In this document: piece after piece, positions 1-64,000 of the stretch
How the letters are laid out: each line of letters begins with the position of its first letter
Numbering within the stretch: the first letter of the stretch is position 1
Assembly: GCA_039028635.1 (NCBI GenBank)
Contig: JBCCHV010000027.1
Span: forward strand, 1 to 64,000
Length of the DNA stretch: 64,000 nucleotides
Direction: 5' to 3'
Source: Acidobacteriota bacterium
Lineage (GTDB): Bacteria; Acidobacteriota; Thermoanaerobaculia; Multivoradales; JBCCEF01
Notes under the pieces: generated by a model
Database searches by the model: none
What the model was told of the DNA's origin: nothing
What the model saw: the letters and a program-made list of their open reading frames with translations, nothing else
Translations under genes and position numbers: made by a program

Positions 1-1007
1 CCGACGGGGCCGGCGAAACCCACCGGCGCCCCGATCGCCGCGGCGACCTTTTCATCACTGGCCAGCACCAGGAACTGAGCATCGAGGAAATTGCCGAGCT
101 TGACCTCGTTGACCTCGCGGTCGCCTCGAATGGCGACGGCGCAGAAACCCTTGTCCGATTCGTAGATCAGAGTCTTGACCAGGCGGCTGGTGTCGACACC
201 GAGAAACTCGGTGACCTCGTCGACGGTCTTCTTGCCCGGCGTCTCGACGACCTCGAGGTCGCCCTCGACCGCCGACGGTGCCTCCAGAGGGAGGGTCTCG
301 GCCTTCTCGACGTTGGCGCCGTATCCGCAGTCAGGGCAGCGCACCACTTCGCTCTCGCCGGTGTCGGCCACCACCATGAACTCGTGCGAGTCGGAGCCAC
401 CGATGGCACCGGTGTCGGCCTCGACAACGGTGTAGTCGAGACCACAGGCCTCGAAGATGCGCGAGTATCCGTCGCGCAGTTGCTGATAGGTCTCGTCCAG
501 GCTGTCGGCGGAGGCGTGGAACGAATAGGCGTCCTTCATCAGAAACTCGCGGCCCCGCATCAGGCCGAAGCGCGGTCGGATCTCATCGCGAAACTTGGTC
601 TGGATCTGGTAGAGGCTGAGGGGCAGCTGGCGGTAGCTGCGCACATCGCGCCGAACCGTGTCGGTGATCACCTCTTCGTGGGTCGGCCCGAAGCAGAACT
701 CGCGACCGTGGCGGTCATTCATGCGCAGCAGCTCCTTGCCGTAGCGCTGCCAGCGGCCGGACTCGCGCCACAGCTCCGCCGGCTGCACCGCCGGCATAGA
801 GAGCTCGACAGCGCCGCAGGCGTCGAGCTCGCGACGCACGATGGTCATCAGCTTCGAGAAGCTGCGCCATCCGAAAGGCAGGTTGGTGTAAATGCCGGCG
901 GCGACCTTCTTGATCATGCCGGCCCGCATCATCAGCCGATGGCTGACGACTTCCGCATCGGCGGGAACTTCGCGAGTGGTGTACAGGTAATAGCGACTCC
1001 AACGCAT
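1..1007 (-). CDS. proS: Prolyl-tRNA synthetase, N-terminal part (cut by window edge)
   Basis: Charges tRNA-Pro with proline in the cytoplasm. About 335 N-terminal codons are visible; the C-terminus lies beyond base 1. The reading frame begins [20 protein letters not shown] and carries the class II motif 2 region (GPTHEEV near residue 106, then [19 protein letters not shown] near 147-165). The sequence after about residue 220 fits the editing insertion of bacterial-type ProS. The ATG at 1007 follows GGAG at a 9-base spacing. It lies 17 bases downstream of the TPR gene, so the two are probably co-transcribed. Family assignment is firm; only the missing C-terminus is unseen. Confidence 0.95.
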
Positions 1008-1024
1008 GGTCTTTTTCTCCTGAC

Positions 1025-2893
1025 CTACTTCTTCTCTCGGCGACGAACTCGCTCGAGCAGCCGAGTCGAGTCCCGCATGCAGTCCATCATCTTCTGTTCC
1101 AGGCCATCGCCACGGCCGTCGAGCTGACGGGCCCGCGCCAAGGCGGTGCGCGCCTTCTCCTCCTGACCGGAGGCGAGCAGGGCCATCCCGAGATGGGTGA
1201 AGGTCGTCGCCGAGGGCCCGAGCTCACCGGAACGCGCCAGAAAATCCACCGCGCGAACGAAGTCGCCACGCTTGTAGTGCACCCAACCGAGGGCGGCGAG
1301 AGGAAACTGCTGCAGCTCATCGGGCGCCAGATCGAGGGAACGGCGAGCGTAGTCGAGGGCCTGGTCGAGCTCCGCTTCCATCTCGGCCAGGTTGTAGGCC
1401 ATCTCGTAGTAGGCGATGGTCTTGGTGAAGCGGCTGGCGCTGTCCTCGAGGAGTTTCTGGCCCAGCCGATGGCCCTCGCGCAGGCGACCCTGGCTGCGCA
1501 GCGCACCGATCAGGGCAGCGCAGGCGGTGGCATTGAGCATCTCGTCGGTCTCGAGGGCGAGCAGCTTGCGGGTCACCGACTCGGTCTCGCGGTCCCGGTC
1601 GAGCTGCAGGCACAGCAGGGCGTAGGACATCAGCAGCGTCGGGTTGTCGGGCTCGAGCTCGAGGGCCTCGCGATAGCAGGACAGGGCCTTGGTCGGCCGG
1701 TCGGCGTCGAGCAGCTCCTCGCCGCGCGCCATCCACTCGGCGGCTCGGCCCTCGACTCGCGGCAAGGGCGCTCCGGCCGGTCCCGACAGGTAGCGCACCA
1801 GATCCTGGTAGCGCAGGCGATTCGGATTGAGCCGCTGAGCCTCGCGAAAAGCCGCCAGAGCCTTGCGATTCCAGCGCCGATCGAGGTACGCCAGGCCGAG
1901 CAGGTGGTGGGCTTCTTCGAAGGAAGGGTCGAGCCGCACCGCCTCCTGAAGCTGGCGGATCGCTGGCGTCAGCTTGCCCATCTCGTAGAGGCAGCTACCG
2001 TGAAGGTAGTGGGCCTGGGGCACGCTCTCGATCTCGACGGCGCGCTCGAGGAAGACCACCGCCCGCGCCAGGTTGCCCTGCGCCGCGATCACCGCCCCGA
2101 GGCTGAAATTGGGCAGAAAAGCCTCCGAGTAGAGAGCCACCGCTCGACGCAACAGCTCCTCGGCGCGGGCGTGATCGCCCATCTCGTGCAGGATGACCCC
2201 GCTGTACACCAGACCTTCGTAGTGATCCGGCTCGACCTCGAGCACCCGCCCGAAGTAGATCAGCGCGCGCGACGAATCGCCCTCGTTGAAGGAGGTCTCG
2301 CCGAGGAAGAAGGCGAGCTCGGAGTTGCGACCATCGAGGCGATGGGCTGCCTCGAGGAGCTCCGTCGCCCGCGCCAGGTCGGAAACCGTCAGCGCGTCCT
2401 CGACCTCGTCCAGGTAGGCCGTGAACTCGGCCCGGCGGTCGCCGCGGTAGAGCGCCGCAATGCGCTCCCGGACGGCCTGAAAGCGCTCCTTCTTCTCGAG
2501 AGCGAGGAGCTGGAAGTCCATCTTCGACTCCCACAGGTCCGTCCACTCGTCCGGAGCCAGGGTGCCCTTGCGCTCGAGCAGCTCGCGCAGCGCCGACAGA
2601 CCGGTCTGCTGGACCAGCAGACCGCGCTCCTGCTTGTGCATGACGCCGTAGAGCTGGCGCACCGAATCGGCGGTGCGGCGCACCGCCTCTTCGAGAATCG
2701 AAATGCGCTCCAGAAGATGCTCGTCGAAGGAGAAGCTCTCCTCGGCGTCCTCCTCGAAAAGCGAGTCTTCCTGCGACGCCGGACCCGACAGCACCAGCAG
2801 CTTCTGGTGGCAGCGCTCGCAGAACTCCTGTTCGTCGGCGTTGGAGGCACCGCACGCCTGGCAGTAGACGGAGCCCCGCAGCTCACCGGCCAA
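1025..2893 (-). CDS. Zinc-ribbon, coiled-coil, TPR-repeat protein
   Basis: A 622-residue protein of unknown specific role. The N-terminus has a zinc-ribbon-like pair of Cys pairs (C11/C14 and C25/C28). An acidic, charged segment follows (about 45-175, probably coiled coil), then many TPR-type repeats, visible as recurring patterns such as A[18 protein letters not shown] (about 180-600). There is no signal peptide, so it is probably a cytoplasmic scaffold. The start is a TTG three bases after the stop of the dehydrogenase upstream; no ATG or GTG fits better ahead of the Cys pairs. It is sandwiched between hbd and proS in one transcription unit. Confidence 0.8.
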
Positions 2894-2896
2894 GGA

Positions 2897-3760
<864 letters not shown>

Positions 3761-3907
3761 AGAAATCTCCCTGGGCCGCAGAAGGCGGCGAGGCGCCAGC
3801 CTATGGGAAGGGACCCAGAGGGTCAACCGCAGGGCGATCTCACTCCGAAAGCGGCATTGTGACCGCTTTTCCGCGATCCTCTAGCGTAGCGATGGCCTGT
3901 TGAGCGC

Positions 3908-4816
3908 CTACAGAGCCGAGAGCTGGGTGTCGGTGGTGCTCGTCCGGGCCAGCCTTCCCCAAGCTCGAGGAGCTTCCCCGTAGTGGTGGCGAAACTCACG
4001 GCTGAACTGGGAGAAGCTGCTGTACCCCACACTGCCAGCTGCCTCACCGATGTTGGCCCCTTGAGCGATCTGCATCGCCGCCTCGTTCAGTCGTAGTTTC
4101 TTGATGAACTGGAGTGGCGAGAAGGTGGTCGCCTCTCGAAAGCGGCGGTCGAAAACCGCCCGGCTCATTCCAGCTCGTTGGGCCAGCTCATTGACCGACA
4201 GGGACCGGTCGAGATTCTCGCGCAGATAACTCATGACGCGGGACAGGCCATGGGAGGTCCCAAAGGTCCTGCGGATCGACGGCCCGGCCTCTCCGAGAAG
4301 TACCGCGAAGAAGAACTCTCGCAGCCGACCCGGGCCGAGCACTCGAAGCGCGAGAGGGTCCTCCAGGAGCTCGAGCATCCGCTGCAGAGCCGAGCTGAAG
4401 GCATCGTCCCATCGGACGACGGCCAAGCCCGGGACGACCTCCGCGGACCTTCGTTGAGGCAAAGGGACGGAGGCGGTCTCGAACTCGACGACGGTCTCGG
4501 CCAAAGATCTCGTCTCCAAGCTGACGAGCAGACCCAGCAGAGGCTTGTCCGGCGAGGCGACCGGCGCCTCTGCCTGCACAGGCATCGGCATGGTGGCGCA
4601 GAGGTAGTGACCTGGACTGTAAACGTGAACGGCCTCTCCGAGGTACGCCCGCTTGCTGCCCTGGACGACGACACAGACGCTCGGCGAATACACCGCCGGC
4701 AGGCACGCCACGGGCCGGGTGAGCCTGAAGAGCTGGATGCCCTCCATCTGGGTGGGGTGGGTTCCATCGGTCGGAGCATGGCGGGCGACGAGTCGCCGGA
4801 TCGCTTCGGTCGTCAT
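3908..4816 (-). CDS. AraC-family transcriptional regulator with AraC_N domain
   Basis: A 302-residue one-component regulator. The N-terminal part (about 20-180) resembles the AraC_N cupin-like domain of YqhC-type regulators (P-S-V-C-V-V-V-Q-G-S-K, G-H-Y-L-C-A-T-M-P). The C-terminus (about 200-295) holds the double HTH: S-V-N-E-L-A-Q-R-A-G-M-S-R-A-V-F-D-R-R-F, then E-A-A-G-S-V-G-Y-S-S-F-S-Q-F-S-R-E-F. It is transcribed divergently from a short-chain dehydrogenase, the usual arrangement when such a regulator controls that neighbour. No good Shine-Dalgarno lies ahead of the ATG. The ligand is unknown. Confidence 0.9.
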   Translation of the reverse strand: MTTEAIRRLVARHAPTDGTHPTQMEGIQLFRLTRPVACLPAVYSPSVCVVVQGSKRAYLGEAVHVYSPGHYLCATMPMPVQAEAPVASPDKPLLGLLVSLETRSLAETVVEFETASVPLPQRRSAEVVPGLAVVRWDDAFSSALQRMLELLEDPLALRVLGPGRLREFFFAVLLGEAGPSIRRTFGTSHGLSRVMSYLRENLDRSLSVNELAQRAGMSRAVFDRRFREATTFSPLQFIKKLRLNEAAMQIAQGANIGEAAGSVGYSSFSQFSREFRHHYGEAPRAWGRLARTSTTDTQLSAL

Positions 4817-4827
4817 GAGGGGTATTG

Positions 4828-4913
4828 TCTATCGAGATTCCACCCATTTCAATGTCACCGAGGCAAATAGGCAAAAAATCGATCGATAGATGTCTAGTTC
4901 TCATCAATATGAG
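4828..4913. promoter_or_regulatory. Candidate operators between araC-type gene and SDR
   Basis: The 174-base divergent intergenic region carries two inverted-repeat pairs. TCTATCGA (4828-4835) is mirrored by TCGATAGA (4883-4890), and CTCAT-caat-ATGAG sits at 4900-4913. Both lie where an AraC-type activator could bind to control itself and the dehydrogenase at 4991. This is a pattern observation; no binding is shown. Confidence 0.4.
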
Positions 4914-4990
4914 CCCATACTGTATCTCTTGCAAACACGAGCCAGTCGCCATCCAAGAGTTGAAGGCTCGGAGACCAAGGAGACACGGAC

Positions 4991-5929
4991 ATGACTTTTG
5001 ATCGTACTTCCACCACCGAAGACGTACTCAGCGGCGTCGACCTGACCGGCAAGACCGTGATCATCACCGGTGCATCGACCGGCCTAGGGGCCGAAACGGC
5101 CCGAGCGATGGCAATCCACGGCGCCGACTTGACGCTCGTGGCCCGCTCGAGCGAGAAGCTGAATCGCGTCGCCGAAGAGATCCACACGGCAACCGGACGG
5201 ACGCCGGAGACCGCAACGCTGGAGCTGGACAAACCCTCGACCGTGCGGTCCTTTGCCGAAACCTGGCTCGCCAGCCACGACACTCTCGATCTGCTGATCA
5301 ACAACGCCGGCATCATGGCACCGCCGCTCACCCGCACCGCCGAGGGTTGGGAAAGCCAGTTCGCCACCAACCACCTGGGTCACTTCCTGTTGACCAACCT
5401 CCTCGGTCCGGCGCTCCAGGGGGCCGGTTCCGCGAGGGTGATCAACCTGTCTTCGGCCGGACACTGGTTCTCTCCGGTGGACCTCGACGATCCCAATTAC
5501 GAGCGTCGCCCTTACGATCCGATGGCAGCCTATGGTCAATCGAAGACCGCAAACATCTGGTTCTCCCTCGAGCTCAGCCGCCGCTGGGCGGAGCATGGAG
5601 TGTCCAGCTTCGCCGTTCATCCCGGCGGCATCGAGACCGAGCTGGACAGGAACTTGGACCCGTCCATCTTGGGTGCGATCGAGAAGATGTTCGAGGACTA
5701 CGGGCATCTCTTCAAGACCATTCCGCAGGGTGCGGCGACCACCTGCTGGGCGGCGACCAGCGCCAGCTTGAACGGCAAGAGCGGCCTCTACCTCGAAGAC
5801 TGCCAGATCTCGAAACCGGCCGAGAGCGACGACTTCGGGCAAGGCGGCTACCTGCCCCACGCCTACGACGAGAAGGGCGCCGCCGGTCTCTGGGAGCTCT
5901 CGAATCAGCTCCTGGGAACGAGCTTCTGA
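4991..5929 (+). CDS. Short-chain dehydrogenase/reductase (retinol-dehydrogenase-like)
   Basis: A cytoplasmic NAD(P)-dependent oxidoreductase of 312 residues. Visible motifs: cofactor-binding TGASTGLG (26-33), NNAG (104-107), the Ser of INLSSAG (about 154), and Y181-x-x-x-K185 in YGQSK. The N-terminal extension and the H-P-G-G-I-E-T-E-L segment near 208 resemble the WWOX/retinol dehydrogenase-like branch. The ATG follows AAGGAG at 8 bases. It is divergent from the AraC-type regulator and followed after 89 bases by a second Rossmann protein, so the three may form a small stress- or aldehyde-responsive module (inference). Confidence 0.9.
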   Translation: MTFDRTSTTEDVLSGVDLTGKTVIITGASTGLGAETARAMAIHGADLTLVARSSEKLNRVAEEIHTATGRTPETATLELDKPSTVRSFAETWLASHDTLDLLINNAGIMAPPLTRTAEGWESQFATNHLGHFLLTNLLGPALQGAGSARVINLSSAGHWFSPVDLDDPNYERRPYDPMAAYGQSKTANIWFSLELSRRWAEHGVSSFAVHPGGIETELDRNLDPSILGAIEKMFEDYGHLFKTIPQGAATTCWAATSASLNGKSGLYLEDCQISKPAESDDFGQGGYLPHAYDEKGAAGLWELSNQLLGTSF

Positions 5930-6018
5930 GCCAGGCGCCCTCCCACCACGGCCCCTCGATTCAGAAAGACAACGTCCTCACCGAGATCACTCAACCAACA
6001 CATCCAGGGAGCTGAGCA

Positions 6019-6678
6019 ATGCATGTACTGATCTCCGGGGCAACCGGATTCGTCGGCCAAGGCGTGTTGGCCGAGGCCCTGAACGCCCCCGACGTGAGCG
6101 CAGTCACAACCCTCGGGCGGCGCCCCACCGGCACCGAGCACGCCAAGTTGACCGAGCTGGTCGTTGACGACATGGGTGATCTGTCGAGCATCGCCGACCA
6201 TCTGGCAGAGGTCGATGCGTGCTTCTGGTGCCTCGGCATCTCGTCGCAGGGCCTGGACGAGGCGACCTACACTCAGATCACCTACAGCTTGACCATGCAC
6301 GCGGCGCGCACCTTGCTCGAGCAGAACCCCGAGGCGCGGTTCTGTTTCCTGTCCGGCTCGGGCGCGGACGGCAAGGCGATGTGGGCACGGGTGAAGAAAC
6401 GCGCCGAGGACGATTTGCAAGCGCTCGGTTTCGCTGGCGTGGTGGTGTTTCGGCCAGCCTATATCCGCGGCCTCCATGGGGCGCAGGTCCGCGGCAAGCT
6501 CTACCGCTTCGCCTATGCCTTGCTCACTCCGCTGTCGCCAATGTTCCGAATCTTGGGTGGGGCCACCTCGAACGCGGAGGTCGGCCAGGCCATGGTGGTT
6601 GCGGTGCGCGAAAAGATGGATGGTGAGATTCTGGACTCGCGCGGGATCAACTCCGTGGCGGCGAGGTTTCCGGCGTGA
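6019..6678 (+). CDS. NAD(P)-binding epimerase-like protein (atypical SDR)
   Basis: A 219-residue Rossmann-fold protein starting with the G-x-T-G-x-x-G motif (GATGFVG, residues 7-13). The family (NAD(P)H-binding, nucleoside-diphosphate-sugar epimerase-like) includes many proteins of unknown substrate. The Tyr/Lys pair of classical SDRs is not evident; L-S-G-S-G-A-D-G at about 112-119 replaces the usual catalytic Ser strand. GGAG precedes the ATG at 7 bases. The 3' end overlaps the convergent regulator gene by 32 bases. Confidence 0.82.
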   Translation: MHVLISGATGFVGQGVLAEALNAPDVSAVTTLGRRPTGTEHAKLTELVVDDMGDLSSIADHLAEVDACFWCLGISSQGLDEATYTQITYSLTMHAARTLLEQNPEARFCFLSGSGADGKAMWARVKKRAEDDLQALGFAGVVVFRPAYIRGLHGAQVRGKLYRFAYALLTPLSPMFRILGGATSNAEVGQAMVVAVREKMDGEILDSRGINSVAARFPA

Positions 6679-8479
6679 GCTGAGGCGATCGGGACCGACC
6701 CAAGGCCTCGAAGCGAGGATCCCCATGGAGTGCATCGAGGCGCGGATCGAGGTGCAGGAAGACGAGCCAGGGGTCGCCCTTCGCGGCCGCACGCTCGAGC
6801 TCGGCGAAGGCACGATCGCTGTCGCCCAGACCGGCCCACAGGGTGGCGCGATAGAACGGGTCGGTGGCCTGGTCTCCGGTCAGAGCCTCGCGCTGGAGAG
6901 CCGCCAGCGCTGCCGATGGCTCCGGTGGCAAGAGCGCGGCTTGCGGATCACGCTCGCGGCGCGCCGCATCGACCACCCCCTCGACATCCCCGAGCATGAG
7001 AAGAGCGACCCGCACGCAAGTCTTTGCCCAGCCGTAGGCGGGATCGCGCTCGAGGGTGCGGCGGCACTCGTCGAGGCCTTCCTCGGGGCGATCGGCAAAG
7101 AGCAAGTACCAGCCGAGATCGGACATCACGCTCAAGGACACCGGATCGAGCTCGAGGGAACGGCGCACGGCCGCGATCGCCTCGTCGTGGCGCCCCAGGA
7201 CCGACAAGGCACCGGCTTGCCAGTGGTAAGTCATGGCGGCATTGGGAGCGAGCTCGACGGCACGCGCGAAGTCGGTGGCCGCGCCTTCGGCATCGAAGTC
7301 GGCGTAGAGGCGGGCGAAGGCCCGCGAGGCCCACGCCGGCCCCAATCCGGGCTCGAGCTCGAGGGCCCGATCAGCCGCTCCTCGGGCCTCCCGGAAGGCG
7401 TCGACGACGCTCACTTCACCGCCGAAGGCCCGCAGGTTCCAGGCATCGGCGAGAGCTGTCCAGGCGGCGGCGAAGGCAGGATCCCGCTCGACCGCTTCGC
7501 CAAACGCCGCGATCGCCCGGCGATAGCCTTCCTCTGAGAAGCGATTCCACTCGAATCGGCCGCGCAGGAAAGCCTCGTAGGCGGCGGGATCGGTGGAGCG
7601 CTGGCCGGCCACGGTCGGCACAAGCTGGAGCGCCAGGGCGTCCGCCACCCGCGCCGAAACCTCTTCCTGGACTGCCAGCACATCGCCGAAAGGACGGTCA
7701 TAGGTCTCCGCCCAGAGGTGGGTCTGGCCAGCCGTCTCGATCAGCTGCGCTGTCACCCGCAAGCGATCGTCGGAGCGCCGAACGCTGCCCTCGAGGACGT
7801 AGCCTACGGCGAGCTCGTCGGCGATCTCCGCCACCGTCTTGGAAGCGCCCTTGTAGGTCATGGCGGAGACTCGCGAGATCACCCCCAGGTGCTGCGGTGC
7901 AAGCCGGCCGAGGTGGGTGATCATCTCCTCCGTCAAGCTGTCGGCGAAGTACTCCTGACCGGGATCCGGATCGAGGTTGTCAAAGGGCAGAACGACCAGA
8001 AGACGGCGCCCCTCCGGGACCGATGCGGAGGGCGGGCCGCTGGCCGACTGGCCGCGCCCCAGAGCCCAGCCGAAGGCGAAGACGGCGGCCGCCGCCAGCA
8101 ACGCCGTCCCTCCCCAGGTCCAGCGCCGCCAAAGCCTGCGCGCGCCCTCCCCGGAACGTCTCACCGGCGCCACGAAGCGATACCCGCGACGCGGCACCGT
8201 CTCGACGAACCGCGGGCTCTCGGCGGCGTCCCCGAGGGCATCGCGCAGCTTCTTGACGGCGGCGTTGAGGTTGTTGTCGAAGTCGACGAAGGTGTTGTCC
8301 GGCCACAACCGCCGGTGGAGCTCCTCGCGCTCCACCAGCTCCCCCGGCCGTTCGAGCAAAGCGAGCAAGACGCGCAGTGGCTTTTCGTGCAGCCGCACCC
8401 TCAGTCCACGCCGCCTCAGCTCCCCGGAGCGGGCGTCGAGGTCGAAGACACCAAAGCGAAGTCGCGTGCTCTCGTCCAC
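6647..8479 (-). CDS. Winged-helix / TolB-like / TPR membrane regulator
   Basis: A 610-residue, CadC-like one-component regulator. Residues 8-106 form an OmpR-type winged helix (R-P-G-E-L-V-E-R-E-E-L-H-R-R-L-W-P, then V-E-T-V-P-R-R-G-Y-R-F). One membrane segment follows (about 121-141). Residues 155-280 resemble the TolB-like/FlgO-like domain (V-L-P-F-D-N-L then Y-V-L-E-G-S-V-R). TPR repeats fill about 285-600. The DNA-binding head faces the cytoplasm and the rest the periplasm. The GTG start at 8479 has no Shine-Dalgarno but a TACACT hexamer 6 bases upstream. Such proteins are abundant in Acidobacteriota; the signal is unknown. Confidence 0.9.
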   Translation of the reverse strand: MDESTRLRFGVFDLDARSGELRRRGLRVRLHEKPLRVLLALLERPGELVEREELHRRLWPDNTFVDFDNNLNAAVKKLRDALGDAAESPRFVETVPRRGYRFVAPVRRSGEGARRLWRRWTWGGTALLAAAAVFAFGWALGRGQSASGPPSASVPEGRRLLVVLPFDNLDPDPGQEYFADSLTEEMITHLGRLAPQHLGVISRVSAMTYKGASKTVAEIADELAVGYVLEGSVRRSDDRLRVTAQLIETAGQTHLWAETYDRPFGDVLAVQEEVSARVADALALQLVPTVAGQRSTDPAAYEAFLRGRFEWNRFSEEGYRRAIAAFGEAVERDPAFAAAWTALADAWNLRAFGGEVSVVDAFREARGAADRALELEPGLGPAWASRAFARLYADFDAEGAATDFARAVELAPNAAMTYHWQAGALSVLGRHDEAIAAVRRSLELDPVSLSVMSDLGWYLLFADRPEEGLDECRRTLERDPAYGWAKTCVRVALLMLGDVEGVVDAARRERDPQAALLPPEPSAALAALQREALTGDQATDPFYRATLWAGLGDSDRAFAELERAAAKGDPWLVFLHLDPRLDALHGDPRFEALGRSRSPQLTPETSPPRS

Positions 8480-8485
8480 CTCGAA

Positions 8486-8491
8486 AGTGTA
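8486..8491 (-). promoter_or_regulatory. -10-like TACACT, possible leaderless start
   Basis: TACACT on the minus strand ends 6 bases before the GTG start of the winged-helix regulator. No Shine-Dalgarno is present and no clear -35 is seen. If used, transcription would begin at about the start codon. Confidence 0.35.
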
Positions 8492-8690
8492 GCAACGGCG
8501 GCCCCGAAAGGCCTTCTCGGAGGCGATTAACGGAAGACTAGGAAAGCACTGTTTTCAACACCTTGCGCCTTAAGATTCGTTTCGCCGGAAATTCACCGCA
8601 GGTTGCTTGAGTGGGACCGGAGATCAATCCATCGTGAGCTCTCACCAGGCCTTCCGAGGCTGCCCGATGACCGACCCAAGGAGACACTCC

Positions 8691-10904
<2,214 letters not shown>

Positions 10905-10911
10905 CCCCGAC

Positions 10912-10974
10912 CTCCGCCGGTGTCATGATGCCGCGCGACCGGGCGCGTCGCGCCAACGGACGGCACCGGCGGAG
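10912..10974 (+). promoter_or_regulatory. Nested hairpin leader that can sequester a Shine-Dalgarno
   Basis: CTCCGCCGGTG (10912-10922) is fully complementary to CACCGGCGGAG (10964-10974). Inside it GCGCGAC (10933-10939) pairs with GTCGCGC (10947-10953). The right arm contains the GGAG that serves the methyltransferase ATG at 10980. Folding would hide that ribosome-binding site. It could alternatively end transcription of the peptidase gene, but no T-run follows. Confidence 0.5.
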
Positions 10975-10979
10975 AAACC

Positions 10980-11555
10980 ATGAGCCTTTACGACACCCCC
11001 GAGGGAATCGCCGAGTACGCCGCCATCAGTGACGGTATCGATGGCCGGGAGCTGATCGACCGGCTGCGGACCTTGATTCCGGCGAGGAGCCGCGTGCTCG
11101 AGCTCGGGACCGGTCTCGGCAAGGATCTCGAGATCCTCGCCGAGACCTTCGAGGTCACCGGATCGGATCACTCGCCAGCCTTCCTCGAGCACGTCGCCGC
11201 GTGCCGCCCCGAAATTCCCCTGCTCCAGCTCGATGCCCGCCACCTGCCCCTCACCGAGCCCTTCGACGCCATCTACAGCAACAAAGTGCTCCACCACCTG
11301 AGCCGAGACCAGCTCACCGCCTCCCTCGCCAAGCAAGGCGAACTCCTGTGCCCGGGCGGAGTTCTGCTCCACAGCCTGTGGCGCAACCCCGACGGGGGCT
11401 TCGCCGAAGAGCACCAGGACGGACTCCTCTTCCTGCGCTACTCCGAGGCAGCGCTGCGCTCGCTGTTGCCGCAATCCCTCGAAGAGATCGCCCTCGAGCC
11501 CTACACGGAGCTCGGCTACGAGGACTCGCTGCTGCTGATTCTGAGGCGTCCCTAA
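10980..11555 (+). CDS. Class I SAM-dependent methyltransferase
   Basis: A 191-residue methyltransferase of unknown substrate. Motif I is V-L-E-L-G-T-G-L-G-K-D (39-49). An acidic residue ends the next strand (V-T-G-S-D, about 59), L-D-A-R-H-L-P is motif II-like, and F-D-A-I-Y-S-N-K-V-L-H-H is the usual post-motif segment of UbiE/Methyltransf_11-type enzymes. GGAG lies 5 bases before the ATG and is embedded in the long leader hairpin. The last 4 bases overlap the convergent membrane-protein gene. Confidence 0.85.
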   Translation: MSLYDTPEGIAEYAAISDGIDGRELIDRLRTLIPARSRVLELGTGLGKDLEILAETFEVTGSDHSPAFLEHVAACRPEIPLLQLDARHLPLTEPFDAIYSNKVLHHLSRDQLTASLAKQGELLCPGGVLLHSLWRNPDGGFAEEHQDGLLFLRYSEAALRSLLPQSLEEIALEPYTELGYEDSLLLILRRP

Positions 11556-12457
11556 GCGGGGGCGAGCCACGGCTCGCGGCGACCGAATTTGGTCGAGAGG
11601 GCGGCGCCGACGCCGATGAAGGTGGCGATCGACCAGGCCCAGATGCCGACATAGGGAATGAACTTGATCACTCCCAGCACCACCAGGCCGAGGGTGGCGG
11701 CATTGAGGGCGCGCATCGGGCGGTTACCCATGCGGCGTCCGATCCAAGAACCGAGGGCATGAAACACCGCTACCATGCCCCAGAGCTTGAGAACCAGGGC
11801 CAGCACCACCACCAACACCAGCAAGGGCACTCCCACCAGGGCGGCGGCGAAGGCGCTGAACAACAGGGTGGTCAACACCAGCGCCAGAATGCCCACCACG
11901 CCGACGAAGAAATTGCGGAAGGGTTCCACCCGGATCACCTGCGAGGTGCCCATCACCTGGCGGCCCGAAGTGCTGAAGAACAGCAGGACCAGGGCGAGCC
12001 AGGCGGTCAACAGGGCCAGCTTGCCACCGAGCACCAGAGGGGAAAAGGGCGACAGTCCGATGCTCGGACCCTCGAGCAGGGTGAGCCAGGCGGCGGAGGC
12101 GGTGGGATAGGAGACCGAGCGGCCGCCGATCTCGGCGCCGGGCTCGGCCTCGATCGGTCCCCCGAGGGTGAAGACATCGCCGGCGACTCGCGCCGTCGAG
12201 TCGAGACGCGCCCCTCCGCCGAGCACGATGACATCGCCTTCCACCCGCCCGGTCACCAAGACAGAGCCATCGAGGGCCGCGACATCGGACCGCGCCTCAC
12301 CACGCACTTCGAGGTCGCGGCCGAGCGCGACGAGCTGGCGCCGCGCCACGCTGCCCTCGTGCAGGATGAGGGCGGCACTGCTCTCCGCCTCGGCAGCCAC
12401 CGGTGACGGTGCCCCGAAGGAGATCAGCAGGGCCAGCAGGAGAAGGCCGGATTTCAC
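11552..12457 (-). CDS. Bactofilin-like N-terminus with polytopic membrane domain
   Basis: A 301-residue membrane protein. After a signal peptide (about 1-22), residues 30-115 show short repeated beta-turn units (G-S-V-L-V-T-G-R-V-E-G-D-V-I-V-L-G-G-G) typical of polymer-forming cytoskeletal/bactofilin-like beta-helices, here apparently exported. The C-terminal half has about four or five hydrophobic helices (near 143-165, 185-210, 212-240, 255-290). Function is unknown; similar proteins are often listed as polymer-forming proteins. The gene lies downstream of the ECF sigma and anti-sigma genes on the same strand and could be one of their targets (inference). Confidence 0.7.
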   Translation of the reverse strand: MKSGLLLLALLISFGAPSPVAAEAESSAALILHEGSVARRQLVALGRDLEVRGEARSDVAALDGSVLVTGRVEGDVIVLGGGARLDSTARVAGDVFTLGGPIEAEPGAEIGGRSVSYPTASAAWLTLLEGPSIGLSPFSPLVLGGKLALLTAWLALVLLFFSTSGRQVMGTSQVIRVEPFRNFFVGVVGILALVLTTLLFSAFAAALVGVPLLVLVVVLALVLKLWGMVAVFHALGSWIGRRMGNRPMRALNAATLGLVVLGVIKFIPYVGIWAWSIATFIGVGAALSTKFGRREPWLAPA

Positions 12458-12515
12458 GTCGGTGAGTCTAGCAAGCGGCCACGTGCCGGCCGCGCCGCGA
12501 TGGCTCGGCCACCGC

Positions 12516-13091
12516 TCAGCGGGAATCGTGCCCTGCGACCGGCGCTGGGCGCCGCCGAAGGAGGGCGAAGAGGAAGAGATTGACCGCCACCACCAGGCCA
12601 GAGAAGGCCAGGAGATTACCCTTCGAGGTACTGAGCATCTCGGCCACCACCAGCCCGAGCCCCTGCCAAGAGGCCGAGAGGAAGCCGGCGCCGGTCAGCA
12701 CCGAGGTCTGAGCGAGATCGGCGATCGCCGCGATGGCGCCGAGGAAGGGAGCGTCCGGCGCCAGGCGAGCAGAGCTCGAGCCGACGATGGCGGAAGCTCC
12801 GATGGCCAGGACCACCAGCAGTGCGACGGGCCAGCGCCAAGCCTTGACGCTAGCGCCCTCCCAGCCCGCCGAGGGCAGACTGGACATCACCGCGGTGGTG
12901 AAATCGGCATGCACCGGGACGTGGCTTTCAGCCAGCACCGAATGCAGGCGTAGCATTTCCCGCCGAGTCGCTCGGCAGCCACCGCAGGTCGCCAGGTGCT
13001 CGTCGAGTCCCCGGCGTGAGGCCGCCGGTAGAGCCCCTTCGAGCTCGAGGTCGATCCACTCCTCAAAGGTCGAACAGTCCATCATGTCCAT
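12516..13091 (-). CDS. Zinc-finger (zf-HC2) membrane anti-sigma factor
   Basis: A 191-residue anti-sigma factor. The cytoplasmic N-terminus has the ZAS signature H32-x-x-x-C36-x-x-C39 plus C6. A membrane helix follows at about 68-88, and two more hydrophobic segments lie in the C-terminal half, the last at about 160-180. A GTG at 13112 is in frame, but the ATG at 13091 has GGAGG at 9 bases, so I used it. It starts 28 bases after the ECF sigma stop, the standard sigma/anti-sigma pairing. The inducing signal is unknown. Confidence 0.85.
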   Translation of the reverse strand: MDMMDCSTFEEWIDLELEGALPAASRRGLDEHLATCGGCRATRREMLRLHSVLAESHVPVHADFTTAVMSSLPSAGWEGASVKAWRWPVALLVVLAIGASAIVGSSSARLAPDAPFLGAIAAIADLAQTSVLTGAGFLSASWQGLGLVVAEMLSTSKGNLLAFSGLVVAVNLFLFALLRRRPAPVAGHDSR

Positions 13092-13118
13092 GCGCGTCTT
13101 CCTCCGAGCCACCGGTCG

Positions 13119-13706
13119 TCAATCCCCCACGAACTCGACCAGTTTCTCTTTCAACATCTGACGGCCCCGAAACAGCTTGTTCTTGACCGTTCCCAAAGGC
13201 ATTTCTTTGGCCCGAGCGATCTCTTCGTAGGACAGCTCGCCGTAGTGCCGTAGGACGATCAGCTCGCGATACTCCCAGGGCAAACCATCGATGGCCTGCT
13301 GGATGGCGTCTCCCCGCTCCCGATTCCGCAGGTCCCGGTAGGGGCCCCGGTCGGGACTGGGAAGATCCCAGTCGCGGCTCTCTTCCTCCGACTCTTCCTG
13401 ACGATGGATCGGAATCAGCTTGAGTCGCCTCCGACGAATCTGATCGATGGCGGCGTTCTGCGCCACCCGAAACAACCACGTCGAGAAGCGGTACCGCGAA
13501 TCGAACCGATCCAGCGCCTGGTAGACCTTGAAAAAGACCTCTTGCGCCATTTCGTGGGCCTCGTCGAGGTTCCGCAACAGGCGGAACAGGTAGTTGACCA
13601 GGCGCCCCTGATAGCGCTCCACCAAAGAACCGAACCCCTCGACGTCTCCTTCGAGAACGAGAACGACGATTTCCTCGTCACTCCGGGGGTCGGTACCTCG
13701 CTGCAT
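13119..13706 (-). CDS. ECF-type RNA polymerase sigma factor
   Basis: A 195-residue sigma factor with regions 2 and 4 only. Region 2 (about 20-95) includes D-E-A-H-E-M-A-Q-E-V-F-F-K-V-Y and F-S-T-W-L-F-R-V-A-Q-N. Region 4 (about 130-185) includes L-P-W-E-Y-R-E-L-I-V-L-R and the HTH L-S-Y-E-E-I-A-R-A-K-E-M-P-L-G-T-V-K-N. The charged insert E-E-S-E-E-E-S-R-D-W between the regions is RpoE/SigW-like. It is followed by its zf-HC2 anti-sigma gene. The ATG has no Shine-Dalgarno and lies just after an ECF-like promoter, suggesting autoregulation. Confidence 0.93.
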   Translation of the reverse strand: MQRGTDPRSDEEIVVLVLEGDVEGFGSLVERYQGRLVNYLFRLLRNLDEAHEMAQEVFFKVYQALDRFDSRYRFSTWLFRVAQNAAIDQIRRRRLKLIPIHRQEESEEESRDWDLPSPDRGPYRDLRNRERGDAIQQAIDGLPWEYRELIVLRHYGELSYEEIARAKEMPLGTVKNKLFRGRQMLKEKLVEFVGD

Positions 13707-13712
13707 GGTTTC

Positions 13713-13738
13713 TACGTGCGATCGCGAAAGAAGGTTGC
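13713..13738 (-). promoter_or_regulatory. Candidate ECF-type autoregulatory promoter
   Basis: On the minus strand GCAACC (13738-13733) and CGTA (13716-13713) are separated by 16 bases, matching the AAC...CGT pattern of many ECF promoters. The -10 part ends 6 bases before the sigma ATG, so the mRNA would be nearly leaderless. Confidence 0.4.
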
Positions 13739-13871
13739 AAGTCGTCGCCAGGGATATCCGGGCACTTGAACCGGCAACGCCGGACCGGCCAAAGACGGCC
13801 AGCAGCGCGGGCGCACCCCTCCCTTGGTCATGAAGTACGTTGTCGAACGCCGAAGGTTCGAAGGCGCCAGC

Positions 13872-15914
13872 CTACCGCACGTCTGCGCCGGTGATCTCGT
13901 CGATGCCGAGGATTCGCGTGCCCGGCAGGATGAGGTCCAAGACCTCGTCGCCGTCCACGACCTGGCCGAAGACGGTGTAGCCGCCGTCGAGATGGGGCTG
14001 CCGCGACAGGGCGATGAAGAACTGGCTACCGCCGGTGTCGGGCCCGGCGAGGGCCATGCCGACGGTACCGCGCTCGTAGCGCAGGGAATTGATCTCGTCG
14101 CGCAGGGTGAAACCCGGCCCGCCAAAGCCATCACCCCGCGGATCACCCCCCTGGACCACGAAGTCGGGCACCACCCGGTGGAAGGTCAGACCATCGAAGA
14201 AGCCCTGGGCCGACAAGCTGAGGAAGCTCAAGCAAGTGCGCGGTGCCTGCGGGCAATCGAGGCGCAGCACCAGATCGCCGGCATCGCTGCGCAGGCGCAC
14301 GAAACGCGCCGCGGCACTGCGCTGGATGATCTCGCGGTAGACCAAGGTGTCCCCCAGGCCCTTGGCGGAGCCGGTCGGCGGCGCCGGCCGACCGAGGGCG
14401 GCGAGCGCCTGACCGGCGGAGCGGCGAACGGTGAAGTCCGAGAGCTCGGCCATCTTTTCGAGCAGAGCGACCACGGCGCCGCGGTCGAGGGATTCGGTCT
14501 CGCCGCGGGCGGCGAGGGCGCGCACCGCCGCCAGACTCGACTCGATATTGCGGTCGCCGAGGGCGAAAACCGCCGCTTCCCCCAGAACCTCGATGGGAAT
14601 CAGAGGATGATCGACGGCCCAGCCGAAGGCCACCGAGCGCATCGCCGGATCGGTATCGCGCGCCAGGATCTCGCCGACCCGTTCGGCGACCGCTTCGGGA
14701 GTCACCACGGCGCGCGCCAGAAAAGACTCGAGGGCGCGCACCCGAACCCGCGGTTGCGGGTCCCGCAGCAGACGATCGAGCAGCTCCGGATCGTCCAGGA
14801 AGACCGCCGCCCGAGCCGCCGCGGCCCGCCGCCAGAGGGTGCGGGAGGCAGCCGCTGCGGTGACCAGCTCCGCCGCCCGTCCGTGCTCGCCGCGGGCGAT
14901 GGCGACCAGCGCCTCACCGCCTTCGAGCGGGTCTTCGAGACGCCCCAGAAGGGACTCGAAGATGGTGTCGTCGAAGAGCCAGTAGGCGGCCGCCGGCAGG
15001 CTCGCCAGGCGCACCTGCGGGCGGCTGTCGTCGAGCAGCTCCCGAAGACGCGGCACCCAACCTTCGGGGGCGGCCGCGGTTCCCGCTTCGAGCAGGCGAG
15101 CGGCCGCCGCCAGAGCTTGGATCGTCGGCCCCGGCTCCGGGTCATCGAGCAGCGGACGCAGACGAGCGAGATCCTGGCGCTCACCGATCCGGCCCAGGGC
15201 CCGGGCCACCAGGGCCCGCGACCAGGGGTCCGCCGCCTCGACCAAGGTGCGCAGCCGGGGCAGTGCCTCGGGCCGCGGATTGCGCGCCAGCGCGTACACC
15301 GCTCGACCGCGCAGCTCGCCATCGGAAACCGCCAGGGCCTCCTCCGCCAGGGTCACCGTCGCCGCTTCGTCGAAGCGGAAGAGATGCGGCAGCAAGCGGC
15401 GCCAGCTCTCCTCGGCAGGCAGCGCGGCCAGGGCCTCGGAAACCTCCATCACCGCCGTCCCGAGCTTGCCGAGGGCCTCGACGGCGAGACCCCCGGTCGC
15501 CGAGTCTTCTCCCGCCGCCGCCCGCAGCAACGGCCGACGGGCGCGCTCGTCGCCCATCTCGCCAAGGGCGAAGGCCGCCGCCCGACGCACCTCCGGGGCA
15601 TCGTCGAAGAGCAGCTCCTGGAGCTCGAAGCGGGCCTGCCGATCGCCCACCCGTCCGAGCGTGACGGCGAGCTCGCGCCGCAGCCCCGGACTACCCTTCA
15701 TGGTCTGCTCGAGGGTGACGCGCTCGACCATTCGGCGATCCGCGAGGAGCGCCAGCAGAGCCCGTTCCTCGAGCTCCGGCGAGGCTTCGCCGGCACGGCT
15801 CGGAGTCGAGGTGGGCGACGCCCCGGTGGACGATGGCGAAGGCGACGAAGAGGGCGCCGTGCTGGCGCACGCGGTGAGCAGCAGAAAGGCCAGGGGGAGG
15901 GCGTTTCGCAACAT
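13872..15914 (-). CDS. HEAT-repeat lipoprotein fused to cyclophilin PPIase
   Basis: A 680-residue protein with lipobox L-L-T-A-C (C16), so probably lipid-anchored outside the inner membrane. A low-complexity Ser/Pro/Thr linker (about 17-45) precedes an array of HEAT/PBS-type helical repeats (about 50-500; units such as V-R-R-A-A-A-F-A-L-G-E-M-G-D). The C-terminus (about 525-675) is a cyclophilin-type peptidyl-prolyl isomerase with F-H-R-V-V-P-D-F-V-V-Q-G-G-D-P and G-G-S-Q-F-F-I. It may act as a periplasmic folding factor with a protein-binding platform (inference). No Shine-Dalgarno; TAGCAT lies 6 bases before the ATG. Confidence 0.9.
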   Translation of the reverse strand: MLRNALPLAFLLLTACASTAPSSSPSPSSTGASPTSTPSRAGEASPELEERALLALLADRRMVERVTLEQTMKGSPGLRRELAVTLGRVGDRQARFELQELLFDDAPEVRRAAAFALGEMGDERARRPLLRAAAGEDSATGGLAVEALGKLGTAVMEVSEALAALPAEESWRRLLPHLFRFDEAATVTLAEEALAVSDGELRGRAVYALARNPRPEALPRLRTLVEAADPWSRALVARALGRIGERQDLARLRPLLDDPEPGPTIQALAAAARLLEAGTAAAPEGWVPRLRELLDDSRPQVRLASLPAAAYWLFDDTIFESLLGRLEDPLEGGEALVAIARGEHGRAAELVTAAAASRTLWRRAAAARAAVFLDDPELLDRLLRDPQPRVRVRALESFLARAVVTPEAVAERVGEILARDTDPAMRSVAFGWAVDHPLIPIEVLGEAAVFALGDRNIESSLAAVRALAARGETESLDRGAVVALLEKMAELSDFTVRRSAGQALAALGRPAPPTGSAKGLGDTLVYREIIQRSAAARFVRLRSDAGDLVLRLDCPQAPRTCLSFLSLSAQGFFDGLTFHRVVPDFVVQGGDPRGDGFGGPGFTLRDEINSLRYERGTVGMALAGPDTGGSQFFIALSRQPHLDGGYTVFGQVVDGDEVLDLILPGTRILGIDEITGADVR

Positions 15915-15920
15915 GCGGCG

Positions 15921-15926
15921 ATGCTA
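15921..15926 (-). promoter_or_regulatory. -10-like TAGCAT overlapping a repeat edge
   Basis: TAGCAT (minus strand) ends 6 bases before the ATG of the HEAT-cyclophilin gene and shares 3 bases with the first 14-mer of repeat copy A. No Shine-Dalgarno is present, so a leaderless transcript is possible. Confidence 0.35.
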
Positions 15927-16060
15927 GCAGGCTGCTGTCTCAGGAGGGCTAAAGGCGCCCCCCTCGCGTACGCGGCCCGGCCCGCACGCACAGGTCGTGC
16001 GGGCTCACCCCTCAGCCGGGCACCCCCGACCTCGGCGGCTCTCGCCGCCGCCTCGCCCGG
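15924..16060 (+). repeat. Modular hairpin repeat, copy A
   Basis: Fills about 40% of the 348-base gap between the divergent HEAT-cyclophilin and ccmA genes; I see no gene in the rest. It begins CTAGCAGGCTGCTG (15924-15937). Hairpin 1 is a G-run/C-run around CTAAAGGCG (15942-15963). Hairpin 2 is GCCCGCACG/CGTGCGGGC with loop cacaggt (15980-16004). Hairpin 3 is CGGCGGC-tctc-GCCGCCG (16033-16050), flanked by CACCCCCGACCT and CCTCGCCC. Linkers match copy B while the stems differ but remain paired. Unlike the other copies it does not follow a stop codon. Confidence 0.75.
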
Positions 16061-16249
16061 TGGGCTCGGACCGCGCATTCTTGGCGTTCGATTCTGCGCC
16101 GCTACCTCGGCCCAGCAGGGCCTGAGCCCTCTCCAGCCCGCGAATCGCGAGCTCGGGGTCCCCTCCAAGCGCGCTGTCCTGGAAAGCCCGCCCCATGAGG
16201 TGAGTCGCGCCCCCTGCGTCAAGGCGGTCAGGAGATCGCGGCTTGCTTG

Positions 16250-16255
16250 TACACT
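16250..16255 (+). promoter_or_regulatory. -10-like TACACT ahead of ccmA
   Basis: TACACT ends 7 bases before the ccmA ATG at 16263. There is no Shine-Dalgarno in the intervening or preceding 15 bases, so this could be a leaderless start for the ccm operon. Confidence 0.35.
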
Positions 16256-16262
16256 CGCCACC

Positions 16263-16880
16263 ATGGCCGCGGTTCCCGACCTTCTCGAGTTCACCGACCT
16301 GCATCGGCGCTTCGGCCGTCTGCCGGTGCTGCGCGGTGTCTCGGGCCGGGTTCGGCCCGGCGAAGTGTTGCTGATCACCGGCAGCAACGGCTCCGGCAAG
16401 AGCACCCTGCTCAAGTGCCTGGCCGGGCTCCTCGCCGTCGATCGCGGCGAGATCGGCCTGCGCCTCGGGGGCCACACGCTGGGCGCCGCCGAGCGCCGCC
16501 GCCGGGTCGGCTACCTGGCCCCAGACCTGGCCTTCTACGAGACCCACGGCACGCTCGAGAACCTCACCTTCTTCGCCCGCCTGAGGGATGTGCCCGCGCA
16601 GCGCGGCAGGGAGCTTCTGGAGCGCGTCGGCCTGCCCTTCGAGCGACCCGCTGGCGCCCTGTCCTCGGGCATGACGCAGCGCCTGCGCTGGGCCTGGGCG
16701 CTGCTCCATCGGCCGCGTTTGCTGCTCCTCGACGAGCCCTTCCAGAATCTCGACGAGCCCGGCCGGGCGACCGCCCGAGAGCTGCTTCAGGAGCACCTCG
16801 AGCACGGCATGGCGGTGGTCGCCAACCCCTCTTCCCTCGATCTGCCACGGGTGGCGAGTCATGTCGAGCTGGCTGCGTGA
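16263..16880 (+). CDS. ccmA: Heme exporter ABC ATPase CcmA
   Basis: ATPase of the CcmABCD complex that releases heme-loaded CcmE during System I cytochrome c maturation. The product is 205 residues, normal for CcmA. Walker A is G-S-N-G-S-G-K-S-T (40-48), the signature is a divergent L-S-S-G-M-T-Q-R-L-R-W, and Walker B is L-L-L-L-D-E-P (about 155-161). The frame is open far upstream, but that part is only antisense to the preceding gene; the ATG at 16263 is the natural start. The 3' end overlaps ccmB by 20 bases. Confidence 0.93.
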   Translation: MAAVPDLLEFTDLHRRFGRLPVLRGVSGRVRPGEVLLITGSNGSGKSTLLKCLAGLLAVDRGEIGLRLGGHTLGAAERRRRVGYLAPDLAFYETHGTLENLTFFARLRDVPAQRGRELLERVGLPFERPAGALSSGMTQRLRWAWALLHRPRLLLLDEPFQNLDEPGRATARELLQEHLEHGMAVVANPSSLDLPRVASHVELAA

Positions 16881-17532
16881 GGCGGCGGCGGTCTTCGTCA
16901 AGGACTGGCGAAGCGAGTTCCGCAGCCGCATCGCCCTCAACACCCTCGGCCTGTTCGCCCTCTCGACACTGGTGCTGGTGAGCTTCTCTCTCGGCCCCCT
17001 GGGAGCCTCCCCGCTGGGCGCGGTGGTGCTGCCGGCGGTGCTCTGGATCATCCTGCTGTTCGCGGCCACCGCCGGCCTGCCGCGCTTGTTCGTTGCCGAA
17101 GAGGAGACCCACACCGCCACCGCTCTGCGACTGGCCGCCACCCCTTCGGCCCTGTTCTGCGGCAAGCTCTTCTACGGCTGCGCCCTGATCCTCGCCCTCG
17201 AGATCATCACCACTCCGCTGTTTCTCGCCATGATGCAGCTACCGGTGCAATCGCCCCTCAAGCTGATCGCCGCCTTGGCCGCCGGCGGCATCGGCCTGGC
17301 CGCCGCCAGCACCCTGATCGCCGCCATGGTCGCCCAGGCACGGGGCCGCGGAACCCTCTTCGCGGTGCTCCTCTTCCCGGTGCTGATTCCGCTGTTGGTG
17401 ATCGTCGTCGCCCTCACCCGAGAAGCCGTTAGCGGAGAGCCGGCGGCGGTATCTTTCAGCCATCTCCTCGTGTACGATGGCAGCATCGTCGTCGCGGGAT
17501 TCATGCTCTTCCCGCCGATGTGGAATCCATGA
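16861..17532 (+). CDS. ccmB: Heme exporter membrane protein CcmB
   Basis: Permease partner of CcmA in the inner membrane. It has 223 residues with about six hydrophobic helices and the CcmB-like N-terminus F-V-K-D-W-R-S-E-F-R-S-R, followed by T-A-G-L-P-R-L-F-V-A-E-E-E, close to the usual L-x-R-L-F-x-x-D-x-x-x-G region. Translation is coupled to ccmA (20-base overlap) and to ccmC (ATGA overlap). Confidence 0.92.
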   Translation: MSSWLREAAAVFVKDWRSEFRSRIALNTLGLFALSTLVLVSFSLGPLGASPLGAVVLPAVLWIILLFAATAGLPRLFVAEEETHTATALRLAATPSALFCGKLFYGCALILALEIITTPLFLAMMQLPVQSPLKLIAALAAGGIGLAAASTLIAAMVAQARGRGTLFAVLLFPVLIPLLVIVVALTREAVSGEPAAVSFSHLLVYDGSIVVAGFMLFPPMWNP

Positions 17533-18188
17533 GAAAACTCCTTCCCTGGCTCCTCTGGAGCTGGCTCTCGCTGGCCATCGTGGCCGCCTTCCTCTGGGCT
17601 CCTGCCCTGCAAGGCTTCGTCGGCAACGGCGAATCGAGTCGCATCGTGTACTTCCACGTGCCGATGGCCTGGACCGCCTTCACGGCCTTCTTCCTCGGTG
17701 GAATTCTCAGCGGCCTCTATCTGGTGCGCCGTCGTGAGCACCTCGACCGGGCGGCGGAGGCGGCGATCCAGCTCGGCTTCGTGTTCTGCATTCTCGCCAC
17801 CGCCACCGGCGCCATCTGGTCGAAGCTCGAGTGGGGGGCGTTCTGGAACTGGGATCCCCGTCAGGGCTCGATCGCTCTGGTGCTGCTGTTCTACGCCGCC
17901 TACCTGGCGTTGCGCAGCGCCGTCGCCGATCACGAGACCAGCCGGCGCCTCGCCGCCGGTTACGCGGTCCTCGGTCTGGTGGTGGCGCCGTCCCTGTTTT
18001 GGATCGTGCCGCGGCTGATGGTGTCACTGCACCCGGAGCCGGTCGTCAATGCCGAAGGCAACGTCGACATGGACTCGTCGGTCCTCCTCGTCATGCTGGC
18101 GAGCTGGATCGGCTTCATGGGCCTGTTCTTCTGGTTGCAGCGCCTGCAGGTGCGACTCACCGCCCTGCAGCGCCGCCGGGCCGTGTGA
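17529..18188 (+). CDS. ccmC: Heme-handling protein CcmC
   Basis: Presents heme to CcmE at the outer face of the inner membrane. 219 residues, six membrane helices. The heme-handling tryptophan-rich motif is W-G-A-F-W-N-W-D-P-R (102-111). Flanking ligand histidines are in Y-F-H-V-P (H43) and V-S-L-H-P-E-P (about 165). The ATG at 17529 overlaps the ccmB TGA as ATGA; a GTG at 17520 is also in frame but less likely. Confidence 0.95.
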   Translation: MRKLLPWLLWSWLSLAIVAAFLWAPALQGFVGNGESSRIVYFHVPMAWTAFTAFFLGGILSGLYLVRRREHLDRAAEAAIQLGFVFCILATATGAIWSKLEWGAFWNWDPRQGSIALVLLFYAAYLALRSAVADHETSRRLAAGYAVLGLVVAPSLFWIVPRLMVSLHPEPVVNAEGNVDMDSSVLLVMLASWIGFMGLFFWLQRLQVRLTALQRRRAV

Positions 18189-18225
18189 CGACCCTTCGCG
18201 GTACCATAGGAGGGAGAGTCTACTC

Positions 18226-18342
18226 ATGGACCTGACCGTCAAGCTTGGAATCGTCGCCGTCAACCTCGTCATCTGGACGGGAATCTTCCTCTATGTCCTG
18301 CGGTTACAAAAACGTCTGCGGGACCTCGAGAAAGACTCCTAG
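18226..18342 (+). CDS. ccmD: CcmD-like small membrane protein
   Basis: A 38-residue peptide with one membrane helix (about 5-26) and a charged C-terminus (L-R-L-Q-K-R-L-R-D-L-E-K-D). Its position between ccmC and ccmE and its size match CcmD, which helps release holo-CcmE from CcmABC. AGGAGG ends 12 bases before the ATG. The call rests mainly on context, because CcmD sequences are poorly conserved. Confidence 0.75.
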   Translation: MDLTVKLGIVAVNLVIWTGIFLYVLRLQKRLRDLEKDS

Positions 18343-18369
18343 GTCGTCCACCGAGCCGGAGACCACGTG

Positions 18370-18765
18370 ATGAAAAACAAGCTCCCCTACTTCGTCGGCG
18401 CGATGCTGCTGGTCACCTTCGCGGCTTACTCCCTGACTTCCTTCAAGGACACCCTGACCCCCTACGTGTCCTACGAGCAGGCGCGCACCGCCGAACGGGT
18501 GGTGCAGGTCGCCGGAGGTCTCGACAAGAGCGACATCGACTACGACATGGCCGGCGGCAGCCTGCGATTCACCCTCCTCGATCCGGAATCGGACGACACC
18601 CTGCGGGTGCGCTATGACGGCCTCAAGCCGGCCAACTTCGAGGATGCCATCAGCATCGTCGCCATCGGTCAGTTCGACGCAGCGACCAACGAGCTGGCGG
18701 CGGACAAGCTGCTGGTGAAGTGTCCCAGCAAGTACCAGGGCGTCGAGACCAAGGAATACTCCTGA
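18370..18765 (+). CDS. ccmE: Heme chaperone CcmE, CXXXY type
   Basis: Periplasmic heme chaperone, 131 residues, with an N-terminal membrane anchor (about 7-24) and an OB-fold domain. The heme-attachment site usually reads H-x-x-x-Y; here it reads C118-P-S-K-Y122. A Cys-type CcmE is known from some sulfate reducers and archaea, so this looks like a real variant and not an error; the frame is intact on both sides. GGAG lies 8 bases before the ATG; a GTG one codon earlier is possible. Confidence 0.9.
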   Translation: MKNKLPYFVGAMLLVTFAAYSLTSFKDTLTPYVSYEQARTAERVVQVAGGLDKSDIDYDMAGGSLRFTLLDPESDDTLRVRYDGLKPANFEDAISIVAIGQFDAATNELAADKLLVKCPSKYQGVETKEYS

Positions 18766-18932
18766 GGCGCTCCCTCTCCTCACTCCCGAGGCCGGTCGCG
18801 ATGAGGCACCGGACGAGAGGTAGAATCAGTCGCTGACGGGGCACCAGCGGCCCCGATCGAAAATATTCGCCAGGCGGCGTCCGAGCGGGCGCTTCTCAGG
18901 CTCCGCCTGGTGATCGCCGGGAGAATCAGAAA

Positions 18933-21203
18933 GTGGGATCTCTGTCGCAGCTCTATCTCCCCGGGGCGGTTTCCCTCTGGTGCGCCCTGGCCTTCGCCGT
19001 CACCACCCTTTGGGGCTATTCGCTGGTCCTGCGAGGAGACGAGACTGCTCGCCCCTTCGCGCGCCGCTCCTATGGCCTCTTCGCCCTCGCCACGGTCCTG
19101 ACGTCGGCGATCCTCTTCCTCGCCCTCTGGCGCCGCGACTTCCGCATCGAGTACGTCTTCCAGCACTCCGGCCTCGACCTCGCCGGCCACTTCCAGATCG
19201 CCGCCTTCTGGGCCGGTCAGAAGGGCAGCTTCCTGATCTGGCTGCTGTGGGGTGCTCTGCTCGGTGTTCTCCTCTGGCGCACCACCGGCCGCGATCTCGA
19301 GGCGCCGGTGATGGGCGTCTACACCCTCACCCAGCTCGGCCTGCTGTTCATCCTGGTGCGGGAGAACCCCTTCGTCATGCTGGCCGAGACGCCGATCGAC
19401 GGCAAAGGCCTGAACCCCCTGCTGCAGGACGACTGGATGGTGATCCACCCGCCGGTGATGTTCATCGGCTACTCGCTGACGGCGATCCCCTTCTCGTTCG
19501 CTGTCGCCTCCCTCTGGCGCCGTAACTATCGCGACTGGGCGGCGCGCGCCTTCCCCTGGGCCCTCGCCGGCTTCCTGATTCTCGGCGCCGCGATCCTGAT
19601 GGGCGGGTACTGGGCCTACAAGACCCTCGGCTGGGGCGGCTATTGGGGCTGGGATCCGGTCGAGAACGCCTCACTGATTCCCTGGTTGCTGCTCGTCGTG
19701 CTGATCCACGGCTTCTACATGGAACGCACCCGGAAGCGCTACCGGCGAGCCAACTACATCCTGTCCGTCCTCTCCTACCTGGCGGTGCTCTACGGCACCT
19801 TCCTGACCCGTTCCGGCGTGCTGGCGGACTTTTCCGTCCACAGCTTCGTCGACCTCGGCATCTCGCGCTGGCTGGTCGCCCTGATGGTTTTCTTCATCGT
19901 GCTTCCAACCTGGCTGATCGCCACCCGCCTGGGCCAGGTTCCGACCCAGACCAATGAAGACTCTCTCCTCACCCGCGGGTTCTTCTTGGTCTTCTCGACC
20001 ATCACCGTCCTGGCATCGGCGGTGGTCATCGCCGTCGGCACCTCGGCGCCTCTGCTCACCGGCTTCATGGAGAACCCGGGACAGGTGGGGCCGGAGTTCT
20101 ACAACCAGGTCAACCAGCCGATCGCCCTGCTGACCGCCTTCCTGCTCAGCGTGGTGCCTTACCTCACCTGGCGCGAGCGCCCGCCGCGGGAAATCCTGAA
20201 ACGCCTGATCGTGCCCTCCCTGGTGGGCGTCGCCGCCTGCCTCTTCTCGCTCTACCTGGGCGCTTACGGCAAGCTCCACATTCTGCTGATCTTCCTGGCA
20301 ACGGTCGCCCTGGTGACCAATTTCGAGAAGACCATGGCGCGGGCCCGCGTCGGCGGGGTCACCGCCGCCGGCGGCTATCTGGCCCACGTCGGCGTCGGCA
20401 TCATCCTGATCGGATTCCTGGCGTCGTCGGCCTATGATCGCCAGGTCAAGGTCACCCTGGCCCAGAACCAGCCGCAGACCCTCGACAACGGCACCACCCT
20501 GACCTTCACCCGAACCATGCCGCGCACCGCCACCGAGCGCGAGCGGCTGGAGATCAAGGTCGAGCGGCCCAACGGCTCCGAGTACTACGCCTACCCCAAG
20601 ATGTTCATCAACGACCGCACCCGTCAGCTGATGGTCAATCCCCACATTCGCAAGCTGTGGAACATGGACCTCTACATTTCGCCCATCGAGTACGATCCCG
20701 GACGCCCCGCCGGAGCGCCGGAGCGGCTGCAGCTCGCCCAGGGCCAGCAGCTCGAGGTCGGCGACCTGCGGGTCCAGTTCCTGGGTTTCGATCTGTCAGC
20801 CGGCGGCAATGCGATGGCGCAGATGGCCAGCGATCAGCCGATCACCGTCGGCGCCACCCTCGAGGTGGTTCACCAGGGGCAGACGACGGCCCTGACGCCG
20901 CGCTACACCTTCGACCAGCGCGGCGCGGCCGAAGCTCCGCCGCTGTCCCTCCCGGGCGGTGGAGCCCTGCGGGTCGGCGGCATCAACGCAACCGACGGTG
21001 CCGTCATCCTGGAAGTCATCGGCGCCGCCGGCATGGCGGTCACCGCCGAGCCGCCGCGGCTGGCCCTCGATCTCACCGAGAAACCGTTGATCCAGCTCGT
21101 CTGGTTCGGGCTCTACGTGATCCTGTTCGGCGGCGTGCTGGCGATGGTGCGCCGCTTTCGGCAGGCCCGTCTGAGCGAGCAGCTCGCTGACGGCGCTGCC
21201 TGA
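18933..21203 (+). CDS. ccmF: Heme lyase component CcmF
   Basis: Large inner-membrane protein that, with CcmH/I, attaches heme to apocytochrome c. 756 residues, longer than the roughly 650 of the E. coli protein; the excess appears to lie in the C-terminal periplasmic domain (about 510-720). The tryptophan-rich motif W-G-G-Y-W-G-W-D-P-V-E-N starts near 234. About 15 membrane helices are visible, the last at about 717-738. The start is GTG with GGGAG 9 bases upstream. ccmG and ccmH do not follow here; the next gene is convergent, so they must lie elsewhere or be replaced. Confidence 0.94.
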   Translation: MGSLSQLYLPGAVSLWCALAFAVTTLWGYSLVLRGDETARPFARRSYGLFALATVLTSAILFLALWRRDFRIEYVFQHSGLDLAGHFQIAAFWAGQKGSFLIWLLWGALLGVLLWRTTGRDLEAPVMGVYTLTQLGLLFILVRENPFVMLAETPIDGKGLNPLLQDDWMVIHPPVMFIGYSLTAIPFSFAVASLWRRNYRDWAARAFPWALAGFLILGAAILMGGYWAYKTLGWGGYWGWDPVENASLIPWLLLVVLIHGFYMERTRKRYRRANYILSVLSYLAVLYGTFLTRSGVLADFSVHSFVDLGISRWLVALMVFFIVLPTWLIATRLGQVPTQTNEDSLLTRGFFLVFSTITVLASAVVIAVGTSAPLLTGFMENPGQVGPEFYNQVNQPIALLTAFLLSVVPYLTWRERPPREILKRLIVPSLVGVAACLFSLYLGAYGKLHILLIFLATVALVTNFEKTMARARVGGVTAAGGYLAHVGVGIILIGFLASSAYDRQVKVTLAQNQPQTLDNGTTLTFTRTMPRTATERERLEIKVERPNGSEYYAYPKMFINDRTRQLMVNPHIRKLWNMDLYISPIEYDPGRPAGAPERLQLAQGQQLEVGDLRVQFLGFDLSAGGNAMAQMASDQPITVGATLEVVHQGQTTALTPRYTFDQRGAAEAPPLSLPGGGALRVGGINATDGAVILEVIGAAGMAVTAEPPRLALDLTEKPLIQLVWFGLYVILFGGVLAMVRRFRQARLSEQLADGAA

Positions 21204-21260
21204 GGACACGGACGGCCGCCGCCGCTGTCGGCAGCGCCTCCGGCCGACGCGAGATCGCGC

Positions 21261-22004
21261 TTACATTCCGAAGGCCAGCCGCTCGGCGAGCATGCCCGGC
21301 AGGCCGGCGCTCAGGATGCGCTTCTGGGCCTTATCGATGGGGTAGGCGACGCGATACCAGCGCACCACTCGGCGACTGCTGTCGTAGGTCATGTAGGAGG
21401 CTCGCGGATCGCGGTCTCGCGGCTGGCCGATGGACCCGGGATTGATCAGGTAGCGCGCCTCCGGATGGAGCGCGATCCGTCCCGTCTTGCCACGCAGGGC
21501 CTCGACCCTCACATGCCCCCCGCGCACCCAGAACATCGAGGTCACGTGGGTATGACCGAAGAAGGTCAAGGGCGAGTCGAAGGCCGAGAAGATCTCGAAG
21601 GCGTCGAAGTCGGACAGCACATAGGTATCTTCGTCGAGCGGTGAGCCATGACAGATGGCGACATCCTCCGCCACCCGGATCGGACCCTCCGGCAGCTCGT
21701 AGACGTAGCGCCGGTTCTTGGCCGTCAACCGTTCCGCCGTCCAGCGAGCGGCTTCGAGGGCGGCATGGTTGAAGTTCTCGCCCTCCTGGATTCCAGCGAC
21801 CACCTTGTCGTGATTACCGCGGATGGCGTAGACCTTCGGCGACAGACCGAGGAGGCCCTCGACCACCTGGTTCGGCGCCGCGCCGTAGCCGACCACGTCG
21901 CCCAGCATCAGGACGGCGTCGAAGCGCTTGCGGCGGGCATGGATCAGCACAGCTCGCAGTGCCTCCCAGTTGCCGTGCATGTCCGACAGGATCAAGTACT
22001 TCAT
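21261..22004 (-). CDS. Calcineurin-like metallophosphoesterase
   Basis: A 247-residue cytoplasmic phosphoesterase of the YfcE/MJ0936-like type with unknown substrate. All dimetal motifs are present: D8-x-H10 (S-D-M-H-G-N), G-D-V-V-G-Y-G (36-42), G-N-H-D (about 64-67), C-H-G-S-P (about 117) and G-H-T-H (about 150). It is the last gene of the long accBC-containing operon and overlaps aroK by 4 bases. Confidence 0.9.
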   Translation of the reverse strand: MKYLILSDMHGNWEALRAVLIHARRKRFDAVLMLGDVVGYGAAPNQVVEGLLGLSPKVYAIRGNHDKVVAGIQEGENFNHAALEAARWTAERLTAKNRRYVYELPEGPIRVAEDVAICHGSPLDEDTYVLSDFDAFEIFSAFDSPLTFFGHTHVTSMFWVRGGHVRVEALRGKTGRIALHPEARYLINPGSIGQPRDRDPRASYMTYDSSRRVVRWYRVAYPIDKAQKRILSAGLPGMLAERLAFGM

Positions 22005-22519
22005 CGTCCTCCCACCACCAGCTCTTCGAGCCCCAAAGCCACCCGGGCGGCCACCTCGCTCGGTTCCTCCCGCGGGCCCATCTCAATCACCAGGTCACAC
22101 TGTCCGTAGAACGGCAGACGGGCCTCGTAGAGAGCGCGCGCCTGCGCCGCATCCCGAAACAGCGGCCGGACACCCCGAGCGCGGCGTTCGAGACGCTCGA
22201 TCAGGGTAGCGAAATCAGCCCGCAACCATACCACCCGGCCGAGCTCCCGCAGACGGTCGGCGATCCCCGGCTGCACCACCGTCCCACCGCCCGTCGCCAG
22301 CACCAGCCGAGGGGACTGACACTGACCCTCGAGCTCCTCTCGCTCGCGGCGCCGAAAGCCGGCCTCGCCCTCACGAGCGAAGATCTCGGCGACCCGCCTA
22401 CCGGCGGTGCGCTCGATCTCCTGGTCGAGGTCGCGGAACGGCAACTGGAGGCGACGCCCCAGCATCCGGCCCACGGAGGTCTTGCCGGCCCCCATGAAGC
22501 CGGTCAGAAAGACTCGCAT
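22001..22519 (-). CDS. aroK: Shikimate kinase
   Basis: Phosphorylates shikimate with ATP in aromatic amino acid synthesis. 172 residues, standard size. The P-loop is G-F-M-G-A-G-K-T (7-14), the shikimate-binding Asp is in D-L-D-Q-E-I-E (about 31-37), and the G-G-G-T substrate loop (about 77-80) and the lid R in R-P-L-F-R follow. It is embedded in the operon between the MetS-like peptide (15-base gap) and the phosphoesterase (ATGA overlap). Confidence 0.95.
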   Translation of the reverse strand: MRVFLTGFMGAGKTSVGRMLGRRLQLPFRDLDQEIERTAGRRVAEIFAREGEAGFRRREREELEGQCQSPRLVLATGGGTVVQPGIADRLRELGRVVWLRADFATLIERLERRARGVRPLFRDAAQARALYEARLPFYGQCDLVIEMGPREEPSEVAARVALGLEELVVGGR

Positions 22520-22534
22520 GCGATCACCCGGCGA

Positions 22535-22657
22535 TCAACGCCCGGAGCGTTCCTCCTTCCTCCCCTCACTACGCAAAGCGCGAAAGAGAAGCGTCAGGAA
22601 TCCACCCCAAACGCAGCCACAGAGAATCACCATCCACAAGATCGCGGTTCCGTCCAT
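22535..22657 (-). CDS. MetS-like small subunit of NSS transporter
   Basis: A 40-residue peptide: one hydrophobic helix (about 5-26) followed by a basic tail (R-S-E-G-R-K-E-E-R). Its ATG shares one base with the stop codon of the NSS transporter (TGATG), so translation is coupled. This matches the MetS-type small subunits known beside bacterial NSS amino-acid transporters. Sequence alone is weak; context carries the call. Confidence 0.6.
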   Translation of the reverse strand: MDGTAILWMVILCGCVWGGFLTLLFRALRSEGRKEERSGR

Positions 22658-24087
22658 CAGCCTCCCTCCCCGGCGCGGGACAACCAGCGCTCCATCGCCA
22701 CCAGCGCCAGCAGCGCAACGCCCCACTGCAGAATGATGGTCCCGACGCTGAACGATCCGAAGGGGTCGAGCCAGTCACCGCCGGAGGCCTGATAGAGCCA
22801 CCACAGCATCAAAATCAGCGCCTCGAGGGGCACCAGCACGCCGACCACGAAGGTCCACCATCGCCCCACCGGCAGGTCCGACCCCGGGCCATTGACCACC
22901 TCCCGACGCAGCTTCTCGAGCCCATAGCTGCGCGCCCCGAGGGCGAAGAAGAGGCCCGAAAGCATGAGGCCGAGGCCCCACACCCAATCCTGATTCTGGA
23001 ATACCTGCATCGAGAGAGCCGACGGCATTCCGAACAGCACGCCGGCGCCCCCGACCCAGAGCAAGGCGCGGCGCCGACGGAAACCGAAGTCCATCAGAAC
23101 CCGCGTCGCCAGCTCGAGCATCGACACCAGGCTGGTGAGGGCGGCGAAGGAGAGGGCGAGGAAGAACAGCACCATGAAGACGCTGCCGCCGGGCATGGCC
23201 GCGAAGAGCTGGGGCATCCACTCGAAGGTCAGCCCCTCGTTGCCGGCGCCGACGATCTCGTCGCGCGCCCCGGGGTTGATCGCGAAGACGGTGCACAGCA
23301 CCATGATGCCGGCCAGCAGCGACATCGAGTTGTTGCCGAAGCCGATGAGGGCGGCGTTCAGGGGAACGTCTTCGCGCACCTTCATGTAGATGGCGTAGGT
23401 CAGGATCAGCCCCCAACCGGCCCCCGTGTCCCAAGCGTTCTGGGTCAGCGCCTCGAGCCAGACCTGGGGTCGACCGAGGGCCGCCCAGTTGGGGGTGAAG
23501 AGGAACTCCAGGCCTCGTTCCGCTCCCGGCAGGGTGATCGCACGGCCGGCCAGGATCACCACCAGGACGACCAGCAAGGGAATCAACACCTTGGCGACCC
23601 GCTCGATGCCGCGAACCCCGAACCAAACCACCACCAGAGCGGCGCCGAGGGCCAACACCTGGGTCCCGACGGCGGCCCAGGAGGCGGAGAACTCGTCCCA
23701 CAGCGCCCCGGGTTCGCGCCGCTGCAGCTCACCGGTCAAGGAAGCGGCCAGGAAGCGCAGGCACCAGCCGGCCACCACCGCGTAATAGAACATGATGCCG
23801 GTGGCGCAGAGCGCCACCCATCCACCCATCCAGGAGCGGCCTCGACCGGCGAGGCGCCGGAAGGCACCGACGGTGCCGAGGCGCGACTGCTTGCCGAAGG
23901 AGAACTCGACGATCATCAGCGGAATCGACCACAACAGCAGAAAGACGAACCAGGCGACCAGGAAGCTGCCGCCATCGTTCGACGCCACGACCCGCGGAAA
24001 GCGCCAGATGTTGCCGGTGCCGACGGCCATGCCGAGGGTCGCCAGCAGGAGCCCCCAGCGACTGCCGAACTGTTCTTTTGCGCTCAT
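22657..24087 (-). CDS. Sodium-dependent NSS-family amino-acid transporter
   Basis: A 476-residue inner-membrane symporter of the neurotransmitter:sodium symporter family (LeuT fold). The helix 1 signature G-T-G-N-I-W-R-F-P lies at about 23-31, the A-W-D-T-G-A-G-W-G motif of helix 6 at about 220, and 11-12 hydrophobic helices are visible. Substrate is not predictable. It overlaps thiE by 4 bases upstream and the MetS-like peptide by 1 base downstream, so it belongs to the accBC operon. Confidence 0.93.
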   Translation of the reverse strand: MSAKEQFGSRWGLLLATLGMAVGTGNIWRFPRVVASNDGGSFLVAWFVFLLLWSIPLMIVEFSFGKQSRLGTVGAFRRLAGRGRSWMGGWVALCATGIMFYYAVVAGWCLRFLAASLTGELQRREPGALWDEFSASWAAVGTQVLALGAALVVVWFGVRGIERVAKVLIPLLVVLVVILAGRAITLPGAERGLEFLFTPNWAALGRPQVWLEALTQNAWDTGAGWGLILTYAIYMKVREDVPLNAALIGFGNNSMSLLAGIMVLCTVFAINPGARDEIVGAGNEGLTFEWMPQLFAAMPGGSVFMVLFFLALSFAALTSLVSMLELATRVLMDFGFRRRRALLWVGGAGVLFGMPSALSMQVFQNQDWVWGLGLMLSGLFFALGARSYGLEKLRREVVNGPGSDLPVGRWWTFVVGVLVPLEALILMLWWLYQASGGDWLDPFGSFSVGTIILQWGVALLALVAMERWLSRAGEGG

Positions 24088-24752
24088 CGTGCGGTCCCTC
24101 CCTGGACTTCGACGGCGGCCGTTGCGGCGGCCAGCAAGCGCGCTACGGCTCGCGGCCGCGGTGCCTGCGTGACAGCTCCCAAGACCGCTGCCGAGTCGGC
24201 ACCGGCAGCCAGCACCTCGGGCAGTCGGTCGGCGTCGATGCCGCCAATGGCGACCAAGGGCTTGTCGGTGGCGGCGCGCGCCTGCCGCAAGCCGTCGAGG
24301 CCGACCACTGGATCCGGATTCTGCTTGTTGACGGTCGGAAAGATCGGTCCCAGGGCGACGACGTCGACATCCGGGTCGTCGTGGGCTCGTCGCACCTGGT
24401 CGAGATCATGGGTCGATTGGCCGATCCAGCAGTCCGGCCCCACCACTCGACGCACCGCCGCCGGCGGCAGATCGCGCTGGCCGACATGCACCCCGGCCAC
24501 CGGAAAGAGGGCCGCGAGGTCGGCGCGATCGTCGATCCAGAGCGCGACGGAACGGCCTTCGAGGCGCTCCAGGGTGGCCGCTACCAGGTCGTAAAAGCGG
24601 CGATCATCGGGTTCTTTCCAGCGTAGCTGGATCCACTCGAGGCCGGCGTCGGCCAGCTCCTCGACCGCATCCGGTAGCGCCGTCGGCGCCAGCGCCCGAA
24701 CATCGGCGATGCCATAAATCGCCGACGGTTGCGGGCGCCGCCGGGGGATCAC
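24084..24752 (-). CDS. thiE: Thiamine-phosphate synthase
   Basis: Joins HMP pyrophosphate and THZ phosphate into thiamine phosphate. 222 residues, TIM-barrel. Motifs: I-Q-L-R-W-K-E (pyrophosphate-binding strand), [25 protein letters not shown] and A-I-G-G-I near the C-terminus. The GTG start overlaps the accC stop (GTGA); the open frame further upstream is only an out-of-frame reading of accC. The TenI paralogue is the alternative, but the conserved substrate motifs favour ThiE. Confidence 0.87.
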
Positions 24753-26110
24753 TGGGCCGCCGGATCCGGCGCGTTGGACGCCAGGAATCGCTCCATGAAG
24801 CGGGTCGAGAAATCTCCCTCTTGGAAAGCGGCATCGCGCAGGATCCGTTGATGCAGCGGGATGGTGGTCTTGATCCCTTCGACAACGAAGAAGTCGAGGG
24901 CTCGCGCCATGCGCCGAATCGCCGCCCGGCGATCGTGGTCGTGAACGATCAGCTTGGCGACCAACGAATCGTAGTAAGGCGGGATGACGTAGTCCTCGTA
25001 GCCGTGGGTATCGACTCGCGTTCCCGGCCCGCCGGGCAGGTGGAAGGTCTTCAGCGGCCCCGGCGAGGGAGTGAACTTTTCCGGGTCCTCGGCATTGATG
25101 CGGCACTCGATGGCGTGCCCCCGCGGCTTGCGACCGCTCGGGATGGTCAGCCGATCGCCGGCGGCGACCTCGAGCTGGAGCCGCACCAGGTCGACGCCGC
25201 TCACCATCTCCGTCACCGGGTGCTCGACCTGGATACGAGTGTTCATCTCCATGAAGTAGAAGGAGCCGTCCTGATCGAGCAAGAACTCGATGGTACCGGC
25301 GTTCTCGTAGCCCACCGATTCGGCGAGGGCCACCGCCGCCCGTCCCATGCGCTCCCGCAGAGCTTCGTCCAAGGCCGGCGACGGCGCTTCTTCGATCAAC
25401 TTCTGATGACGCCGCTGGATCGAGCACTCACGCTCGCCGAGATGAATGACGTTACCGTGGGAGTCGCCGAACACCTGAAACTCGATGTGGCGAGGCTCGA
25501 CGAGGTACTTCTCGAGGTAGATGTCGCCGTTGCCGAAGGCCAGCTCCGCCTCTTCGCTAGCGGTGGCGAATTGGCCCCGGATCTCCGACTCCTCCTGGAC
25601 GATGCGCATACCGCGACCGCCACCGCCGGCGCTGGCCTTGAGAATCACCGGGTAACCGACCTCGGCCGCCCGCCGGGCGGCTTCCTCCGGCGACTCGAGC
25701 GGTTCCTTGCTGCCCGGCAACACCGGCACGCCGGCGGCATCGGCCGACTTGCGCGCCTGGGCCTTGTTGCCCATCAAGCGGATGGTCTCCGCCGGCGGCC
25801 CGATCCACTTCAGGCCGCACTCGCCGAGAACTTCCGCAAAGGCGGCGTTCTCCGCCAGAAAGCCGTACCCCGGGTGAATGGCGTCGGCACCGGTGATCTC
25901 GGCCGCCGAGATGATGCGGGAGACGTTCAGGTAGCTGCCCGCCGGCGGCGGCGGGCCGATGCAGACGTCCTCGTCCGCATAGGTGACGTGCAGGCTTTCC
26001 TGATCGGCGGTGGAGTGCACCGCCACGGTCTGGATGCCGAGCTCGCGACATGCCTGGATGATCCGAAGGGCGATCTCCCCTCGGTTGGCGATGAGGATCT
26101 TCTTGAACAT
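24749..26110 (-). CDS. accC: Acetyl-CoA carboxylase, biotin carboxylase subunit
   Basis: ATP-dependent carboxylation of biotin on AccB, the first step of fatty-acid synthesis. 453 residues starting [17 protein letters not shown]-grasp features include the glycine-rich loop [12 protein letters not shown] (about 160-171), [12 protein letters not shown] and [14 protein letters not shown]. The ATG at 26110 gives the family N-terminus; upstream frame is spurious. It is 13 bases after accB. Confidence 0.97.
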
Positions 26111-26123
26111 CTGGCGCCGCCGA

Positions 26124-26603
26124 CTAGTCCGCCTGCAGGACGAAAAGGGGCTCGCCGTACTCCACCGCCTGGCCATTCTTGGGCAGGATCTGCTTCACCA
26201 CACCGGCGGCGTCGGCTTCGATCTCGTTCATGATCTTCATCGCCTCGACGATGCAGAGAACCTGCCCCTGGCGCACCCGATCGCCGACCGCGACAAAGGC
26301 ATCGGCATCCGGAGAGGGTGAGCTGTAGAAGGTACCGACGATCGGCGAGGTCACCGTGTGGCCTCCCTCGTCGACGGCCTCGGCCGGCTCTTCCTCGACC
26401 ACCACCGGCGCGGCAACCGCCGTCGGCGCCGGCGCAGCCACCACCTCCACCGCCGGGGCCGCCGCTGGCGCCAAAGCGACCGGCGCGCTTTTGCCATCGA
26501 CCTTCAGGCGAAAGCCGGAGCGCTCGATCTCGAGCCCACTCAGCTCTCGCTTCCCCACCAATTCGATCAACTCCTTGATCTGCTCGAAGGTCAGCACATC
26601 CAT
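26124..26603 (-). CDS. accB: Biotin carboxyl carrier protein of acetyl-CoA carboxylase
   Basis: Carries biotin between AccC and carboxyltransferase. 159 residues: an N-terminal helical domain, an Ala/Pro/Val-rich flexible linker (about 40-80), and the biotinyl domain with E-A-M-K-I-M-N (biotinylated K123). AAGGGG lies 5 bases before the ATG. Forms the usual accB-accC pair. Confidence 0.97.
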
Positions 26604-26646
26604 ACCCCTTTGAATCGCTTGGGCCGGCGCTGGTCGCCTGGCCGAC

Positions 26647-27006
26647 TTACAGGTAGAGGTCCTTTTCCAGCAGGAGACTGGCGCGCCGCAGCTCGAAGCG
26701 GGCGCGGCCGTAGTTTCCGCGAGGGCCGAGGACGAGGAGGAGGTAGTAGCCCGGGGTCACCGCGCTCACGATGAGGGTCATGCGGTCGGTGGCAATGGAG
26801 AACTGACGCACATCCCCGACCTCGAGGTCCCGATGGTGGTCGGAGATCGTCCGTGCCTGAGTCACCAACTCCGCCGCCAGCAGCTCGAGATCGAGGTTCT
26901 CGTCGGCACTCACGGATTCGACGGCGATGCCGTCCTTGTCGATCAGCGACAGTGCGATGGCGCCGTCGATGCGATTGCTGATCTGGCTCAGCTTCTCAAG
27001 AAACAT
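26647..27006 (-). CDS. Roadblock/LC7-domain protein
   Basis: A 119-residue single-domain protein. The pattern [19 protein letters not shown] (about 13-31) and L-V-T-Q-A-R-T-I (about 47-54) is typical of the Roadblock/LC7 (MglB-like) fold. Such proteins modulate small Ras-like GTPases, but none is encoded beside it. It overlaps the preceding TPR gene by 11 bases and precedes accB by 43 bases. Confidence 0.72.
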
Positions 27007-27967
27007 GACGCTTGCTCCGCCGCCGAATTCGGTCCAAGTAGGCTTTCAGAAGGCTGACCCGGGGCGGATCTTCGGAATCTTCCGTCCCCACCAGGAAGTC
27101 GGTTGCCTGCAGCGGCGGATCGCCCAGGGCCTCGACACGATCGAGCCCTTCCCGCGCCCGCGGGCTCTCGGGCTCCTGGCGCAGCACTTCCTCGAAGATC
27201 TCGCCGGCTTCGCGATGGTGCCCCTGCTCGAGGTAGAGGCTGCCCAGGGTCGCGGTCGCCGCCGGATCGGTTTCCGGCGGCGACTCCGCCACGGGATCGC
27301 CGCCGTGGACCGCAACGGCCGCCATCTCGGGCGGTGCCGAGTCCGCTTCCGGCACTTGCGAGAAAGCGGCCGCAGGGGCGGGAGGTGGCGGCTCCTCGTA
27401 GTACTCCTTGGGGACTGGAAACAGCCCTCCTTCGTCGAGGGAGCGCAGATATCGGCGGCGATCGGGGTCGGCGAAGATCTCCCCGAAGGGAGAGGGTTCA
27501 CTCGCTGCCCGCGGAACAGGATCCGGCTCGGGGACCGCCGCCGCCTGCTCGAGCAGGGCGTGAATCCGGCCCTCGAGATCGGGAATTTCCGGATCGCCGC
27601 TGTTGAGCTGGCGATAGTGGGCCAGACGATCGGCGGCGCCTTCGGCGTCGTCGCACCGCAGGCGAGCCTCGATCAAAAGCTTGTTGGCGACCAGGTGGGT
27701 GGGATCCTTGGCGACGATTTCCTCGAAGGTGGTGGTCGCTTGCACCGGTTCCCCGAGATCGAGGAAGTTGCGCCCCATGGCGACTTGGGCCGAGAGGTGG
27801 TTGGGGTGTTGCTCGAGACCTTCGCGCAGCACCGCCAGCGCCTCGTGGGTGCGGCCGACGCGGCGATACTCTTCCGCGAGCTGCAGGAAGATGCGCGAAG
27901 AGCGGTCGGCTTCCCAGCGTTCTCGCAGCTCCGCGAGGCGCCCCTGCGCGGGATCGTTGTCAGCCAT
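26996..27967 (-). CDS. TPR-repeat protein
   Basis: A 323-residue soluble protein with TPR repeats at both ends (about 10-145 and 235-290) separated by a Pro/Ala/Glu-rich linker (about 150-230; P-P-P-P-A-P-A-A-A). There is no signal peptide. A TATAAT hexamer lies 85 bases upstream (28057-28052, minus strand) but without a convincing -35. It heads the long operon to 21261 and is translated in overlap with the Roadblock protein, suggesting a physical partnership (inference). Confidence 0.8.
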   Translation of the reverse strand: MADNDPAQGRLAELRERWEADRSSRIFLQLAEEYRRVGRTHEALAVLREGLEQHPNHLSAQVAMGRNFLDLGEPVQATTTFEEIVAKDPTHLVANKLLIEARLRCDDAEGAADRLAHYRQLNSGDPEIPDLEGRIHALLEQAAAVPEPDPVPRAASEPSPFGEIFADPDRRRYLRSLDEGGLFPVPKEYYEEPPPPAPAAAFSQVPEADSAPPEMAAVAVHGGDPVAESPPETDPAATATLGSLYLEQGHHREAGEIFEEVLRQEPESPRAREGLDRVEALGDPPLQATDFLVGTEDSEDPPRVSLLKAYLDRIRRRSKRHVS

Positions 27968-28202
27968 GGAAGTCCCCTCGAAGACCGACGAAGGCCGGCC
28001 CTGCCGAATCCGTTTTCGCGTTCACCCAGGCGCTCCTCTGCCCGTCGAGCAATTATAGCCGCCGACCTTGAACAGGGAGCTCGGTTGATTGTAACGCCTT
28101 CTCCGCCAAGGAGAAAGCGGCTTGCTCGGGGACCAGCTCAGGGTCCGCGCCACAGCAGCCGATGGAAGGCTGGAGGAAGATCGTCGCCGAGCCCCAGCCA
28201 GC

Positions 28203-28230
28203 AAAAAGGGCGTGCCCGTCGGCACGCCCT
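28203..28230 (-). terminator. Rho-independent terminator of the pil/lipoprotein operon
   Basis: On the minus strand AGGGCGTGCC pairs with GGCACGCCCT (10-bp perfect stem, 4-base loop) and runs into TTTTT. It begins 24 bases after the stop of the PKD lipoprotein gene. The clearest intrinsic terminator in the window. Confidence 0.9.
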
Positions 28231-28253
28231 GAGAGCCTTCCGAGGCTTGCGCC

Positions 28254-29177
28254 CTAGTTGGTGATCTGCACCGCCTTCGAGATCTGGTCGATGCCGATGG
28301 CGTTCTCGACCTCCAGGGTGACCAGCTTCTCGCCCGCCGAGCTGAACACGAAGGTCGGGTTCTGCAAGGTGCTCGACTGACCGTTGCCGAAGTCCCAACG
28401 CCAACGCGTCGGGTTGTTGGTCGACTCGTCCGTGAAGGCCACCGTCAGGCCGCTGACCACGAAGCTGAACTCGGCATCGGGCGGCCGCTGAATGCTGATC
28501 GTCACGGAAGCCGGCGCCCCGGCGCCACCGGCCTGGGCGCCGACACTGAAGGAGTCGCCGGAGAGGGTGCTGATGTCGCTCTCGGAGACCCGCAAGGTGT
28601 CGCGGGCGACGCCGTCCGAGTCGGTGTCGAGGAAGATGCCCCCCGACGACAAGCTGCCCAGATCGGCGGTGAAATTGACCAGCGAGTCACCGTTGCGCAA
28701 GGGCTGGCCGTCGGCATTGCGCACCAACGCCAGCAGCTCGATGCGGTCACCGGTCTCGGCGATCGACGAAGGGTTCGCCTGCAGGCTGACGTTGGCGGCC
28801 GCCTCGCCGATTTCGACATCGACGGTGGCCGCTTCGGTGGTGCCGACGGAGGCACTCACCGTCGCCATGCCGATGCGACCGTCGCCCCGCAAGGTTCCGA
28901 GGGCGACGCCGTCGGCATCGGTGGTGATGATGCCGTCGATGGTTCCCAGCGTCGTGCTCAGGCGGATCTGAGTTCCCGGGTTGACCGGTGTTCCATTGGA
29001 ACGCAGGGCCGTGACGCGCACGGTGGTCGAACCGTTGATGGAGATCCGACTCTGACCGACGGTGATGGACAGAGTGGTGCCCGCCGGAGCGACCGGCGAC
29101 GCGCTGTCGCAGGCCGCCATCGTCAGCAGGATGGTCAACAGGCAGAGGGAAACCCCAAAGATCCGTTTCAGGCTCAT
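28254..29177 (-). CDS. Surface lipoprotein with Ig-like and PKD domains
   Basis: A 307-residue lipoprotein with lipobox T-M-A-A-C (C23). Two bacterial Ig-like (Big_1/invasin-like) domains occupy about 35-125 and 130-230. They are recognisable by T-V-R-V-T-A-L-R-S-N-G-T-P-V and L-L-A-L-V-R-N-A-D-G-Q-P-L. A PKD domain (about 235-307) has W-R-W-D-F-G-N-G-Q-S-S. Likely displayed on the cell surface for adhesion or matrix contact (inference). It is the last gene before the terminator and 85 bases after the TIG protein. Confidence 0.82.
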   Translation of the reverse strand: MSLKRIFGVSLCLLTILLTMAACDSASPVAPAGTTLSITVGQSRISINGSTTVRVTALRSNGTPVNPGTQIRLSTTLGTIDGIITTDADGVALGTLRGDGRIGMATVSASVGTTEAATVDVEIGEAAANVSLQANPSSIAETGDRIELLALVRNADGQPLRNGDSLVNFTADLGSLSSGGIFLDTDSDGVARDTLRVSESDISTLSGDSFSVGAQAGGAGAPASVTISIQRPPDAEFSFVVSGLTVAFTDESTNNPTRWRWDFGNGQSSTLQNPTFVFSSAGEKLVTLEVENAIGIDQISKAVQITN

Positions 29178-29262
29178 GACAAACGAGTATACGGAGAGGG
29201 GCGACCTACCGTCCAGGTAGATCGCCCCGAGATTTGGTCAGCTTCTTACGACGCCGCTCGAA

Positions 29263-30978
29263 TCAGTTCGAGGGCGGCGGAGGCGGAGCCGTGTCTCCCC
29301 GGCAACTGGAGTTGCTGGGGTTGTAGACGAAGGCGTCCGGGAAGCTGAACTGGCAGGTCGTCGCTCGGTTGACCACCTGCAGATCGACCGCCGTGGGCAC
29401 GTAACGCGTGCCGGCGGTGCCGTCGTTGTTGTCGTCACAGGCCTCCTCGCCGAGGAGCTCCGTCGGCAGGAACGGCGTCCGCACCTCGATCTCGCTGAAG
29501 TCAGCGTTGACCGAAATGATCTCCGCCGGCCGCTCGCCGAGGGTCACCAGGAGGTCCCGCAGATTGGCGCCCCGAATGGTCACGAGGGTGCCTCCGCCCT
29601 GCGGGCCGAAGGTCGGATCCAGGAAGGTCGCAACCGGTGAGAACAGCTCCACCAGGTAGGTGAAGATCGGCTGGTTGATCTCGGCGTTGTCACCGGTTTC
29701 GATATTCGTCACCGACGCACCACCGGAAACATCGTCACAGGTGTCGGTGACGATGGCGCTGGTCTCGACGACGATCTCGGTACCGGTCACGGAGCGGACG
29801 CTCTGGGCGAAGCCGGCCAGTCCGACGGCCACCGGCGCATCGAAGCCCTGGCCGAAGACGGTGACCAGATCGCCTCCGAAATAGGGCGTCGAGCCCGGTC
29901 CGACGGAGGTGATCAGAACCTCCGAGCCGTAGCGGAAAGAGGAGGGCCGAATCGACGCCAGCCCGCTATCGAGGTTGCGCACCAGCACATCCACCGAAGC
30001 GTTCTGGTTGTTCTGGCCGAAGCCCGTCGCGGCCGGCGTCAAGACTTCCAGGCGGGTGGGCGAGACGGAGCGAATCTCGGCTTCCTGACCGGTGAAGGCG
30101 TCGGGCGAGCCACCCTGCCCGAAGACCACCTGCAGGGGCGCCTGGAATCCGGAGCCCGCCAGGGTCACCAGGGTGCCGCCTTCGTTCGGACCCGTCGACG
30201 GGGTGACCGAGAAGACCGTCGGGATCTCGGTCTCGCCACCCGGCGAGTAGGTGAATCCGCCGGACAGGTTGTCGGTGGCCTGGTCCGGCGTGTTGAGACC
30301 GATGGTCACCACGATGTTGACCACCGCCTGGGCGTTCCCCGGGTTCGGCGATGGCGGCGTCACCACCCGAATCCGATTCGAGGACACCGACAGCACCTGC
30401 GCGTTGATGCCTCCGAAGGTCACCCGCACCGGAGCGACGAAGCCACCACCGTTGACGGTGACCGTGTCACCTCCCGCGGGCAGACCGACGCCAGGGTCGA
30501 TGAAGGAGACGAAGAAGGTCTCGGCCTCGCGGAACTCGACCCGCGCCACCCCGACGCTGCCCTGAATCTGGGCCTGCACCGAGGCCAGACCGGCACTGGT
30601 GCCGGGGAAGAGCTGGATGGCGCCGTTGCCGTTGGTCAGGCTGAGGGCGACGGAGTTCTGTCCACCGGGAGTACCGAGGCTGCCCAGGGTGGTGGTCACC
30701 ACCACCGTGGTGCCGTTGGCCGGCGGCGCGCCGTTGGCCTGGCGCACCTGCACCTGGATGAGAGACGGATCAGTCCCGCCAGCCGGCAGAATCGTCGGCG
30801 AGGCCGTCACGGTGACGGTGAAGTTGCTGCCGCCACCTCCACCGCCGCCGGCTCCACCACCACCGGTGGGCGCCGGCTCACTCGACGAATCGCTCGAGCA
30901 GCCCGGCAGCATCAGGACGCAGAGGCCGACGATCGCCAGCAGGGCGAATCGAAGGATGGTAGTCGTACGCACGTTCAT
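29263..30978 (-). CDS. Lipoprotein with Ig-like domain and IPT/TIG repeats
   Basis: A 571-residue lipoprotein: lipobox L-M-L-P-G-C (C27), a Ser/Gly linker with a seven-Gly run (about 28-50), an Ig-like domain (about 52-150), then about four IPT/TIG domains (about 155-540). Each has the core pattern G-G-x-x-V-T-V-x-G-x-G-F followed by V-x-F-G. The C-terminus ends T-A-P-P-P-P-P-P-S-N. Several Cys (C-D-D, E-A-C-D-D-N, T-T-C-Q-F) could form disulfides. 18 bases after the preceding lipoprotein gene. Confidence 0.85.
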   Translation of the reverse strand: MNVRTTTILRFALLAIVGLCVLMLPGCSSDSSSEPAPTGGGGAGGGGGGGSNFTVTVTASPTILPAGGTDPSLIQVQVRQANGAPPANGTTVVVTTTLGSLGTPGGQNSVALSLTNGNGAIQLFPGTSAGLASVQAQIQGSVGVARVEFREAETFFVSFIDPGVGLPAGGDTVTVNGGGFVAPVRVTFGGINAQVLSVSSNRIRVVTPPSPNPGNAQAVVNIVVTIGLNTPDQATDNLSGGFTYSPGGETEIPTVFSVTPSTGPNEGGTLVTLAGSGFQAPLQVVFGQGGSPDAFTGQEAEIRSVSPTRLEVLTPAATGFGQNNQNASVDVLVRNLDSGLASIRPSSFRYGSEVLITSVGPGSTPYFGGDLVTVFGQGFDAPVAVGLAGFAQSVRSVTGTEIVVETSAIVTDTCDDVSGGASVTNIETGDNAEINQPIFTYLVELFSPVATFLDPTFGPQGGGTLVTIRGANLRDLLVTLGERPAEIISVNADFSEIEVRTPFLPTELLGEEACDDNNDGTAGTRYVPTAVDLQVVNRATTCQFSFPDAFVYNPSNSSCRGDTAPPPPPSN

Positions 30979-30996
30979 GATCAGCCCTCTCGTCTC

Positions 30997-31548
30997 TTAC
31001 GGTACGAAGGCGACATCGAACCGACTGGGAGCGGTCACGACCTCATCGCCGGTCAGGGTTCTGCCGAAGAACCGGATCTGGAAGTTGAGGCGAATCGTCT
31101 GAAAACCGGTTTCCGTGTCGGTTCCGCCGTTGATGAACAGCAGATCCGACAGCGGCGGATTGTTGAACTGATCGCCCGGCAAGATGACCAGGTTGTCGTA
31201 GTCGACGGTGCCGTTGACGGGCGCCACGCCGAAGATGCTGCCGACGAGGGTTCCGGGCGTCCGGGTTCCGGAGTCGGTCCGGGTGTAGACGATCTCGTAG
31301 GACCGCATCTCGACGTTCATCAAGTCGGAGACGGCCGCCCCGGCATCCTTCGGAATGTTCTGAATCGTCACCTGACCGAGCTGCAGAGGAGCACCGGCCT
31401 GGGCATTGACGGCGGCCTGCACCGGCAGACCGTCGAAGTCGGATACCGAGAGAACGACGCCGCCTTCGCTCCGGTCGGTTCGGGACTCACAACCAGCCAA
31501 CCCCAGGAGGGTGAGCAAAACGAGGAAGAGAATGGCTTGCTTCTTCAT
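30997..31548 (-). CDS. Small lipoprotein of unknown function beside pilQ
   Basis: A 183-residue lipoprotein (lipobox G-L-A-G-C, C20). The mature part is probably beta-rich and has no other Cys. I do not recognise a family. It starts 18 bases after pilQ and is followed 18 bases later by the TIG lipoprotein, so it is co-transcribed with pilMNOPQ. It could be a secretin accessory or a surface protein. Confidence 0.7.
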   Translation of the reverse strand: MKKQAILFLVLLTLLGLAGCESRTDRSEGGVVLSVSDFDGLPVQAAVNAQAGAPLQLGQVTIQNIPKDAGAAVSDLMNVEMRSYEIVYTRTDSGTRTPGTLVGSIFGVAPVNGTVDYDNLVILPGDQFNNPPLSDLLFINGGTDTETGFQTIRLNFQIRFFGRTLTGDEVVTAPSRFDVAFVP

Positions 31549-31566
31549 GATCCAGGCTCCCGCGGG

Positions 31567-34296
31567 CTACAGCCGCATCACTCGCGGAGTGATGAAGATG
31601 AGGAGCTCGTTGTTCGAGTCCTCGCGTCTCTTGTTCTTGAAAAGATGCCCGAAGATCGGGATGTTGGCAAGACCCGGTACGCGATCCTGACCATCGTTGG
31701 TCGAGACCTCGTAGATGCCACCGATCACCGTGGTACCACCGTCGCGCACGATCACCCGGGTCTGGGCTTCCTGAGTCGAGATCGGTGCCGCCTGCGCTCC
31801 CTGCACCGCGAGGGCGAACTCCGGGTTGCGCTTTTGGATGTTGATCTGCATCAGGATGGTGCCTTCGGCGGTCACCTGCGGCGTCACCTCGAGCTTGAGC
31901 GTGGCCTCGACGAACTGCACGCTGACGGTGTTGTTCGCCACCGTCTGAATCGGGATCTGGAAACCGCTCTGGATCGACGCCCGCTCGTTGTTGAGGGTCG
32001 CGACCTTCGGTGCCGACAGGACGTTCACCAGGCCTTCGTTCTCGGCCGCCACCAGCTCGGCGTCGATGTTGAAGGTCCCACCCAGCGAGCCGAGGGCGAG
32101 GTTCAGGAAGCCGGTGTTGCCGCCGGTCACCAGGTTGACACCGCCGGAGCCATCGACCGTCGCCGGGAAGGTCAGGCCGGTGGTGTTGCCGTTGGCGGCA
32201 TTGGCCGCCCCACCGAGGGACCAATCGACGCCCAGCGTGCGGGTGAAGCTCTTGCGAGTCTCGACGATGCGCGCTTCGATCATCACCTGAGGCTCGGCGA
32301 TGTCGAGGTTCTCGATCACCGCGATCACCGTGTCCATGATGGTGGGCAGCTCTTTGATGATCAGAGTGTTGGTGCGACCGTCTACGATCACGCTGCCACG
32401 CTGACTCAGCACGCCACCGCGCGACTGCAGCAGGGTGGCCACCGCCTGGGCGTTGGCGTAGCTCAGGCGCTTGATGATGGTCAACAGCGGCACCGAGAGG
32501 GAGCGCGCCTGCTCGAGGCGCTGCCGCTCTTCGGCTTCCGCCCGCAACGTCGTGATCGGCGCGATGCGCATCACGTTGCCTTCGAGCTCGTAGCCGAGGC
32601 TGTTGATCTTCAGGATCTGCTCGAAGGCCTGATCCCAGGGCACGTCCACCAGCTCGACCGTGACGCTGCCCTGCACTCCGGGCTGAATCACCAGGTTGAG
32701 ACCGCTCAGAACGGCGAAGGCGCGCAGCGTCTCGACCAGATCCGAGTCCCGCAGGCTGAAGGAGATCGGCTCGCCGACATACTCCTTCTCGGCACCGCCG
32801 ATGGCCTGAGGGGTGAAGCTCTGGGTTCCGGCAGCGGCATCGGTCGGTTCTTCGAGCTTGACCTCGGCACGACGGAAGAGCTCGAGATCGCTGGTCGACG
32901 AGCCTTCCAGAGCGGCCGGCGGCGTGACCTCGACCGGCGGCGTCGCCTGGGCGATGATCACCGGCTCTTGCTCGACCGTCACTTCATAGGTCTCCAGGGG
33001 AGCCTCGTAGGTCGACGGCTGCGGCTCCACCGCAACCGGCTCGTAGGCCGCCACTGCCGGCTCCTCGGCGACTTCCGGAGCGCCATAGCCGGTGGTTGCA
33101 TCGGGCGTGGCCTCGTAAGCCTCTTCGACTTCGTAGCTGTCGTCGGCGTAGAGGTCCGAGGTTTCGACCTCGCTACCGCCCTGGGCGAAGCCATCGGTAC
33201 CGTTCTCGGCGCCGACACCGGCGAGGTCCGCGCTCTCGACGGCGGGGGTCGCCGGAGCGCCGAAGCGCACCACCAAACCCTCGCCGGTGCGCTCGACCTG
33301 CGGCACCACCTGCTCGGTGAGATCGAACACCACCCGCGACACCGGATCCGGATCGGGTCGGAACTGGGCCATGCGAACCCGTTCGACATCGACCCCGTCG
33401 ATCACCATCGTCGAGGTGGCGCTCTGGTTGATCACCCCTTCGAGGTCGATCACGAAACGATTGGGGTCGGAGAGGGCGAAGGTCGAGTAGCTGAACTCGC
33501 CGTCGCCGGCGATGCGCACCGCCGTACCGCGGGCGGAGGGCAGAATCTCGACCCCATCGAGGCGGCTCGCCAAGGGGCCCGCCGGCGCCGGTGCGTGCAG
33601 CGGCTCGTCGGCCGTGCCCACCCGCTGGTCGACCGCCACCGGGGCCGGCTCGAGGGCCGCCGTCTCGATCGCCGGGGGCGCCTCGAGCTCTTCGGCTGCG
33701 GCCAGCGTTTCTTCGTCGGCGGCCGGCAGCGGCTCGTAATCGAGCTCCGCGTCGGCGGTCGCCGTCGGCGCGGCCTCCGCGGTCCGCTCGGAGGGCATCA
33801 GGAAGACCTCCAGGGAGGCTCCTTCTCCGGCCATCGAGTGCTCGAAAGGTACTCCGGAGTCGACCACGATGCGGGTCGTCGGCTTGCCCCCCTCGTAGCT
33901 CTCGGACAGGGCGATGGCGGTGACGAAGCCGGCCCCTTCCATCTCCTCCGGCAGCGCATCCGCAAGGACGGCGTTGGGTAGCTCGACGATCAGGCGGCCG
34001 AGCTCGTCCCGGTAGCCGGTCCAGATCAGGTCGCCGTCGGCGGAGACCCGCAGGGCAGCGTCGGGCGCCCCCTCGAGCAGCTCGACGGTCCGCACCTCGA
34101 CTGCCGTATCGGTCGGCTCGACTGCCGCGGACGGGGAGCCACTCACCGTCGTCTCGGCGCTGGCATCGGTTCCCGACGCCGGCTGCGAGGCAGCGGAGGA
34201 AGCGCACCCGGCCCAGGACAAAGCGGCCGGCAACGCCAGCATCAGGACCCAGGTTTTGGCTCTAGACCTCATCATTCGGTTATCCCCTTCTCCCAT
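31567..34296 (-). CDS. pilQ: Type IV pilus secretin PilQ with AMIN domains
   Basis: Outer-membrane channel for the pilus fibre, 909 residues. A lipobox-like S-W-A-G-C lies near the N-terminus. Two AMIN-type beta domains follow (about 65-170 and 245-350), then a Pro/Glu/Tyr-rich spacer (about 380-480) and the secretin N domains. These include I-S-F-S-L-R-D-S-D-L-V-E-T-L-R-A-F near 520 and the segment S-V-I-V-D-G-R-T-N-T-L-I-I-K near 640. The secretin core fills the rest. The ATG at 34296 has GGAGG 8 bases upstream; ATGs at 34275/34272 are alternatives with AAGGGG. Confidence 0.95.
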   Translation of the reverse strand: MGEGDNRMMRSRAKTWVLMLALPAALSWAGCASSAASQPASGTDASAETTVSGSPSAAVEPTDTAVEVRTVELLEGAPDAALRVSADGDLIWTGYRDELGRLIVELPNAVLADALPEEMEGAGFVTAIALSESYEGGKPTTRIVVDSGVPFEHSMAGEGASLEVFLMPSERTAEAAPTATADAELDYEPLPAADEETLAAAEELEAPPAIETAALEPAPVAVDQRVGTADEPLHAPAPAGPLASRLDGVEILPSARGTAVRIAGDGEFSYSTFALSDPNRFVIDLEGVINQSATSTMVIDGVDVERVRMAQFRPDPDPVSRVVFDLTEQVVPQVERTGEGLVVRFGAPATPAVESADLAGVGAENGTDGFAQGGSEVETSDLYADDSYEVEEAYEATPDATTGYGAPEVAEEPAVAAYEPVAVEPQPSTYEAPLETYEVTVEQEPVIIAQATPPVEVTPPAALEGSSTSDLELFRRAEVKLEEPTDAAAGTQSFTPQAIGGAEKEYVGEPISFSLRDSDLVETLRAFAVLSGLNLVIQPGVQGSVTVELVDVPWDQAFEQILKINSLGYELEGNVMRIAPITTLRAEAEERQRLEQARSLSVPLLTIIKRLSYANAQAVATLLQSRGGVLSQRGSVIVDGRTNTLIIKELPTIMDTVIAVIENLDIAEPQVMIEARIVETRKSFTRTLGVDWSLGGAANAANGNTTGLTFPATVDGSGGVNLVTGGNTGFLNLALGSLGGTFNIDAELVAAENEGLVNVLSAPKVATLNNERASIQSGFQIPIQTVANNTVSVQFVEATLKLEVTPQVTAEGTILMQINIQKRNPEFALAVQGAQAAPISTQEAQTRVIVRDGGTTVIGGIYEVSTNDGQDRVPGLANIPIFGHLFKNKRREDSNNELLIFITPRVMRL

Positions 34297-34347
34297 GGCA
34301 CTCGCCTCCCAATCGGCTCCGCCGCGCGGAACCGGTTCGGACCTCGG

Positions 34348-34896
34348 CTAAGGATTGAGCTTCTTCGCCACCTCGCGAAACGGTTTCAAAGCGGTTCGGT
34401 CTCGCACGATCTGGCGAAAGATCACCTCGCTGCGGTTGATCGCAATGACGTCGCCGTCGTAGAGCTGATCGCCTTCTCGCAGCAGGTAACCCTTGTCCTT
34501 GTCGGCGGCTTGTACCTGCGCCACCCATCGCCCACCGGTCTTGAAAACGCCGGTCAAGTCGATCTCGTCGATCAACAGGCCGGGAACACCATCGGGGCGC
34601 CGCCCTTCGACCTCGGTCTGGTCGCGGGCCGCCAGCAGCGATTTGAAGGGATCGCGCCGATCCCCCGGATCGTAGGTGTAGCCGCTATCGCCCTCGAAGG
34701 CCTCTTCGTCGCCCTCGAGCATCTGATTGATGGCGGCGAGGTCGGAGTCGACTCCGTCGTCGGCGAGCACCTCGTCGCCGTCGGCGCTCGTCTCGACCGC
34801 CTCCGGCTCCTGCGCCAGGACGGCGGGAACCGCCAGCAGCAGGCCGGCCAGCGCCAGCAGCATCAGTCGGCTACGGATCCATCGTGCGCGGTTCAA
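34348..34896 (-). CDS. pilP: Type IV pilus assembly protein PilP
   Basis: Periplasmic link between PilNO and the PilQ secretin. 182 residues with a signal sequence (about 11-30, ending A-V-L-A-Q), not an evident lipobox, and the PilP core R-R-D-P-F-K-S-L, E-I-D-L-T-G-V-F-K and G-Y-L-L-R-E-G-D. The TTG start overlaps the pilO stop and has AGGAG 8 bases upstream; an internal ATG at 34863 would truncate the basic N-region. Confidence 0.88.
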   Translation of the reverse strand: MNRARWIRSRLMLLALAGLLLAVPAVLAQEPEAVETSADGDEVLADDGVDSDLAAINQMLEGDEEAFEGDSGYTYDPGDRRDPFKSLLAARDQTEVEGRRPDGVPGLLIDEIDLTGVFKTGGRWVAQVQAADKDKGYLLREGDQLYDGDVIAINRSEVIFRQIVRDRTALKPFREVAKKLNP

Positions 34897-35486
34897 TTGG
34901 CTGGCTCCTGGAGCGCCTCTGGATCGGGCTCCTTGTAGATGAAGGTCTTGGCCGTGAAGGATGCCGAGATGGTCTGTCCGCCCGGCCCCGGCGCCGCACC
35001 CACGTTGAGGTTCTCGATGTTGATGATGCGCGAGAACCGGCTCACCCGGTCGAAGAGCAGCGCCAGGTTGTGGTAGTCGCCGGTGACATAGATGCTGATC
35101 GGCCACTCGCTGTAGAACTCACGATCGATGAAGCCACCCGGCGTGAAGCGCTGGAAGCCGAAGTCCCCCTGCTCGGTCAGAGCGCGGATCCGGCGCAGCA
35201 GCTCCGGCGTGTTGCGCCGTGCCGGCAGGATACGCAGCAGCTTGTCGAGCTCGATCTCGAGCTTGCGCACCTCTTCGCGGAACTGCGGCAGCTCTCGCTT
35301 CGCCGCCCGCCCCTGCTCGATCTGAGTCTCGAGCTGGGCGAGCTCCCTGCGCTGCGAATCGATCTGCTGCTGCTTCGGCTCGATCTGAACCTTCTTGCCG
35401 AGGAAGAGCAGCGCACCGCCCAGGACGAGGCCGAGGATCAGGCCGAAGTACCAGGGCTTGCCTTCGAGGCCGGTTTCGAGTGCCAT
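34893..35486 (-). CDS. pilO: Type IV pilus assembly protein PilO
   Basis: Inner-membrane alignment protein, 197 residues: a short cytoplasmic N-terminus, one membrane helix (about 13-30), a coiled coil (about 35-85) and a periplasmic ferredoxin-like domain. The motif P-I-S-I-Y-V-T-G-D-Y-H-N-L-A-L-L-F-D (about 128-145) is typical of PilO. Sits between pilN (12-base gap) and pilP (overlap). Confidence 0.93.
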   Translation of the reverse strand: MALETGLEGKPWYFGLILGLVLGGALLFLGKKVQIEPKQQQIDSQRRELAQLETQIEQGRAAKRELPQFREEVRKLEIELDKLLRILPARRNTPELLRRIRALTEQGDFGFQRFTPGGFIDREFYSEWPISIYVTGDYHNLALLFDRVSRFSRIINIENLNVGAAPGPGGQTISASFTAKTFIYKEPDPEALQEPAN

Positions 35487-35498
35487 CGCTTCCGCCTC

Positions 35499-36107
35499 CT
35501 ATCCGCCCGCCGCCACAGCCGCTTCGTCGCCTTCTTCGTCGGCCGGCTTCAAGTAGCTGTAATTGAAGACAACGGTGAAGTTGTAGACGTTGCCCTGCTG
35601 CTGGGTGTCGCGCAGAATCGGCTCCTGGAACTCCGGCACCGAGTCCAGGTTCTCGATGAAGTTGGCCACCGCGTTGGGGTTGAAGCCCCTCCCGGTGAGC
35701 GTCACTGCACTGTTGTTCATCGACATGTTGTCGAGCCAGAGCAGCTCCGGCAGGGCGCGCGAGATCTCGTCCATCACCTGCACCGGACCGCGCTGGTTGC
35801 GGCGCAGATCCTTGATGACTGCGATCTTGTGCTCGAGCTCCGTCTGCTTGCGCTTGTAGTCCTCGACTTCGCGGATGATCGGCTCGAGCTCGGCCCACTC
35901 GGCTCGCGCCTGCACCAGGGCGCGCTGGTTCGACTGGATCTCCTTGTGCAGGCTCCACCACCAGAGGCCGAAGACCAGAATTCCGGCCAGCACTGCCAGG
36001 CCCAACATGATCGGCGCCCACTCCCGCGTCGACGGGCCGGCCTCGCGACGACCCTTGCGGACCGCGACGGGCTTGCGTCCCTCGGAAAGGAGATTGATCT
36101 TGATCAT
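35499..36107 (-). CDS. pilN: Type IV pilus assembly protein PilN
   Basis: Bitopic inner-membrane protein that binds PilM through its conserved cytoplasmic N-terminus (M-I-K-I-N-L-L). 202 residues, membrane helix about 32-50, then a coiled coil (about 55-100) and a ferredoxin-like periplasmic domain. Follows pilM after 7 bases. Confidence 0.93.
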   Translation of the reverse strand: MIKINLLSEGRKPVAVRKGRREAGPSTREWAPIMLGLAVLAGILVFGLWWWSLHKEIQSNQRALVQARAEWAELEPIIREVEDYKRKQTELEHKIAVIKDLRRNQRGPVQVMDEISRALPELLWLDNMSMNNSAVTLTGRGFNPNAVANFIENLDSVPEFQEPILRDTQQQGNVYNFTVVFNYSYLKPADEEGDEAAVAAGG

Positions 36108-36114
36108 GGGCTCT

Positions 36115-37173
36115 TCAGTCCCCCACTTTGCGGATCGCCAACCCGATGACCACCGCCAACATCGGCGCGATGGCGCTCAACCACTCGGTATTGAAGTCGC
36201 TCTCGCGATAGTTGATTCGGCGCAGAGGATCCATTTTCTCGACCGGCACCTCGAAGCGCTCGCGCAGAATCTGCTCGAGATTCGTGGTCAGGCAGCAACC
36301 GCCCGAGAGGTAGAGCTGATCGACGGGCCCTTCGGAAGAGGTCGCCGAGAAGAAGTCGAAGGTCTTGTGGATCTCGGAGGCCATCTCGGCCGAGACCGCA
36401 TCGAGCACCGGCCGGGCGTCGGCGATGCTGTAGCGATCGACGGACTCGCCGCGCTTGAGTTGCTCGGCCTGCTCGAAGGAGAGATTGAACTCGCGCTGCA
36501 GCGCCTCCGTGAACTGATTCCCGCCGAAGGAGATGTCTCGCCAGAAGACGGTGGCGCCGCGGCTCAGGACGTTGATGTTGGTCACCCCCGCGCCCATGTT
36601 GATCAGCGCTACCGTCTTCAAGGGGTCGAGGTCGTAGTTGGCCTCGAAGGCGTTCTGGACCGCGAACGCATCGACATCCACCAACACCGGCGACTTGCCC
36701 GTCTGGCTGATCACCGAGGTGTAGTCGTTGACCTTGTCACGCTTCACCGCTACCAGCAGCACTTCCATGTTGTCGTGACCGGGCTCACCTTCACTGAGAA
36801 CAACGTAGTCCAGGCGAACGTCGTTGATGTCGAAGGGAATGTACTGCTCGGCTTCCCACTGGATCGACTCGGCGAGCTCCTCGGCCGGCATCGAGGGCAA
36901 CTGGATTTTCTTGATGATGACCGAATGGCCAGACAACGAGGTGGCGTAACTGGTGCTCTTGACGCTGGCCTCGTTGTTGAGCTTGTGGATGGCGTCCACC
37001 ACCAACGACGAATCCATGATGGATCCATCGACGATCGCCTCCGGCGACAGAGGCTCGATGCCGAGACGCTGGAGATGGTACTCCCCGGCCTTCTTTTCCC
37101 GGATCTCTGCCAACTTGACGGCAGAGCTGCCCAGGTCAAGGCCCACGACCCCCTTATTGCGCGCGAAGAACAT
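36115..37173 (-). CDS. pilM: Type IV pilus assembly ATPase-like protein PilM
   Basis: Actin-like cytoplasmic protein of the pilus machine, 352 residues. Phosphate-1 loop V-V-G-L-D-L-G-S-S-A-V-K (about 9-20), second loop A-L-I-N-M-G-A-G-V-T-N (about 190-200) and L-S-G-G-C-C (about 289-294) match the PilM/FtsA fold. It is the first gene of the pil operon, 64 bases downstream of the predicted transcription start. Confidence 0.95.
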   Translation of the reverse strand: MFFARNKGVVGLDLGSSAVKLAEIREKKAGEYHLQRLGIEPLSPEAIVDGSIMDSSLVVDAIHKLNNEASVKSTSYATSLSGHSVIIKKIQLPSMPAEELAESIQWEAEQYIPFDINDVRLDYVVLSEGEPGHDNMEVLLVAVKRDKVNDYTSVISQTGKSPVLVDVDAFAVQNAFEANYDLDPLKTVALINMGAGVTNINVLSRGATVFWRDISFGGNQFTEALQREFNLSFEQAEQLKRGESVDRYSIADARPVLDAVSAEMASEIHKTFDFFSATSSEGPVDQLYLSGGCCLTTNLEQILRERFEVPVEKMDPLRRINYRESDFNTEWLSAIAPMLAVVIGLAIRKVGD

Positions 37174-37205
37174 GTCAGCCCAGCCCCTCGAAAAAAATCA
37201 ATAAT

Positions 37206-37272
37206 GGCGGCGACTTAACGGCAAATAGTTAAAGTGCCGCCGCAGCGTACCAGCAAAAAATCTGGGAGTCAA
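37206..37272 (-). promoter_or_regulatory. pil operon promoter with inverted repeat at +1
   Basis: TTGACT (37272-37267), a 17-base spacer and TACGCT (37249-37244) form a good sigma-70 promoter on the minus strand. Immediately downstream GGCGGC (37241-37236) and GCCGCC (37211-37206) are the ends of a 36-base imperfect hairpin with further pairing of ACTTTAAC and GTTAAGT. A run of seven T's follows at 37197-37191. The repeat spans the expected start point and could be an operator or a 5'-terminal RNA hairpin. The rest of the 325-base pilM-rpmB gap holds the rpmB promoter and nothing else I recognise. Confidence 0.65.
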
Positions 37273-37417
37273 GGATTGAATGCATCTATGGCAATATCCA
37301 GCGACCATCGAAGATTATAACCCCGAATGCTGTTGAAAATGAAGCACATACGTCATCGGGCACGAACCGGAATGTTCGCTGCCACCCACGAAAACCTGCC
37401 CAAGAACCTGTGCATTT

Positions 37418-37465
37418 GAGCCCTTCCCGAGGGCTCTTGCCCCACCTGGGGGCATCTGATATCTT
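37418..37465 (+). promoter_or_regulatory. rpmB promoter with upstream inverted repeat
   Basis: TTGCCC (37437-37442), a 17-base spacer and TATCTT (37460-37465) precede rpmB by 33 bases. A perfect 7-bp inverted repeat, GAGCCCT-tcccg-AGGGCTC (37418-37436), abuts the -35. It could be a regulator site or a terminator-like structure without a T-run. Confidence 0.55.
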
Positions 37466-37498
37466 CGCCGTCTTTGGTGAACGGAGGATTTCGAAACC

Positions 37499-37717
37499 AT
37501 GGCTAAGTGTGCTCTGTGCAGTAAAGGAACGACCTTCGGGCGCAGCATCAGTCACGCCCACAACGTGACCAATCGGCCCTTCAGGGCAAACCTCCAGAAA
37601 GTGCGCGCCGTCATCGACGGTACCACCCAGCGCATCTGGGCCTGCACCCGCTGCATTCGCAACGGTGCCGTCCAGAAGCCGGTGGCGCGCAACTGGAAGG
37701 CCCCCGCCGAGAGCTGA
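37499..37717 (+). CDS. rpmB: 50S ribosomal protein bL28 (zinc-ribbon form)
   Basis: 72 residues, full length. Basic protein of the large ribosomal subunit. Two Cys pairs, C4-x-x-C7 and C49-x-x-C52, mark it as the zinc-binding C+ form; C- paralogues replace these under zinc limitation in some bacteria. GGAGG precedes the ATG by about 12 bases. Confidence 0.96.
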   Translation: MAKCALCSKGTTFGRSISHAHNVTNRPFRANLQKVRAVIDGTTQRIWACTRCIRNGAVQKPVARNWKAPAES

Positions 37718-37789
37718 CCCCGAAGGACCGCAGGAATCCGACGCCCGGCCAACGCCGAGCGTCCCCCATCCGCAGGATTGCGACGGAAG

Positions 37790-37812
37790 CGCCCCCCACC
37801 GGGGGCGGCTTT
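37790..37812 (+). terminator. Possible rpmB terminator
   Basis: CGCCCCC-cacc-GGGGGCG (37790-37807) lies 73 bases after rpmB and is followed only by GCTTTG, a weak T-tract. It may act as a partial or factor-assisted terminator. Confidence 0.4.
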
Positions 37813-37882
37813 GCGCTGCCCGGAACCCGAGCTTCTCACCAGATTTCGTGGCGAAGGTCGAAGGTTGCGGAAGATGGTCGGG

Positions 37883-40096
37883 CTAGGAGATGGCGCCGCT
37901 CATGCGGCGATCGACGGTGCGCACCCCGGCGAGGCCGCGGATGCGACGCACGATCTTGTCGAGGTGCTTGCTGTCGCGCACCTGGACGACCACCGAGATG
38001 ATGCCCTTCCCCATCTCCTCGGTCTCGGCCTGGAGGTGGGTGATGTTGCTCTCCTGTCCGGCGATGGCCTCCGCCAGCCGCGCCAGGATGCCGGGGCGAT
38101 CCTCGGTCTCGATGAGAAGCGAGATGCGGTACAGGTCGTCCTTCTGCCGCGCCCAATCGACCTCGATCTCACGCTCGGCGTTGTAGAGCAGATTGCGGAC
38201 GTTGGGGCAATCCACCGAGTGCACCGAGACCCCTCGGCCACGGGTGATGTAGCCCACGATGTTCTCCCCCGGTAGCGGATTGCAGCACTGGGCGAGAAAG
38301 GCCAGCATGTCGCCGTGCCCCTTGACCACGATCGGACCTTTACCGAAGGGCAGGATCTTCTCGACCGCACGGCGGATGCGGCTCGGCTCCTCGGACGGCT
38401 TGGAGGTCTCCTCCTCCGGCAGCACTCGATTCACCACCAAGCGCGACGGTAGCTTGCCGAAGCCCAGGCGGCTGAACAAATCGTCGACCCCGCCGATGCC
38501 CTCATCCTCCAGGTAGCGGGTCAATCCCTCCTGATCGAGGAAACGCTTGAGGCTCATCTTGTAGCGTCGCAACTCCTTCTCGAGGACGCGACGACCGATC
38601 TCGACGGAGCGCTGCTTTTGCTGCGTGTTGAGCCACTGGCGAATCTTGTTCTTGGCCCGCGAGGTGGCGACGAAGCTCAACCAATCGCGGCTCGGTCGGC
38701 GATTGGGAGACGTCATCACCTCCACCATGTCGCCGTTCTGGAGCTTGGCCCGCAGCGGCACCAGCTTGCCGTTGACCCGTGCCCCGGAGCACTGATGACC
38801 GAGATCCGTGTGCACCTTGTAGGCGAAGTCGAGGGGAGTCGCGCCGCGCGGAAAGGAGAACACCTCCCCCTTCGGAGAGAAAACGTAGACCTCGTCCGGA
38901 TAGAGGTCGATCTTGAGGGTGGAGAGGAAGGTGCGGGGGTCCTTGACCTCCTTCTGCCAATCGAGGAGCTGGCGCAACCAGAGAATGTTGGCGTCCTCGC
39001 CGGCAGAGGACTTGCCCTCCTTGTAGCGCCAATGGGCGGCGATACCCTCCTCGGCGATGCGGTCCATCTCGCGAGTGCGAAGCTGCACCTCGAAGGGCTG
39101 GCCGCTCTCGCCGACCACCGTGGTGTGCAAGCTCTGGTACAGGTTGGGCTTGGGCATCGCGATGTAGTCCTTGAAGCGACCGGGAATCGGGCGCCAATGC
39201 TGGTGGACCACACCGAGGGCGGCATAGGTGTCGCGCAACGTGCGGGTGATGATGCGGAAGGCCAGGAAGTCGTAGAGCCGCGAGATGTCGATGCCCTGGC
39301 GCCGCAGCTTCTGGTAGATCGAGTAATAGCGCTTCACCCGGAAGGTGATCTCGGCCTCGATTGCGCCGTCGCCGAGATGGCGAGCGAGGGAGCGTCGGAT
39401 CTTCTCCATCGCCCCCTTGGCCCCCTTCATCTTCTCCGTCACCCGCGAGTAGAGCTCGGCGAACTGGTGGGGATAGAGATAGTAGAAGGCGAGGTCTTCG
39501 AGATCGCCCTTGACCCGACTCATGCCCAGACGGTGGGCGATCGGCGCGTAGATCTCGAGGGTTTCGCGCGAGATGCGGCGCCGCGCATCGTTCGGCATGT
39601 GCTCGAGGGTCTCCATGTTGTGGAGCCGATCGGCGAGCTTGACCACCACCACGCGGATGTCCTTGGCCGAGGCCAGGATCATTTTGCGGAAGGTCTCCGC
39701 CTGCGCCTGGTCCCGGCGGACATACTCGTGGCGGCCGATCTTGGTGACGCCGTCCACCATGTCGGTGATCTCAACGCCGAACAGCTTCTCGAGCTCGGCG
39801 CGGCTCGACTCGGTGTCCTCGAGGACATCGTGGAGCAGGCCGACGGCCACGCAGACGTGGTCGAACTTGAGGTCCGCCAGTAGATAGGCGACGGCCAGGG
39901 GGTGGCTGACGTAGGGCTCTCCGGAGCGGCGTTTCTGGTCGCCGTGCCGTTCGACGGCGTAGTCCCAAACGCGCCGGATCAAGCCCTCGTCGACGAGGCG
40001 CCCGTGCTCTTCGAGGCGGGCGACGACCTGATCGATGGAGCCCACCCGCGGCCCTGCCACCGGGGGCTTGGGCTTGATCTTGCGGACCGTCGGCAT
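37883..40096 (-). CDS. rel: Bifunctional (p)ppGpp synthetase/hydrolase (RSH)
   Basis: Stringent-response enzyme of 737 residues. Domains: HD hydrolase (about 45-200) with the intact H-D-x-x-E-D motif H-D-V-L-E-D-T; synthetase (about 235-360) with R-F-K-D-Y-I-A-M-P-K, the R-x-K-D form expected of bifunctional enzymes; TGS (about 405-470); a zinc-finger/CC domain with C-C-N-P-L-P-G (about 588); and a C-terminal ACT domain (about 665-735). The ATG has GGAG 4 bases upstream. A TATAAT at 40170-40165 is its likely -10, next to repeat copy D. Confidence 0.96.
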   Translation of the reverse strand: MPTVRKIKPKPPVAGPRVGSIDQVVARLEEHGRLVDEGLIRRVWDYAVERHGDQKRRSGEPYVSHPLAVAYLLADLKFDHVCVAVGLLHDVLEDTESSRAELEKLFGVEITDMVDGVTKIGRHEYVRRDQAQAETFRKMILASAKDIRVVVVKLADRLHNMETLEHMPNDARRRISRETLEIYAPIAHRLGMSRVKGDLEDLAFYYLYPHQFAELYSRVTEKMKGAKGAMEKIRRSLARHLGDGAIEAEITFRVKRYYSIYQKLRRQGIDISRLYDFLAFRIITRTLRDTYAALGVVHQHWRPIPGRFKDYIAMPKPNLYQSLHTTVVGESGQPFEVQLRTREMDRIAEEGIAAHWRYKEGKSSAGEDANILWLRQLLDWQKEVKDPRTFLSTLKIDLYPDEVYVFSPKGEVFSFPRGATPLDFAYKVHTDLGHQCSGARVNGKLVPLRAKLQNGDMVEVMTSPNRRPSRDWLSFVATSRAKNKIRQWLNTQQKQRSVEIGRRVLEKELRRYKMSLKRFLDQEGLTRYLEDEGIGGVDDLFSRLGFGKLPSRLVVNRVLPEEETSKPSEEPSRIRRAVEKILPFGKGPIVVKGHGDMLAFLAQCCNPLPGENIVGYITRGRGVSVHSVDCPNVRNLLYNAEREIEVDWARQKDDLYRISLLIETEDRPGILARLAEAIAGQESNITHLQAETEEMGKGIISVVVQVRDSKHLDKIVRRIRGLAGVRTVDRRMSGAIS

Positions 40097-40176
40097 GGTC
40101 TCCGGAGGCCTTCCGCGCGACCTCTCACGCCTACCGAAGGCCGCACCATTTCAGAGGGTCCTCGATTATACGGCAA

Positions 40177-40209
40177 TTTCCAGAGGGGCTAGGGGCGCCC
40201 CCCTGGAAA
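40177..40209 (-). repeat. Modular hairpin repeat, short copy D
   Basis: A 33-base near-palindrome TTTCCAG-a-GGGG...CCCCCCTGGAAA downstream of the secF terminator and just upstream of the rel -10. On the minus strand it reads C-C-T-G-T-G then TTTTCCAGGGGGGCG, close to the GCCTGCTG...TTTCAGGGGGG of copy B, but hairpins 2 and 3 are missing. Confidence 0.6.
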
Positions 40210-40223
40210 ACACAGGCGGTAGA

Positions 40224-40250
40224 AGAAGAAGCCGGGTGACGGCTTCTTCT
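40224..40250 (-). terminator. Rho-independent terminator after secF
   Basis: AGAAGAAGCC pairs with GGCTTCTTCT around a 7-base loop (gtcaccc on the minus strand), 8 bases after the secF stop, followed by the pyrimidine tail TCTACC. It ends the lolA-tgt-yajC-secDF unit and separates it from rel. Confidence 0.75.
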
Positions 40251-40257
40251 CCGGTCG

Positions 40258-41442
40258 CTAGGCGCTGCTGCGGGCGGCCCGGGCGGCCTTCGCCTCGGAG
40301 CCGAAGAACTGCTCCCAGAGCAAGGCGAAGGGGCTGGCGACGTAGATCGAAGAGTAGGTGCCGACCACGATACCGATGGTCACCACGAAGGCGAAGCCAC
40401 GCAGCACGTCTCCCCCCAGCACCAGCAGCGAACCGACCGCCAGCAGGGTGGTGCCGGAGGTCAGGATGGTGCGCGACAGGGTCTGGTTGATGCTCTCGTT
40501 CATGACATCGATCAGGGGGCGACGGCGCGACTTGCGCATGTTCTCGCGCACCCGGTCGAAGATCACCACGGTGTCGTTGACCGAGTAACCGACCAGGGTC
40601 AGGAAAGCCGCGATGGTGGTGAGGTTGAACTCGAATCCGGCGAAGGCATAGATGCCGAGGCAGACCAGCACATCGTGGAACACGGCCACCAGAGCACCGA
40701 TGCCGAAGCGCAGCTCGAAGCGCACCCAGATGTAGGCCAGCATGCCGAGCATCGACAGAACCACCGCCAAGATGCCCTTCTGGCGCAGCTCTTTGCCGAT
40801 CTGCGGTCCGACGTTCTCGACCCCGAGCACCGAGAAGGAGCCCAGGTAGATGTCCCGCTTGAGGACGTCCAGGACCGCGGGATCGAGACCGACGCCGGCA
40901 AGGTCGTCCCACGAGGTCAGGATGCCGCGCTCGCGACGCTCCTCGATCACCGAGTCGGCGATCACGGTGTAGCGGGCGCGCGCCTCCTCCGCCCCTTCCG
41001 CCGAGATCAAGGCGAGCGGGTCGGCCTGCATCAGGGTCGCGGTCAGATCCTCGACGCCTTCGCGATTGAGGTCCGACTCCACCGAGCGGCCCTCGTTGTA
41101 GCGCTGATCGAGGGCGGCGATGATGGCGGCGCGGCTGCCTTCCTCGCTGCCGGCGACGGTCGGCGCCTTGAGGATGAGCTCATTGGCCTCGACCTCGCCG
41201 AAGCGCTGGATGACCGCGTCGTCGATGCCGGCATCGGCGAGCAGGGCGCGAACGGTATCGATCTCGGGCTCTTCCCGAAACTGCAGCGTGAGCTGAGTAC
41301 CGCCGGCGAAATCGATCCCGATGTTGAGCTTTTTCTGGACGAAAACCCCCAGAACTCCCAACGTCAGGAAGATGCACGAAATGACCACCATCACCTTCCG
41401 GTACTTCATGAAGTTGATGCGGCTGTCGCGGAAGAACTCCAT
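40258..41442 (-). CDS. secF: Protein translocase accessory subunit SecF
   Basis: Inner-membrane SecDF component that uses proton flux to pull preproteins. 394 residues, six membrane helices with a large periplasmic loop after helix 1 (about 40-215). That loop is longer than usual and includes an insert around 90-150. Family motifs: F-A-G-G-T-Q-L-T near 45, G-Y-S-V-N-D-T-V-V-I-F-D-R-V-R-E and T-S-G-T-T-L-L. Follows secD after 39 bases. Confidence 0.95.
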   Translation of the reverse strand: MEFFRDSRINFMKYRKVMVVISCIFLTLGVLGVFVQKKLNIGIDFAGGTQLTLQFREEPEIDTVRALLADAGIDDAVIQRFGEVEANELILKAPTVAGSEEGSRAAIIAALDQRYNEGRSVESDLNREGVEDLTATLMQADPLALISAEGAEEARARYTVIADSVIEERRERGILTSWDDLAGVGLDPAVLDVLKRDIYLGSFSVLGVENVGPQIGKELRQKGILAVVLSMLGMLAYIWVRFELRFGIGALVAVFHDVLVCLGIYAFAGFEFNLTTIAAFLTLVGYSVNDTVVIFDRVRENMRKSRRRPLIDVMNESINQTLSRTILTSGTTLLAVGSLLVLGGDVLRGFAFVVTIGIVVGTYSSIYVASPFALLWEQFFGSEAKAARAARSSA

Positions 41443-41481
41443 AACGACTCCTTCTCAACCCTCGTCGGCGAATAACGCTGT

Positions 41482-43068
41482 CTAGATCGACAGCCGCTCG
41501 ACCCGCCCGCGGCGAGAGAAAATCAGATCGAAGATCCAGCGGCTGACGATGACCGCCGTGAAGACGGAAGCCAAGATACCGATGGAGAGGGTCACGGCGA
41601 AGCCTCGGATCGGCCCGGTTCCGAACTGGAACAGGAACAGGGAGGCGATCAAGGTCGTGATGTTGGCGTCGAGCACCGAGGACAACGCCTTGCTGAAGCC
41701 GGCATCGACGGCCGAGCGCACCGTGCGCCCGACCCGCAGCTCCTCGCGGATGCGTTCGAAGACCAGCACGTTGGCGTCCACCGCCATACCGACGGTCAGG
41801 ATGATGCCGGCGATACCGGGCAGGGTGAGGGTCGCCCCGAAGTAGGCGAGCGCCCCGAACACCAGCACGACATCGAGCACCAAGGCGACGATGGCGTTGA
41901 TGCCGGTGAACCGGTAGACCACGAACATGATCAGGATCACCAGGCCGAAGCCCACCAAGCCGGCACGCAGGCCCTGCTCGATGGAGTCGCGCCCGAGGGA
42001 CGGACCGACGGTGCGCTCCTCGAGGTAAGTGATGCCGGCCGGCAAGGCACCGGTGCGCAGCACCGTCGAGAGGTCCTCCACCTCTTGCTGGGTGAAGTTG
42101 CCCTCGATGATGCCCGAGTCGCTGATCCGGCTGTTGATCACCGGCGCCGTCACCACCTTGTTGTCGAGAATGATCGCCAGGCCGCGTCCGACGTTGTTGC
42201 CGGTGGCCTCGCCAAAGCGGTCGGCACCCTCGGCATTGAAGGTGAAGTTGACCACCGGCTCGTTGAACTGACCGAGGCTGGGTCGGGCATTCTTGAGGTC
42301 GCGACCGGTGACCACGCTGGTGGCCTCGACGGCGAAGTACTCGCGCGCCCGGCCGCGCTCGTCGCGCTCGCTGCCCTCGAGAATCTCGACGTTGGAGGGC
42401 AGGGTGCCGCCGTAGTTGGCCAGCACCGCCTCCCGGGTGGGCGCGCCGCCACCGCCGGAGCGCGGGAAATCGGTCAACCGGAACTCGAGGAACGCGGTGC
42501 GCTTGATCAGATCGCGAACGCGATCCTGATCGTCGACGCCGGGGAGCTGCACCACCAGGCGATCACTGTCGCCGAGGGGTTGAATCACCGGCTCCGACAC
42601 GCCAAAGGCGTCGACACGATTGCGAATCGTCTCGAGGGCCTGGCGCACCGACAATCGCTCGATGTCCTTGACGCTCGCTCCGGTCATGTCGAAGCGCACC
42701 GTGTTGGCGCTGCGCCGGCTGTCCCAGGACTCGGCACCGACGCTGTTGCGGAAGTCCTTGACGATGTCGACCAAGACGTCCTGGGTGGCGCGATCGACGC
42801 CGGTGACCTCGAAGGACTGGGGCCCGGTCTTGCGCGCCTCGAGATTGGCGAGATCGCGTTCCTCGGCGACGTCGAGCAGACGGGTCATGTCCTTGTCCGT
42901 CTCCGAATCGACGGCATCGGCGGTCTGCACCTGGAGCACCAGATGCATGCCGCCCTGGAGATCGAGACCGAGCTTGATGCGTTCGTCCAGCGGATGGGCC
43001 GAGAAAGCGGCCAACACCACCAGACCCAGAATCACCAGGCCGCGGACCAACAGGCTGCGGTTCTTCAT
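41482..43068 (-). CDS. secD: Protein translocase subunit SecD
   Basis: Partner of SecF, 528 residues. N-terminal helix, then D-L-Q-G-G-M-H-L-V-L (about 35-44), a large periplasmic region, and five C-terminal helices with G-M-A-V-D-A-N-V-L-V-F-E-R-I-R-E-E. The ATG overlaps the yajC stop (ATGA). Confidence 0.96.
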   Translation of the reverse strand: MKNRSLLVRGLVILGLVVLAAFSAHPLDERIKLGLDLQGGMHLVLQVQTADAVDSETDKDMTRLLDVAEERDLANLEARKTGPQSFEVTGVDRATQDVLVDIVKDFRNSVGAESWDSRRSANTVRFDMTGASVKDIERLSVRQALETIRNRVDAFGVSEPVIQPLGDSDRLVVQLPGVDDQDRVRDLIKRTAFLEFRLTDFPRSGGGGAPTREAVLANYGGTLPSNVEILEGSERDERGRAREYFAVEATSVVTGRDLKNARPSLGQFNEPVVNFTFNAEGADRFGEATGNNVGRGLAIILDNKVVTAPVINSRISDSGIIEGNFTQQEVEDLSTVLRTGALPAGITYLEERTVGPSLGRDSIEQGLRAGLVGFGLVILIMFVVYRFTGINAIVALVLDVVLVFGALAYFGATLTLPGIAGIILTVGMAVDANVLVFERIREELRVGRTVRSAVDAGFSKALSSVLDANITTLIASLFLFQFGTGPIRGFAVTLSIGILASVFTAVIVSRWIFDLIFSRRGRVERLSI

Positions 43069-43406
43069 TGACGTTGTCCTTCCTCTTGCCCTTCGAGCCC
43101 GGCAATCGCCGACTTGGCGACCTTGACCTTGACGTTCTGAGCCACCTTGAGGATCACCGTCGAGCCTTCCGTCGAGCTGACCTCACCGTAGAGGCCGCCG
43201 TTGGTGTAGACCCGATCGCCCTTCTTGAGGTTCGCGATCATGTTCTGAAGGGCCTTCTGTCGCCGCCTCATGGGCAGGAAGAGCACGAGGTAGAAAACGG
43301 CGAAGATGAGAATCATCGGCACCCAGCTCATCAGGGAGTTGCCGGCGGGAGCGGCCCCTTGCGCCAGAATCGAGAAGGGAGCCAGAGTCATGAAAGCTGA
43401 GGGCAT
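43065..43406 (-). CDS. yajC: Preprotein translocase subunit YajC
   Basis: Small SecDF-associated membrane protein, 113 residues. One helix (about 27-46; I-L-I-F-A-V-F-Y-L-V-L-F-L-P) followed by M-R-R-R-Q-K and the beta-rich tail K-K-G-D-R-V-Y-T-N-G-G-L-Y-G. An open frame extends upstream, but the ATG at 43406 has GAGGAA 7 bases away. Confidence 0.93.
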   Translation of the reverse strand: MPSAFMTLAPFSILAQGAAPAGNSLMSWVPMILIFAVFYLVLFLPMRRRQKALQNMIANLKKGDRVYTNGGLYGEVSSTEGSTVILKVAQNVKVKVAKSAIAGLEGQEEGQRQ

Positions 43407-43492
43407 CGGTCGGTTCCTCGTTTCTAAAAACTTCCTCGGCACAGCGTCCATGGGCACACAACAACCCTTCGCGGCGCAAACCGAGAACCCGG

Positions 43493-43521
43493 AGAATAGA
43501 GGACCGGACGGCGCTTTGCAA
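43493..43521 (-). promoter_or_regulatory. Sigma-70 promoter for yajC-secDF
   Basis: TTGCAA (43521-43516), 17-base spacer, TATTCT (43498-43493) on the minus strand; about 80 bases of leader precede yajC. This implies that secDF can be expressed separately from lolA-tgt. Confidence 0.65.
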
Positions 43522-43592
43522 GTCGCCGCCACGGCCGCCCGGAAGGGGCCTCAAACGACCTCCCGGAAGCCCCTCCGAAGGCCGTCTTCGGC

Positions 43593-44705
43593 TCAGCCCT
43601 CCGGCAACCAGCGAGCGGCGCGCCGGTCGAGGTCGCCGGCGGCGATCCCGGCTCGCAGATCGGCCATCAGGGTGAGATAGAAGAACAGGTTGTGCTGCGT
43701 CGCCAGCACCCCGCCGGTGATCTCGCGCGAACGGAAGAGGTGGTGCAGGAAGGCACGGCTGACGGAGCCACAAACCGGGCAGCCACAATCGCCGTCGACG
43801 GGCTCCGGGTCCTCGGCGTAGCGCGCGTTCTTGATTTTGAGGGGCCCCTGGCGGGTGAAGAAGTAGCCGTGGCGAGCGTTGCGCGCCGGCAGCACGCAAT
43901 CGAAGAGATCGATTCCGTGGGCCACGGCGTGCACCAGGTCGGCCGGATAGCCCACCCCCATCAGATAGCGGGGACGGTCCTCGGGCAGCTCGGGAGCGGT
44001 CCATTCGACCACCGCCCGACGCTCCGGCGTCGGCTCGCCGACGCTCACCCCACCGATGGCGTAGCCGGCGAAATCGAGCTCCACCAGCTCGACGGCGGCG
44101 CGGGCCCGCAGCTCCGGGTAGACGCTTCCCTGAACGATGCCGAAAAGGTCACCGCTCCAACCCCGGCGGTGTTCCTCGGCCAAGCCCTGTCGTGCCCGCC
44201 GGGCCCAGTCCAAGGTACGGCGCCAGGAGGCGCTGGCGGTGGCGAGGTCGACCGGCCAGGGGGGACACTCGTCGAGCATCATGGCGATATCGACCCCGAG
44301 CTGGGCCTGCAGGCGCAGGACCCGCTCCGGCGTGAAGGCCATCGCCCGGCCGTCGACATGGCTCTTGAAGCGCACCCCTTGGTCGTCGATGGTGCGGCGA
44401 TCGGCCATGCTGAAGACCTGGTAGCCGCCGCTGTCGGTGAGAATCGGACCGGACCAGCCGGTGAAGGCGTGCACTCCTCCGAGGCGCTCGATGCGATCGA
44501 CCCCGGCCCGCACCTCGAGGTGGTACAGGTTGCTGAGCATCACCGAGGCTCCGAGCTGGCGCAGGGTCGGCGGGCCAAGGCCCTTGACGGCCCCGAGGGT
44601 GCCGACGGGCATGAAGGCTGGCGTCTCGATCACCCCGTGAGGAGTGTGCAGCCGTCCCCGCCGCGCTGCGCCGCAGCGCTCGAGGACTTCGAAGGACAGG
44701 GGCAT
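43593..44705 (-). CDS. tgt: Queuine tRNA-ribosyltransferase
   Basis: Exchanges G34 for preQ1 in tRNAs with GUN anticodons. 370 residues. The substrate-binding strand is L-T-D-S-G-G-Y-Q-V-F-S, followed by G-G-V-S-V-G-E, the catalytic Asp region D-L-F-D-C-V-L-P-A-R-N-A-R-H-G, and zinc ligands C-G-C-P-V-C plus a downstream His. Starts 8 bases after lolA; tgt-yajC-secDF order is widely conserved. Confidence 0.96.
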   Translation of the reverse strand: MPLSFEVLERCGAARRGRLHTPHGVIETPAFMPVGTLGAVKGLGPPTLRQLGASVMLSNLYHLEVRAGVDRIERLGGVHAFTGWSGPILTDSGGYQVFSMADRRTIDDQGVRFKSHVDGRAMAFTPERVLRLQAQLGVDIAMMLDECPPWPVDLATASASWRRTLDWARRARQGLAEEHRRGWSGDLFGIVQGSVYPELRARAAVELVELDFAGYAIGGVSVGEPTPERRAVVEWTAPELPEDRPRYLMGVGYPADLVHAVAHGIDLFDCVLPARNARHGYFFTRQGPLKIKNARYAEDPEPVDGDCGCPVCGSVSRAFLHHLFRSREITGGVLATQHNLFFYLTLMADLRAGIAAGDLDRRAARWLPEG

Positions 44706-44713
44706 CGGACGGG

Positions 44714-45439
44714 CTAACCGCTACGCGGCAGGTCGATGCGCTGCACGTCGACTTCCTCGTTCAGGTCGAGCTCGAAGCGCTCCGCCGGGATCCCCTGATT
44801 GATCTTGAGGTTTTCGAAGCGGTACTCGGTCGAATCGCCGTCGGCCCCGACGTAGCGCAGCCGGACCGGCAGATAGGCCTCGGCATCGACCCACAGGGTC
44901 ATCGACTCGAGCTTCTTGGCAATGCGCGAATAGCGCGGCTTCATCACCAAGGCATAGGGATCGGCGCCATCGCTCGGAAAACGAACGTTGACGTCGAAGT
45001 AATCGAGCAGCGTCTCCATCGAGCCACTCGCACCGAGATACTTGAAGATCTGGCTCGAGTAGCGTCCCACCTCGAGCGTCTCGGCCCGTCCCAGATCGCG
45101 GTACCAGGTGGTCATCGACTTGCCATCGATCACCACCGAGATCGGCGTCGGGTCGGTGTACTCCCAGCGCACCTGATCGGGGGCCGCGAACTGAAAGGTG
45201 CCCGAGGACTCCTCGGGCTCCAGCAGGAGAGCGCTTTCCTGATGCTGAACGAAGCGCGCTTCGAGGGTTTCGAGATCGCCCTGGGCGCCTTTGATGCGCT
45301 CGATCAGGGCCTCGAGGCGAGCGCTCCCGGAGAGGCTCTTATCGCGAGGATCCGCGATCTCGGCGGCAACCGCGGAGAAGGTCCCCGACAGCAGCAATGA
45401 CAAGAGAAGAAGGTTCCGCAAGCGCGTCATGGAATTCAT
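44714..45439 (-). CDS. lolA: Outer-membrane lipoprotein carrier LolA
   Basis: Periplasmic chaperone moving lipoproteins from LolCDE to LolB. 241 residues; signal peptide about 1-24 (cleavage after V-A-A). LolA-type features include L-E-T-L-E-A-R-F-V-Q, F-Q-F-A-A-P-D-Q-V-R-W-E-Y and M-T-L-W-V-D-A-E-A-Y-L-P-V. I chose the ATG at 45439, which overlaps the stop of a 21-codon leader ORF and has GGAGG 4 bases upstream. Confidence 0.9.
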   Translation of the reverse strand: MNSMTRLRNLLLLSLLLSGTFSAVAAEIADPRDKSLSGSARLEALIERIKGAQGDLETLEARFVQHQESALLLEPEESSGTFQFAAPDQVRWEYTDPTPISVVIDGKSMTTWYRDLGRAETLEVGRYSSQIFKYLGASGSMETLLDYFDVNVRFPSDGADPYALVMKPRYSRIAKKLESMTLWVDAEAYLPVRLRYVGADGDSTEYRFENLKINQGIPAERFELDLNEEVDVQRIDLPRSG

Positions 45440-45501
45440 GCTACCTCCCGGCGAGAATCCGGTGCAAACGACGCCCTGCAGGAGCGCCTCCACCAGGGCA
45501 T
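45436..45501 (-). CDS. 21-codon leader ORF coupled to lolA
   Basis: Encodes MPWWRRSCRASFAPDSRREV plus a final Ala. The ATG has GGAGG at 7 bases, and the TGA overlaps the lolA ATG (ATGA). The lolA Shine-Dalgarno lies inside it, so translation of the leader should influence lolA. The product resembles no known peptide and could be non-functional itself. Confidence 0.42.
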   Translation of the reverse strand: MPWWRRSCRASFAPDSRREVA

Positions 45502-45544
45502 AACGGATCCTCCGGACGATTCATTTCGGTCCCTGCGCAGTCGG

Positions 45545-45574
45545 TTGACAGCCTCGACATCTCGGTGCTAGCTT
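45545..45574 (+). promoter_or_regulatory. Promoter of the FYDLN-acid gene
   Basis: A consensus TTGACA (45545-45550), an 18-base spacer and TAGCTT (45569-45574); the start codon at 45619 is 44 bases further. It serves the FYDLN-folK-membrane protein unit. Confidence 0.6.
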
Positions 45575-45618
45575 CTGCGCCTCTCGAATCAGGGAACGAT
45601 CTCTCGGGGAGACAATCG

Positions 45619-45975
45619 ATGCCGGACGGAAAGCTGGGAGCCAAGCACGCCTGTACGAACTGCGATGCCAAGTTCTACGACCTCGGCAGGCCGGAAAAGA
45701 TTTGCCCGAAGTGCGGCTGGAACCAGGATGAGGACGCCGCCACCCCGAAACCCCCGAAGAAGAAGAAGAAGAAGAAGGCGGCCGAGCCGGAGCCGGAGCC
45801 AGAAGAGGAAGTGACCGACGAAGAAGAGCTCGAAGACGACGAGAAGGAGAAAGAGCTCGGAGAAGAGTCGGACGGCGACGAGGAAGAAGAGGAAGACGAA
45901 GAGGAGGAAGAGGTCGCCGAACCCACCGGCGAGCCGATCGATGTCGACCTCGAGGACGAAGAAGACGACGACTGA
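45619..45975 (+). CDS. FYDLN-acid domain protein (TIGR02300-like)
   Basis: 118 residues. The N-terminal zinc-ribbon has C12-x-x-C15 and C29-x-x-C32 with the namesake K-F-Y-D-L between them (18-22). A Lys run (about 45-51) and then a very long Glu/Asp tail (about 52-118) follow. The family role is unknown. GGGGAGA is 6 bases before the ATG; folK follows after 4 bases. Confidence 0.85.
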   Translation: MPDGKLGAKHACTNCDAKFYDLGRPEKICPKCGWNQDEDAATPKPPKKKKKKKAAEPEPEPEEEVTDEEELEDDEKEKELGEESDGDEEEEEDEEEEEVAEPTGEPIDVDLEDEEDDD

Positions 45976-45979
45976 CGCC

Positions 45980-46525
45980 GTGCCCTTCGCCCTTGGCCTG
46001 GGTGCCAACCTACCGTCTCGCGGCGAGTCGGCGGTCGGCACTCTGGGGCAGGCTCTCGATTGCCTCGAAGACCTCGTCGGCTCCCTGCAGGTCGGCCCCC
46101 TCTACCGCAGCCGCCCCCTCGCCGCCCGGCGCCAACGCGCCGCCCCTCCCCAACAGGACTACTTCAATACCGTCGCCGTCGGGCGAACGGTGCTCTCGCC
46201 AGATGCGGTCCTCGCCCTCGCCAAGGGTCTCGAGCTGGCCGCCGGCCGGGCGCTGGTGGCGAGGCCCGGCGAGCGCGACGGCCCCCGGCCCCTCGACATC
46301 GATCTCCTGCTCTACGGCGACACCGTCAGCCAGCGTCGCGAGCTACGGCTGCCGCATCCCCGTTTGCTGGAGCGCCGCTTCGCCCTCGCCCCTCTCGCCG
46401 CCATCGCCCCGCACTGGCCGGTGCCGCCCGGTGGCGATTCCGTCTCGCACCATCTCGCGGCCCTGGGGGAAGAACAGTGGCTGGTCGAAATCCCCTGGCC
46501 CGACGCCGGGCCGCGGCCGAGCTGA
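45980..46525 (+). CDS. folK: HPPK (dihydropteridine pyrophosphokinase)
   Basis: Transfers pyrophosphate from ATP to 6-hydroxymethyl-dihydropterin in folate synthesis. 181 residues. A-L-G-L-G-A-N-L opens the protein; magnesium-binding R-P-L-D-I-D-L-L-L-Y is at about 98-107, followed by L-P-H-P-R-L. The GTG start lies 4 bases after the preceding stop; frames upstream of it run into that gene. Confidence 0.9.
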   Translation: MPFALGLGANLPSRGESAVGTLGQALDCLEDLVGSLQVGPLYRSRPLAARRQRAAPPQQDYFNTVAVGRTVLSPDAVLALAKGLELAAGRALVARPGERDGPRPLDIDLLLYGDTVSQRRELRLPHPRLLERRFALAPLAAIAPHWPVPPGGDSVSHHLAALGEEQWLVEIPWPDAGPRPS

Positions 46526-46528
46526 GCC

Positions 46529-47284
46529 GTGATCGAGATCCTCGCCCTCGCGATCACCTTCGTCACCTTCGGTGGCCATGTTTTCGGCCCCTGGGAGCTC
46601 GCCCGCCGAGAGCCCGACGAACGGCGCTCCTGGACACTGCTGGCGATCCCCCTCTTGCTCGCCGCCATCATGTTCGCCGCCCTCCAGACAGCGGCGCGAC
46701 CAGACGCCCTGATCGCCGCCGGCTGGGGCACCTACCGGCCGACGGACGCGGCGGTGCGGGCGCTGATGGTGTGTCTGCCGATATTGCTGCTGATCGACCT
46801 GACGCTGCTCGCCGGCTGGCGCAAGCTCGAGCCCTTGGGATGGCGCCTCGCCGCCGCCTTCGGGGCGATCACCTGCCTCGCCGTGGCGGTCTTCCAGGAG
46901 CTCTTGCGCAGCGGCGAAGGGCCCTGGACCTCGCTCTCGGATCTCGCCATCGCCAGCCTCGCCCGCTGCTCCTGGATGATCGCTGCCGGAGAGATCCTGT
47001 TCAGCCGCCGGCCGCGCTGGGCGCTCGCCGGGGCCGTCGCCGTACCGCTCTACTTCACGGCGCTGCCGAGCGCCATCGCGGAGGCACTGCTGCGCGAGGG
47101 TTGGTGGCTGTCGGCGGCGGCGGCGGCGCTACTGCTGGCTGGCGCCCGCTGGCTCCCGGAGCGGCTGCGCCGACCGGCCGCGGGAGCCGGCCTGGTGCTC
47201 TTGATTCTGCTGCTGAGTCGGGCCGCCCAGCTCGCCTGGCAGACGGCGCCGGCGACCACTCCCCTCACCCTACCGGGAGTCTGA
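46529..47284 (+). CDS. Polytopic membrane protein of unknown function
   Basis: 251 residues, GTG start 3 bases after folK, with about seven or eight hydrophobic helices rich in Ala and Leu. I recognise no family motif. The 3' end overlaps the convergent MBL hydrolase gene by 15 bases. Co-transcribed with folK. Confidence 0.65.
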   Translation: MIEILALAITFVTFGGHVFGPWELARREPDERRSWTLLAIPLLLAAIMFAALQTAARPDALIAAGWGTYRPTDAAVRALMVCLPILLLIDLTLLAGWRKLEPLGWRLAAAFGAITCLAVAVFQELLRSGEGPWTSLSDLAIASLARCSWMIAAGEILFSRRPRWALAGAVAVPLYFTALPSAIAEALLREGWWLSAAAAALLLAGARWLPERLRRPAAGAGLVLLILLLSRAAQLAWQTAPATTPLTLPGV

Positions 47285-48121
47285 CCCCGGCGGCCGGAGC
47301 AGCGACCGCAGTAGGCGTGCCTTCGAGAAGTCACCCAGGCTGAGCCAGGTCAGCCAGCTCTCCCGACCGAGCAGTCGGCGGCGGATGCGGCGCCGCGACC
47401 AGCCGGCGGCGGCGAGCTCGGCAGCGCTCTGGGCCAGGGTCTCCCAGAAGTCGATCTTGCGCTGCAGGGCCGGATCGGCTGCCGCCACGAAGCCGGCGTG
47501 GGCGCACGCCAGATTGCGTGGCTCCCGCGCCAGCACCCGGCGCAGCGAGTCGAGGTGAATCCAGGGGTTCTCGATGCGCCGCAGCGAGCGCACCCGCTCG
47601 TGGACATAGAGGTCGCCACTGAACAGCAAGCCGCTTTCACGGTCGAGCAGGCACACGTGGTCGAAGGCATGGCCCGGAGTGGCGATCACCTCGAGAGAGC
47701 GACCGGCGAAGCGTGACTCGTCCTCGAGGGGCTGAGCGACGCACGGCGTGGGGACTCCCCAGACCAGCCGGCGATAGAGCGGAATGGGCTGCCGGCGAGC
47801 CAAGCGCTCGACCGCCAGCGCGGGGGCGAAGAGGGGTAAACGCAGCTCCGCCGCCAGCCGAGCGGCACCTCCGACGTGGTCCTCGTGGTGATGGGTCAAG
47901 AGCACCGCTTCGACCCGCCGACCGCGCCGGTCCTGCCGCAACCACTCGACGAGGGCAGCGCCGCAGCCGGGTGGCCCGGCGTCGATCAGCAGACGGTCCA
48001 AGAGATAGGCCGAAACGCTGTGGATCGGCCGCCCGAAGAGGCGCCGGGTCATCTTCAATCGGACGACTCCCCAGCGCTCCTCGACGGTGATCAAGGGGCC
48101 TCCGCGGAGCGGGATGTGCAC
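47270..48121 (-). CDS. MBL-fold metallo-hydrolase
   Basis: 283 residues of the metallo-beta-lactamase fold. The zinc-binding motif is T-H-H-H-E-D-H (77-82), followed by A-T-P-G-H-A-F-D-H (about 150), F-S-G-D-L-Y (about 170) and a C-terminal helical tail with A-H-A-G-F. Glyoxalase II-like or RNase-like activity is possible; substrate unknown. GTG start. It lies 102 bases downstream of purL on the same strand. Confidence 0.85.
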   Translation of the reverse strand: MHIPLRGGPLITVEERWGVVRLKMTRRLFGRPIHSVSAYLLDRLLIDAGPPGCGAALVEWLRQDRRGRRVEAVLLTHHHEDHVGGAARLAAELRLPLFAPALAVERLARRQPIPLYRRLVWGVPTPCVAQPLEDESRFAGRSLEVIATPGHAFDHVCLLDRESGLLFSGDLYVHERVRSLRRIENPWIHLDSLRRVLAREPRNLACAHAGFVAAADPALQRKIDFWETLAQSAAELAAAGWSRRRIRRRLLGRESWLTWLSLGDFSKARLLRSLLRPPGSDSR

Positions 48122-48223
48122 CGCCGGCCGGCGGTCGGCCGCCGACAGCGGAAGCGCGTCGGCGAGGTCCGTGCCATCGTCCGTAACCTCGATGCCACGG
48201 CTTACCCCTCCCGGCGCGGGGCC

Positions 48224-50428
48224 TCAGACTCCGAGCGCTCGCGGCAAAGCCGTCGACCAAGCCTCGTGAAGCTCGGCGACGGAACGCTGCAGGCGGCCCC
48301 CGTCAAAGCCAATGTCGAGCTCTTCACCGCCGACCTCGCCGATCTCCCGGGCCGCCACTCCGGCCTTTTCGGCCCGGCCGAGGACGGTGTCGAGCTCGCC
48401 GCCATCGCAGGCCACCAGCACTCGCCCCTGGGTCTCCGAGAACAGCCCCAGGGCACTCCCCGGAACCTCGACCCGCGCCCCCAGGCGGCGACCGAAGGTG
48501 GCCTCCGCCAGGGCCACCGCGAGACCGCCGGTGGAGAGGTCGTGGGCGGTCCACAGGCTGCCGTTGAAGGCCAGCACCCGCAGCAGCTCCGCCAAACGCG
48601 CTTCGTGGTCGAGGTCCACCGCCGGCGGCGCTCCCTGCTCGACATCGAGCAACAGGCGGGCATAGGCCGAGCCGCCATATTCCTCGCGATCTTCGCCGAG
48701 CAGCACCAAACGATGCCCCTCGCGGACGAAGCTCGACTCCGGAACCCGATCGAGCACCGGCACCACGCCCACCATCGCCACCGTCGGCGTCGGGTGGACG
48801 GAAACTCCATCGGTCTCGTTGTAGAAGGACACGTTGCCCGAGATCACCGGCACAGTGAGAGCCCGACAGGCCTCCGACATGCCGACGATGGCCTCCTGGA
48901 ACTGCCAGGCGATCTCCGGGTTCTCGGGGTTGCCGAAGTTGAGGCAATCGGTCAGCCCGAGGGGCTCGGCGCCGACGCAGGCGAGATTACGCACCGCCTC
49001 GGTCACCGCCTGAGCACCGCCGGTGCGGGGATCGAGCCAACAGTAGGTGGGATTGACGTCGCTGGTCATCGCCAGGCCCGAGGCGGCGCCTTTGATCTGC
49101 AGCACCGCGGCATCGCCGCCAGGACCCTGAATGGTGTTGGTGCGCACGGTGTGGTCGTACTGCCGCCAGATCCACTCCTTGCTGCCCATCTCCGGCGTCG
49201 ACAGCAGATCGAACAGCGCCTGCCCGGGATCGTCCGGCAGGTCGAGATCCTGCCGCCGATGGCGCTCGGCGAGATCCTGGGGCGGCTCCGCCGGGCGGCG
49301 GTAGATCGGCGCTTCCTCGGTGAGCGGCGCGATCGGCATATCGGCCACCACCTCGCCGTGCATCGACAGCACCGCCCGACCGGTATCGGTGACCTCGCCG
49401 ATCTGGGCGACCTCGAGGCCCCAACGACGGAAGACCTTTTCGATCTCCTCCTGGCGCCCCCGACGCGCCACCAAAACCATCCGCTCCTGAGACTCGGAGA
49501 GCATGATCTCGTAGGGCGAAAGGCCGGGCTCGCGCAGCGGCACGGCGGTGAGATCGAGCTTCACGCCGGTGCCGCCCCGGCCGGCCATCTCGAAGCCCGA
49601 GCTGGTCAGGCCGGCGGCCCCCATGTCCTGAATCGCCACCACGGCGCCGGTGCGCATGGCCTCGAGGCAGGCTTCGAGGAGCACCTTCTCGGTGAAGGGA
49701 TCGCCCACCTGCACCGTCGGACGCTTGGCCTCGCTCTCGCCGTCGAAGGACTCGGACGCCATGGTGGCGCCATGAATGCCGTCACGGCCGGTGCGGCTGC
49801 CGGCGTAGAGGATGGGATTGCCGACGCCGGTGGCCTTGGCGGTGAAGATGCGCTCGCGGCGAGCGATGCCGACGGCAAAGGCGTTGACCAGGATGTTGCC
49901 GTTGTAGGAACGGTGGAAGCCGGTCTCGCCGCCGACGGTGGGGATGCCAACGCAGTTGCCGTAGTCGCCGATGCCGCGCACCACGCCGTCCACCAGGTAC
50001 TTCATGCGCGGTGCGTCGAGCTCGCCGAAGCGCAGCGAGTCCATGCAGGCGACGGGCCGCGCCCCCATGGTGAAGATGTCGCGCAGAATGCCGCCGACGC
50101 CGGTCGCCGCCCCCTGGTAGGGCTCGATGAAGCTGGGGTGGTTGTGGCTCTCCATCTTGAAGGCCGCCACCAGCCCCTCGCCGAGGTCGACGACGCCGGC
50201 GTTTTCGCCGGGTCCCTGGAGGACATGGGGCCCCTCCGTCGGGAAGGTGCGCAGATACGCACGCGACGACTTGTAGGAACAATGCTCCGACCACAGGGCC
50301 GAGGTGATGCCGAGCTCGGTGTAGTTCGGGGTCCGCCCGAGGAGCGAGCAGAGGGTGCCGAACTCCTCCTCCGTCAGACCGTGCTCGGCGGCGAGCTGTT
50401 GATCGACGGTGGGCTCCGCAGTGCTCAC
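48224..50428 (-). CDS. purL: FGAM synthase large subunit PurL
   Basis: Amidotransferase-dependent conversion of FGAR to FGAM in purine synthesis. 734 residues, the small (Bacillus-type) PurL that needs PurS and PurQ. Motifs include [28 protein letters not shown] and [11 protein letters not shown]. The ATG overlaps the purQ stop by 4 bases. Confidence 0.97.
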
Positions 50429-51126
50429 GACACCACCCCCGAGAGGGTCGACCGCACGGTGCCGGCGAACAGCGCCAAGCCATCGGTGTTGCCCAGAATC
50501 TGCTCGGAGCAGCGCTCCGGGTGCGGCATCATGCCGAGCACGTTGCCACCGGCGTTGCAGACCCCGGCGATCGCCCGCGCCGAGCCGTTGACGTTGCCGC
50601 CGGCGTCGCCACCGTCGGCGTCGACATAGCGAAACACCACCTGGTCACCGGCCTCGAGCTGGTCGAGGGCTTCTGCCGTGTCCTCGTAGTTGCCCTCGGC
50701 GTGGGCGATCGGCATGCGCACCACCTGCCCCGTGGAGTACTCGCGGGTGAAGGGCAGGTCGTCCCGTTCGACCCGCAGGAAAACATCCTGGCAAAGAAAG
50801 CGCAGGTTCTCATTGCGCCGCATCGCCCCCGGCAGGAGGCCGGCTTCGAGCAGGATCTGGAAGCCGTTGCAGATACCGAGCACGGACCCGCCGGCTTCGG
50901 CATGGCGCTTGACCGCCGCCATCACCGGCGACAACGCCGCCAGCGCTCCGCCGCGCAGGTAGTCGCCGTAGGAAAACCCGCCCGGCAACACCACCAGGTC
51001 GCAACCCTTGAGGTCTTCGTCGCCGTGCCAGAGGAACACCGTTTCCTGCTCGAGAACGTGCTTCAGCACGTGGTAGACGTCGTGATCGCAGTTCGAGCCC
51101 GGAAAGACGACGACTCCACACCTCAC
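50425..51126 (-). CDS. purQ: FGAM synthase glutaminase subunit PurQ
   Basis: Class I glutamine amidotransferase supplying ammonia to PurL. 233 residues. Nucleophile C86 in G-I-C-N-G-F-Q; catalytic His in M-M-P-H-P-E-R near 198. The N-terminus V-V-F-P-G-S-N-C-D is typical. The GTG start overlaps the purS stop (GTGA); the longer upstream frame is spurious. Confidence 0.97.
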
Positions 51127-51377
51127 GGTTCGGGCTCCTCGAGGATCTCGATGGCGTAGTCCTCCACCACCGTATTGGCGAGCAGCTTGCGACACATCTC
51201 GTCGAGCCGGGCGTTGGCCTGCTCGGAGTCGTCGGTGCCGAGCACGATCTCGAAGCTCTTGCCGGCCCGCACGTCTTCGACATCGTCGAAGCCGACGCCG
51301 GCGAGGGCAGCGAGAATCGCCTTGCCCTGAGGGTCGAGGATTTCGCGACGCGGATAGACAGTGACTCTTGCCTTCAA
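51123..51377 (-). CDS. purS: FGAM synthase subunit PurS
   Basis: 84 residues, small structural subunit bridging PurQ and Pur[18 protein letters not shown] opens the protein. Its start is TTG, overlapping the TGA of the WalJ-like gene; no other start fits. Confidence 0.93.
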
Positions 51378-52156
51378 GGGGATACCTCCAGCCAGGAAGT
51401 GGGACGATCCTGCTCCGTCATGGCCACCTGCGCCGGCGCACCCTCGCGGGCGAGGGTCTCCCCCACCTCCGAGGCGGCCAGGGCCGGCAGATTGTTGGTT
51501 TGGGAAAGATGGTACAGGACGACCCAGCGCAGCCGATCATTGATCAGCTCCGGCAAGCCGTCCGCCGCATCGCGATTCGAAAGATGACCGTGACGCCCCG
51601 CCACCCGCTGCTTGAGGGACCACGGGTAGGGACCGTTGCGCAGCATCTCGAGATCGTGATTGGTCTCGATCACCAGGATGTCGAGGTCCGTCAAACGGCC
51701 CCAGGCGAGACGGCTGCGGCTGCCGAGATCGGCCGCCAGCCCGAGGCGGTGACCGTCGGCGCTCTGAATCACCAGCCCCACCGGCTCGCGAGCGTCGTGG
51801 GGCACGGCGAAGGGCTCGACCTCGAAATCGGCGACATGGAAGGGCCGACCCGAGGCGATGATGCAGGCCCCCTCGCGGACCTCGTCGCGGAGTCCGCGAC
51901 AGGCCTCCAAGGTGCCCTCGGTGGCATACACCGGCAGCCCATAGCGCCGCGCCAGGACGTCGACCCCGCGGATGTGATCGCCGTGCTCGTGGGTCACCAG
52001 CACCGCCGCCAGGTCCGCCGCCTCGACCCCGAGGGAGGCGAGACGTTTCTCGAGCTGCTTGCAGGAGAACCCAGCATCGACCAGCAGCAATCGCCCCTCG
52101 GATTCGACCACCAGGGCGTTGCCGCGGCTCCCGGAACCCAGCACAGCGATGCGCAT
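51374..52156 (-). CDS. WalJ/YycJ-like MBL-fold hydrolase
   Basis: 260 residues, MBL fold, beginning L-G-S-G-S-R-G-N-A. Zinc motif T-H-E-H-G-D-H (55-61) and G-H-L-S-N-R-D near the C-terminus, both typical of the YycJ/WalJ branch linked to DNA or cell-wall maintenance in Firmicutes. It heads a chain of overlapping genes with purS, purQ and purL. Confidence 0.87.
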
Positions 52157-52338
52157 CAGGGCTGGTACCTCTCCCGCCGAATTCGAGTAGAAACGTGAGA
52201 AATCACGAGTGGGACCGTTTGTCTGGGGTGGATCGAGAGAGCTCGTTCTCTTCGCGCTTTGAAGGTATCACGACTCACCGGTGACAGCGAGATGAGAATG
52301 GCGCCGCCGGCGACCGGCCAGCGTCACCCGCGACGCAA

Positions 52339-53100
52339 TCAGAAGGTGTAGCTGCGGCCCTGCTCGAGGAAGTCGAGATCCGGGTTCTTGAGCGCCTTCA
52401 CCTCTTGCCGGATCTGCTTCACGCAAGGCGGCTTGAGGTGGTGCAGGAGCACCGGCACCTTCTTCTCCAACTTGTGGAGCTCGAGCTCGAGGGTGCAGGG
52501 CGTGAGGTGTTGGGAGACGTCGGCGACCTGCTGCAGCGAGTTGTCGAAGCTGGTCTCGATACACACCGCGCCCAGGCCGGGGGTCTGATTGGCCACTTCC
52601 CAGAGTCGGCGCGTCGGGCCGGTGTCACTCGACCACAGCACCGCCTTGCCGCCTTGCTCGATGAGGAAGCCGAAGGTCGGTACCGGGTGATGCACCGAGA
52701 TCGGAGTGAAGGTCACGCCGTCGAGCACCACCGGCACCTCGTCGCGCAGCTCGTGAAAACGCACCGCCGGCAACAGGTGGTTCGGCAAGCGGCTGAAGTC
52801 GGGCCAGGTGGCGTTGTTGAAGAGGTACTTGCGGATGGCGTAGATGGTGGCCGCCGAGGCATAGAGATCGATCGCCTCGGAAGTCTGCCCGTAGACGTTC
52901 TCGATGAAGAAGGGCAACGAATTGGTGTGATCCATGTGCGAGTGGGTCAGCAGGATCGATCGCACCTGCCCCTGCTCCTCGACGGGCAGCGCCTGGGACA
53001 GCGAGCCGGCATCCACCGCCACCGTCCCGTTGACCCGCAAACAGGTCATCCGGCAGTCGAGACTCTCGCCGCCAAAAGCTCCTAGCACGTCGATTTGCAT
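52339..53100 (-). CDS. PDE1-like (cyclic-nucleotide phosphodiesterase class II) MBL protein
   Basis: 253 residues. Zinc motif T-H-S-H-M-D-H (52-58), a second metal region I-S-V-H-H-P-V, W-S-S-D-T-G-P and H-H-L-K-P near the C-terminus resemble the class II cAMP phosphodiesterase branch of the MBL superfamily. The ATG at 53100 gives the compact N-terminus M-Q-I-D-V-L-G; no clear Shine-Dalgarno is seen. The 182 bases between it and the WalJ-like gene hold nothing I recognise. Confidence 0.75.
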   Translation of the reverse strand: MQIDVLGAFGGESLDCRMTCLRVNGTVAVDAGSLSQALPVEEQGQVRSILLTHSHMDHTNSLPFFIENVYGQTSEAIDLYASAATIYAIRKYLFNNATWPDFSRLPNHLLPAVRFHELRDEVPVVLDGVTFTPISVHHPVPTFGFLIEQGGKAVLWSSDTGPTRRLWEVANQTPGLGAVCIETSFDNSLQQVADVSQHLTPCTLELELHKLEKKVPVLLHHLKPPCVKQIRQEVKALKNPDLDFLEQGRSYTF

Positions 53101-53275
53101 GGAGGGACCATTGTATTCCCCGGAATCCCCAGGGAACAAGGAAACAGGCAACGCCCTCCACGAAGGGGGACGAAGGGCCAGGACACTTCGCGTCGGGGCC
53201 GCCCTGAACTGGGACGCCCGGCGAGGGGTGAGAGCAATTCCCCGAAAAGGTCATCGAACCCATGTCGAGCACGAA

Positions 53276-53340
53276 ACGAACGCGCCCGCCGAACGGAGGG
53301 CGCGCCAGCCGGGGGCTCGTCTCGGGACCTCCTCGAATTG
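53276..53340 (-). repeat. Degenerate tandem copy of the hairpin repeat (C')
   Basis: About 52 bases (53276-53327) repeat 53400-53451 with an offset of about 124 bases, including GCGCCC-g-CC/GG-a-GGGCGC and AGCC-ggg-GGCT followed by CGTCTCGGG. The first two hairpins of copy C are not recognisable here, so this is a decayed duplication. The remaining part of the 411-base gap (53101-53275) shows no gene. Confidence 0.6.
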
Positions 53341-53399
53341 GGGCGACAGGAGTGGAACAAACTTGACGCTCAGGCCTCGAAGCCGAACCAGACACGGAA

Positions 53400-53511
53400 C
53401 GCACGCGCCCTCCGAAAAGGAGGGCGCGCGAGCCGGAGGCTCGTCTCGGGGGTGAGCCGCAAGAATCGCATTTCTTGCGGCGAGGGGGGTTGGAACAACC
53501 CCCCTGAAAGA
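53400..53511 (-). repeat. Modular hairpin repeat, copy C
   Basis: Directly follows the TAG of the barrel-fusion gene. In transcript order: TTTCAGGGGGG with the hairpin GGGGGGTTG/CAACCCCCC (53504-53484); GCCGCAAGAA/TTCTTGCGGC (53481-53456); CACCCCCGA; CGAGCC/GGCTCG (53443-53429); GCGCCCTCC/GGAGGGCGC (53427-53405). The linkers TTTCAGGGGGG and ACCCCCGA match copies A and B. The first hairpin may also terminate transcription. Confidence 0.75.
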
Positions 53512-56412
53512 CTAGAACCGCGTCCCGATCCAGAAGTCCGTCTTGAAGCCTTCCTCGGCGAGGTCGAAGCGGTACTGGCGAGCGAAGTCCCAGTTGATGG
53601 TCAGACCGGCGAAGCGCGCCGAGATTCCATAACCGTAGGACGCCCGGGCATCGGCGAACTGATCGTTGTCCGAATCCCAGATATCGAAATCTTCAAACTC
53701 GTCGAACCAGGCGCCACCGACATCCAGGAAGATGATCCCGCGGATGCCCTGGAAGCCGAGGATCGGCGTCGCCAGCACATCGATTAGCGGGAATCGGTAC
53801 TCGATATTGGTGACGAAGGCGTGGGTCCCGACCAGCGAACGGAAGTCGAAGCCGCGCAGGTTGTCCAAGCCGCCGAGGGCGAAGAGTCCCGGCTGGTTGC
53901 CATCGCTGACGCCGAAGAAGCCGCGCAGGGCGAAACCGCTGCGCCGGGTCACCGGCAGGTACTGACGGACCTCGAGCTCCGTCGAGGTGAACAGCGAGCC
54001 CGATTCCTCCGTGTCGAGGGCGTAGCTGAAGTCGAGGCGCCAGCGGCGGCCACTCACCGGACCGGTTTCGTTGAAGGCCGACGAGTCGCCGGCGAAGGCG
54101 AGGTTGAAGATCGGAAAATCGTCTTCGACTCGCACGATGCCGGTGCCCGGACCGAGCTCCGGATCGAACACCTGCACGACCTGGTCGAACTCGCGGAAGA
54201 CATAGCCGGCGCCAACCTCGAATCGGGTCTGGAAGGTGAACGGATACACCACCGAGAACACCGCACCGCGCTGCTCGTAGGCGGAATCGCCCCGTTCGAC
54301 GCCGCGGAAATCATCGAAGGTGCGGTAGAACAGGCGATCATCGAACAGGTTGACCTGCCACTGCCAGCGGTTCTTCAGGTTGATGTAGGTGATGTCGAAG
54401 TTCGACAGGCTCTCGACCGAGCTCAGCACCGCGATCACCCGCTGGTCGCCGAGGTAGTCGGTGAAGCTGAGCACGATCTGGCCGAGCAGGGTCTGATCAT
54501 CGTCGATGCCGACCACCGCGTCGGCGCCTTCGAGAAACAGCTTGAAGCCGCCGTAATCCTCGATGTTCGAATCATCGATCGGCACCTGGATGTCGGGCTC
54601 GAAGACCGGCAGAGCCTCCGGATCCGACGCCTCGGAGGCGATCTGCACCGTCTCCGTTTCGACCACCGGCTCCGGCACCTCGATGGCGTAGAGGTCGAAG
54701 CGACCCTTCCACATGGCGGTGTAGACCAAGCGCTCGGTGCCGTCCGCCTGCGGCAACACCGTCGGCATGAAGCAGCCGGTCACGGCGTTGGTGTACTGGT
54801 GCAGCTCGCCGCTCTCGAGATCGAGGCCGAAGATGTTCTCGACGCCGGTGCGATCGGAGGTGAAATACAGCCGCCGACCGGTGGGCGAGAAGATCGGATC
54901 GGTCTCGCTCCAATCGCCGAAGGTGAGCTGGAAGCGCTTGCTCGGATCGTCGAGGGGAATGCGGAAAAGCTTGGCGTGGCCCTCGCCGATCACCGTCGTC
55001 ATCACCAGGCTCTTGCCGTCCGGCGAGAAGGTGGGTGCCGCATCGAAGAAGGAATCCTGGGTGAAGTTCTCGACTTCGCCGGTCTCGGTGTCGACGATGT
55101 AGATGTCGAAGGCGCCATCCTTGATCGCCGAGAAGGCCAGGCGGCGGCCGTCCGGATGCCAGGCCGGCGCGAGATGCTGGTCGAGGTGGTCGAGGTCGAG
55201 GCGCTTGCGCACCTTGCCGTTGAGGGCATCGACCAGCAGCAGGCTGCGATTGCGCTCGCGCTTGGCGAAGACGGCGATGGTGTTGCCGTCCGGCGAGAAG
55301 GCGAGATCGCGACCGAACTTGCGTCCCAGGGTGAGCTCCTGCGCCACCAGATACTGGTAGTCGCTGCTGAAGCCCTTGGTGAGGTTGCGCAGGTTGCGCC
55401 GCTTTTTGGTGTCGAACAGCGTGATGTCGACGTCGCCGCGCTCCGAGGTGAAGGCCGCCAGGAGATCGCCGGAAGGCGAGGCCGCCGGCGAGATGATCTG
55501 GCTGGGCAGACCGCGGGTCACCCGGAAGGGACGGCCGAAGTCCCGTGGCTCACCGGTCTCGAGCAGCTCCGGCAGGTACTTGCGCCGCAGCCAGCGGCGG
55601 AAATCGGCATCGAAGTCCTCCGGCTCGACCCCGAAGGCGCGCTCGACGGCGCGACCGACGGAAGAGCCGATCGAGCTCCGCAGCTCGAAGACGAAGTCCT
55701 GGAAGCCGTCCTTACCGTAGGTCTCCTCGACGTAATCGAGCACCGCATGGCCGATGCGATAGGCGAAGAAGCCACCGCCGTTCCAGCTCGTCATCGGCGG
55801 AATGATGTCGTTGACCGCCGCGTCGCGCAGGAACATCTTGTCGCGGGTGGTCTCGTCCTCCGCCATGTAGCTCGCCATGCCCTCGATCAGCCAGAGCGGC
55901 GGCCGCGCCGCGATCGCCTTGCCGAAGCGGCCCTGGAAGAGGATGTGGTACTGGAAGATGTGGGTCAGCTCGTGGAGGATGAGGTTCATCAGCTCATCGT
56001 CCGGCAGGTCGATCGGCAGCACCATCCGGAAGCGCACCGGTGATGCGAAGGCCCCCACCCCCTCGGGGATGAAGTTGAGAATGATGTTGTTCTGCTCGAA
56101 GGCCGAGTGGGTGGCATAGAAGATCAGGGGCGTCGGCTCCTGAATCTGGTAATCGAACTCCCGCGACAGCCGGTCATAGGCGCTTTCGGCGAAGGACACC
56201 ACCTTCTCGAGGGAGGCCTCTTCCTCGGTGTAGTAGTACACGTCGAAGTGGGTCGAGTGGTAGATCTTCCAGTCGAAATCGCGGTACTGGACCTTGTTCT
56301 TGCCGAAGCCGCGCCCACCGTATTGAGGACCGAGCTGAGCCACCAGCGGCAACGCCAGAGAGAGGGCGACGAGCCCCGTGGCGGCGAGGAAAAGAGTCTT
56401 CGAAAGCTTCAA
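53512..56412 (-). CDS. Gluzincin peptidase / beta-propeller / outer-membrane barrel fusion
   Basis: 966 residues. A signal peptide (about 1-26) leads to a peptidase MA-like domain (about 50-290) with H147-E-L-T-H151 and the third ligand E177 in I-E-G-M-A-S. A PD40/WD40-like propeller follows (about 310-620; repeats such as F-S-P-D-G-N-T-I-A and W-H-P-D-G-R-R-L-A-F). The C-terminus (about 680-966) is a surface-antigen/BamA-like beta-barrel (N-L-R-G-F-D-F-R-S-L) ending in Phe. No POTRA domains are evident. The TTG start has AAGGAG 6 bases upstream; the frame further upstream overlaps the previous gene and lacks a signal peptide. Confidence 0.85.
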   Translation of the reverse strand: MKLSKTLFLAATGLVALSLALPLVAQLGPQYGGRGFGKNKVQYRDFDWKIYHSTHFDVYYYTEEEASLEKVVSFAESAYDRLSREFDYQIQEPTPLIFYATHSAFEQNNIILNFIPEGVGAFASPVRFRMVLPIDLPDDELMNLILHELTHIFQYHILFQGRFGKAIAARPPLWLIEGMASYMAEDETTRDKMFLRDAAVNDIIPPMTSWNGGGFFAYRIGHAVLDYVEETYGKDGFQDFVFELRSSIGSSVGRAVERAFGVEPEDFDADFRRWLRRKYLPELLETGEPRDFGRPFRVTRGLPSQIISPAASPSGDLLAAFTSERGDVDITLFDTKKRRNLRNLTKGFSSDYQYLVAQELTLGRKFGRDLAFSPDGNTIAVFAKRERNRSLLLVDALNGKVRKRLDLDHLDQHLAPAWHPDGRRLAFSAIKDGAFDIYIVDTETGEVENFTQDSFFDAAPTFSPDGKSLVMTTVIGEGHAKLFRIPLDDPSKRFQLTFGDWSETDPIFSPTGRRLYFTSDRTGVENIFGLDLESGELHQYTNAVTGCFMPTVLPQADGTERLVYTAMWKGRFDLYAIEVPEPVVETETVQIASEASDPEALPVFEPDIQVPIDDSNIEDYGGFKLFLEGADAVVGIDDDQTLLGQIVLSFTDYLGDQRVIAVLSSVESLSNFDITYINLKNRWQWQVNLFDDRLFYRTFDDFRGVERGDSAYEQRGAVFSVVYPFTFQTRFEVGAGYVFREFDQVVQVFDPELGPGTGIVRVEDDFPIFNLAFAGDSSAFNETGPVSGRRWRLDFSYALDTEESGSLFTSTELEVRQYLPVTRRSGFALRGFFGVSDGNQPGLFALGGLDNLRGFDFRSLVGTHAFVTNIEYRFPLIDVLATPILGFQGIRGIIFLDVGGAWFDEFEDFDIWDSDNDQFADARASYGYGISARFAGLTINWDFARQYRFDLAEEGFKTDFWIGTRF

Positions 56413-56425
56413 GGAGGGCTCCTTC

Positions 56426-57118
56426 TCAGTCCGTGAAGAGAACACGGGTGGCTTCGATTTCCTTCTGGGTGAACACACCGACGATGCGGTCTTCGAGGGC
56501 ATAGAGGTTCTCGAACATGCCGGCCAAGGGATCCGCCTGCTCGCGCTCGTAGCTCTGGAAATCCTTGAAGTTGTCGCTGTGCAGCAGCTCGCCGGTGCGG
56601 CCGTCGTAGACGTGCATCAAGATGTCGTACTCGAAGCCCGTCTGCTCCACCAGAACCTGGCGGAAATACTGTCGGCCATTGAACGGCGAGGTGTACTCCT
56701 CGGTGCGGTAGCCGGTGCGATCCTGGATGTCGAAGTCGAGGCCACCGGCGAGAATCAGGTCCGCCTGGGTGCGCTCACCGACGGAGACCCAGAAATCCCC
56801 TTCGCGCGACAGCTGGTCGAGATCAAAGGTCGGATAGTCGAGGCGCGGCGCCTCGATGAGCTTGAGCTTGGTCTCGCGACGCAGGGTCTTCGAGAGGTAC
56901 TTCTCGAACTCTTTCTGGACATCGATGTTGCGGTTCTGAACCCGCTCCTGCCCCTCCTGGGTGACCACCAGGAAGGGGGCGATGGTCATCGAGCTGCGCC
57001 CTTTGAGATCGAGCTGCGCTTTCTGCGGCAGGGTCAGTCGAACCTCGACGGAGGCCATCATCGGAAGGGTGAAAAGGAACAGGGCGAGACCGGCGAGCCA
57101 GGTTCTCTTCGCGTGCAT
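56426..57118 (-). CDS. Exported protein of unknown function
   Basis: 230 residues with a signal peptide (about 1-23). The remainder, with M-T-I-A-P-F-L-V-V-T and R-T-Q-A-D-L-I-L-A-G-G-L-D-F-D, faintly recalls the CsgG/LpoB/TolB-N type alpha-beta fold, but I cannot assign a family. GGAGG is 6 bases before the ATG. It lies between the TPR lipoprotein and the barrel fusion (13-base gap), so it is probably a partner in the same envelope function. Confidence 0.7.
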   Translation of the reverse strand: MHAKRTWLAGLALFLFTLPMMASVEVRLTLPQKAQLDLKGRSSMTIAPFLVVTQEGQERVQNRNIDVQKEFEKYLSKTLRRETKLKLIEAPRLDYPTFDLDQLSREGDFWVSVGERTQADLILAGGLDFDIQDRTGYRTEEYTSPFNGRQYFRQVLVEQTGFEYDILMHVYDGRTGELLHSDNFKDFQSYEREQADPLAGMFENLYALEDRIVGVFTQKEIEATRVLFTD

Positions 57119-57183
57119 GGTCCACCTCCAGTTGGGGATTTCCGGCTCAGAATCGGAACATCGGAGCGGCGTCGGGAGGTTCC

Positions 57184-57588
57184 TCACCCGCCGCCTTCGT
57201 TCGCCGCGGCCGAGCCTTCGCTGTCGTCTTCGTCGTCCGGCCTGAAGCTCTGGTAGAACTCGACGAAGCGAGAGTAGTTGCGGCGCAGCTCGCGATTGTT
57301 GGGCGAAGCGCCGAGGGCCTTCTGATAGGCCTCGAGGGCTTCGTCGAACAGACCGTTCGCCTCGTAGGCGACGGCCAGATTGTTCATCACTCGGAAGTTG
57401 TTGGGCTCCAGCCGCTCTGCCTGCTGGAAGCGAAACAGGGCTTCGCTCCACAGGCCGCGGCGAGCCATGTCGACGCCGAAATCGACCTGGGCCGAGACAC
57501 CGCCGCCGGCGGCACCGCTCGTGCCGCAGCCGATCAACGGAAACAGCGTCAGGACGAGAAGAAAAATCTTGGGAGTCACTGCACGCAT
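57184..57588 (-). CDS. TPR-repeat lipoprotein
   Basis: 134 residues; lipobox P-L-I-G-C (C21) and about two TPR units (about 33-105: A-L-F-R-F-Q-Q-A-E-R-L-E-P-N-N, then A-L-E-A-Y-Q-K-A-L-G-A-S-P-N-N), ending in an acidic tail. It is divergent from dprA and heads the operon with the unknown exported protein and the barrel fusion. GAGGG lies 8 bases before the ATG. Confidence 0.78.
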   Translation of the reverse strand: MRAVTPKIFLLVLTLFPLIGCGTSGAAGGGVSAQVDFGVDMARRGLWSEALFRFQQAERLEPNNFRVMNNLAVAYEANGLFDEALEAYQKALGASPNNRELRRNYSRFVEFYQSFRPDDEDDSEGSAAANEGGG

Positions 57589-57783
57589 CGCATTCGCCCT
57601 CGCTGAGATCACCGAACACCTCGCTCGGCGGCGAATGACACGCCGCGAACCAAGAGCTCGTCGGCCAAAACAAGCACCAGAATCAACCTCGCTAGTATAT
57701 ACGAGCACCAACTGGGGCGATGGATGCATGGAGCCGGCCCCGAGCGAGCGATTCGGGGGTGCCAACGGCGTCTTCCCGGGCGC

Positions 57784-58911
57784 ATGGCGACGACTCGAGA
57801 ATCTTCTCCCCGGGCGCGAGACCGCGACCTTCTGACCGCCCTCCACGGCTGTCCGGCGCTGCCGATGGCGGTGACCTGCCGCCTCGCCGCCACCCTGCCA
57901 CGATGGCGACGCGAGCCCCTCTCCCAAGCCGCACCACTGGCCCACGAGATCGGCCTCCCGGCCCGCTACCTCCGCCGCGCCCTGGAGCTGAGGAGCACCG
58001 CCGGCGAGGCCGCCCGACAACAGCGACGACAGGCGCGAGCGACGGCCACCGAGCTCGTCACCCTCGCCGACGAGGACTTTCCCGAAATCCTCCGGCGGCT
58101 ACCCCAGCCACCGCCGGTGCTCTATCGGCGCGGCGCGGCGGCGGGCCAGGACTGGCAGGAGCAGCGAGCGGTTGCCGTGATCGGCTCGCGGCGGGCCAGC
58201 ACCTATGGCCTCGAAGCGGCGGCGTTCTTCGCCGGCTGCCTCGCCGAAGCCGGCATCACCATCGTCTCCGGATTTGCCCGCGGTATCGATCAACGGGCCC
58301 ATCGCGCCTGCCTCGAAGCCGGCGGGACGACCGTTGCCGTCCTCGGCTGCGGCCTCGACGTCGACTATCCCCGCGGCGCCGGCGAGCTGGCCCGGCGCAT
58401 CGCCTCCCAGGGAGCGCTGATCAGCGAGTTCGCCCCCGGCACCGAGCCCCGTCCCTGGCACTTCCCGGTGCGCAATCGCCTCATCGCCGGCCTTTGTCGA
58501 GCCGTTCTGGTGGTGGAAGCGACGGCCCGCTCCGGATCCCTGATCACGGTGCGCCACGCGCTCGACCTCGATCGCGACGTCTTCGTCGTTCCGGGCAGCA
58601 TCTTCCATCGCGGCAGCGCAGGTCCCTACGGCCTGTTGCGCGACGGTGCCTACCCGGCGATCCATCCGCAGGATGTGCTCGATTCTCTGCCGGATGCCCT
58701 GGCGGCGAGCCCCAGCCCACCGCCACCCGAGCTGCCAGGATTCGCCGGTCGCCTCTTCGGGCTGCTGCCGCGCGGTGACGCCATGAACGCCGACGAGTTG
58801 GCGACGGCGACCGGCAAGAGCATCGACGAAACCCTCACGGCGCTCCTCGAGCTCGAGCTCGAGGGCTGGATCCGGCGCCTCCCCGGAGGCGCCTTCGGAC
58901 GCCGTCGCTAG
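57784..58911 (+). CDS. dprA: DNA processing protein DprA
   Basis: Loads RecA on incoming single-stranded DNA in natural transformation. 375 residues from the ATG at 57784; an ATG at 57724 (weak GGGG 6 bases upstream) is an equally possible start. The Rossmann-like core has G-S-R-R-A-S-x-Y-G, S-G-F-A-R-G-I-D, G-C-G-L-D-V-D-Y-P-R, R-N-R-L-I-A-G-L and A-R-S-G-S-L-I-T. A C-terminal winged-helix-like domain is at about 315-370. The TAG stop is part of repeat copy B. Confidence 0.93.
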   Translation: MATTRESSPRARDRDLLTALHGCPALPMAVTCRLAATLPRWRREPLSQAAPLAHEIGLPARYLRRALELRSTAGEAARQQRRQARATATELVTLADEDFPEILRRLPQPPPVLYRRGAAAGQDWQEQRAVAVIGSRRASTYGLEAAAFFAGCLAEAGITIVSGFARGIDQRAHRACLEAGGTTVAVLGCGLDVDYPRGAGELARRIASQGALISEFAPGTEPRPWHFPVRNRLIAGLCRAVLVVEATARSGSLITVRHALDLDRDVFVVPGSIFHRGSAGPYGLLRDGAYPAIHPQDVLDSLPDALAASPSPPPPELPGFAGRLFGLLPRGDAMNADELATATGKSIDETLTALLELELEGWIRRLPGGAFGRRR

Positions 58912-59114
58912 CAGGCTGCTGAAAAAGCCGCGTGGCGGCTTCTTCAGCGCCTGCTGTTTGTTTCAGGGGGGCTAAAGGCGCCCCCCTCAGGCGCGCGCAC
59001 ATGTCGCGCGCCTTTACCCCCGACCTCGGCGCCTAAGGCGCCGCCTCGCCCTATGGGCTCGGGGTCCCTCGCGGACCAGGAGTCCTCGAACCTGAGTTTT
59101 TTCAGAGGCCTGCT
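58908..59114 (+). repeat. Modular hairpin repeat, copy B (full length)
   Basis: Starts with CTAGCAGGCTGCTG, whose TAG is the dprA stop. It then has a terminator-like hairpin (58918-58948), GCCTGCTG, TTTCAGGGGGG/CCCCCC (58961-58986), AGGCGCGCG/CGCGCGCCT with loop cacatgt (58989-59013), ACCCCCGACCT, CGGCGCC-taa-GGCGCCG (59027-59043) and CCTCGCCC...TGGGCTCGG. The sequence TTTTTTCAGAGGCCTGCT (59097-59114) is an imperfect inverted copy of the start, giving the unit terminal inverted repeats. Confidence 0.8.
58918..58948 (+). terminator. Terminator-like hairpin after dprA
   Basis: GCTGAAAAAGCCGC pairs with GCGGCTTCTTCAGC (one mismatch) around gtg, starting 6 bases after the stop. A/T-rich tracts within the arms could supply a T-run in either direction. 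Confidence 0.6.
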
Positions 59115-59291
59115 CCCGGGGCCGAGAGGACCCGGCGGCGGCTCAGCCGCCGCGACGGGAGAGGAGGCCCAAGAACCGCGCCTCCTGGGCCGGAGCGGGA
59201 CCCGCAGTCAGGGGCGCGCAGTCCCTCTCGAAACAAACGGCTAGCAGCGCTGGAAAAGTCGCGAAGCGCGACTTTTCCAGCAGCCTGCTAG
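59115..59291 (-). repeat. Modular hairpin repeat, copy B' (inverted)
   Basis: Read from topA outward: CTAGCAGGCTGCTG (59291-59278) contains the topA stop. Then come a 15-bp terminator-like hairpin, a second CTAG, TTTGTTTC as in copy B, weaker hairpins, and CGGCGGC-tga-GCCGCCG matching the third stem position of copy B. The right side merges with the inverted end of copy B. Copies B and B' thus meet tail to tail in the 376-base dprA-topA gap, which holds no gene. Confidence 0.7.
59249..59281 (-). terminator. Terminator-like hairpin after topA
   Basis: A perfect 15-bp stem, GCTGGAAAAGTCGCG/CGCGACTTTTCCAGC with a 3-base loop, located just beyond the topA stop inside repeat B'. Confidence 0.65.
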
Positions 59292-61918
59292 CGCCGACGG
59301 CGGCGGGGGCGCTTGGGGGCGTTGCGGCGCGCTTCGAGGAGCTGCAGGGCCTGTTCCACGGTCACCGCCTGGGGATCCGAACCCTTGGGCAGAGAGGCGT
59401 TGGTCTTGCCGTCCGTGACATAGGGACCGTAGCGACCATCGAGCACCTGCATCGGCCCCTCGGCGCCTTCCGCCTCGCCGAGCTCCTTGAGCACCGTGCG
59501 GGAGGCCCGGCCGCGCTTGGCCTTGGGCTTGGCGAGAATCTCGAGGGCGGCCTCGAAGGTCAGGTCGCAGGCCTCTTCCCAGGTGGCGAGATTGCGGTAG
59601 TCCTTCTCGTGCTTGACGAAGGGGCCGTAGCGGCCGAGGCCGGTGGAGATCATCTCGCCACTCTCCGGATGGGCTCCGAGCTCGCGCGGCAGAAGGATGA
59701 GCCGCCCGGCGATCTCCGGCGTCACGTCGTCGATCTTCATGCCTTTTGGCACCGACACCCGCCGCGGCTTGACCTTGCTCTCCTTCTCTTCCTCGGTCTG
59801 GTCGACCTCGAGGTAGGCGCCGAAGCGACCGTTCTGCAGGTACACGTCGCGACCGGTCCCGGGATCGCGGGTGATCGGCTCGCCCTTCTCGCCGCGACCG
59901 CGCAGCATTTCCACCGCCGCTTCGACGGTCAAGTCCGCCGGCGGCAGGTCCTCCGGCAAACTCGCCATGTTGCCGGAGCCGCCTTCGCCGCGGCGCAGGT
60001 AGGCGCCGTAACGACCGATCTTGACGACGATGGGATCGTCGCTCTCCGGATCACGGCCGAGCTCGATGGCGGGATAGACCACCTCTCCCTCCTCGACCCG
60101 CCTCTGCAGTCCCGGCTTCTCTTCGCCGCCGAGGAAGAACCCTCCGACCAGATTGTTCCACTCTCGGCGGCCGGCGGCGACTTCGTCGAGGGCACCTTCC
60201 ATGTGGGCCGTGAACTCGGTGTCGACGAGATCCTCGAACTGCTGCTCGAGGAGCTGAGTGACGCAGAAGGCGGTGAAGGTCGGGATCAGCTCGTTGCCCT
60301 TCTTGAACACGTAGCCGCGGTCCTGCACCGTGCTGATGATCGACGCGTAGGTCGAGGGCCGGCCGATCCCGGCCTCCTCGAGCTGCTTGACCAGGCTCGC
60401 CTCGGTGAAGCGGAAAGGCGCCTTGGTGGCGTGCTCCTCGGCATCGACGGCCAGGGGCTCGACCGCTTGACCGACCGTCAGCGGCGGCAGCAGGGTCTCC
60501 TGATCACCGAGCTCCGCGTCGGGATCGTCGGAGCCTTCGACGTAGGCGCGCAGAAACCCCGGGAAGACGATCTGGCGCCCCGAAGCGGCGAAGGTCAGGG
60601 TCTTGTCCTCCACTTCGACCTCGACTTCGAGCTTGGTGCGCTCGAACTTCGCCGGCAGCATCTGGCAGGCGATGGTGCGCTTCCAGATCAGCTCGTAGAG
60701 GCGAAACTGGTCGTCGTTGAGATAAGGCTTCAGGTCCTTCGGACGACGGCTGAGATCCGTCGGCCGAATCGCCTCGTGGGCTTCCTGAGCACCCTTCGAT
60801 TTGGTCTTGTAGCGATTCGGCTTGGCGGGCAGGTACTCGGCCCCATAGGCCTTTTCGATCACCGTTCGAGCCTGGTCGATGGCGCGCCCGGCGAGGCTCA
60901 GGCTGTCCGTTCGCATGTAGGTGATCAGTCCGATCCTTTCACCACCGAGATCGATGCCCTCGTAGAGCTGCTGCGCCACGCTCATCGTGCGGCGTGCCGT
61001 GAAGCGCAACTTGCGGTTGCCTTCCTGCTGCAGGGTCGAGGTGATGAAGGGCGGCGCCGGCCGCTGCTGGCCGGGCTTGAGGTCGAGCTTCGAGACCTTC
61101 CAGGGACGAGCCGCCAGCGCTCCTTGGCGCAACCCGTCGGCAGCCGGACCATCGAGCAGCAAGCGCTGCGTGTCGCGCAGCTTGCCGGTGGCCGAATCGA
61201 AGCTCTTGCCGTCCGCCAGGCGCTGGCCGGCGACCCGCACCAGGCGTCCCTTGAAGCGCCCTCCTTCGGCCTCGAGGTGAGCTTTGAGGTCCCAATAGGT
61301 GGAGCTGCGGAAGGCGATCCGCTCACGCTCGCGCTCGACCAGCAGGCGCACCGCGACGCTCTGCACCCGACCGGCCGACAGGCCCGGGGCCACCCGCTTC
61401 CAGAGCAACGGCGACAGCGAGTAGCCATAGAGGCGATCGAGCACCCGGCGCGCCTCCTGGGCCCGCACCAGGTTCTCGTTGACCTTGCGCGGCGACTCGA
61501 GGGCCGAGCGAATGGCCTCCGGCGTCACCTCGTGAAAGACGATCCGCTGGACGTCGACCTTGCCCTTGGGGTCGAGCAGCTCGAGAACGTGCCAGCTGAT
61601 GCTCTCGCCCTCGCGATCTTCATCGGTGGCGAGCAACAGGCGATCGGCACCCCGCAGAGCGTCCTTGAGACGCTTGACGTGCTTTTTCTTGTCCGCCGGC
61701 ACCACGTAGAGCGGCTCGAAGCCCTCGTCGACATTGACCCCCAACCGTGCCCAGCTCTGCTTGCGGACTCCGGCCGGAATTTCCTTGGCATTCTGCGGCA
61801 GATCGCGAACATGCCCGTAGCTCGCCTCGACCTGGTAGTCACCTCCCAGGAATCGGCTGATGGTGTTGGCCTTGGCGGGGGACTCGACGATGACGAGGTG
61901 CTTGGTGGGTTCTGCCAT
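59288..61918 (-). CDS. topA: DNA topoisomerase I
   Basis: Relaxes negative supercoils (type IA). 876 residues. The Toprim domain begins I-V-E-S-P-A-K-A-N-T and has the acidic triad in A-T-D-E-D-R-E-G-E (about 100). The catalytic Tyr is Y334 in T-Y-M-R-T-D-S. The C-terminus (about 585-876) has repeated Toprim_C-type units (G-R-Y-G-A-Y-L, G-R-F-G-A-Y-L, G-R-Y-G-P-F-V-K, G-R-Y-G-P-Y-V-T), not Cys4 zinc fingers. The basic tail ends K-R-P-R-R-R-R-R. The gene is inverted relative to dprA and trmFO. Confidence 0.96.
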   Translation of the reverse strand: MAEPTKHLVIVESPAKANTISRFLGGDYQVEASYGHVRDLPQNAKEIPAGVRKQSWARLGVNVDEGFEPLYVVPADKKKHVKRLKDALRGADRLLLATDEDREGESISWHVLELLDPKGKVDVQRIVFHEVTPEAIRSALESPRKVNENLVRAQEARRVLDRLYGYSLSPLLWKRVAPGLSAGRVQSVAVRLLVERERERIAFRSSTYWDLKAHLEAEGGRFKGRLVRVAGQRLADGKSFDSATGKLRDTQRLLLDGPAADGLRQGALAARPWKVSKLDLKPGQQRPAPPFITSTLQQEGNRKLRFTARRTMSVAQQLYEGIDLGGERIGLITYMRTDSLSLAGRAIDQARTVIEKAYGAEYLPAKPNRYKTKSKGAQEAHEAIRPTDLSRRPKDLKPYLNDDQFRLYELIWKRTIACQMLPAKFERTKLEVEVEVEDKTLTFAASGRQIVFPGFLRAYVEGSDDPDAELGDQETLLPPLTVGQAVEPLAVDAEEHATKAPFRFTEASLVKQLEEAGIGRPSTYASIISTVQDRGYVFKKGNELIPTFTAFCVTQLLEQQFEDLVDTEFTAHMEGALDEVAAGRREWNNLVGGFFLGGEEKPGLQRRVEEGEVVYPAIELGRDPESDDPIVVKIGRYGAYLRRGEGGSGNMASLPEDLPPADLTVEAAVEMLRGRGEKGEPITRDPGTGRDVYLQNGRFGAYLEVDQTEEEKESKVKPRRVSVPKGMKIDDVTPEIAGRLILLPRELGAHPESGEMISTGLGRYGPFVKHEKDYRNLATWEEACDLTFEAALEILAKPKAKRGRASRTVLKELGEAEGAEGPMQVLDGRYGPYVTDGKTNASLPKGSDPQAVTVEQALQLLEARRNAPKRPRRRRR

Positions 61919-61986
61919 GGATCTCGCTTCGATAAATCGCTTGGATTGCGCGCCCGGACGGCGAGAACTTCAAAAACAAAGGAAGG

Positions 61987-62039
61987 GCCGCTCGACGTGA
62001 GCGGCGGAGAGAGTACCGGCCCCTCTCGAAAGCTGTCAA
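61987..62039 (-). promoter_or_regulatory. topA promoter and 5' hairpin
   Basis: A consensus TTGACA (62039-62034), 18-base spacer and TACTCT (62015-62010) on the minus strand. The hairpin GCCGCTC/GAGCGGC (62005-61987) begins 4 bases later, at about the expected transcript start, followed by a T-rich stretch. The topA leader is about 85 bases. Confidence 0.65.
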
Positions 62040-62141
62040 GGCGACGGCGGCGGGCGCGGCGAGCCGAAGCGCAGTCTCATCGCCGATTCTTCCGGCCCTG
62101 ACGATGACCCTTCGAGAGCTCACCGATGGCGACGTTTCGGG

Positions 62142-62185
62142 CCTCTCCGAGGAACCCTGGAGAGGTCCGTCGGGGGCCGTATAAT
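62142..62185 (+). promoter_or_regulatory. trmFO -10 element and upstream inverted repeat
   Basis: A perfect TATAAT (62180-62185) ends 6 bases before the trmFO GTG; no Shine-Dalgarno is present. CCTCTCC (62142-62148) and GGAGAGG (62159-62165) form an inverted repeat over the expected -35 position. Confidence 0.5.
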
Positions 62186-62191
62186 TCGCCG

Positions 62192-63559
62192 GTGAGCAAT
62201 CCCGTCGAAATTGTCGGAGGCGGCCTCGCCGGCTCCGAATGCGCCTACCAGCTCGCCGAACGGGGCGTTTCCGTGGTGCTGCACGAAATGCGCCCCGAGC
62301 AGCGCACTCCGGCCCACAAGACAGACCACTTCGCCGAGCTGGTGTGCAGTAACTCCTTCCGCAGCGACGACCCCTTCCACGCCGCCGGCCTGCTGAAACG
62401 TGAGATGGAGTCTTTCGACTCGCTGGTGCTGGCCTGCGCCCGCCGGGCGGCGGTGCCCGCCGGCGGTGCCCTGGCGATGGATCGCGACCGCTTCGCCGCC
62501 GACGTCAGCCAACACCTCGAGAAGCACCCCAAGATCGAGATTCGCCGGCAAGAAGTGGAGTCGCTCCCCGAGGGCGACGCGGTCATCGCCACCGGCCCCC
62601 TGACCTCGCCGGCCATGGCCGGCGCCCTCGGCTCCCTGCTGGGAGACGAGTACCTCTACTTCTACGACGCCATCGCGCCGATCGTCGACGCCGAGAGCCT
62701 CGACATGGGCCGGCTGTTCTGGCAATCCCGCTACGGCAAAGGCGACGGCGACGACTACCTCAATGCGGCTCTCGACCGGCCACAGTACGAGGCCTTCCAC
62801 CAGGCTCTGGTGGAGGCCGAGGTGCTCCCCCTGCACGATTTCGAGAAGGGTCTTTTCTTCGAGGGCTGCCTGCCCATCGAGGAGCTCGCCCGGCGCGGTC
62901 CCGACACCCTGCGCTACGGCTGCATGAAGCCGGTCGGGCTGACGCCGCCGGACGGTAGCCGACCGTGGGCGGTGCTCCAGTTGCGCCGCGAGAACCTCGC
63001 CAAGACCCACTTCAACCTGGTGGGATTCCAGTCGCGCATGAAGTGGCCCGAGCAACGCCGCGTCTTCGGCCTCATTCCCGGTCTCGAAAACGCCGAGATC
63101 GTGCGTTTCGGGCAGATTCACCGCAACACCTTCATCAACGCCCCCACCCACCTCGACCCCTTCTACCGTCTCAAGGCCCGGCCCGAGCTGCGCCTCGCCG
63201 GCCAGATCACCGGCGTCGAGGGCTACCTCGAGTCGGCGGCCACGGGCCTGGTGATCGCCCTCTATCTGCACCTCGAGCGCCAAGGGCGAACCCCCACCGC
63301 GCTCCCCGCAACCACCGCCCTCGGAGCCCTGGCGCGGCACCTCACGGAGTCGAATCCGAAGCGCTTCCAGCCCGCCAACATCAACTACGGCCTGTTCGAC
63401 GAGCTCGGCCGGCGAGTTCCCAAGAAGCAGAAGCGCCAAGTCCTCGCCGCACGCGCCCACGGCGCCCTGGCGGCCTGGGCCCAAGTCCAGGGCGTCCCCC
63501 ACCGACCGATCCCGACCGCACCGGAAGTCCCTCAGGAAACAGCAAGGGTGAACAGCTAG
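62192..63559 (+). CDS. trmFO: tRNA m5U54 methyltransferase TrmFO
   Basis: Folate- and FAD-dependent methylation of U54 in tRNA. 455 residues from the GTG at 62192, which gives the family N-terminus with the FAD motif G-G-G-L-A-G (9-14). Catalytic Cys candidates are C52 in L-V-C-S-N-S-F-R-S-D-D and the Cys of Y-G-C-M-K-P-V-G-L near 243. A longer open frame from 62126 adds non-homologous residues. The GTG follows TATAAT by 6 bases, suggesting a leaderless mRNA. Confidence 0.94.
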   Translation: MSNPVEIVGGGLAGSECAYQLAERGVSVVLHEMRPEQRTPAHKTDHFAELVCSNSFRSDDPFHAAGLLKREMESFDSLVLACARRAAVPAGGALAMDRDRFAADVSQHLEKHPKIEIRRQEVESLPEGDAVIATGPLTSPAMAGALGSLLGDEYLYFYDAIAPIVDAESLDMGRLFWQSRYGKGDGDDYLNAALDRPQYEAFHQALVEAEVLPLHDFEKGLFFEGCLPIEELARRGPDTLRYGCMKPVGLTPPDGSRPWAVLQLRRENLAKTHFNLVGFQSRMKWPEQRRVFGLIPGLENAEIVRFGQIHRNTFINAPTHLDPFYRLKARPELRLAGQITGVEGYLESAATGLVIALYLHLERQGRTPTALPATTALGALARHLTESNPKRFQPANINYGLFDELGRRVPKKQKRQVLAARAHGALAAWAQVQGVPHRPIPTAPEVPQETARVNS

Positions 63560-63644
63560 TCGGCCAAACGCTCCAACGCTGCGGTGGGGATGTACCGGGC
63601 CCCTCGGGCTCGACGGCGGCGCCGAGGATTCCCGTCGCGGCGAC

Positions 63645-64000
63645 TCAAGGTTGCAACAGAGGAACGCCGCAGCGGACCGGCAGCGGGTTGGGTTCGCGGC
63701 TCGACCAACAGGAGCGACCCTCGAAGGAGTCGGCGAACAGCAGGCGGTCGTCACACACCAGCGAAAGGCGATAGGCACCGGCACTGCCGACGGCGCCATC
63801 GACGGCGAAGAAGTACTGCTCACCGGCGGTCACCGCCATGGTGACCGTCTCGGCATCGAGACCCGCCTCGGTGCTCGAGTAGAGGCACTGCGAGGCGTCG
63901 CAGCCGGTGAACCGGTTGCGCAACACCATCAGGTCGAGGTCGGCAGCGAGCTCATCGAGAGTGACCGTGATCCGGCCGTTGGCTGCCGGCGAGAACACGA
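63645..64000 (-). CDS. Exported protein C-terminus with PPC-like domain (partial)
   Basis: The C-terminal 118 or so codons of a gene that continues past base 64000. I-T-V-T-L-D-E-L-A-A-D-L-D-L-M-V, then A-G-E-Q-Y-F-F-A-V-D-G and A-G-A-Y-R-L-S-L, match the bacterial pre-peptidase C-terminal (PPC) fold found on secreted proteins. It ends F-A-D-S-F-E-G-R-S-C-W-S, a tail motif that recurs in exported proteins of some Acidobacteriota-like genomes. Cys residues probably form disulfides. Confidence 0.65.
   Translation of the reverse strand, partial: VFSPAANGRITVTLDELAADLDLMVLRNRFTGCDASQCLYSSTEAGLDAETVTMAVTAGEQYFFAVDGAVGSAGAYRLSLVCDDRLLFADSFEGRSCWSSREPNPLPVRCGVPLLQP

Follow-up and report, generated by a model that had tools for sequence, protein, structure and literature searches.

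The segment at positions 58908-59291 of the window (the 64,000-nucleotide stretch of DNA analyzed here) is a single composite repeat between the convergent genes dprA and topA. It belongs to a family of short, hairpin-rich DNA repeats, without an earlier name, whose copies lie at the ends of well over a hundred genes of this genome. The family resembles a repeat of transposon origin that inserts at stop codons and leaves the gene intact, rather than a new functional RNA. We consider it probable (roughly 0.6) that its members are non-autonomous mobile DNA repeats (MITE/BIME-like) in which IS5-type ends, CTAGCAGGYTGCTGAAAAA, surround an older multi-hairpin core. Directly observed are the copy number, the structure, the termini, the anchoring on stop codons and, elsewhere in the phylum, an IS5-family gene flanked by these termini.

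A composite repeat joins the 3' ends of dprA and topA

The composite consists of two elements, B on the plus strand (subfamily T1) and B' on the minus strand (subfamily T2), fused tail to tail such that both outer boundaries are left ends. Its features and neighboring genes are as follows.

57724-58911, plus strand: dprA (DNA processing protein A, by Pfam; start uncertain)
58908-59291, no single strand: whole T1(+)/T2(-) composite, with CTAG at each end
58908-58957, plus strand: left-end hairpin of T1, with the IS5-type terminal repeat CTAGCAGGCTGCTGAAAAAG (fold z = -6.6)
58961-59062, plus strand: core of T1, with P1 (G6/C6), P2 (variable), linker TTTACCCCCGACCTC, P3 and P4 (covariance model, 116.7 bits)
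59098-59116, minus strand: degenerate right end TTTTTTCAGAGGCCTGCT, common to T1 and T2, which joins them
59116-59233, minus strand: core of T2 (B'), sense to topA, with variant linkers GAGAGG / CCTCTCCCG (covariance model, 33 bits)
59241-59291, minus strand: left-end hairpin of T2, whose TAG is the topA stop codon (fold z = -7.7)
59288-61918, minus strand: topA (DNA topoisomerase I, by Pfam)

According to gene calls made with our own codon model, the dprA stop codon is the TAG at 58909-58911, inside the first CTAG of the composite, and the minus-strand stop codon of topA is held by the last four bases (CTAG). The preliminary description had listed B and B' as two sites; rather than separate tandem sites, they are one composite, tail to tail, with two left ends, and the same T1/T2 composite recurs at two other loci of the genome (C4:70236-70634 and C60:11515-11928). 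The fold z-score of the whole composite is -10.5, and those of the cores are -4.3 for B, -8.0 for site C (below) and only -1.2 for B'. The dprA-topA junction bears an element in both this genome and the congener G001, where it is a single element, sense to topA, with stems that differ from those of the window copy.

Three other sites in the window belong to the family.

15924-16069, plus strand: site A, a truncated left end directly adjoined by a core that has an insertion in a linker (model match 15938-16069, 34-50 bits)
40177-40209, plus strand: site D, the P1 hairpin alone (model match from 40178, 24 bits, E=0.005, weak)
53405-53509, minus strand: site C, a core without terminal repeats (covariance model, 62 bits)

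By our own gene calls, site A is not at the 3' end of any gene. Site C lies 2 nt past the stop of a minus-strand gene at 53512, with a degenerate partial unit nearby at 53281-53326, and site D lies downstream of secF, which is on the minus strand. The five sites initially proposed are all matched by the covariance model (D weakly), and for A and B the sequence contains the linkers and the differing but complementary stems as they were described. B' represents a subfamily with altered linkers, GAGAGG / CCTCTCCCG in place of GGGGGG / CACCCCCG.

The family is abundant and turns over between relatives

Three subfamilies with common ends can be distinguished: T1 (B), T2 (B') and T3 (188 bp, e.g., C4:19508). 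A long imperfect hairpin forms the left end, and the hairpin AGCAGGTTGC...GCAACCTGC the right end; between them, the core runs in the order TTTCAGGGGGGCT..GCGCCCCCCTC, P2, TCACCCCCGTCCTC, P3, GCCTC, P4, and TCGG. The core also occurs without the ends, single or in tandem (e.g., window site C and C2:41134-41714). At L034, C2:58451-58530, and C27:70092-70385, the 5' and 3' core linkers carry variable insertions, sometimes in tandem, that are mutual reverse complements (AGGGGCGCCCGGCC / GGCCGGGCGCCCCT), which suggests template switching between hairpin arms.

A covariance model built on 24 copies, taken from this genome, its congener (G001) and G016, gave 60 core matches in 1.95 Mb of this genome, and 37 end-bounded elements were found in 1.96 Mb. 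Scaled to 6.28 Mb, these numbers correspond to about 190 cores and about 120 end-bounded elements. BLAST, with scoring limited to 40 places, also returned many further copies, and the end 17-mer AGCAGGCTGCTGAAAAA, with up to 2 mismatches, matched 295 times versus 2 for a reversed-pattern control. Many of these matches lie near contig ends, and contigs of the draft assembly often break at these repeats. A scan for the layout in 1.96 Mb gave 67 raw (overlapping) matches versus 0 in shuffled sequence. Identity among copies is 78-95% within the genome and about 70-79% to the congener (longer matches).

An order-wide model search of 72 genomes found at least 56 matches in this genome and at least 56 in G001, together with 12 in G016 and 26 in G023, both from one other family; two more genomes (G040 and G017) had one match each, and the rest none. 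A deeper search of G016 at a looser cut-off gave 27 matches. For six congener genes with an element whose orthologues lay in the sampled part of this genome, one orthologue has an element and five do not, i.e., there is turnover plus some shared sites. All five element-free orthologues in this genome end in TGA. The suggestion of a fold-preserving, REP-like mobile element is supported by the high copy number, the genome-specific subfamilies, the presence/absence between species and the covarying hairpins.

Element ends often coincide with stop codons

Using the same codon model for gene calls, we found that 36 of 76 ends fall exactly on a stop codon and that one or both ends coincide with a stop at 23 of 38 sites. 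The tetranucleotide CTAG is depleted 6.7-fold in the genome (542 occurrences versus 3613 expected from base composition), and other CTAG sites lie at stops in about 23% of cases, a background that includes CTAG inside elements. CTAG is found on both sides of 21 of the 37 end-bounded elements; in several others, CTAG at one end is paired with CTAA or a different tetramer at the opposite end.

In the copies of G001 and G016/G023, the core mostly starts 0-60 nt past the sense stop. The core-to-sense-stop distance has two tight modes, at about 0-10 and 39-60 nt, whereas distances to the convergent stop are widely scattered; the termini-free core lies 0-10 nt past sense stops. Among codirectional copies in all genomes, 25 are sense and 10 antisense (p = 0.017). 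Two of these observations count against the MITE model: the termini-free core, sense-oriented past stops in two families of the order, is unexplained by IS5 ends alone, and the codirectional sense bias is beyond the needs of pure insertion.

The termini are shared with IS5-family elements

Of 297 genomes searched in the phylum, 19 contain the 18-mer TAGCAGGYTGCTGAAAAA, and its control matches none. At locus L195, the CTAGCAGGYTGCTGAAAAA termini flank an IS5-family transposase gene (NF033581, 279.6 bits, cut-off 140), and L175 holds a 1342-bp IS of similar sequence with the same ends, as judged by eye from sequence only. Four genomes (G303, G240, G245, and G328) have short elements that are delimited by these ends but have unrelated interiors, some with REP-type hairpins. 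The ends seem, from these sequences, to capture different interiors. Examples of short elements with the same ends and unrelated interiors are L206 (G328) and L196-L198 (G240). In G303, L192:1141-2958 has the same CTAG ends around a gene with two IS200-type Y1 domains and REP-like hairpins (CCACCAACGCAGTTGGTGG), and L193, L194, and L208 are short elements with those CTAG ends and the L192 hairpins.

The elements have the traits of IS5-type MITEs, being small, without coding capacity, multicopy and present or absent between relatives. No DUF772 / IS5-type transposase was found in this draft genome, G001, G016, or G023, the L195 transposase as query gave no match in this draft genome, and a scan of viral contigs for the transposase gave none. 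The single DDE_Tnp_1 gene in this genome (C54:33030) has no exact end 17-mer nearby, and two long end pairs, of 1.05 and 3.1 kb, occur in 1.96 Mb. No precise empty site was seen in comparison with the congener, which is too diverged at about 71% DNA identity.

A literature search for the end sequence gave no match, and searches on stop-codon/CTAG MITEs and Rhodobacter repeats returned only precedents of the MITEPsy1 and GTAG-REP types (PMC3189936, PMC3733652). MITEPsy1 of Pseudomonas syringae is likewise short and gene-free, with inverted terminal repeats with CTGAAAAAG and a likely IS5-type parent; its ends contain CTGAAAAAGCC, and its insertion sites are reported to be CTAG or YTAA, with duplication of 4 nt (PMC3189936). 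Copies of IS5 in E. coli have also been described with CTAA or CTAG flanks (PMC11677980). MITEPsy1 differs in being 100 nt long and of low copy, compared with about 120 end-bounded copies here, and the present family has a covarying multi-hairpin core, which also occurs free of ends, and no parent IS was found in this genome.

Our preferred model can be summarized in terms of insertion into CTAG. In a full element, CTAGCAGGYTGCTGAAAAA ends that can each fold into a hairpin surround four GC-rich hairpins parted by conserved pyrimidine linkers. An IS5-type transposase, now absent or unassembled, would have inserted the elements at CTAG, leaving one CTAG at either boundary. This tetranucleotide is rare in the genome and often contains the TAG stop of a gene. 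Since the element starts with CTAG, insertion would retain the stop and supply a new 3' flank, and at convergent genes both stops would be retained. Composites such as B/B' may form when copies fuse and then spread as units. The hairpins would be upheld as palindromes of the DNA, because they are recognized, because the DNA folds or because template switching corrects them, and not through RNA pairing. Here, we infer the identity of the transposase, the TSD length (CTAG or TA) and the means of stem upkeep. Because the rare CTAG often holds a stop codon, insertion would be nearly silent while gene 3' ends are remade; a transposon-derived repeat could thus reach high copy in a compact GC-rich genome via a rare, stop-holding tetranucleotide.

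Stem pairing shows no sign of RNA-level selection

The covariation expected by the preliminary description for an alignment of many copies exceeds controls, and the further copies it predicted genome-wide were found by BLAST, the end pattern and the covariance model alike. In the 24-sequence alignment, 95.7% of paired cells are complementary, versus 82.6% in shuffled sequence and about 50% with partners slid; two-sided changes occur in 75 cells versus 24 in the control, and one-sided changes in about 6. In 61 further copies, with the alignment fitted to the structure, two-sided changes are found at 28 of 28 pairs.

Selection on RNA is expected to tolerate G-U and purge A-C, whereas a DNA palindrome treats both alike. 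We counted 7 G-U versus 11 A-C cells in A1 and 24 versus 33 in A2, a comparison that is conservative because a structure-fitted alignment should favor G-U. Since G-U is not above A-C, RNA-level selection was not detected, with small counts that leave room for weak selection, and pairing seems to be kept at the DNA level. In addition, Rfam gave no match in the window, and at 14 related or look-alike loci none of its families matched these structures, and a scan of 58700-59500 contained 0 intrinsic terminators (GC stem then U tract). A terminator within the left hairpin was considered separately, given A-run/T-run flanks at 39 of 101 ends, and was rejected as unsupported by the terminator scan at the window site.

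These results bear on the most likely alternative, a structured 3'-UTR RNA (mRNA stabilizer, terminator or attenuator) that is multicopy and conserved for RNA function, as the preliminary description had in part proposed. The tight core placement past sense stops set against the scattered convergent-stop distances, the 25:10 sense bias, the strong covariation with conserved linkers across two families and the shared dprA-topA site would all fit such an RNA, and an RNA role is possible given the sense orientation just past stop codons. The G-U/A-C comparison and the Rfam and terminator results argue against it, as do the absence of the element from most orthologous genes and the near-identical copies inside one genome, which dispersal predicts. 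We regard a structured 3'-UTR RNA as unlikely. More generally, a multicopy intergenic repeat can covary strongly without being a functional RNA, and setting G-U against A-C cells offers a simple test for RNA-level selection.

A similar layout recurs in Rhodobacterales

Scanning 84,980 species with the P1 hairpin only, we obtained 26 stretches, mostly from Rhodobacterales plus two Sphingomonadales MAG contigs. In nearly all of them, the hairpin is followed by TC, a stem whose sequence varies and T(T)CACCCC; the flanks of L214, L217, L219, and L232 contain four more sites of this kind, and shuffled sequence contains none. A multi-copy arrangement of G6/C6 hairpin, TC, second varying hairpin, and T(T)CACCCCC..GGATATTT is seen at L213, L214, L217-L222, L224-L230, and L232-L238. 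These Rhodobacterales 3'-end hairpin pairs, for which no name was found, share with the present family the G-run/C-run hairpin, TC, the variable hairpin and TTCACCCC. They differ in lacking P3/P4 and CTAG ends and are followed by sequence of the GG-ATATTT type.

It is conceivable, albeit improbable, that the G4-6/C4-6 hairpin, TC, variable hairpin and TCACCCC found just past stops, at high copy in Acidobacteriota and again in Rhodobacterales, represent a general bacterial 3'-end element. Its G-tract would pair with either C-tract, and an unrecognized function would have permitted its capture and spread by IS5-type ends. With this recurrence, common descent, convergence or a general 3'-end device becomes a testable question. 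In a Deltaproteobacteria MAG, L215:1167-1290 has a similar layout with TAACCCCC replacing TCACCCCC, followed by two more hairpins.

Template switching and RAYT mobilization as alternatives

Stem covariation could also be a by-product of quasi-palindrome template switching in replication, acting on junk MITEs without selection, for which G-U approximately equal to A-C, the excess of two-sided over one-sided changes and the reverse-complementary linker insertions speak; we consider it very improbable, as non-palindromic linkers (CTC, TCACCCC) are kept between families and placement relative to sense stops is conserved.

Equally doubtful is mobilization as a REP/BIME by RAYT (Y1 HUH) transposases, with GGGG/CCCC as guide/cleavage tetranucleotides. 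The hairpins with tetranucleotide-like linkers, the high copy number, the 3'-end location and the stop overlap recall GTAG-REPs. These are high-copy palindromes of the intergenic regions that separate convergent or codirectional genes, where they lie close to gene 3' ends and often supply the TAG stop (PMC3733652). RAYT-like Y1_Tnp genes do exist (2 here and 4 in the congener), but no association with them was found: all 6 Y1 genes lack a core or end copy in the surrounding 1.5 kb or so. Moreover, the present elements have six hairpins in about 210 nt and IS5-like outer ends, and the unpaired GTAG/GGAG tag at the hairpin foot is absent; their ends are CTAG, largely paired, and match IS5 termini. 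CGTC-REPs are similar in being palindromic repeats without a linked transposase (PMC3733652), and many copies here have CGTC in their P2-P3 linker; this assignment was rejected because CGTC is not conserved (other copies have CATC, CGAC, or CGAG) and does not lie at an end. The flanks of the RAYT-like Y1 genes at L156 and L158 (this genome, G000) and at L157 and L159-L161 (G001) appear to hold short repeats of their own, unrelated to the core.
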